Shown here piece by piece: positions 1 through 23,940 of a stretch of 23,940 nucleotides of DNA (the stretch's first letter is position 1; each line of letters starts with the position of its first letter). This DNA comes from a virus. The DNA lies in IMG/VR virus record IMGVR_UViG_3300025781_000074, positions 1 through 23,940 of that record; one strand, 5' to 3'. A program made the translations under genes and the position numbers. Under the pieces are notes generated by a model that ran no database searches, had not been told where the DNA came from, and was given only the letters and a program-made list of their open reading frames with translations.

Positions 1-121
1 GCGTAGACACTTTAGTGTTAGCTTGTTGAGCTTGCAAAGCTAGTTTGTGTTGGGCAATAGCTTTATCAAGAGTAGTTTGAACGCTAACGGCGCCCTTTTT
101 TGATGTGTTTATGCTTGACAT
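1..121 (-). CDS. Unrecognised virion gene downstream of the tape measure (N-terminal part only)
   Basis: Only the first 40 residues are present, because the gene runs off the left edge of the window. The ATG (119-121) overlaps the tape-measure stop in a TAATG string, so translation is probably coupled. The visible part starts MSSINTSKKGAV and becomes rich in Gln, Ala and Lys, which suggests a helix; no domain can be named. In contractile-tail phages this slot is usually filled by a baseplate, hub or LysM-containing gene, but nothing visible here proves that. Confidence 0.75.
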   Translation of the reverse strand, partial: MSSINTSKKGAVSVQTTLDKAIAQHKLALQAQQANTKVST

Positions 122-2400
122 TATGAACTAGCCACCTTTGAGTGTATACCTATAGACATAAGCTCTTTTTTAATAAGAGATGCAAGCTTTTGCTCATCAA
201 ATTGTGAACCTTGTGGCACCGTAATAGGAATCGTTATATCCCCATATGTGATGGTCGTACCACCAGCGTTTGAAGATGGGTCAAGTGTACCATTCTTAGG
301 ATTAATAGATAAGTATGATTTTGCCATTTTTGCAGAAGAGTAGTTGAGGGTTGACGAGCTAGCTCCCTGCCCAATACCAGAGCCACCTGCCATTCCACCG
401 CTCATAGCGGAAGATGGTGAGTACCCCATAAGCTCATTCATGTTAAGGCCCTGGATGCCACCGCCAGTCATGCCACCCGACAAGCTAGCCATAAAGCTGT
501 TTAGGTCTCCCACAGCGCCATTGCTTCCTGAACCGTTGAGCAAGTTGCTGTTAATAGAAGTTCCAGTCGCACCATTAATGACGCGGCGTGCGGCCACAAC
601 AGTACTAAGGTCTACACCAACGACTTCTACAGCACCGCCTGTATGAGGCGCCTGAATAATTTGGTTGTTACCCATGTAGATAGCTACGTGACCTGGTGCG
701 TTAGCTGGTCCATCAAAGAACAAAAGGTCACCAGGCTGTGCGTTGCGAGGGTCGACCGCTGTACCACAATTTACCTGTGCGTAAGTAGTACGCGGGAGCA
801 TCACGCCGACCTTGGCAAATGCGTACTGAACAAAAGATGAGCAGTCAAAACCTACTGTGTTAGAGCCTTGATTAGTTCCTCGTGTAGGGCCGCCAATACT
901 TCCGCCTCCCCATGAGTAAGGAGTTCCTACCGCAGATAGACCAGCACGTAGGGCGCCCGATACTCCAGAGGAGCTTGAAACACTGCTGGTTTGTGGCTTT
1001 ACTGTTGCACCTAAACCAAGACCACCAGAAGCCGCTGCCCCTGCAGCACCTGCCACCGCTGAAGTTCCCGCTAAAATAGCGGCGTCAACAAGTAGGCCTC
1101 CTCCAGCAGGGTCAACAACTTCTCCTGCAATCCCTCCAGCAGCAAGTTCAACATCTTGTACGATGCTTTTGCCTTTAAACAAGCTACCTATTTTAGAGAA
1201 TAAGCTTTGGCCAGTTTTACTTCCAGCAAGCGCTTTTCCTGCACCCAAGAAGCCGCCCAAAGCAGACGCAATTCCACCAGCAATAGATTGCCCAATATTG
1301 CTGTTCAGACCTGTTTCTAACTTAGCTAGTTGCTTAACAAGTCCTTGATTTGCGGTAACAATTTGCGCTAACTGATTAGTTGCCTTAACAAGAAGGTTGT
1401 TTGCTTCTGTAAATCCTTGAGCCATAGGATTCTGAGCAGCAGCAGTTAGACCAAACTGAGATTGATTAAGTGCACTTGCGGAGTTAAGGGCTGCTGTGGT
1501 TTGGCCAGTCGCGGTTGTGCTTGCTTTACTTAGGTTTCCGCCTTGAGCAAACTGGAGTGCTGCTGTCTGTAAGGCTTGAAATAAAGTAGGGTCTCCAGCC
1601 GAAGCTGCTTGAAGAAGGTTGTACAGACCGTTTCCAGGTTGAAGGGCGATAGCAATATTGCTTGCGTTTAGCTTTCCACCTGATTGAGAGACAGCCAAGT
1701 TCCAAATGTCTTTAAAGATAGCGGCTGGACTGCGTTCAGCTCCGTTTGAACCTCGAACTTGAATTCCCATCATACGCAACGTGTTGACAGACTGAGCAGA
1801 GTTTAGAGAGGCTGTAGCCTTCATTGCACTTTGGAAACTGCCCGTAAGGTTGGATACCTGGGCTACTCCAGGAAGAATCTGACTGTTGTATCCAGGAAGT
1901 CCTGGAAGAACTCCGTTAGCAGTTCCTTGCGCAATAGCCTGTTGTAAATCAGATGAGCTAGAAGAAGTTCCCATGCCCATAATATTTCGTACAGTGGCGT
2001 TTACATTACCCTGCATTCCTGAAAATTTTGCTTGGGAAGTTAATAGCTGTGAGGTGACAGCTTGCTGAACAGTAGGAAGGGCGTTAGCAAAAGAAGCTCC
2101 CATTCCTAAAGCAGCAGTTCCTAAGGATGAGACAACTCCACCAATAGTAGAAAGCGCTCCACCACCAGAACCAAACCCACCAGTAAAGCTTCCTCCCCCA
2201 GCGGCTATTGAGGAACCACCGCCGCCAAGAACGCTACTAAGAAACCCAGAAGCGCCAGAAGTACCGCCAAGGTTCTTAGCGATACTTTTGGTCTTGTCAT
2301 CCATAGCCCCCAACATGGTGAGGGCTTTTTGCAACGCGGTGTTAAGGTCGGCAACAGCCTTGCTCATAGTGCCAGAGTCCATATTAAACTCGTTAGCCAT
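121..2400 (-). CDS. Tape-measure protein with NlpC/P60 peptidase domain
   Basis: The 759-residue protein lies directly after the tail tube and chaperone genes, the classic tape-measure position. The first 480 residues are low-complexity Ala/Gly/Ser/Gln sequence with helical stretches and a hydrophobic Gly/Ala-rich segment around 370-470, as expected of a tape measure that sits in the tail lumen. Residues about 485-603 form an NlpC/P60 cysteine peptidase domain. The catalytic Cys is about 520 (FDCSSF), the His about 571 (GHVAIYMG), and a third polar residue is probably His 586 (APHTGG). Such domains cleave peptidoglycan cross-links and help tail tip entry. The C-terminus is Gly/Ser-rich and then ordered (TTITYGDITIPI). 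A GAGG motif precedes the ATG. At about 0.15 nm per residue the tail would be at most roughly 110 nm long. The length is modest for a myovirus tape measure, so a dedicated tail lysin is an alternative. Confidence 0.85.
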   Translation of the reverse strand: MANEFNMDSGTMSKAVADLNTALQKALTMLGAMDDKTKSIAKNLGGTSGASGFLSSVLGGGGSSIAAGGGSFTGGFGSGGGALSTIGGVVSSLGTAALGMGASFANALPTVQQAVTSQLLTSQAKFSGMQGNVNATVRNIMGMGTSSSSSDLQQAIAQGTANGVLPGLPGYNSQILPGVAQVSNLTGSFQSAMKATASLNSAQSVNTLRMMGIQVRGSNGAERSPAAIFKDIWNLAVSQSGGKLNASNIAIALQPGNGLYNLLQAASAGDPTLFQALQTAALQFAQGGNLSKASTTATGQTTAALNSASALNQSQFGLTAAAQNPMAQGFTEANNLLVKATNQLAQIVTANQGLVKQLAKLETGLNSNIGQSIAGGIASALGGFLGAGKALAGSKTGQSLFSKIGSLFKGKSIVQDVELAAGGIAGEVVDPAGGGLLVDAAILAGTSAVAGAAGAAASGGLGLGATVKPQTSSVSSSSGVSGALRAGLSAVGTPYSWGGGSIGGPTRGTNQGSNTVGFDCSSFVQYAFAKVGVMLPRTTYAQVNCGTAVDPRNAQPGDLLFFDGPANAPGHVAIYMGNNQIIQAPHTGGAVEVVGVDLSTVVAARRVINGATGTSINSNLLNGSGSNGAVGDLNSFMASLSGGMTGGGIQGLNMNELMGYSPSSAMSGGMAGGSGIGQGASSSTLNYSSAKMAKSYLSINPKNGTLDPSSNAGGTTITYGDITIPITVPQGSQFDEQKLASLIKKELMSIGIHSKVASS

Positions 2401-2402
2401 GG

Positions 2403-2555
2403 CTACCTACCTCGTCTCTTTATGGCTCTTTCAAGCCAGTTGTTACGTTCTCTAAAAGAAAGAGAACGAATATCACTCAGTGTCCAACCTGGAAACGCTC
2501 TAGTAAGCGCTTCAAAGGAATCTAATAAGTTTTCGTACTGTTCGCTGCTATAGGC
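2403..2555 (-). CDS. +1-frame extension of the tail assembly chaperone (candidate frameshift product, 50 codons)
   Basis: An open frame of 50 codons ends in TAG at 2403-2405, just before the tape-measure ATG at 2400. It is +1 relative to the chaperone gene. It contains no ATG, GTG or TTG, and is closed upstream by an in-frame TAG at 2565-2567, so it can only be entered by a ribosome changing frame between about 2564 and 2548. The encoded peptide is well behaved: acidic and helical at first (SEQYENLLDSFEALTRAFPG), then WTLSDIRSLSFRERNNW and a basic tail. The motif of an aromatic residue followed by LSDI and RERNNWLERA is the kind seen in second tail-chaperone frames before tape measures. Fusion at Phe 261 would give a protein of about 311 residues. 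Confidence 0.7.
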   Translation of the reverse strand, partial: AYSSEQYENLLDSFEALTRAFPGWTLSDIRSLSFRERNNWLERAIKRRGR

Positions 2556-2564
2556 GAAACAAAG
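2548..2564 (-). other. Candidate +1 programmed frameshift site (TTT-C before CGC CTA TAG)
   Basis: In the zero frame the codons are GCT TTG TTT CGC CTA TAG. The TTT at 2557-2559 followed by C allows tRNA-Phe to slip from UUU to UUC, a perfect re-pairing with the same anticodon, and the stop codon lies two codons further on. The +1 frame is closed by TAG at 2565-2567, so the change must occur in this short window. A -1 shift instead reaches TAG within about a dozen codons and gives no sensible product. Confidence 0.55.
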
Positions 2565-3339
2565 CTACGAGACTAATAGGAGTATCAACAGATGCTCCAC
2601 ATGCCTCGCAGTTCTTCTTCACCTCCCCAAGGCGTGGGCCTGGGTTCTTTTCTAAAATTTCATTGATGATAGTTTCGCGGTCCTGCATGCCCAGCTTAAG
2701 AACTGTTGATGCTCCCAGTGAGCCCTTGCCGTTTACCGAAAGGACGCAGCCTTCAAGAAGAATGGTATTCAGCTCAGCTGAAGTTTTATCTGCATTCTCT
2801 GTTAGTAGGCGCTGCACGTAGCCATTAGGCAAAGTAAGGACTGCTGTGCCATTCTTTAGCTGGACTTCCCAATTACGGTCATCGATTGGGTTCTTTAAAT
2901 AGATGGTTGGGATGTCTGCGTTTAAGTCAATAGGAACAACAGAGGTTACTCCGCAGGTACATGTAAACTGATAGTCTGCTGTATCTCCAAATGTTACGCG
3001 ACGAATAGCAAGAAGAATTGCATCGCGGTCTGCAGCAAGGATGTCATCTAGGTCCTCTTTGCGAACCTTTTCTCCACCAATGCTTACTAACCCTCTTTGA
3101 AGAATGGTAGTCAAGACACGTCCTAAACCGCCAGCTTTTGCAATGGCTTCTTCATCGGCTCCGTTAAGTTCTCGCACTTCTGCGTACTTAACGAGGGTGC
3201 CTTCCTGGGTAATAAAACCCCCAGGAAGGTTAACCTCACTATTTGATGGTGGTACCGTTGTTACCTGTGGTGCTGCTTCTTTTGTTACTTCCTCAATAGC
3301 AGCGCTAACTGCCTTGGGGTCTTGTGTTAATGTGCTCAC
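2548..3339 (-). CDS. Tail assembly chaperone-like protein with split Cys (zinc-ribbon-like) pairs
   Basis: This 263-residue product sits between the tail tube and the tape measure, the place of the tail assembly chaperone in nearly all long-tailed phages. The GTG start at 3337-3339 is preceded by AAGGAG at good spacing. After a disordered first 38 residues comes NLPGGFI, then a helical conserved-looking core with VRELNGADEEAI (about 55-66) and AADRDAILLAIRRVTFG (about 102-118). Cysteines C127 and C129 (FTCTCG) and C244/C247 (CEACGAS) could together bind zinc; similar proteins in contractile phages are linked to T4 baseplate/hub assembly proteins. The open frame ends at TAG, but a +1 extension follows, which supports the chaperone role. 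An alternative is a baseplate hub subunit. Confidence 0.75.
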   Translation of the reverse strand: MSTLTQDPKAVSAAIEEVTKEAAPQVTTVPPSNSEVNLPGGFITQEGTLVKYAEVRELNGADEEAIAKAGGLGRVLTTILQRGLVSIGGEKVRKEDLDDILAADRDAILLAIRRVTFGDTADYQFTCTCGVTSVVPIDLNADIPTIYLKNPIDDRNWEVQLKNGTAVLTLPNGYVQRLLTENADKTSAELNTILLEGCVLSVNGKGSLGASTVLKLGMQDRETIINEILEKNPGPRLGEVKKNCEACGASVDTPISLVALFRL

Positions 3340-3363
3340 GTATTATGCTCCTTAGAGTGTTAG

Positions 3364-3999
3364 TTACTTAGCGACTCCGCCAGAAGTACTGGCGTCATCG
3401 GTTCCTGCTGTAGACATAAAGCCAACAGATAGACCTTCGTGTACAAGCGTCATTTGCTCGAACAAGATGTTCTGGTCACCAGCGTTTAGGTCTGAGTATT
3501 GAAGGGTAGTAATCCAGGCATTGTGCACCTTAAAGTGCATACGAGCCTTGCTTACTAGGTCGTCCTTATCGCCCACCTGTGCAGGATGGTCAAGAACGTA
3601 GATGTCCACATCAACGCGGAAATCTCCAGTTCCCTCAGTGGTAGAGATGCCTTCTCCAGCAGCAGCTGCAAAGAGACCGCGCATCCACTTGATGCCCTGA
3701 TAATTACCTACAAGGGTACCGTGCTGGAAGGTGATAGGTGTGAAAGTAGTCATTCCTGGAATCTGGTGAATGGTGGTGTTGTAGCCGCCTTCACGGTAAG
3801 GAATAGACTGAGTGTTGATTCCCAAACCAGTGATGCTGGTAAAACCAGCTACGGTTGTAGGGGTGATATCAGTGCTAAAGACGCCTGTACTTCCGTTCTT
3901 AGTCGCCGCAGAAAACTCTGCGATGAACTTAAAGTTACGTAAGGGGTCTGTCGCAAGACTTGACCAACGTTGGATATTGGATGTTGGGGTTGTTGCCAT
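3364..3999 (-). CDS. Tail tube protein (T4 gp19-like)
   Basis: The 211-residue protein follows the sheath gene, as tube genes do in contractile-tail phages. It polymerises as hexameric rings that form the inner tube through which DNA passes. The N-terminus LRNFKFIAEF, the strand-rich middle with SITGLG at about 58-63, and the hallmark IPYREGGYNTTIHQIPG (about 66-82) followed by FTPITFQHG match the gp19/tube family. The C-terminus is a flexible Thr/Ser/Gly tail. The ATG has AAGGAG overlapping the sheath stop (TAAGGAG), so the two are coupled and can be made in proportion. Length is close to the family norm. Confidence 0.92.
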   Translation of the reverse strand: MATTPTSNIQRWSSLATDPLRNFKFIAEFSAATKNGSTGVFSTDITPTTVAGFTSITGLGINTQSIPYREGGYNTTIHQIPGMTTFTPITFQHGTLVGNYQGIKWMRGLFAAAAGEGISTTEGTGDFRVDVDIYVLDHPAQVGDKDDLVSKARMHFKVHNAWITTLQYSDLNAGDQNILFEQMTLVHEGLSVGFMSTAGTDDASTSGGVAK

Positions 4000-4011
4000 T
4001 TATTGGGCTCC

Positions 4012-5511
4012 TTACGCCACAGTGACGGTTGCGCCGCCATCGAACTGACCGATATTGATTACTACGAACTCAGCTGGACGCTGCAACGCAACGCCTACCT
4101 GAATGTTGACCTGACCTGCTTCCACAGTAGACAAGGTGTTGTTTGAGGTGTCACACAGCACAAAGAAAGCCTGCTGAGGAGTGGAACCACGAAGTCCACC
4201 TTGAGACCAGAAGTTAGTCAAGAATCCATTAAGGATGCTGCTAATACGACGATACAAAATAGTGTCATTTGGCTCAAAGATGGCAAAGTTGGTGAGGTCA
4301 ACAAGCGCCTTCTCTAAGTAGATAAGCGAACGACGTACTGGGACGTACATGCTTGCGTAACCAGCTTCAAGTGTACGAGCGCCCATAACAACGATTCCAG
4401 AACCGTTGATATAACGAATGGCGTTTACTGGCGCAGCCGCTGAGTTCAGGTCATCCAAGTTTGCTGAAGTCAATGAAGGAACAGATACTGCTCCGCCAAG
4501 ACGAACAGATAGACCTGCTGGGGCCTTCCATACTCCGCGAGCCTTGTCTGTAGCCGCGTACTTTCCTACGATTGCTCCGCCTGGATTTGCAGCTGTGATA
4601 ACTGTTCCTGGTGTGCTGTTCGTTGGGTCATTGATGGTAATAGGTGGGTAGTACACAGCTCCGTAAGAAGTCTGGGTATACGCCTCAGCCAAAGTAATTT
4701 GGTTAGCAACTGTGTCGTTAATAGGGTCAATAACTACGAACACATCTCCACGGTTTGAAGCGTAGTTCAAAAGGATGTTGACAGAGGTAGAATCTGTAAC
4801 TCCTGGAGCGTTCAGAATCAAAGACTGAGGTACGGTATCAAACGCTGTAACTCCGCCAGCAATATCAGCTGCTGCAGGTGCAGTTCCGTCAGCGCCTGAC
4901 GTTAGAGCAACAGCTCCTGATGTAGCAGATGGGTTACGAGTAGTTCCTGATGCAGTAGAGCCTGCGTCAATTGCTGTGATGTATGCTGACTGAGCGTTAA
5001 TTACGCCAATTGCGTAACGAGCATCAGAAGCTGTCATAGAAAGGTTAGGGTAGGTTTCTACCTTATTTGCGGCAGCTGTTCCGCCGTAGTAAACAACAAG
5101 GTCAAAGTTTCCAGAAGAGCCTGGAGAGGCTTGAATAACAACGTTGATGTTATTTCCCCATGTGCCTGGGTTGTTAGCCTTGATTGTCAATGTGTTTGCT
5201 GGCGACTCTTGGCCATCTTGGAATGTACGAGTTGCTAGAGCAGTAGAGCCCTTAACTACGCGTGTAACGTAAGCTTGGCTTCCGCCGTTAGCGAAGTACA
5301 AGAACACAGCAAGAGCGAGGTTGTTATTAGTTCCCCAACCGCCGAACTTGTTGAGGTAATCACTCCACGAGCTAACGAGAGTAGGTGTCAGAGGACCACG
5401 AGCGTTGACGCCAATAAAAGCGGCTACTGAATCGGAGTTTGCTCCAACAACAGGTGCGATTGGGTTCAGGGTTTCCTGAACGTACACTCCTGGGCGTTGA
5501 TATGCAGTCAT
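4012..5511 (-). CDS. Contractile tail sheath protein
   Basis: The 499-residue product begins MTAYQRPGVYVQE, the standard opening of phage tail sheath proteins, and continues with AAFIGVNARGPLTPTLV and the YLNKFGG segment of the N-terminal sheath domain. Residues about 110-230 form a Ser/Thr/Gly-rich variable insertion domain that should face outward. The core resumes at about 235 (SLILNAPGV), with the conserved GDVFVVIDP at about 264-272. The C-terminal domain has MYVPVRRSLIYLEKAL (about 402-417), FEPND, then LQRPAEFVVINIGQ near the end. This domain makes the handshake strands that link sheath rings. It proves a myovirus morphology. AAGGAG lies at normal spacing before the ATG. Confidence 0.96.
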   Translation of the reverse strand: MTAYQRPGVYVQETLNPIAPVVGANSDSVAAFIGVNARGPLTPTLVSSWSDYLNKFGGWGTNNNLALAVFLYFANGGSQAYVTRVVKGSTALATRTFQDGQESPANTLTIKANNPGTWGNNINVVIQASPGSSGNFDLVVYYGGTAAANKVETYPNLSMTASDARYAIGVINAQSAYITAIDAGSTASGTTRNPSATSGAVALTSGADGTAPAAADIAGGVTAFDTVPQSLILNAPGVTDSTSVNILLNYASNRGDVFVVIDPINDTVANQITLAEAYTQTSYGAVYYPPITINDPTNSTPGTVITAANPGGAIVGKYAATDKARGVWKAPAGLSVRLGGAVSVPSLTSANLDDLNSAAAPVNAIRYINGSGIVVMGARTLEAGYASMYVPVRRSLIYLEKALVDLTNFAIFEPNDTILYRRISSILNGFLTNFWSQGGLRGSTPQQAFFVLCDTSNNTLSTVEAGQVNIQVGVALQRPAEFVVINIGQFDGGATVTVA

Positions 5512-5526
5512 TATTTATCTCCTTGA

Positions 5527-6144
5527 TTAGGGTTGAACGGGTGTAAAGCCAGATGGTATGTTCGTAGTAATCCGATTGATTTCAACAGTTTGTACGGTGG
5601 ATAGGGCGCTATTAGCAGTCGATGGGGTCATCTCACTAATAACTCTTACGGTGAAGACGCTTCTAAAGAGGCGTCGTCCATCCTCAATCATGTCTCGTTT
5701 AACGAAACCGTCGAGGAACATACTGCGGTACGCAGTCTCTGTACCAAGCTCATTAGGGACTTCTAGGCTTCCGTATTGGCTTGGAAATTTATTCTGTAGC
5801 TGGAAAAGTATGGCGCGGTCATGCCGTGGATGGCGCGAATATGCAGCTACTTGATAGGTAAGGTCATAAGGCAACGGTGTTTGGTAGCGGTATACAGAGC
5901 CTTCTGCAGGTGCGGCTGTTCCACGATTGTCGTTGTCATAAATCATTCCTGACATCTGACGCTCTTTGGCAGCACGAATGTCAATAAGCTCAATAATAAT
6001 ATAAGGATAGCTTTGAACAGTAACTTCAACGTCTGGGTATCCAAACCACACTTTGACAGGTCGTACTGACGCCTTTTCATCAGAGACGTTAATTCCCTGA
6101 AGCAAGTTCTTCATGGCAGCGTCTTCAGCAAGGATAAAGCTCAT
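5527..6144 (-). CDS. Neck / tail-terminator-like protein
   Basis: This 205-residue protein is coupled to the gene before it by a TAATG overlap and lies immediately upstream of the sheath. In contractile phages that position commonly holds tail-completion or terminator proteins. The middle contains VRPVKVWFGYPDVEVTV followed by YPYIIIELIDI, then a YRYQTPLPYDLTYQVAAYSR strand and HDRAILFQLQNKFPSQYG. This pattern, a beta sheet with a helix carrying an R-A-I-L-F-Q-L-Q motif, resembles tail terminator folds. No catalytic motifs are seen. The role is inferred mainly from position and pattern; a baseplate-proximal structural protein is the alternative. Confidence 0.65.
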   Translation of the reverse strand: MSFILAEDAAMKNLLQGINVSDEKASVRPVKVWFGYPDVEVTVQSYPYIIIELIDIRAAKERQMSGMIYDNDNRGTAAPAEGSVYRYQTPLPYDLTYQVAAYSRHPRHDRAILFQLQNKFPSQYGSLEVPNELGTETAYRSMFLDGFVKRDMIEDGRRLFRSVFTVRVISEMTPSTANSALSTVQTVEINRITTNIPSGFTPVQP

Positions 6145-6485
6145 TAGAACATCCTCATTTCTGCCATAATAGCTACAACGCTATCTTCAAGGATGTTTCC
6201 TAAGTGTCCACCAACCCGAGCAACAAACGGACGAATAACAGATGAGGGGGCTGAGTTAGGGGTTCCGTACTCTAAGTTGTTTACTTCGTCGTCCAGCTCT
6301 TCTGGGTAGGAGATATGAAGTTCTCCATCTTGAGGTTTGATAGAAAGGCTAAGTGCGACATCCGCAGGCCATCCCGCAGCAAGAGCAAATTTTTGTAACA
6401 TGGGGGTGAGTTGTTCAGACGCTTTTTCAGTAGCGTCTTTGACGGCTGTACTTACGGCCGCGTTCACTTGCGAAACAATCGCCAC
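6144..6485 (-). CDS. Small neck / head-tail completion protein
   Basis: The product is 113 residues, with a helical N-terminal half (AVKDATEKASEQLTPMLQKFAL) and a strand region (LSLSIKPQDGELHISYPEEL). The stretch LEYGTPNSAPSSVIRPFV (about 71-88) recalls the YGTxxxxPxxFxRPA pattern of HK97 gp10-like neck proteins, which plug or adapt the head-tail joint. The start is uncertain: GTG at 6483-6485 lies inside the preceding small gene, and GTG at 6465-6467 forms a GTGA overlap with that gene's stop. Neither has a strong ribosome binding site, so translation is probably coupled. It overlaps the next gene by TAATG. Confidence 0.7.
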   Translation of the reverse strand: MAIVSQVNAAVSTAVKDATEKASEQLTPMLQKFALAAGWPADVALSLSIKPQDGELHISYPEELDDEVNNLEYGTPNSAPSSVIRPFVARVGGHLGNILEDSVVAIMAEMRMF

Positions 6486-6595
6486 AAAGCAGCAGCGAGA
6501 ATACCCTTAGCTAACACATGGTTGTCTGGAGCAGAGGGTGCAGAAAACGCGCCCTGTACAAACTCTTTCTCAGACGGCTTATCAATTTCAGCCAT
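6464..6595 (-). CDS. Small 43-residue protein, first gene after the internal terminator
   Basis: An ATG at 6593-6595 with GGAG seven bases upstream opens a 43-residue frame: it begins MAEIDKPSEKEFVQGAF and ends in the hydrophobic then basic LAAALWRLFRK. It is the first gene after the terminator at 6661-6694 and overlaps the 113-residue neck gene. Its size and the good ribosome binding site argue for translation, perhaps mainly to couple ribosomes into the neck gene. No family is recognised. The Leu/Ala/Trp-rich C-terminus could be a short amphipathic helix. Confidence 0.65.
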   Translation of the reverse strand: MAEIDKPSEKEFVQGAFSAPSAPDNHVLAKGILAAALWRLFRK

Positions 6596-6602
6596 AGCAA
6601 AA

Positions 6603-6614
6603 CTCCATTCGGAG
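6603..6614 (-). promoter_or_regulatory. Small hairpin covering the ribosome binding site of the 43-residue gene
   Basis: On the minus strand CTCC-GAAT-GGAG can form a four-base-pair hairpin in which GGAG is the likely ribosome binding site of the gene starting at 6595. Such a structure could damp initiation. It is short, so it may be chance. Confidence 0.3.
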
Positions 6615-6660
6615 GGTATTACGCAAGATACTGCCCGAAGCCCCGCACAGGACTTCCCTT

Positions 6661-6694
6661 AAAGTATAAAGGCCCCCCTATTTCTAGGAGAGCC
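6661..6694 (-). terminator. Rho-independent terminator with GAAA tetraloop, acting on minus-strand transcripts
   Basis: In minus-strand RNA, GGCUCUCCUA pairs with UAGGGGGGCC around a GAAA loop; the ten pairs include two G-U wobbles, followed by UUUAUACUUU. On the plus strand the wobble positions become C-A mismatches, so the structure is built for leftward transcripts only. It separates the small charged-protein block from the neck/tail genes and lies 16 bases after the stop of the 69-residue gene. Confidence 0.85.
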
Positions 6695-6709
6695 TAACTA
6701 CTAAGTCTT

Positions 6710-6919
6710 TTACTTAGACTTCTTTACCTTAGAGGCTAGTGCCTTGTCCATCTTGGCATCTGCCTTAGCCGATGGATTCTTTGCATCCATCTTCTTGTCA
6801 GCCTTTTCAAAAGCTGACTTCTGCTTAGGAGACATGCCCTTCATTACCTTGGCATCTTGCTTCTTGTCGGCTTTCTTAGACATAGGGCCTTTTTTACCGC
6901 ATCCGCATGTAGCGCACAT
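6710..6919 (-). CDS. Small Lys-rich protein with N-terminal Cys cluster (CATCGCG)
   Basis: The 69-residue product begins MCATCGCGKKGP, with three cysteines in a CxxCxC pattern fit to bind a metal. It continues as a Lys/Ala/Asp/Met chain built on degenerate repeats of KADKKxDAK (about 16-24, 39-47, 51-58) with no hydrophobic core. I recall short phage proteins with this kind of CxxCGCGKK start near the structural genes, function unknown. The ATG overlaps the preceding stop as TAATG and has GAGG upstream. A terminator follows. It may bind nucleic acid or an acidic partner, such as the neighbour encoded just before it; this is inference. Confidence 0.75.
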   Translation of the reverse strand: MCATCGCGKKGPMSKKADKKQDAKVMKGMSPKQKSAFEKADKKMDAKNPSAKADAKMDKALASKVKKSK

Positions 6920-7425
6920 TATTCGGCATCCTCTTCGTCATCTGAATCATCTTCTGAGTCATCTGAATCATCTTCTGAGTCATCCCAGTCTTCGTCTGAA
7001 TCGTCAGAGTCATCTTCTGAATCCTCTTCTGAATCCTCTGAGTCGTCAGATGAATCGGTTGAGTCATCTGCTGGAGCAGCATCGGCTGCTGGAGCATCTG
7101 TTGTAGCGTCAGCTGGAGCAGCATCGGCTGCTGAAGCATCTGCTGGAGCAGCATCGGCTGCTGGAGCATCTGTTGTAGCGTCAGCTGGAGCAGCATCGGC
7201 TGCTGAAGCATCTGCTGGAGCAGCTGCTGGGTCTACTGCTGGAGCTGTTGTTACATCGTCTGCAGGAGCAGCGGCGTCAGCAACAGGGGCAGCGACGTCA
7301 GTTGCGTCTACTGGAGTTGTTGTATCGTCAGACATTTTTGTACCTTTTTTTCTGGCTAAGCGCCGTTGGTTTTTAGCAGCCCTCTTTTGACGGGCTACGC
7401 TAATTTTAACATTATTCTTTTTCAC
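6919..7425 (-). CDS. Bipolar charged protein: basic head, Ala/Asp/Pro repeats, Asp/Ser/Glu tail
   Basis: The 168-residue product has three zones. Residues 1-30 are strongly basic (RQKRAAKNQRRLARKK). Residues about 32-122 are an Ala/Asp/Pro/Thr chain with a repeated 24-residue unit of PADASAADAA and PADATTDAPAADAA. Residues about 123-168 are almost purely Asp, Ser and Glu with one Trp. It must be disordered. The GTG start overlaps the previous stop (GTGA). A second in-frame ATG at 7333-7335, preceded by AAAGG, would yield a purely acidic form lacking the basic head, so two products are possible. No family is recognised. A plus-strand frame over the same bases reads as Ser-Glu repeats and is a shadow. 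Confidence 0.75.
   Translation of the reverse strand: MKKNNVKISVARQKRAAKNQRRLARKKGTKMSDDTTTPVDATDVAAPVADAAAPADDVTTAPAVDPAAAPADASAADAAPADATTDAPAADAAPADASAADAAPADATTDAPAADAAPADDSTDSSDDSEDSEEDSEDDSDDSDEDWDDSEDDSDDSEDDSDDEEDAE
7065..7222 (-). repeat. 72-bp tandem repeat (two full copies plus a partial third)
   Basis: The unit starting at CATCTGCTGG occurs at 7065, 7137 and 7209, an exact 72-base period, coding 24 residues per copy within the Ala/Asp/Pro zone. Within each unit, shorter GGAGCAGCATCGGCTGCTG blocks also recur. It is in frame, so copy-number change would lengthen or shorten the linker without breaking the gene. Confidence 0.9.
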
Positions 7426-7601
7426 TTCTTACCTTTAGCAGCCATCTTTTCCATCTTAGCCACGCCGTACTTTTTGATGCCAGCGGCAGCTGCTACAGCG
7501 GCTGGATTCTTGGCGCCAGACTTCTTAGCCTTCTTTTCAACTGTTTCAAAGCGCTTGCCTGAACCAAGTTTAGCCTTTTTTGCGGCCTTCTTTTCTGCCA
7601 T
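7422..7601 (-). CDS. 59-residue Lys/Ala-rich small phage protein
   Basis: This small gene starts at ATG 7599-7601, inside the end of the preceding gene in another frame. It codes a strongly basic protein: MAEKKAAKKAKLGSGKRFE, then a core with SGAKNPAAVAAAAGIKKYG, ending MEKMAAKGKK. The combination of GSGKRF with a KNPAA-AAAxGxKKYG core is one I recall from small conserved phage proteins encoded near capsid and neck genes. The Lys/Ala composition also resembles histone-H1-like tails. It overlaps the following gene as GTGA. DNA binding or a virion-internal role is possible but unproven. Confidence 0.75.
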   Translation of the reverse strand: MAEKKAAKKAKLGSGKRFETVEKKAKKSGAKNPAAVAAAAGIKKYGVAKMEKMAAKGKK

Positions 7602-7722
7602 TTTTCTTACCTACTTTCTTGGGCAACGTCTTGCCCTTAGGGGTTTCTTTCTGCCATTGTCGTGCCATATCTGGGTGAGTAGCGTACATCCACCCTTTTT
7701 GAGCTTCTGATTTAAACGGCAT
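7570..7722 (-). CDS. 50-residue conserved small phage protein (MPFKSEAQKGWMYA type)
   Basis: The ATG at 7720-7722 overlaps the previous stop (TAATG) and has GGAGG about nine bases upstream. The product begins MPFKSEAQKGWMYATHPDMA and continues RQWQKETPKGKTLPKK with a Lys/Arg/Gly tail. I recognise this as the widespread small phage family with the pattern KSEAQ-x-W-MYAxxPxxAxxWxxETPKG, often encoded in late regions, with no established function. Helix plus basic tail suggests a virion- or nucleic-acid-associated peptide. It is the first of four charged mini-proteins in a row. Confidence 0.85.
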   Translation of the reverse strand: MPFKSEAQKGWMYATHPDMARQWQKETPKGKTLPKKVGKKNGRKEGRKKG

Positions 7723-8339
7723 TAAGGCGTTCCTCCATCAATAACTGTTTCTGAAGGAGGAGGCAGCATAATTGTAGGAGAGGGATAAGGTGGGTAAGTG
7801 TTTGCTGGTGCTTCCCAATTGTCAGGTACATTTGAGGCATAGTCAAGGAACTGAGTTGAGTTGACCATTTCTTCAGGGGCAAGCTGAACACAGTCGACTA
7901 CTACAAGAGCAAACCGCTCACCGATAATTCCGCGTTGCTGGACACCATAAGGACGGAAGATTTCACCCTTCCATAAGATACGGCCACGGTTTTGGATATC
8001 GGGGTTGTTCAATACATTCGAGTCAATCTTCTCAATGTCTCGAGAGTTCAAGGTTAGATGGAGCGTATCTGTGTTGTAGAAACCGCGCTCATCCTGAGGA
8101 ACTTGACCTTGAGAAATGACCGCACGAACAACGGGAAGCTTGTAAGGACCTTTCCATACAAGGCCTGCACTAGCGCTTCCTGTATCGTAAATAGGGTCAA
8201 CGGTAGAGTTCACGCTGTCATACACCCACCACAAGGCATGGGTTCCTACTGGGTTCTTGAGGTCCCAGTCAATGCCGTCTTGGATGGCATCAAATTCGTA
8301 GTCGGCGTCAAAACGACCGCCAGGAGTATACCCGCGCAT
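7722..8339 (-). CDS. Virion structural protein, function not identified
   Basis: The 205-residue product starts MRGYTPGGRFDADYEFD and is beta-rich with many aromatics and loops: NPVGTHALWWVYDSVNS (about 30-46), KLPVVRAVISQGQVPQDERGFY (about 67-88) and LHLTLNSRDIEKI. It ends in a Pro-rich tail (YPPYPSPTIMLPPPSE). The alternation of strands and a central LHLTLN/VVVDCVQLAPEEM pair resembles neck or tail-adapter proteins such as stoppers, but the match is impression only. AGGAG is present, although 12 bases from the ATG. It precedes the mini-protein block with a TAATG overlap and is separated from the GlcNAc-transferase-like gene by about 40 bases containing a hairpin. Confidence 0.65.
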   Translation of the reverse strand: MRGYTPGGRFDADYEFDAIQDGIDWDLKNPVGTHALWWVYDSVNSTVDPIYDTGSASAGLVWKGPYKLPVVRAVISQGQVPQDERGFYNTDTLHLTLNSRDIEKIDSNVLNNPDIQNRGRILWKGEIFRPYGVQQRGIIGERFALVVVDCVQLAPEEMVNSTQFLDYASNVPDNWEAPANTYPPYPSPTIMLPPPSETVIDGGTP

Positions 8340-8375
8340 ATAAGTATTATCTCCTACTTAAAAGCGGTTGTAAGG

Positions 8376-8398
8376 CCTTCCTAACGGTTGTAGGAAGG
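8376..8398 (-). terminator. Eight-base-pair hairpin spanning the stop of the GlcNAc-transferase-like gene
   Basis: CCTTCCTA at 8376-8383 is perfectly complementary to TAGGAAGG at 8391-8398 with a seven-base loop. In the leftward transcript the stem encloses the TAG stop of the gene and is followed by a weak U-containing stretch (CUUUUAAG further on). It may be a partial terminator or an RNA-protecting stem. The word CGGTTGTA also repeats on each side. Confidence 0.4.
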
Positions 8399-9364
8399 AG
8401 GGATGTAGCCTTCCAGGTAGGGCCCGTACACAGGATGGGTTTTGGTGTACTTGAAGAACCTGTCGACCGCACTTTTATTCCTAGGGTCCTTGATAAAGGC
8501 TAAGTATGAGTCTCTAATCTCCTGAATGTATCCTTCTACAGAAAGCCCTTTGGGGTTTGCTCCGCTTACTCTGAAGCTGTAAGAGGAAAAGTTGTTGTTT
8601 ACATTATTGTGAAATAGGTGCGCTAGAGGAACGACTTTATTTGGGAACACCAGAGAAAATCCTGATTCCAACAGGTTCATGGTTTGAATCAGCTCTTCTT
8701 CCCAGAACACCACTGTCTCAGGAAGTCCGTGGTTTTCATAAAAATGCTTGTTAGAAAACATGAACTGGGCGTTAGCTTTTACACAAGGTACGTACAGCGC
8801 ATCGCATTTAAACTGACCCGTTACCAAATTAAAGTCACGCCAGCTAGGGAATCCTCCTTGAAACCTAAACTCGCACACAAAGAATGGGTACTTAGCAAGC
8901 TTGCTTTCCCCAAAATACCCTCTAGTGTTAGAGTCGTCATGTTCATAGGACGGCAAATAAGCGGTCAATATGGTTTTCTCGTTGCCTGTTTCCTTTAATG
9001 CATCCTTGTACATGTCCACAAGAATGACGTCCCAATCTTTCTCAAACTTTGTATGAGAGTCAATTTGAAGTATGTAGTCTTGGTTGGAGTATTCAGCCAG
9101 CGCGGAGTTTCTTCCAAATCCTATGGTAGGGATATACTCTCCTACTCGGTACCTTTTTATTGACACCTGAGAGTTATCGGCAAGAGGAAGAACCTGCTCG
9201 TTAAAGAACTTATCGTGGTCAGGGGTTTCCCATTTCCCCATTACATCCATAAAGACAACATTAATAAATACTTCTTTAGGGTTTCGTGCCATCGACAGCG
9301 CTTCTGTAATCGTGTAAGGAAGCTGGTTATCGTAAAAGCTTGGCACAGCGACGTAGATAGACAT
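8381..9364 (-). CDS. GlcNAc-transferase-like glycosyltransferase (GT60 / Skp1-GlcNAcT type)
   Basis: The 327-residue enzyme begins MSIYVAVPSFYDNQLPYTI, the opening typical of the GlcNAc (PF11397-type) family, whose members transfer GlcNAc from UDP-GlcNAc to hydroxyl groups on proteins. The metal-binding acid motif is QIDSHTKFEKDWD, with DSH at about 102-104. FWEEE at about 220-224 fits the downstream acceptor/catalytic segment, and His 249 and His 252 (LAHLFHN) fit the third metal-ligand region. The protein is soluble, with no signal peptide or membrane span. The ATG overlaps the stop of the 51-residue gene (TAATG). Its place among virion genes suggests a protein acceptor, perhaps the fibres; host surface sugars are the alternative. 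Confidence 0.78.
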   Translation of the reverse strand: MSIYVAVPSFYDNQLPYTITEALSMARNPKEVFINVVFMDVMGKWETPDHDKFFNEQVLPLADNSQVSIKRYRVGEYIPTIGFGRNSALAEYSNQDYILQIDSHTKFEKDWDVILVDMYKDALKETGNEKTILTAYLPSYEHDDSNTRGYFGESKLAKYPFFVCEFRFQGGFPSWRDFNLVTGQFKCDALYVPCVKANAQFMFSNKHFYENHGLPETVVFWEEELIQTMNLLESGFSLVFPNKVVPLAHLFHNNVNNNFSSYSFRVSGANPKGLSVEGYIQEIRDSYLAFIKDPRNKSAVDRFFKYTKTHPVYGPYLEGYIPPSYNR

Positions 9365-9519
9365 TACATCTCTGCTTCAGTAAAAGTCGGGTTGCTGAGG
9401 AACAGTGCTGCCAATCTAGGAGTAGATACTTGAAACGTCTCTATAACGCGACCATCTACAACTATGTTTAAAAGAATTGACGGTTGTACAGTTTCAGGTT
9501 CTTTTTTCTTTTTCCACAT
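9364..9519 (-). CDS. 51-residue protein coupled to the GlcNAc-transferase-like gene
   Basis: The ATG at 9517-9519 overlaps the preceding stop, and its own TAA overlaps the next ATG, so the gene is locked between two neighbours by TAATG strings; AAGGA lies eight bases upstream. The product starts MWKKKKEPETVQPSILLNI and continues VVDGRVIETFQVSTPRLAALF, a basic head followed by strand-strand-helix. No family is recognised. The tight coupling suggests a partner of the enzyme encoded next or of the protein encoded before it. Confidence 0.75.
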   Translation of the reverse strand: MWKKKKEPETVQPSILLNIVVDGRVIETFQVSTPRLAALFLSNPTFTEAEM

Positions 9520-10199
9520 TATGAGTAGTCCTTAATCCTTCTCCATAGCTTTTTGTACACTCCGTCGCCAGCTCTAGTTTTCTCGGATTGTTGAACAACC
9601 TTTTCGCTAGCTGTCCAGTCTTGAGCATAAATCCATGTATCACGCTTAATAGGGATTATTTGTGCGTACGGCGTACCTGCGGGTATCACACCAGTAAACC
9701 CTGATTTAATAAAGAACGGGATGTTGCCCCAAGCGCTATACTCATCAGTATCTACAATCGCTGACATCGTAGTAAAAGGAAGCTCAAATCTATTGAGCGG
9801 ATGCACTACTAAGCTGCTATATCCCTTTGGTGTTTTCCACCCCCACTGACCAGACCACACTAAGTGGTTGTTCTCATGTCCTGCGGGTCGAGGCATCGTA
9901 CTTCCTGATACGCCTTTTCTCTCGCCAACTATTCCGTAATCAGACTCCCATTCCAATTTAAGGGCACCATCTTCAGCGTAGGAAACGTAGATGTCCTCTG
10001 GAGTAACCAACATATAGCCAGCAAGTAGCCCGTCAAGAAAAGGGGCACATGTCTTTAAACCCGAAAACTGTTCTCCATGAGGAGAGGAGTAGTAGCGTTC
10101 TGCTTTTGTATACCATTCAGGTATTTGAGTTTTGCTAGGAGTCGGAGATTTAAGACCAGGGTTTAAACCTGGCATAGGGATAAACTTTACAAGCTTCAT
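9519..10199 (-). CDS. Conserved protein resembling DUF6065, cupin-like pattern
   Basis: The 226-residue product has a Pro-rich start and IPEWYTKAERYY, then CAPFLDGLLAGYMLVTPEDI (about 51-70), WGWKTPKGYSSLVVHPLNR (about 119-137), LPFTTMSAIVDTDEY (about 140-154) and FFIKSGFTGVIPAGTPYAQIIPIKRDTW. This order of motifs, a threshold-like strand with P-x-GYSxxVxxPxNR, an I-V-D-T-D turn and an IPxGTPxxQIIPIKR strand, is what I recall of DUF6065-like and related phage-borne proteins with a double-stranded beta-helix shape. A cupin or oxygenase fold is possible, but no clear HxD...H iron triad is seen, so no reaction is assigned. AAGGAG precedes the ATG. Confidence 0.6.
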   Translation of the reverse strand: MKLVKFIPMPGLNPGLKSPTPSKTQIPEWYTKAERYYSSPHGEQFSGLKTCAPFLDGLLAGYMLVTPEDIYVSYAEDGALKLEWESDYGIVGERKGVSGSTMPRPAGHENNHLVWSGQWGWKTPKGYSSLVVHPLNRFELPFTTMSAIVDTDEYSAWGNIPFFIKSGFTGVIPAGTPYAQIIPIKRDTWIYAQDWTASEKVVQQSEKTRAGDGVYKKLWRRIKDYS

Positions 10200-10224
10200 G
10201 TAGTGCTCCTTATATTACGGCGCT

Positions 10225-11982
10225 CTACCCTGTTACTTGTGCGGAAAACGCTCCAGTAGTGTTCCCTTGATTTTGCGCCGACTTCGTAAGAATAATACCA
10301 TGAAGGTTACCTACAGGAGTTACGCTGGTCGCTGAAGCAGTTCCTACCGAGGTAGTAAGCGCATTATCGCTATAGGCATTAGCCGTTACGGTACTACCAG
10401 TAACCACGACACCGATGGCTTTTGCAATAGCGGTAAGCGCCGTAGATGCCACAGAAGTCACTGTTCCAGCTACTGAACGGTACAGGTTAATATAATAAGC
10501 AGTCACTGCTGCAGAATTAGGTGCGTTATCGTACGCAGTAGCAGAGTAACTATAGCTGTAGTACGTAGTATTTCCCCCGCCTTGCGCTTGCCGAGAACCC
10601 GTAGCAGTTCCATAGTGGTAGTAGTAGGAGCCGTCTCCTCTAGGACCTTGAGGCGTAGCGACAACGTAGGTGTAATACTGTGTGTAGTAATACGTTGGGT
10701 GGTAAGCAGAGCCTGTTCCCGATGCCGTGTAATTATACGTATACGCATACGTGTAGGAGTCGTTTTCAAGTCCCACAGCCGCCCACCAGTTATTAGAGTC
10801 TTGAATCATAAACGCAACGCCAGTACCTAACGAAGAGTTCTTAGTGGATACGGTAACGAGAGGGCTTTTAAGGTCTACCGCAGCTATCGAAGCGCTGGTA
10901 GCGCTCACCGTATCATCCGACTGCGCTACTCCGTTATTTGCGTACCAGATTCCCTTAATGGCTTGCCATAAAGTTCCTGACGAGGTAGTTCCTAAAGAGC
11001 CAGAAGTAGTTCTATTAAAGTCATCTGTAACAATAGGAATAGGAGCTACGGAGTTAGATGCAGCAGAGGCCGCAGATGAGCCGTTGGCGTTTATCGCCGT
11101 AACAGCAAAGGTGTAGAACACACTTGGCAAAAAGTTTCCAGTAACTGTGAGTGGGCTAGAGGAGCCCGATACAGTAAGGGGAATACTAGGGGAGCTTGTT
11201 ACCGTGTAAGAGGTTATTGACGAACCTCCAGTAGCCCCTGGTGTAAAAGGAATAGAAACTGTCGTAGAGTTTGTAACGGTTACAGTGCCAATAACTGGGG
11301 CATCAGGAACGGTTTTTATTGCTACAGATGATGATGCGGAAGAGGCGTTTGATGTTCCGTTGTCGTTTGTAGCCGTTACTGTAAAAGCATAAGAAGTATT
11401 TGAGTTTAACCCTGTAACCGTAACAGGGGAGTTTCCTGTTGCAGTAATGCCGCCAGGACTAGATGTTACCGTGTACTGTGTTATTGCTTTTCCACCAGAA
11501 GCAGGAGAGGTAAAAGAAACTGTAGCCCGTCCATTATTAAATCCAGAGCCTGAGTTTACTGCGATAGCAGAGGTTATTGTTGGAGAGTCAGGCACAGATG
11601 TGGGGGTTACAGAGGTAGTTGTAAAAGGCGATGATGAGCCTGCTCCACTTGTACCCCGAACGGAAAATGTGTAGGAAGTACCTGGAGTAAGTCCAGTAGC
11701 GATAAGTGGATTTTGCGAACTACTTGATGTAATACTGTCTGGGGTAGAAGTGGCGGTAAACCCTGTAGCAGTTCCTCCAGTGGTAGCTACGTTAATTGGA
11801 ATGGATACAGCAGCGCTATTAAACGGCCTATTTGTTCCAATATCCGTAGGAGTTCCTACCGAGAGTAAGTCAGGGACATCAGGTATCTTTACTGAGGGAC
11901 GGCTTATCTGGCCTTTTTGATACTGCTTATCTGAAGACGTTCTAGCAGAGGCAGACTCTTCGCTGACGTGTCTAGGACCCAT
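10225..11982 (-). CDS. Tail fibre-like protein: three fibronectin III domains plus lectin-like C-terminal domain
   Basis: After a charged 30-residue start, three FN3 repeats follow at about 33-130, 131-225 and 226-315. Each carries the landmarks SYTFSV / SYAFTVTATNDNG / FYTFAVTAINANG near its end and VPD-type linkers (VPDSPTI, VPDAPVI). FN3 domains in phage virions bind cell-surface sugars weakly. Residues about 316-585 start DDFNRTTSGSLG and look like a laminin-G/concanavalin-type beta sandwich. This is interrupted at about 405-480 by an extraordinary Tyr-rich insert (YTYAYTYNYT, YYYTQYYTY, YYYHYG). No signal peptide or catalytic motif is seen. AAGGGG lies before the ATG. It is most likely an adsorption protein on the virion surface. 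Confidence 0.85.
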   Translation of the reverse strand: MGPRHVSEESASARTSSDKQYQKGQISRPSVKIPDVPDLLSVGTPTDIGTNRPFNSAAVSIPINVATTGGTATGFTATSTPDSITSSSSQNPLIATGLTPGTSYTFSVRGTSGAGSSSPFTTTSVTPTSVPDSPTITSAIAVNSGSGFNNGRATVSFTSPASGGKAITQYTVTSSPGGITATGNSPVTVTGLNSNTSYAFTVTATNDNGTSNASSASSSVAIKTVPDAPVIGTVTVTNSTTVSIPFTPGATGGSSITSYTVTSSPSIPLTVSGSSSPLTVTGNFLPSVFYTFAVTAINANGSSAASAASNSVAPIPIVTDDFNRTTSGSLGTTSSGTLWQAIKGIWYANNGVAQSDDTVSATSASIAAVDLKSPLVTVSTKNSSLGTGVAFMIQDSNNWWAAVGLENDSYTYAYTYNYTASGTGSAYHPTYYYTQYYTYVVATPQGPRGDGSYYYHYGTATGSRQAQGGGNTTYYSYSYSATAYDNAPNSAAVTAYYINLYRSVAGTVTSVASTALTAIAKAIGVVVTGSTVTANAYSDNALTTSVGTASATSVTPVGNLHGIILTKSAQNQGNTTGAFSAQVTG

Positions 11983-11991
11983 GTGAACCCC

Positions 11992-12333
11992 TTAAGCGCT
12001 GATGTCGCCGTATAGTACCCAAGCATCTGTAGAGACTTGAATAAGCTCTGCTCGAGAATATTGGGCGCGAGTTTTTAATCCAGGTGTTCCATTGATAGTA
12101 ACTCCAGAAGCGCCTGCAAAAGTTACTTGCCCAGCGCCGTACTGAATAACAGACACTTTACTACCGACAGGAATTCCTGCCACAGAGTACAAGGGAACGG
12201 TAATAGTGTTTGAGCTGCTGCTCGTCGCCAAGATAACCTTAGAAGCATCTGTTGATGCTAAGGTGTATGAGGAAGATTGCGAGTTAATCGCGCTTGGTTG
12301 CCCGATGAGTCCGCTAACGTTGGAGACAGACAT
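11992..12333 (-). CDS. Stand-alone copy of the fibre C-terminal module (113 aa)
   Basis: The product is a beta-rich module: SYTLASTDASKVILATS, then TITVPLYSVAGIPVGSKVSVIQYG, GQVTFAGASGVTIN, ending LIQVSTDAWVLYGDISA. The same order and the same WVxxGDIS ending occur at the C-terminus of the long collagen-like fibre encoded at 16607-18940 ([30 protein letters not shown]), so the two are paralogous modules. This pattern is common at the tips of phage fibres. The start overlaps the preceding stop (TAATG). It probably serves as a small tip or decoration protein. Confidence 0.75.
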   Translation of the reverse strand: MSVSNVSGLIGQPSAINSQSSSYTLASTDASKVILATSSSSNTITVPLYSVAGIPVGSKVSVIQYGAGQVTFAGASGVTINGTPGLKTRAQYSRAELIQVSTDAWVLYGDISA

Positions 12334-12668
12334 TAAGCGAGCTCACTTCCAAAGGCGCTAAATGACATGGTTGAGCTAGAGCCATAGACCTGAATTTTAT
12401 CGCCAGAAGCTAGCGTTAGTCCAAGAGTCAGAACTGTAGAGTCAGAACCAGCAACAGTTGCGCCGTAGATAATCCAGTGCTTAGCAGCAGTAGAGCTGTC
12501 TGCAGACGGGCGGACGGCAATGCGGTAGGTAGCTGGGGTCGAAGCTTGATTACAGACGGTGACTGTGGAGACAATCGCCTGAGCGCCTGCGGTATATAGG
12601 GTGCCTTCTGTAGTTGCCCCAAGGGTAGCTGTTGCTACTTGACCCAAGACCTTATATGTGGTTGCCAT
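12333..12668 (-). CDS. Small virion protein of the ATTYKVLGQ type
   Basis: The 111-residue product begins MATTYKVLGQ and continues LYTAGAQAIVSTVTVCNQ, PATYRIAVRPSADSS, KHWIIYGATVAG and ends DKIQVYGSSSTMSFSAFG. I recognise the pattern KVLGQ ... LYxxxxxxxVSTxxVCN ... YRIAV ... DxIxVxSS...SFxxFG from many marine and freshwater phages, where it is annotated as a structural or tail protein of unknown role. It is a compact beta sandwich without Cys pairs or catalytic residues. AAGGAG lies five bases before the ATG. Decoration or fibre-tip accessory is the likely role. Confidence 0.8.
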   Translation of the reverse strand: MATTYKVLGQVATATLGATTEGTLYTAGAQAIVSTVTVCNQASTPATYRIAVRPSADSSTAAKHWIIYGATVAGSDSTVLTLGLTLASGDKIQVYGSSSTMSFSAFGSELA

Positions 12669-12724
12669 TGATACTCCTTAAATGCGGTAGTTAATTATCT
12701 CCATATGGCGCCTTTTTTGTGCGC

Positions 12725-13288
12725 TTAACTAATCTTGCTGAGGTTGTTTTCTACCGCTGTCTTATACATAGGGGCAAGGTCTTTTTCTAAAAGAGCATTA
12801 AAGAGCTGGATAGACTCGTCCTTGCGCCCAACCCACCATGCGGCAACGGCCTTCTGGAAAGTCAAAACGTACGGGTCTATGTACCCTAGGGTAAGAGGCA
12901 AAGGGCCAAGTTCTTGGGTAGAAAAATATAGACCAACCTCAGCTGCTGTGTAGGACTCTTGCCATTTTTTATTGCGCTCGTAGTATTGCGCCAACACAAA
13001 CCACGCTTCTGGACGGTTAGGTAGGTAGGCAATAGCCTTGTCTATTAGGTTCTTTACTGTATTGGTGCGATTTTTTTGGCGCTCAAAACAGTTAGAGGAT
13101 TCTAACAAGGCTGCGTAGACAAGCTCTGGGGTTGAATAGTAGCCGTACTCAGCAGTACGTAGGTAAAAGGATACGGCGCTCGCAGTCTGCCCAATCTTCT
13201 CGTACTCAACTGCAGTCATAAAGCTAAGAGCAGGATTAAATGGGTCGTTGGAAATGTCGACAATTAGCTTGTTAATAGCCTCATACAT
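12725..13288 (-). CDS. TPR (tetratricopeptide) protein of the glycan cassette
   Basis: I place the start at ATG 13286-13288 (MYEAINKL) because a perfect AGGAGG lies six bases upstream; the longer frame from 13312 has no such site. The 187-residue product is all helical, with TPR-like pairs: FNPALSFMTAVEYEKIGQTASAVSFYLRTAEYG, then PELVYAALLESSNCFERQ, then RPEAWFVLAQYYERNKKWQESYTAAEVGLYF, and a last pair ending in ALLEKDLAP. TPR arrays bind peptides. Next to a glycosyltransferase and a GH130-like gene, which it overlaps by 8 bases, it may present acceptors or scaffold the enzymes. A pure structural role is the alternative. Confidence 0.75.
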   Translation of the reverse strand: MYEAINKLIVDISNDPFNPALSFMTAVEYEKIGQTASAVSFYLRTAEYGYYSTPELVYAALLESSNCFERQKNRTNTVKNLIDKAIAYLPNRPEAWFVLAQYYERNKKWQESYTAAEVGLYFSTQELGPLPLTLGYIDPYVLTFQKAVAAWWVGRKDESIQLFNALLEKDLAPMYKTAVENNLSKIS

Positions 13289-14279
13289 TGAGGGCCTCCT
13301 CGACGAGTTCATCTACCACTGTAGCTGGGACCTCTAATACAAAGGCAGCGTTATCAACAAAACCAAAACTAATAATAAGAGAACCGTCATGTACTGCTGC
13401 TCCTGCCGCGAATTCAATTTGACCATCTAAGAATGACCATGACTGTGGAGATACCCCAATCAAGTTAAGCTCAGAATCCCACACACATAAACGATGGCGG
13501 TAAGTGCCATTTTTTTGCCCCAAGTAATTCTTAAAGAGGACTACCTCATGGGTAATAGCAATATAGTTATTGCCCCACTTGACGAGCTGGCTACCGCCAC
13601 GTTGGTCAGCGTTGACTACTTTACCTGGGGTTACTTGCACCTGGGTGCACTTCTCTTCATTAGGGTAGGCTTGAACAACCTCAGTAGGAGAGGTCCACTT
13701 GATGTACTGGTAGTCCTTATCAAGGATAGGCATCCAGTTCTTCTCGCAGTAAGAATCTGGATTAACGGGGGCAGGTATGCGAGTGCGCAAAATTTCTTTC
13801 GCTGTCCATGCGCCCTTATCAATCTCTAGTTCAGAAAGCTCCATACGCCCTTGACCATTAGTGGTGGTGTCTCGGCGCACACCAGTTCCGTAATACTTGC
13901 CGTCCCACTTTACGAGTCGAGCATCTTCTAGACCAACAAATGTCCAGATAGGTTGAACATCTAAAAGAGTGGTGTCGATAAGGGTGTAGTTAATAACGTT
14001 GTAGTCTTTATCCAAACGGCAGAAATAGTTCGCCGTTACTAAGCGTTGGTCTTCTTCTGGATGCAAATAAGAAAGCGGGCCCCATATGCTAGGAAACCGT
14101 TGGTCGTTCTCAGCATGGTAAAGGGTGTAGTTGATGTGGCGCAAGATACAGAGTATGTCCCCATCGTCGTCTATAAAGATAGAGGGGTTCATTAGCCCTG
14201 TTCCCTGAGTAACCTCAGCAGGAATAATAAGCGGCTTTAATTTACCGCCTGCTTGTACCGATTTTTGCACCAAGTTCAT
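13281..14279 (-). CDS. GH130-like five-bladed beta-propeller protein
   Basis: The 332-residue protein shows the pattern of GH130 (beta-mannoside phosphorylase/hydrolase) relatives: NPSIFIDDDGDILCILRHINY (about 31-51), VGLEDARLVKWDGKYYGTG (about 115-133), EKNWMPI (about 179-185), RGGSQLVKWGNNYIAITHE (about 227-245) and FAAGAAVHDGSLIISFG near the end. In the true enzymes these segments line the sugar pocket and supply acid and phosphate-binding residues. The GxEDxRL and RGGSxL elements are present, but whether all catalytic residues survive cannot be judged by eye. No signal peptide is seen. It lies between the glycosyltransferase and TPR genes. It could trim, phosphorolyse or only bind mannose-type glycans. 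Confidence 0.68.
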   Translation of the reverse strand: MNLVQKSVQAGGKLKPLIIPAEVTQGTGLMNPSIFIDDDGDILCILRHINYTLYHAENDQRFPSIWGPLSYLHPEEDQRLVTANYFCRLDKDYNVINYTLIDTTLLDVQPIWTFVGLEDARLVKWDGKYYGTGVRRDTTTNGQGRMELSELEIDKGAWTAKEILRTRIPAPVNPDSYCEKNWMPILDKDYQYIKWTSPTEVVQAYPNEEKCTQVQVTPGKVVNADQRGGSQLVKWGNNYIAITHEVVLFKNYLGQKNGTYRHRLCVWDSELNLIGVSPQSWSFLDGQIEFAAGAAVHDGSLIISFGFVDNAAFVLEVPATVVDELVEEALNV

Positions 14280-14295
14280 GGGTTAAGTGTAGCGG

Positions 14296-14991
14296 CTATT
14301 CCTCAGTACGGGTGTTCCACCACATCGCGTAGTAGTTGTAATCAAAGTTAAAGCGCTTCATATGCTGGGCGATAGCTCCAGTATGAGCGTGAACAGGCAC
14401 CCCTACAGCCTTGAGCTTGCGAAAGAAGACAATATCTTCGCTGACATATCTGCCCCCAAGACCCTCTTGTTCAGCAAACATTGATTGCTGAGGGTAGGCC
14501 TCACGAAGCTTAGGAACGATAGATTTGTGCATCAGAACAAGTCCCATGCCAGCGCAATCTACCTTGATGACTTGGTTCTCAGGAAGGGGATGAACGTGCT
14601 GGATAGTGAACTCATCCACGTCATTAAATATAACGGGCATTGGATTAGCTAGGGTTCCTTCATCGCTCTTAGAGATAAAGTAGATGCCACTAATAACAGG
14701 GCGCAAAACTTTATGGGCTTCAGCCCAAAGTTTCTTAAGGATGTCAATAGTCAAAACGACATCGCTATCCACCCAAAGAATCCAATCGGTCTGCAGGCTA
14801 TCTGCCCAGCCATCAAAGACGACTTGGCGTTGGCGACCAATCTGGTTACCTGCACAACGAGCAAAGTTCTTAATATTAATTCCTGCCGCCTGAGCGTCCA
14901 GAATCGTATAAACAAGACCTTGAGTAAATTTGCCGTCTGTCATTCCCCCATCACACCAAGCGATGGTCAGAGTGTCCTTATTAGATGCCAT
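14296..14991 (-). CDS. GT-A type glycosyltransferase
   Basis: The 231-residue protein has a nucleotide-sugar fold. It starts LTIAWCDGGMTDGKFTQGLV, contains ARCAGNQIGRQRQVVFDGW (about 44-62) and the DxD metal motif in WILWVDSDVVL (DSD about 75-77). Later come CAGMGLVLMHKSIV (about 145-158) and GGRYVSEDIVFFRKL (about 178-192), where the Glu/Asp pair fits the usual acceptor/catalytic segment. There is no membrane segment, so it acts in the cytosol. It is first of the GT / GH130-like / TPR trio. AAAGGA lies eight bases before the ATG within a small CCTTT-AAC-AAAGG hairpin. Substrate unknown: virion protein or host glycan. Confidence 0.82.
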   Translation of the reverse strand: MASNKDTLTIAWCDGGMTDGKFTQGLVYTILDAQAAGINIKNFARCAGNQIGRQRQVVFDGWADSLQTDWILWVDSDVVLTIDILKKLWAEAHKVLRPVISGIYFISKSDEGTLANPMPVIFNDVDEFTIQHVHPLPENQVIKVDCAGMGLVLMHKSIVPKLREAYPQQSMFAEQEGLGGRYVSEDIVFFRKLKAVGVPVHAHTGAIAQHMKRFNFDYNYYAMWWNTRTEE

Positions 14992-15017
14992 GTAGTAAGT
15001 CCTTTGTTAAAGGATTA

Positions 15018-15209
15018 CTATAACAGACTAGCTCCTGTGGCAGTGCCAACAGATTGCCAGACAGTGCCTGTCCATACCCACGTACGACCACTATAGGTGT
15101 ATGTGGTGACGTTAGGGATTAATCCTGTGGTTGGGAAGCCAGAAGAGTGTATAGCCCCTAATGATTTAATCCTCGAGTGGCTAAAATGGAAGCGTGAGCA
15201 AATGGCGCG
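15018..15209 (-). pseudogene. Fibre-domain fragment in frame after the propeller gene stop, no start codon
   Basis: Straight after the propeller gene's TAA, the same frame stays open for 63 codons up to TAG at 15018-15020. It has no ATG, GTG or TTG. The second half reads like a phage fibre or carbohydrate-display module: NVTTYTYSGRTWVWTGTVWQ, SVGTATG. It is best explained as the remnant of a fibre gene or of a longer propeller gene cut by a stop; stop-codon readthrough giving a 529-residue product is the interesting alternative. The region would otherwise be an unexplained 218-base gap. Confidence 0.5.
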
Positions 15210-16610
15210 TTAGGCGCTAATAATTGTGCTAATCATATTGCCGCTAGCGTCTGTAAAAGTACCGCTGGCGCTGACTAAAGTATATGACTGGGCACTTAGA
15301 CTAACCGTTCCTGCGGATAATGCGCCAGCGGAATCTACCAAAGAACCCGTTGAATAAACCAAGCCAGCACCAGTGCTAGAAAGAGGCGAATAAGTGCCAG
15401 TCTTAGAACCATCTTGAGGTACTTGGATAATACTTGCTAATTGGTTTCCTGAGCCGTCTCCAAAAGCACCACCAATAGTTACAAAATAAGTTGAATCGGT
15501 GTAAATTGTTTGAAGTACTGCAGCATCATTAGCAGTATTTACAATAGAGTTTTGCCATTGTAAAGTGCCGCTAGAATTGTATTTCATTAGAAAACCGTTT
15601 TGTATACCCGTATCTGGGTCTGTCCAAATGCCAATGATGTAAATTTCATTGCTTGAACTGACATTTATAGCATTGCCGTATACAGTTTGGTCACTTGGGC
15701 CGCCCGCGTTTGATATTAACCGCTGCCATTGTAAAGTTCCGCTAGAATTGTATTTGGCAAGAAAAGCATTTGTTCCATACGAACTGTTAAATACAGTTCC
15801 AAGTATGTAAGCATTTCCGCTTGAATCAACTCCAACATCGACGGCTTGGTCGTATAGTGCCGCGGGATTTTGGGTTAGAGATTTTTGCCACAAAAGAGTG
15901 CCAGATGAATCTAGTTTTAATAAAATAGCGTTAATAGCGGTGGTTCCATGTTCGCCTTTTCCGCATACATAAATGTTGCCGCTAGCATCTAAAGCAATAG
16001 AGTTGGGAATGTTATTAGGGCCATCCGCAAATGCTTTTTGCCATTGTAGCGTTCCGCTGGAATTGTACTTAACGACCATAATACCTATAACACTTGTGGA
16101 TTGCGTAGACCTACCGCATAAATAAATATTGCCGCTACTATCTAAAGTCATTCCTAGCAGCCAATCCTGTTGAGCATCTGCCGATAAACTTGAACCCGAT
16201 AACGAACGCTGCCATTGAAGTGTTCCGCTATTATTATACTTAATAAGAAAACCGTTGTTACTGGTATTGGAAGTACTATAAAAGCCCGCCGCGTAAATAT
16301 TGCCTCCAGAGTCCACGCAAATTCGAGCAGGATTTTCGACTTGATTAGCGGCGGCTCTTGAATCGGCAAATGTTCTTTGCCATTGAATTGTGCCAGCATT
16401 ATTAAACTTAATGACCGTTCCGTTAACACCTTCGCTAGAGTTATATGTTTGTGCTAGTGCATAACTATTGTTAGCGGTATCCGTAGTAATGGACTCGATG
16501 TTGTCGTATCTATAGTCAAGAGTATATGGGTCGACAAGCCCCATAAACCAATAAGAAATGGAAACTACTACTCTTTTAGCACTATCCATAATCCCTAAAA
16601 TTGGGGTCAT
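15210..16610 (-). CDS. Seven-bladed beta-propeller virion protein (GTLQWQ repeats)
   Basis: The 466-residue protein repeats the blade signature GNIYxxG ... [10 protein letters not shown]. Blade landmarks are NNSYALA, GNIYAAG, GNIYLCG, GNIYVCG, GNAYILG, NEIYIIG and a degenerate TYFVTIG. Six GT-L/I-x-WQ strings occur (about positions 72 to 350), so seven blades are likely. This resembles bacterial SBBP/delta-60-type propellers, here without any export signal. The last 60 residues ([17 protein letters not shown] to the end) are a small beta domain. It starts at the ATGA overlap with the long fibre gene, with no clear ribosome binding site, so it is translationally coupled. The DNA looks more AT-rich than its neighbours, hinting at acquisition. 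It is probably a receptor-binding or fibre accessory protein. Confidence 0.75.
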
Positions 16611-18940
16611 GATATATCGCCAAAAACAATCCAGTTATTTGCCGATAATTTAATACAAGTAGCGCCAGAGTTAACCGCACGAAGTTTAGGAGTATTACTG
16701 GTTGCTCCTGTGCTTATGACGGTAGTTGTTCCAGGAGTTACCGCACCAATGGTTGGCTGACCTGCTCCGCCAATCCAAAATACGCTGATTTCAGTTCCCA
16801 CGGGGAAGTTAAATGTAGCGTCAGTAGGAATAGAAAATTGAACGCTAGAGGCGCTATTCATGGAGAATAAATTGCCAGCGTCTCCACTACCAAATGTATA
16901 AGCGTCGGTCTTGGCGGTATAGGTCACAGAAGGCGCACTACCCGTTGTTCCTTGAACACCTTGTGCTCCTGTAGCTCCTTGGGTACCAACCCCCGTAGTT
17001 CCTTGAGCACCTGTAGAGCCTTGTGCTCCCGTAGCTCCTTGAAGTCCAGTCGCTCCTTGAGCACCTGTAGTTCCTTGAGTTCCAGTTGAGCCGATAGCTC
17101 CCTGAGCACCAGTAGTACCTGTCGTACCTTGCGTACCTGTAGAACCGATAGCGCCTTGAGTTCCTGTTGCACCCTGGGTTCCCGTTGTACCTTGTGAGCC
17201 TGTTGTACCCTGCGCTCCTGTAGTTCCTTGCGCCCCAGTAGTTCCTTGAATACCTACCGCACCATCAAGGTTTACTGTCCAAGAAGCATATGTTCCAGAG
17301 CCGACAATTCTGTCATTAGTAAATGTAAGGGCGCCAGTTAATGTGTTATAGGCGCTTACAGTTCCATAGACAAGGTTAGCAATAGTATTGGAAACTACAA
17401 CGTTTTGTCCTACTGAGTAGTTAAGGGCCGTTCCTACTGTGATAGTGGTAGAGCCGCTAGCGCTTAGAGTAAAGGATGTAGTAGAAGATGTAGCGTATTT
17501 GTCACTAGCAGTTCCTTGAATACCCTGTGTACCTTGAGAACCTTGAGCACCATTTGAACCGCTAGTACCCTGTGCACCAGTTGTACCCTGTGCTCCTGTA
17601 GTACCAGTTGTTCCTTGAGCACCAGTCGAACCAGTGGCTCCTTGAGAACCTGTTGTGCCTTGAACACCTTGTGAGCCTGTAGCGCCAATAGTACCTTGTG
17701 TTCCTACAGCTCCTTGAGTTCCTGTAGCGCCCTGAGTACCATTTGAGCCATTAGCTCCTTGAGAACCTGTTGTGCCTTGGGTACCAACTGCGCCTTGTGA
17801 GCCAGTTGTTCCCTGAACACCTTGTGAACCAGTATTACCAGTAAATCCTTGGGTTCCTTGCGTACCTTGTGTACCAGTATTTCCTTGAGCGCCAGTAACG
17901 CCTTGAGAACCTGTTACACCCTGCGTTCCTTGGGCACCTGTAGTTCCTTGAGCTCCTGTTGAACCTGTTGAACCCTGAGCACCAGTGGCACCAGTTGTGC
18001 CTTGTGCTCCTGTGGAACCTGTAGCACCTTGGGTACCAACTGCGCCCTGTGTTCCCGTGATTCCTTGAATACCTTGAATACCTTGCGGGCTCTGAACACC
18101 CTGAATTCCTTGTGTGCCCTGTGTGCCTTGAACACCTTGGTTACCTTGGATAACGCCCACGTTAATCCAGGCGCTTCCTTCCCATACATAAAGATATGGG
18201 TCAATAATGTAGCTATCACCATTAGTGCCTGTTGGGTGAGCTGCTTGTAGAGCCGCAAGGGTGGAGTAGGAGCCAAGAATTGTGACAGAAGTACCTGCAA
18301 TACCTTGTGTACCCGTATACCCCTGGATACCTTGAATACCTTGAAGGCCTTGGATTCCTTGAGAACCAACAGTTCCCTGAATACCCTGAGTTCCTTGAGT
18401 TCCCTGTAGTCCTTGGGCACCAATTGCACCTTGAGTACCTGTGGAACCTGTTGCTCCTTGGAAACCAGTAATTCCTTGAGTGCCTTGTGAGCCTGTTGCT
18501 CCAGTAGCACCTTGTGTACCAGTGCTGCCTTGCAAACCTTGAATACCTTGTAGGCCTTGAATACCTTGTGTGCCCTGCACGGTAGGCACATCTACGTCAA
18601 TAGTATTTTGCGCTGAATGGTACGTAAATGTAATGTTTGTGTTGGTGCCGCTATTGAGGGCATCTGCAACTAATTCTGTGTGAAAATATTTGTTTGTAGA
18701 ACCTTCAAGAAGGTCGTCTGTGGAGCCTAAAGCTGCGCCCGAAACAGCATTAGCAATCTCTGTAGCTAAATCTGTGGGTGTAACTGTCGCATAGTCAAGG
18801 TCTCGCCAAGAGTGAATTCCATCGCCAATTTTAAATTTGCCCGTGTTAGTCTCAAAACCAATTTCGCCTTGAGCAAGCTCTGGGTTACTATCGTGCCAAG
18901 TGGTGGAGATACCACGACGTACTTGAATCTTTGTTGCCAT
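16607..18940 (-). CDS. Long collagen-like tail fibre with Mtd-type N-terminal domain
   Basis: The 777-residue protein starts [20 protein letters not shown], then [20 protein letters not shown], the N-terminal domain seen on many phage fibres and the Bordetella Mtd tropism protein. [11 protein letters not shown] follows at about 79-89. Three collagen-like Gly-X-Y blocks lie at about 119-213, 267-477 and 562-672, dominated by GTQG, GIQG, GATG and GSQG, with Gln/Thr rich and Pro rare. Between them are a folded module ([19 protein letters not shown] ... [12 protein letters not shown], about 215-267) shared with the fibre at 21233-22207 and a beta domain (about 479-562). The C-terminal module (about 673-777) ends [10 protein letters not shown]. 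The TAA of the previous gene abuts the ATG directly. The triple helix forms the shaft. Confidence 0.9.
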
Positions 18941-19156
18941 TTAAGCATTTCCTCCATCAATTGGTTCAGTCCCACCAAAATTTGTGTTTACCATTCCACC
19001 GTCCATGTTGCCCGTATTTAAGGCGCTCCATGCGCTGCCGTCGTATACGTAAACAGTGTTCTCAGTAGTATTGTAATACAGTTCGCCTGCAGATGTGCCC
19101 GTAGGGTCGCTCGCAGCCGCTAGGAGACCTAGCGGTACGAGAAATCTACGGGCCAT
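18941..19156 (-). CDS. Small fibre N-domain protein (71 aa)
   Basis: The product MARRFLVPLGLLAAASDPTG ... GELYYNTTENTVYVYDGSAW is the same virion-anchoring module that opens the large fibre at 19173-21221 (MARKFLTHIDL ... SDPVTGQIYFDTVLGYLRTYDGTTW). It has no shaft or tip; it ends in a Gly/Asn/Met-rich tail with NFGGTEPIDGGNA. It may be a stand-alone adapter or a fibre gene shortened to its attachment domain. AAGGA lies about nine bases before the ATG, and GGAGG near its end serves the next gene. Confidence 0.8.
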   Translation of the reverse strand: MARRFLVPLGLLAAASDPTGTSAGELYYNTTENTVYVYDGSAWSALNTGNMDGGMVNTNFGGTEPIDGGNA

Positions 19157-19172
19157 CTACTGTAGTCCTTAA

Positions 19173-21221
19173 TTACGCGGTTACTACGACTCGGTAAGTA
19201 ACACCTGAAGCAGGTGCTACAACAAAACCGATAGTTGCTGTTGTAGAGGTGATAGTTACGTCAGTCTCTACCTTAGCGCCAGTGCTATCGTAGACAGAGA
19301 TTTCAGCATCTGCGCTACCCAAACCATGGGTAAGTGCAAAGCTGGTTGTTGAAGCATCTCCAGTAATTGTTGCTGAGTACTTACGTACCTTGCTATTCAA
19401 CTGTGTCTGGATGTTAGAGGTCACACCATCAAGGTATGAAATCTCTGTTGAAGAAACAGTTGTTAACGAGCCCACAGTAATGAAGGAGTAGGTCAAAGCG
19501 GTGGCCAACATTGCCACACCTGCGTTGATAACTGAGTCTACAGTAAAGTGAACAGTAGTACCGTCAACACTTGAAGCAGTAATACTACCTGTGTAATCAA
19601 CTGAGTTAGAAGTATCTACAATATGAACAGAGTTTCCAACTAATCCGTTACTGGCAGCAAGTGTTAATGAACTTGTTGCAGCATTAAGAATTGTTACATC
19701 TGGGTCACTATTTACCAGAACCGAAGAGCCGACTTTCAGTAGTTCTACTGGAGCTGAGCCGACAGTCAGTGTTGGGTTATTGAAGGTAGGAGCATCAATA
19801 ACGGAGATTGTATTTCCGCTAAGTGAGATGTTAGTACCAGCTGTGTATTCACCAGCAGCAGAGAATTGTGTCCATGTATAAACCCCTGCGAGTGGTTCTA
19901 CGTCAGAAAGAATCCAACCAGTCTTACCGTTGGTATCTCCGTTTTCTACGAATACAAAGTCACCCTTTGCAGGTGTGGCTTCGTCTGTAGCACGAGTAAG
20001 ATTAAATACTCCTTCAGAATAGTTAATAACATAGATGCCGTTCTCGCTAGAAGTATCCTGGTTCTTGATGAGCACACGGTTGCCGACGCCTACAAAAGTA
20101 CCGTCAAGAGTTTGCGATGGTGAACCTAGGTCAACGTTAGCTAGGTTAACGTTAGCAGTTGAAGCGGCTGCTACAGAGCTCTTAACATTAAGGCCCTGAG
20201 CAACTGCATCTACATAGTTCTTAGATGCGATAGTGTCTTGATTGACGATAAGCTTTCCATCGCCATCAGTAGTAAGACCACTGCCGTAGCTAACGCCAAG
20301 CTGATTTCCAGTTCCAGCTGCGATGGTGAGCGTATTGTCAGTATTAGCAACGAGGTCGCTGCCTGAAAGACCAAGGCCGCCACCGTAGCTAAGGCTAAGA
20401 GCGCCATGAACATCTACTGAGAGAGGGCCATTAACAGAAAGGATTCCAGCGTTTTCACCCTGTGCACCTTGTGCACCCTGAGCACCGTCATTACCGTTTT
20501 CTCCAGCAGCACCTTGAGCACCATCGTTACCAGCTGCGCCCTGAATACCCTGAGTTCCTTGTGCACCATCGTTACCGTTTGCACCCTGTGCACCTTGAAC
20601 ACCTTGAAGCATTGCGTTGTTGATGTCAAGGATTGTTGCAATTTGGTTGTCAGACGATACTGAACCTACATACGCGTGGTCTCCTGAAGCAGGATTAAGC
20701 ACAATATTGTTAGAGGCTGTTACGGTGAAGTCACCAGAGCCGCCAACGTTTACCGTTGAATCGCCGCTCTTGAAGAAACCATCTGTAGATAGCTGTGACT
20801 CTACGTTAGAGTAGTTAAGGGTAAGGTTGCTGGAGCCATCAATAACGAAGTCGGTATTAACGCCAAGAATACCTGCGTTGTAACCTTGAGCACCCTGGGC
20901 GCCATCGTTACCTGCAATACCTTGGATACCCTGGGTTCCCTGTGCACCATCATTACCGTTGGCGCCTTGAGCACCGTCATTACCTGCGGCGCCTTGAGCA
21001 CCGTCGTTTCCATTAGCGCCCTGGATACCTTGGATGCCTTGCGCACCTTCTGAGGCGTTAATCCAGGTAGTACCGTCGTAGGTACGAAGGTAGCCAAGAA
21101 CAGTGTCAAAGTAGATTTGACCTGTAACTGGGTCTGATGGGGCTGACGCCAAGTTTTGAATGGCTGCATTTTGCAGTTCAAGCTTGTTTAAATCAATATG
21201 GGTAAGAAATTTTCTTGCCAC
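19173..21221 (-). CDS. Tail fibre with collagen-like blocks and large adhesion region
   Basis: The 682-residue protein begins with the anchor module (about 1-55), then a collagen-like block (about 58-118) built of GAQG, GIQG and GNDG triplets, a beta domain, a second block (about 208-256), and a long fibre domain. The latter includes ASKNYVDAVAQGLNVKSSV and VLIKNQDTSSENGIYVINY with WTQFSAAGEY, a widespread phage fibre module. A later ISYLDGVTSNIQTQLNSK helix is followed by the C-terminal sandwich FALTHGLGSADAEISVYDS. The GTG start at 21219-21221 has AAGGAG seven bases upstream. GND repeats are specific to this fibre and make it more acidic than its paralogues. It likely contacts the host. Confidence 0.9.
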   Translation of the reverse strand: MARKFLTHIDLNKLELQNAAIQNLASAPSDPVTGQIYFDTVLGYLRTYDGTTWINASEGAQGIQGIQGANGNDGAQGAAGNDGAQGANGNDGAQGTQGIQGIAGNDGAQGAQGYNAGILGVNTDFVIDGSSNLTLNYSNVESQLSTDGFFKSGDSTVNVGGSGDFTVTASNNIVLNPASGDHAYVGSVSSDNQIATILDINNAMLQGVQGAQGANGNDGAQGTQGIQGAAGNDGAQGAAGENGNDGAQGAQGAQGENAGILSVNGPLSVDVHGALSLSYGGGLGLSGSDLVANTDNTLTIAAGTGNQLGVSYGSGLTTDGDGKLIVNQDTIASKNYVDAVAQGLNVKSSVAAASTANVNLANVDLGSPSQTLDGTFVGVGNRVLIKNQDTSSENGIYVINYSEGVFNLTRATDEATPAKGDFVFVENGDTNGKTGWILSDVEPLAGVYTWTQFSAAGEYTAGTNISLSGNTISVIDAPTFNNPTLTVGSAPVELLKVGSSVLVNSDPDVTILNAATSSLTLAASNGLVGNSVHIVDTSNSVDYTGSITASSVDGTTVHFTVDSVINAGVAMLATALTYSFITVGSLTTVSSTEISYLDGVTSNIQTQLNSKVRKYSATITGDASTTSFALTHGLGSADAEISVYDSTGAKVETDVTITSTTATIGFVVAPASGVTYRVVVTA

Positions 21222-21232
21222 TTTTTATCTCC

Positions 21233-22207
21233 TTAAGATAAGTAAGCTGTGCCTGAGATTGGATAAGCGAAGGTGAGAGTAAGGGAGGCCGAAGTGGTAT
21301 ACGAAATTTCTCCTTCGTAAATAATACCATCTGAGTCTTCGACTGTAACGTTAGGTTTAAAACCTAAGTTATGGTCAATGACCCATGTGGTACTTGCGGG
21401 GTACTTTGTATATTCGTAACTTACGCGACTAGGCGTAAAGTACAGGTTAGTTACACCTTCAGGGACAGCATCGGTAGATGAAATAGACACACCAGCAATA
21501 GCATCTGCTAATTGCTGCTCAGTTACTCCACCGCCGTTGGCGCCCTGTATACCTTGTGCACCCGTAGTACCTTGTGGACCTGCGGGGCCTTGAACACCAG
21601 TAGCACCTTGTATGCCACCAGCACCTTGGATTCCCTGAGAGCCAGTTGTTCCCTGTGCTCCTGCGGGTCCTTGGATTCCTGTTGCGCCTTGGATTCCACC
21701 AGCGCCTTGTATGCCTTGCGAACCAGTAGCTCCTTGAGTACCTATCGCTCCTTGAATTCCTTGAGAGCCCTGTGTTCCGTTAGCTCCTTGAATTCCTGTA
21801 GAACCTTGAGTTCCTGTAGAGCCCTGTATTCCAGCAGGGCCTTGGCTTCCTTGAATACCTTGGGCGCCTGCAATAGAGCCAACGTTTTGCCACGAAGAGC
21901 CGTCCCATACGTACAGTTCTCCGTTAACAAGGTACGCATCACCAGAGTTTCCTGTGGGATGAGCTGCAAGTAACGCTGCATATGAACTGTATGTTCCAAG
22001 GATAGAAACAGATTTTCCTGCAACACCTTGAGCACCTTGTATTCCCGCTCCTTGAATACCTTGCACACCTTGAACGCCTTGTGCACCCTGAATGCCTTGA
22101 GCGCCTTTAGGTCCGCCCTGTCCAACAACTACAACATTAGGCCCTTGTACATTAACGTTTTGAATTCCGCAGGTGTGGACAAGTCCTACACATCTACATC
22201 TAGTCAA
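21233..22207 (-). CDS. Collagen-like fibre with Cys-rich N-terminus and TTG start
   Basis: The 324-residue product starts at TTG 22205-22207, backed by AGAGGTGA about five bases upstream, and overlaps the preceding gene by 8 bases. Residues 1-30 contain CRCVGLVHTCG, giving three cysteines, followed by VNVQGPNVVVVGQGG. A first collagen-like block (about 33-65) leads into the shared module SVSILGTYSSYAALLAAHP ... YVWDGSSWQNVG (about 66-116). The main block (about 117-225) is GIQG, GATG, GSQG and GPAG. The tip starts VTEQQLADAIAGV, has EGVTNLYFTPSRV (related to the [11 protein letters not shown] of the long fibre), and ends in a HNLGFKPNVTVEDSDG sandwich common to phage fibre tips. Confidence 0.87.
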   Translation of the reverse strand: MTRCRCVGLVHTCGIQNVNVQGPNVVVVGQGGPKGAQGIQGAQGVQGVQGIQGAGIQGAQGVAGKSVSILGTYSSYAALLAAHPTGNSGDAYLVNGELYVWDGSSWQNVGSIAGAQGIQGSQGPAGIQGSTGTQGSTGIQGANGTQGSQGIQGAIGTQGATGSQGIQGAGGIQGATGIQGPAGAQGTTGSQGIQGAGGIQGATGVQGPAGPQGTTGAQGIQGANGGGVTEQQLADAIAGVSISSTDAVPEGVTNLYFTPSRVSYEYTKYPASTTWVIDHNLGFKPNVTVEDSDGIIYEGEISYTTSASLTLTFAYPISGTAYLS

Positions 22208-23264
22208 GGGTCACCTCTTGCGTAGTAAATACTTGTCCACGCAAATAGGTGCATTCATATGAGGAGTCCGTTGGGTCAGTGGCTTGCAAGTCCCAAAATG
22301 CGCGTGGAGGCAAATATTGAGTGTCACTTGTAGTAAGAGATAGACGTAGCTTGCTTAAGTTCTCAGAAGTATAGGTAACCTCTGTAGTAAAGGTAGCGTA
22401 CAGAGATGGGGCGTTTGGGTAGGTGCGAATCTGCGCCTTCCACTCAAGGCCAGTAATATCAAAGGGGAAGTCTACTTCTTCAGAGTATGAGTCGCCTTGA
22501 TACAAAATAACATCTTGAATCTCAACATAGCTAGGAAATGGCTCACGACCCAAAAGGTCGTTTTGAATATAGACGCGCTCAGGCTTACGAGAGTCGTCAA
22601 ACTCTTGCGCCATGTATACAGGGACAAGCTTGTTAGTCGTACGAGAAACGCGACGAAGCGTTCCCATCTCTGTACGCCATAGACCAATATTAAGCTGAGC
22701 ACAGAGTTGGTGGTACTGGTCCCAACGGTTTTGAATTGTTTCGGTTAATTGGCGGTAGCGCTCAGAGCGCGGAATTGTCACGCCATCTGGTGCAGAGATG
22801 TCAATATCAAAAGAGGCATCTGTAGCAAGTGCCCAAAGAGCTTCGATAGTTGCCAAGATAGCTAGTGGGTATTCCTCAACAGGAGGAAGAAGCTTTACTG
22901 TCATCTGGCTACCTAATCCGTTAGTGCGCTGGTAGGTATGCTGAGTAACCGCAGTCTGAACAAAGCGGCAAATATCATCATCTGTAAAGTAACGGAAGAC
23001 GTTACCTGTAATAAGAATTGCGGCGTTAGCAGGCGGAGTATGGACAAAGTGAATAACGCCTACATCTGGTTCTACTGTATACCCAGTAGTAATGGCGACA
23101 GGGCTACCGTTTACATTGACGGTAAGTGTGTACACATCGATAGGGTGGATAGCCAGAGGGTAATCTGAGGTGGCTCCATCCCCAGTAAAAGTAAGGGTGA
23201 ATTGACGTGGCTGGTCGCCTAGCTCTAACCGTACGCGTGAGGTCAAATCAGCCAAATTTGCCAC
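22200..23264 (-). CDS. Head-tail connector-like protein fused to a BppU-like domain
   Basis: The 354-residue product has a connector-like first part: MANLADLTSRVRLELGDQP, a strand domain (FTLTFTGDGATSDYPL to ILITGNVF, about 22-90), then FTDDDICRFVQTAVTQHTYQR and a helical stretch to about 205. The last 110 residues (VEIQDVILYQGDSYSEEVDF ... LEWKAQIRTYPNAP ... LSLTTSDTQYLPPRAFWDLQATDP ... YLRGQVFTTQEVTLD) match the beta sandwich found at the N-terminus of baseplate BppU-type and other fibre-anchoring proteins. Thus one protein could join the neck to the fibres. The GTG start (23262-23264) has AGGGAG upstream. Position two genes after the capsid gene supports a connector; a fibre adapter is the alternative. 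Confidence 0.7.
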   Translation of the reverse strand: MANLADLTSRVRLELGDQPRQFTLTFTGDGATSDYPLAIHPIDVYTLTVNVNGSPVAITTGYTVEPDVGVIHFVHTPPANAAILITGNVFRYFTDDDICRFVQTAVTQHTYQRTNGLGSQMTVKLLPPVEEYPLAILATIEALWALATDASFDIDISAPDGVTIPRSERYRQLTETIQNRWDQYHQLCAQLNIGLWRTEMGTLRRVSRTTNKLVPVYMAQEFDDSRKPERVYIQNDLLGREPFPSYVEIQDVILYQGDSYSEEVDFPFDITGLEWKAQIRTYPNAPSLYATFTTEVTYTSENLSKLRLSLTTSDTQYLPPRAFWDLQATDPTDSSYECTYLRGQVFTTQEVTLD

Positions 23265-23281
23265 GGAAACTCCCTTACAAC

Positions 23282-23311
23282 GGTATATCCAATGATGACG
23301 CTAAATCTCAA
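23282..23311 (-). promoter_or_regulatory. Possible sigma70-like promoter for the connector/fibre operon
   Basis: On the minus strand TTGAGA (23306-23311) and TATACC (23282-23287) are 18 bases apart, just after the terminator hairpin and upstream of the GTG at 23264. Matches are 5 of 6 and 4 of 6 to the consensus. The site is plausible because the stretch follows a terminator, but no transcription data support it. Confidence 0.3.
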
Positions 23312-23332
23312 AAAAATCTCTACATACGAAGA

Positions 23333-23352
23333 AGGCGCCCCGAAAGGCGCCC
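23333..23352 (-). terminator. Terminator-like GC hairpin after the small head-associated gene
   Basis: GGCGCC at 23334-23339 and 23346-23351 pair around CCGAAA. Read leftward, the stem is followed by UUCUUCG and, about 15 bases later, seven U residues. It lies 20 bases after the stop of the gene at 23372, so it probably reduces read-through into the fibre block. Confidence 0.6.
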
Positions 23353-23371
23353 ACTCCAACTGCATAACGTT

Positions 23372-23734
23372 TTAGATAACGTTTGCTAGGTAACCTTTTT
23401 CTTGAAGGTGCTGAGCAACGTGCTTAGTAACCTTATACTTTTGGCCCTTTTTAAAGTTGTAGTTATTACCCGAGCCAAGGGTCATATTCTCGATATCCTC
23501 AACTACACGAATAACGACATCTGCGTCATTACTCAATACAGTTGGTTCATCTACGATAACTGTCTGACGGTCTGGAACAGTCGCGTCAACAACTTCTGTT
23601 TCTAGCTTAATCTGTGCCTCGGCTGTTGCCATAGACATAGAGCTTGCACGTCCTTGCATCTCTTCGAGGTTAGCTTCGACCATTGCTTCACGCACACGGC
23701 CAGTAACGTCGGAGGGCTTTGCTTTTGCTGCCAT
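23372..23734 (-). CDS. Small head-associated protein encoded after the capsid gene
   Basis: I choose ATG 23732-23734, because GGAG lies nine bases upstream; a TTG further out at 23749 would put that site inside the gene. The 120-residue product begins MAAKAKPSDVTGRVREAMVE and has a helical first 50 residues, then VPDRQTVIVDEPTVLSNDADVVIRVVEDI (strands). It ends FKKGQKYKVTKHVAQHLQEKGYLANVI, an arrangement common in small proteins next to capsid genes (G-x-x-Y-x-V-xxHVAxHLxxKGY). A role as capsid decoration, completion or connector accessory is plausible. It sits alone between two terminators. Confidence 0.75.
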   Translation of the reverse strand: MAAKAKPSDVTGRVREAMVEANLEEMQGRASSMSMATAEAQIKLETEVVDATVPDRQTVIVDEPTVLSNDADVVIRVVEDIENMTLGSGNNYNFKKGQKYKVTKHVAQHLQEKGYLANVI

Positions 23735-23768
23735 TGTATTTTTCTCCAATTTAATGTCTCGGGGTAAA

Positions 23769-23793
23769 TAAGGGGGCGCTTTCGCGCCCCCCT
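23769..23793 (-). terminator. Strong terminator behind the major capsid gene
   Basis: Minus-strand RNA forms GGGGGCGC-GAAA-GCGCCCCC, an eight-base-pair GC-rich stem with a GAAA loop, followed by UUAUUUA. It lies about 12 bases after the capsid stop, so high capsid transcription is mostly halted before the morphogenesis genes. The loop is identical to that of the terminator at 6661-6694. Confidence 0.8.
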
Positions 23794-23804
23794 TTAAGCT
23801 TTAC

Positions 23805-23940
23805 TTAGTTGGTTTCTGCAATAACAACAGCCTGGTCAGTAATAAGACCAAGACCGAAGATTGAGTACCAAGCAAGTGCGTGCTCACGACCGAAGTCCAA
23901 GATACCGCCATCGCGGAGCTCGACTGGGAGTGAGATTGCG
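23805..23940 (-). CDS. Major capsid protein (C-terminal 45 residues only)
   Basis: The visible end reads AISLPVELRDGGILDFGREH, ALAWYSIFGLGLI, then TDQAVVIAETN and TAA at 23805-23807. The DFGREHALAWYxIxGxG pattern is typical of the C-terminal part of phage major head proteins of the HK97 fold, which form the icosahedral shell. The start lies outside the window. A strong terminator follows, as often seen behind capsid genes. Confidence 0.82.
   Translation of the reverse strand, partial: AISLPVELRDGGILDFGREHALAWYSIFGLGLITDQAVVIAETN

Follow-up and report, generated by a model that had tools for sequence, protein, structure and literature searches.

The DNA analysed here (the window), a virus record of 23,940 bases, has all its main genes on the minus strand. 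It contains overlapping genes for a GH130-like propeller and a TPR protein, which are best explained as the two subunits of an enzyme that glycosylates the phage's own fibre module. We give this reading as a whole a probability of about 0.48. That the propeller and TPR protein form a sugar-transfer unit, we infer with considerable confidence. The evidence comprises the coupling, fusion and co-inheritance of the two genes, the fold and retained residues of the propeller, its biosynthetic neighbours, and its nearness to fibres. The donor, linkage, reaction direction and acceptor are predictions. The core would be a two-subunit, virus-specific sugar-transfer enzyme. Its GH130/GT108-like propeller would use an activated donor, GDP-mannose or mannose-1-phosphate, and pass the manno-configured sugar to an acceptor with inversion. 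Holding or selecting that acceptor would be the task of the TPR subunit, which is translated from an overlapping reading frame. In relatives, the glycan is probably capped by a methyltransferase that is fused to the pair or encoded directly after it. The phage's own fibre module, with its collagen-like, fn3 or small Ser/Thr-rich proteins, is the likeliest acceptor, and would be glycosylated in the cytoplasm before virion assembly.

The sheath, tube, and tape-measure proteins, named from sequence, suggest that the window originates from a contractile-tailed phage. Genes for collagen-like fibres are followed by those for a propeller-repeat virion protein, a GT-A glycosyltransferase (GT), the GH130-like propeller, and the TPR protein, and then by those for two small putative virion proteins, an fn3 fibre, a phrog_7084 protein, and a GlcNAc-transferase-like GT (Table 1). 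The first-pass annotation had described the GT-A, propeller, and TPR genes as three consecutive, coupled genes placed between fibre genes, with a GlcNAc-transferase-like gene further on in the same operon. The three genes are real, with correct coordinates and correctly named folds; they are flanked by collagen-like, propeller-repeat, and fn3 fibre genes, and the more distant gene has the expected Pfam match. The gap between the GT and propeller genes is 16 nt. The TPR gene probably starts at the ATG at 13288 and not at 13312; the former has AGGAGG seven bases upstream, and the sequence ATGTATGA results in an 8-nt overlap with the propeller gene. Threonine occupies 46 of the 138 X positions and 46 of the 138 Y positions of the collagen-like protein. 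The fibre relic beside the GT gene corresponds to an intact 404-residue fibre in two related contigs (L086 and L095), and indicates fibre turnover at the edge of the cassette. The phrog_7084 protein recurs in the fibre region of relatives, often adjoining the GT.

Table 1 Features of the fibre module and glycosylation cassette in the window.
Feature	Position	Strand	Evidence
Five-bladed propeller enzyme, GH130/GT108-like, 332 aa, predicted to be an inverting manno-sugar transferase/phosphorylase	13281..14279	-	AF2 model, Foldseek, PF04041 in relatives, conserved residues
TPR protein, 187 aa from SD-preceded ATG, obligate propeller partner, predicted acceptor/scaffold subunit	12725..13288	-	TPR_17, 1e-7
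GT-A glycosyltransferase of 231 aa with a DSD motif, lineage-specific and optional beside the pair	14296..14991	-	phrog_34859, 6e-105
GlcNAc-transferase-like GT, same operon, 3.4 kb downstream of the trio	8381..9364	-	PF11397, 6.1e-22
Small Ser/Thr-rich putative virion protein, candidate acceptor, not exclusive to the cassette	12333..12668	-	Frequent beside the cassette in relatives
Small putative virion protein of the fibre module	11992..12333	-	Neighbourhoods of relatives
fn3-repeat fibre/tail protein, 32% Ser+Thr	10225..11982	-	PF00041, 6e-22; composition
Propeller-repeat (SBBP) virion protein, just upstream of the GT	15210..16610	-	PF06739, 5e-15; phrog_8510 virion structural protein, 1e-27
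Collagen-like fibre, Thr-rich Gly-X-Y repeats	16607..18940	-	PF01391, 2e-62
Relic of collagen-like fibre N-terminal domain, between the propeller-repeat protein and the GT	15018..15140	-	97% identity over 36 aa
phrog_7084 protein	9519-10199	-	1e-35

A scan of IMG/VR found relatives of the propeller in at least 597 viral contigs or loci. Neighbourhoods were sampled from the best 80 of these loci together with loci from TPR and GT queries; therefore, the sample leans towards close relatives of the window. The TPR gene directly follows the propeller gene in 97 of the 110 distinct propellers of the fetched loci, with an overlap in 94 (median 11 nt), and the two are fused in 11, so that adjacent or fused genes account for 108 of 110. 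One exception has the TPR gene one gene away, and the other is an actinophage homologue with 23% identity. The same pairing is recovered from the other side when the TPR protein is used as the query. The pairwise distances of propellers and TPR proteins have a correlation of 0.89 over 95 loci, compared to 0.56 with the small protein at 12333 and 0.25–0.32 with two other fibre-region genes. Judged from these distances, the propeller and TPR protein are co-inherited. The fusion proteins, found in 16 loci, are about 740 residues long where complete, and consist of the propeller, the TPR, and a C-terminal FkbM-methyltransferase-like region.

The GT-A gene is not a part of this unit. Among the fetched loci, it lies directly beside the pair only in the lineage of the window and near-identical contigs (L005, L085, L086, L095, and L231), and its relatives elsewhere adjoin other fibre-region genes. 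A conserved trio is thus rejected: the three genes are adjacent in the window, as had been described, but the search for the same trio in other phage genomes, run on viral contigs, recovers only the propeller–TPR pair outside this lineage. In a few other lineages (L048, L060, L061, L105, L110, and L155), the pair is preceded by unrelated GT-A-like genes that have FVDAD or WIDSD motifs. In L060 (4539-7133) and L110 (1543-4131), a Prim-Pol/D5 primase-helicase gene is positioned directly before the GT-A-like gene and the pair; therefore, the cassette of this one lineage also adjoins replication genes.

The AF2 model of the propeller, built from 54 viral sequences, has a pLDDT of 90.2 and a pTM of 0.89, and is predicted to have the five-bladed β-propeller fold of GH130. 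In a Foldseek comparison of the model with the PDB, ranks 1–39 are all GH130/GT108 or related GH130-type glycosidase-like entries, with E-values from 5e-9. At the sequence level, the GH130 similarity appears remote, which counts against the fibre-glycosylation reading: the window propeller alone scores 14.5 bits against PF04041, below the curated cut-off of 26 (E 0.017). The same profile is matched by 26 of 53 propeller relatives at E<=0.1 (best 1.3e-4). A sequence-only search of the PDB with the window propeller or GT found nothing significant. Profile alignment of the propeller with cellular GH130s (hhalign) spans residues 4–332 with P = 8e-6, the best of three reference sets; a phosphorylase-like set matched, whereas the first GH130 set, of the BT3780-like type, gave no match.

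Conserved residues of the propeller include N31, R47, E118, D119, K180, R227, H244, and D309. All of these except R227 are paired by the profile alignment, with positions checked by spacing, with mannose-binding or catalytic residues of GH130 enzymes, the roles of which were taken from ref. PMC4599007. The catalytic Asp of the GxED motif and the Asn/Asp of the −1 subsite are present: E118, D119, N31, and D309 are invariant in 53–54 relatives and align with BT3780-type residues via cellular GH130s. The phosphorylase-type His (H244) is kept; by contrast, the hydrolase-type Glu is absent from the residue alignment, with Q226-R227 in its place. This combination of residues makes activity of the phosphorylase or transferase type more likely for the propeller than a trimming function or loss of activity. 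The first-pass annotation had seen it as a glycan-trimming or glycan-reading module and asked whether its catalytic residues remain. E118-D119 and the phosphorylase-type His do remain, and a hydrolytic, trimming role is disfavoured both by the residues and by the biosynthetic partners of the propeller in relatives.

It is improbable that the propeller is itself a virion component, a tail lectin or enzyme that binds or cuts host mannosides, with the TPR protein as an assembly chaperone. Fibre assembly often needs chaperones, the cassette is positioned among fibres, and oligosaccharides are substrates of GH130 enzymes. However, the propeller contains neither the hydrolase-type Glu nor a fibre anchor domain, and a single chain that joins propeller, TPR, and FkbM-like methyltransferase is unlike a virion fibre.

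The phage propeller resembles GH130 mannoside phosphorylases (Teth514_1788/1789, UhgbMP, and BF0772) and β-1,2-mannosidases (BT3780) in its predicted five-bladed fold and in its active-site Asn, Arg, Glu-Asp, Lys, phosphorylase-type His, and Asp, which can be aligned with theirs (residues from ref. PMC4599007). Unlike them, it is viral and tied to a TPR protein and methyltransferases, and its likeness to them amounts to about 10–17% identity and a TM of about 0.5–0.6, below the Pfam cut-off. The GT108 mannosyltransferase/phosphorylases of Leishmania (6Q50 and 6Q4X) have the same fold class as the propeller model and, to our knowledge, no TPR partner. They are an example of the synthetic use of a propeller (ref. 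PMC8950772) but, unlike the phage enzyme, serve mannogen storage in a eukaryote. Profile search detected no sequence relation of the propeller to GT108; its match to 6Q50 and 6Q4X is one of predicted fold only, and the building of β-mannosides from GDP-Man or Man-1-P would be a candidate activity. The nearest predicted viral structures belong to an uncultured phage and to giant viruses, which suggests a family common to both. Some of these matches are parts of long proteins with glycan-building names (fucosyltransferase, WcaK-like, or LicD-like). The fold occurs in BFVD entries A0A481Z3W1, A0A3G5AFP7, A0A3G5AG18, and A0A1V0SDN7 from Pithovirus-like, Solivirus, Satyrvirus, and Indivirus sources, in some cases inside long glycan-enzyme proteins.

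The TPR protein belongs to the TPR superfamily, with 32.1 bits against Pfam TPR_17 (cut-off 24.4); the matches of its profile in the PDB are weak and to designed TPRs. The phage glycosyltransferase family phrog_13126 is matched by 31 of 34 TPR members. The match of the window protein begins at position 177 of the 394 in the profile, behind the N-terminal part, which suggests that in phrog_13126 this TPR is fused to the C-terminal side of a GT. The third gene, which comes after the pair, encodes FkbM in 13 of 24 sampled cases; class-I methyltransferases, GT25, GT2, and ATP-grasp also occur as third genes. Extended TPR proteins carry FkbM, Methyltransf_24, DUF6445, radical SAM, or GT2 domains. 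Upstream of the pair, some genes encode NDP-sugar epimerases of the GDP-mannose dehydratase kind, and one a sulfotransferase. Almost all partner genes are predicted to have building, not degrading, functions. Two contigs encode, directly after the pair, an RfaE-II-like nucleotidyltransferase fused to a mannose-6-phosphate isomerase cupin (GMP/PMI-domain; L158:3611-4372 and L159:7131-7910). Both are viral contigs binned in bacterial MAGs, and such a sugar-activation fusion is unusual. The window has no methyltransferase; there, the GT-A enzyme encoded before the pair could make the first sugar–protein link or add another sugar.

The identification of the latter as a GT-A enzyme with a DSD motif is borne out. 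It matches phrog_34859, annotated 'glycosyltransferase', D75 and D77 of the motif are invariant in 13 relatives, and the AF2 model (pLDDT 87) matches GT-A enzymes in the PDB (best E 5e-9), consistent with a GT-A fold with DxD. The nearest structures are STIV A197 (an archaeal virus GT), human LH3, Mimivirus R699, B4GALNT1, LH3/ColGalT1, Mnn9, and polypeptide GalNAc-transferases (ppGalNAc-T). Protein- and collagen-acting neighbours would suit a fibre-side gene, with a TM of about 0.5–0.6 that fixes the fold only. Collagen-like proteins are encoded near the window GT, a further parallel to LH3/ColGalT1 and R699; however, the likeness is at the fold level only, and no lysyl hydroxylase was found beside the GT. 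The pairing of the TPR protein with the GT-A enzyme had also been compared to an O-GlcNAc transferase split into two genes. O-GlcNAc transferase (GT41) is a GT-B enzyme. It resembles the cassette in joining a TPR to a sugar-transfer catalytic domain, but the partner of the phage TPR, as the 16 fusions indicate, is the GH130-like propeller, and the nearby GT is of the GT-A type and is not conserved with the TPR. Therefore, the comparison to a split O-GlcNAc transferase does not hold.

In ten contigs of 43–98 kb, the propeller gene is closer to a collagen-like gene than 82–98% of the contig's genes, and this nearness, seen in 10/10 long contigs, has a combined Fisher p of 4.7e-5. Nearness to fibres equally fits modification of the receptor. 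The main rival reading, which we consider unlikely, is that the cassette alters the surface glycan of the infected cell (mannose or O-methyl), and blocks the adsorption of other phages or the re-adsorption of its own progeny. GTs, FkbM methyltransferases, and epimerases also act in LPS and capsule biosynthesis, so the cassette has the same types of enzymes, and its position beside fibres fits co-evolution with the receptor. Of the 103 distinct loci in which a gene upstream of the cassette is visible, 33 have that gene on the opposite strand, where it often encodes a fibre or small virion protein. This places the cassette of those loci outside the same transcript, as in morons, and co-transcription with fibres is not general. 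However, the cassette neighbourhoods have no recurrent gene for a membrane protein, flippase, or lipid-carrier enzyme, and a promoter scan gave no more sites than shuffled sequences did, and none immediately before the trio. A soluble protein acceptor is suggested by the TPR partner and by the co-directional coupling in the late operon of the window. In the trio itself, the maximum 19-residue hydropathy is 0.8–1.6, with no conspicuous membrane-like segment. The idea of a self-contained fibre-glycosylation system thus survives as a biosynthetic, soluble, and fibre-associated one, with a TPR partner and enrichment near collagen-like genes, and without the trio as its unit or a trimming propeller. 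The small protein at 12333-12668 was considered as a dedicated acceptor. It is near the cassette in 23 of 57 loci, but the cassette is near it in only 20 of 80, and the remaining 60, with no cassette in the fetched flanks, weaken this candidacy.

Least probable of all is a small-molecule or DNA role, in which the cassette would supply a sugar that modifies phage DNA or would salvage mannose-1-phosphate from glycans of the host. The function of GH130 enzymes is usually catabolic, DNA-glycosylating phage GTs are common, and DNA protection is a published view of freshwater phage GTs (refs. PMC10202952 and PMC10611076). However, in all ten long contigs the cassette belongs to the fibre module and is not located with genes for replication or nucleotide metabolism; no base-modification genes were noted in the window; and the partners are sugar-modifying and protein-interaction domains.

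Fibre glycosylation by the propeller–TPR pair would have a parallel in phage GTs that decorate virion proteins, as reported for mycobacteriophage Che8 (Freeman 2023, cited in refs. PMC11256854 and PMC12619734). As these accounts describe it, the mycobacteriophage system differs in that it involves the capsid and tail tube of actinophages and ordinary GTs encoded near the 3′ end of the genome, and they mention no propeller–TPR pair. Virion glycosylation by phage GTs is already known; on the pair, a literature search that combined GH130 and phage brought up no paper. Tentatively, the cassette may represent a new virus-specific design, in which a GH130/GT108-type propeller is a protein-directed glycosyltransferase with an obligatory TPR acceptor subunit and an O-methyltransferase cap, and decorates the fibres of many freshwater phages. 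If so, the receptor-binding fibres of a very common group of aquatic phages would carry a chemical coat, made with an enzyme fold that has so far been known from mannan metabolism and a TPR subunit that picks the target. This would be a testable new kind of protein glycosyltransferase, and would explain why phage fibre islands contain so many genes for methyltransferases and glycosyltransferases, which are usually put down to DNA protection or superinfection exclusion.

The phages with the cassette are a widespread, mostly freshwater family. Three of 50,697 phage records carry it, two of which were assembled from a lake metagenome (ref. PMC10611076). Among the carriers of the pair, the record that names a culture host is that of Synechococcus phage S-SCSM2R (L002), with WH7803 as the recorded host. 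A scan of 84,980 cellular genomes found the propeller family in six contigs (L155-L160), all with viral neighbours. These look like phage contigs misbinned into MAGs, one of them labelled Woesearchaeota. Two contigs, L034 and G056, contain two propeller copies each, and in L034 both copies have TPR partners.
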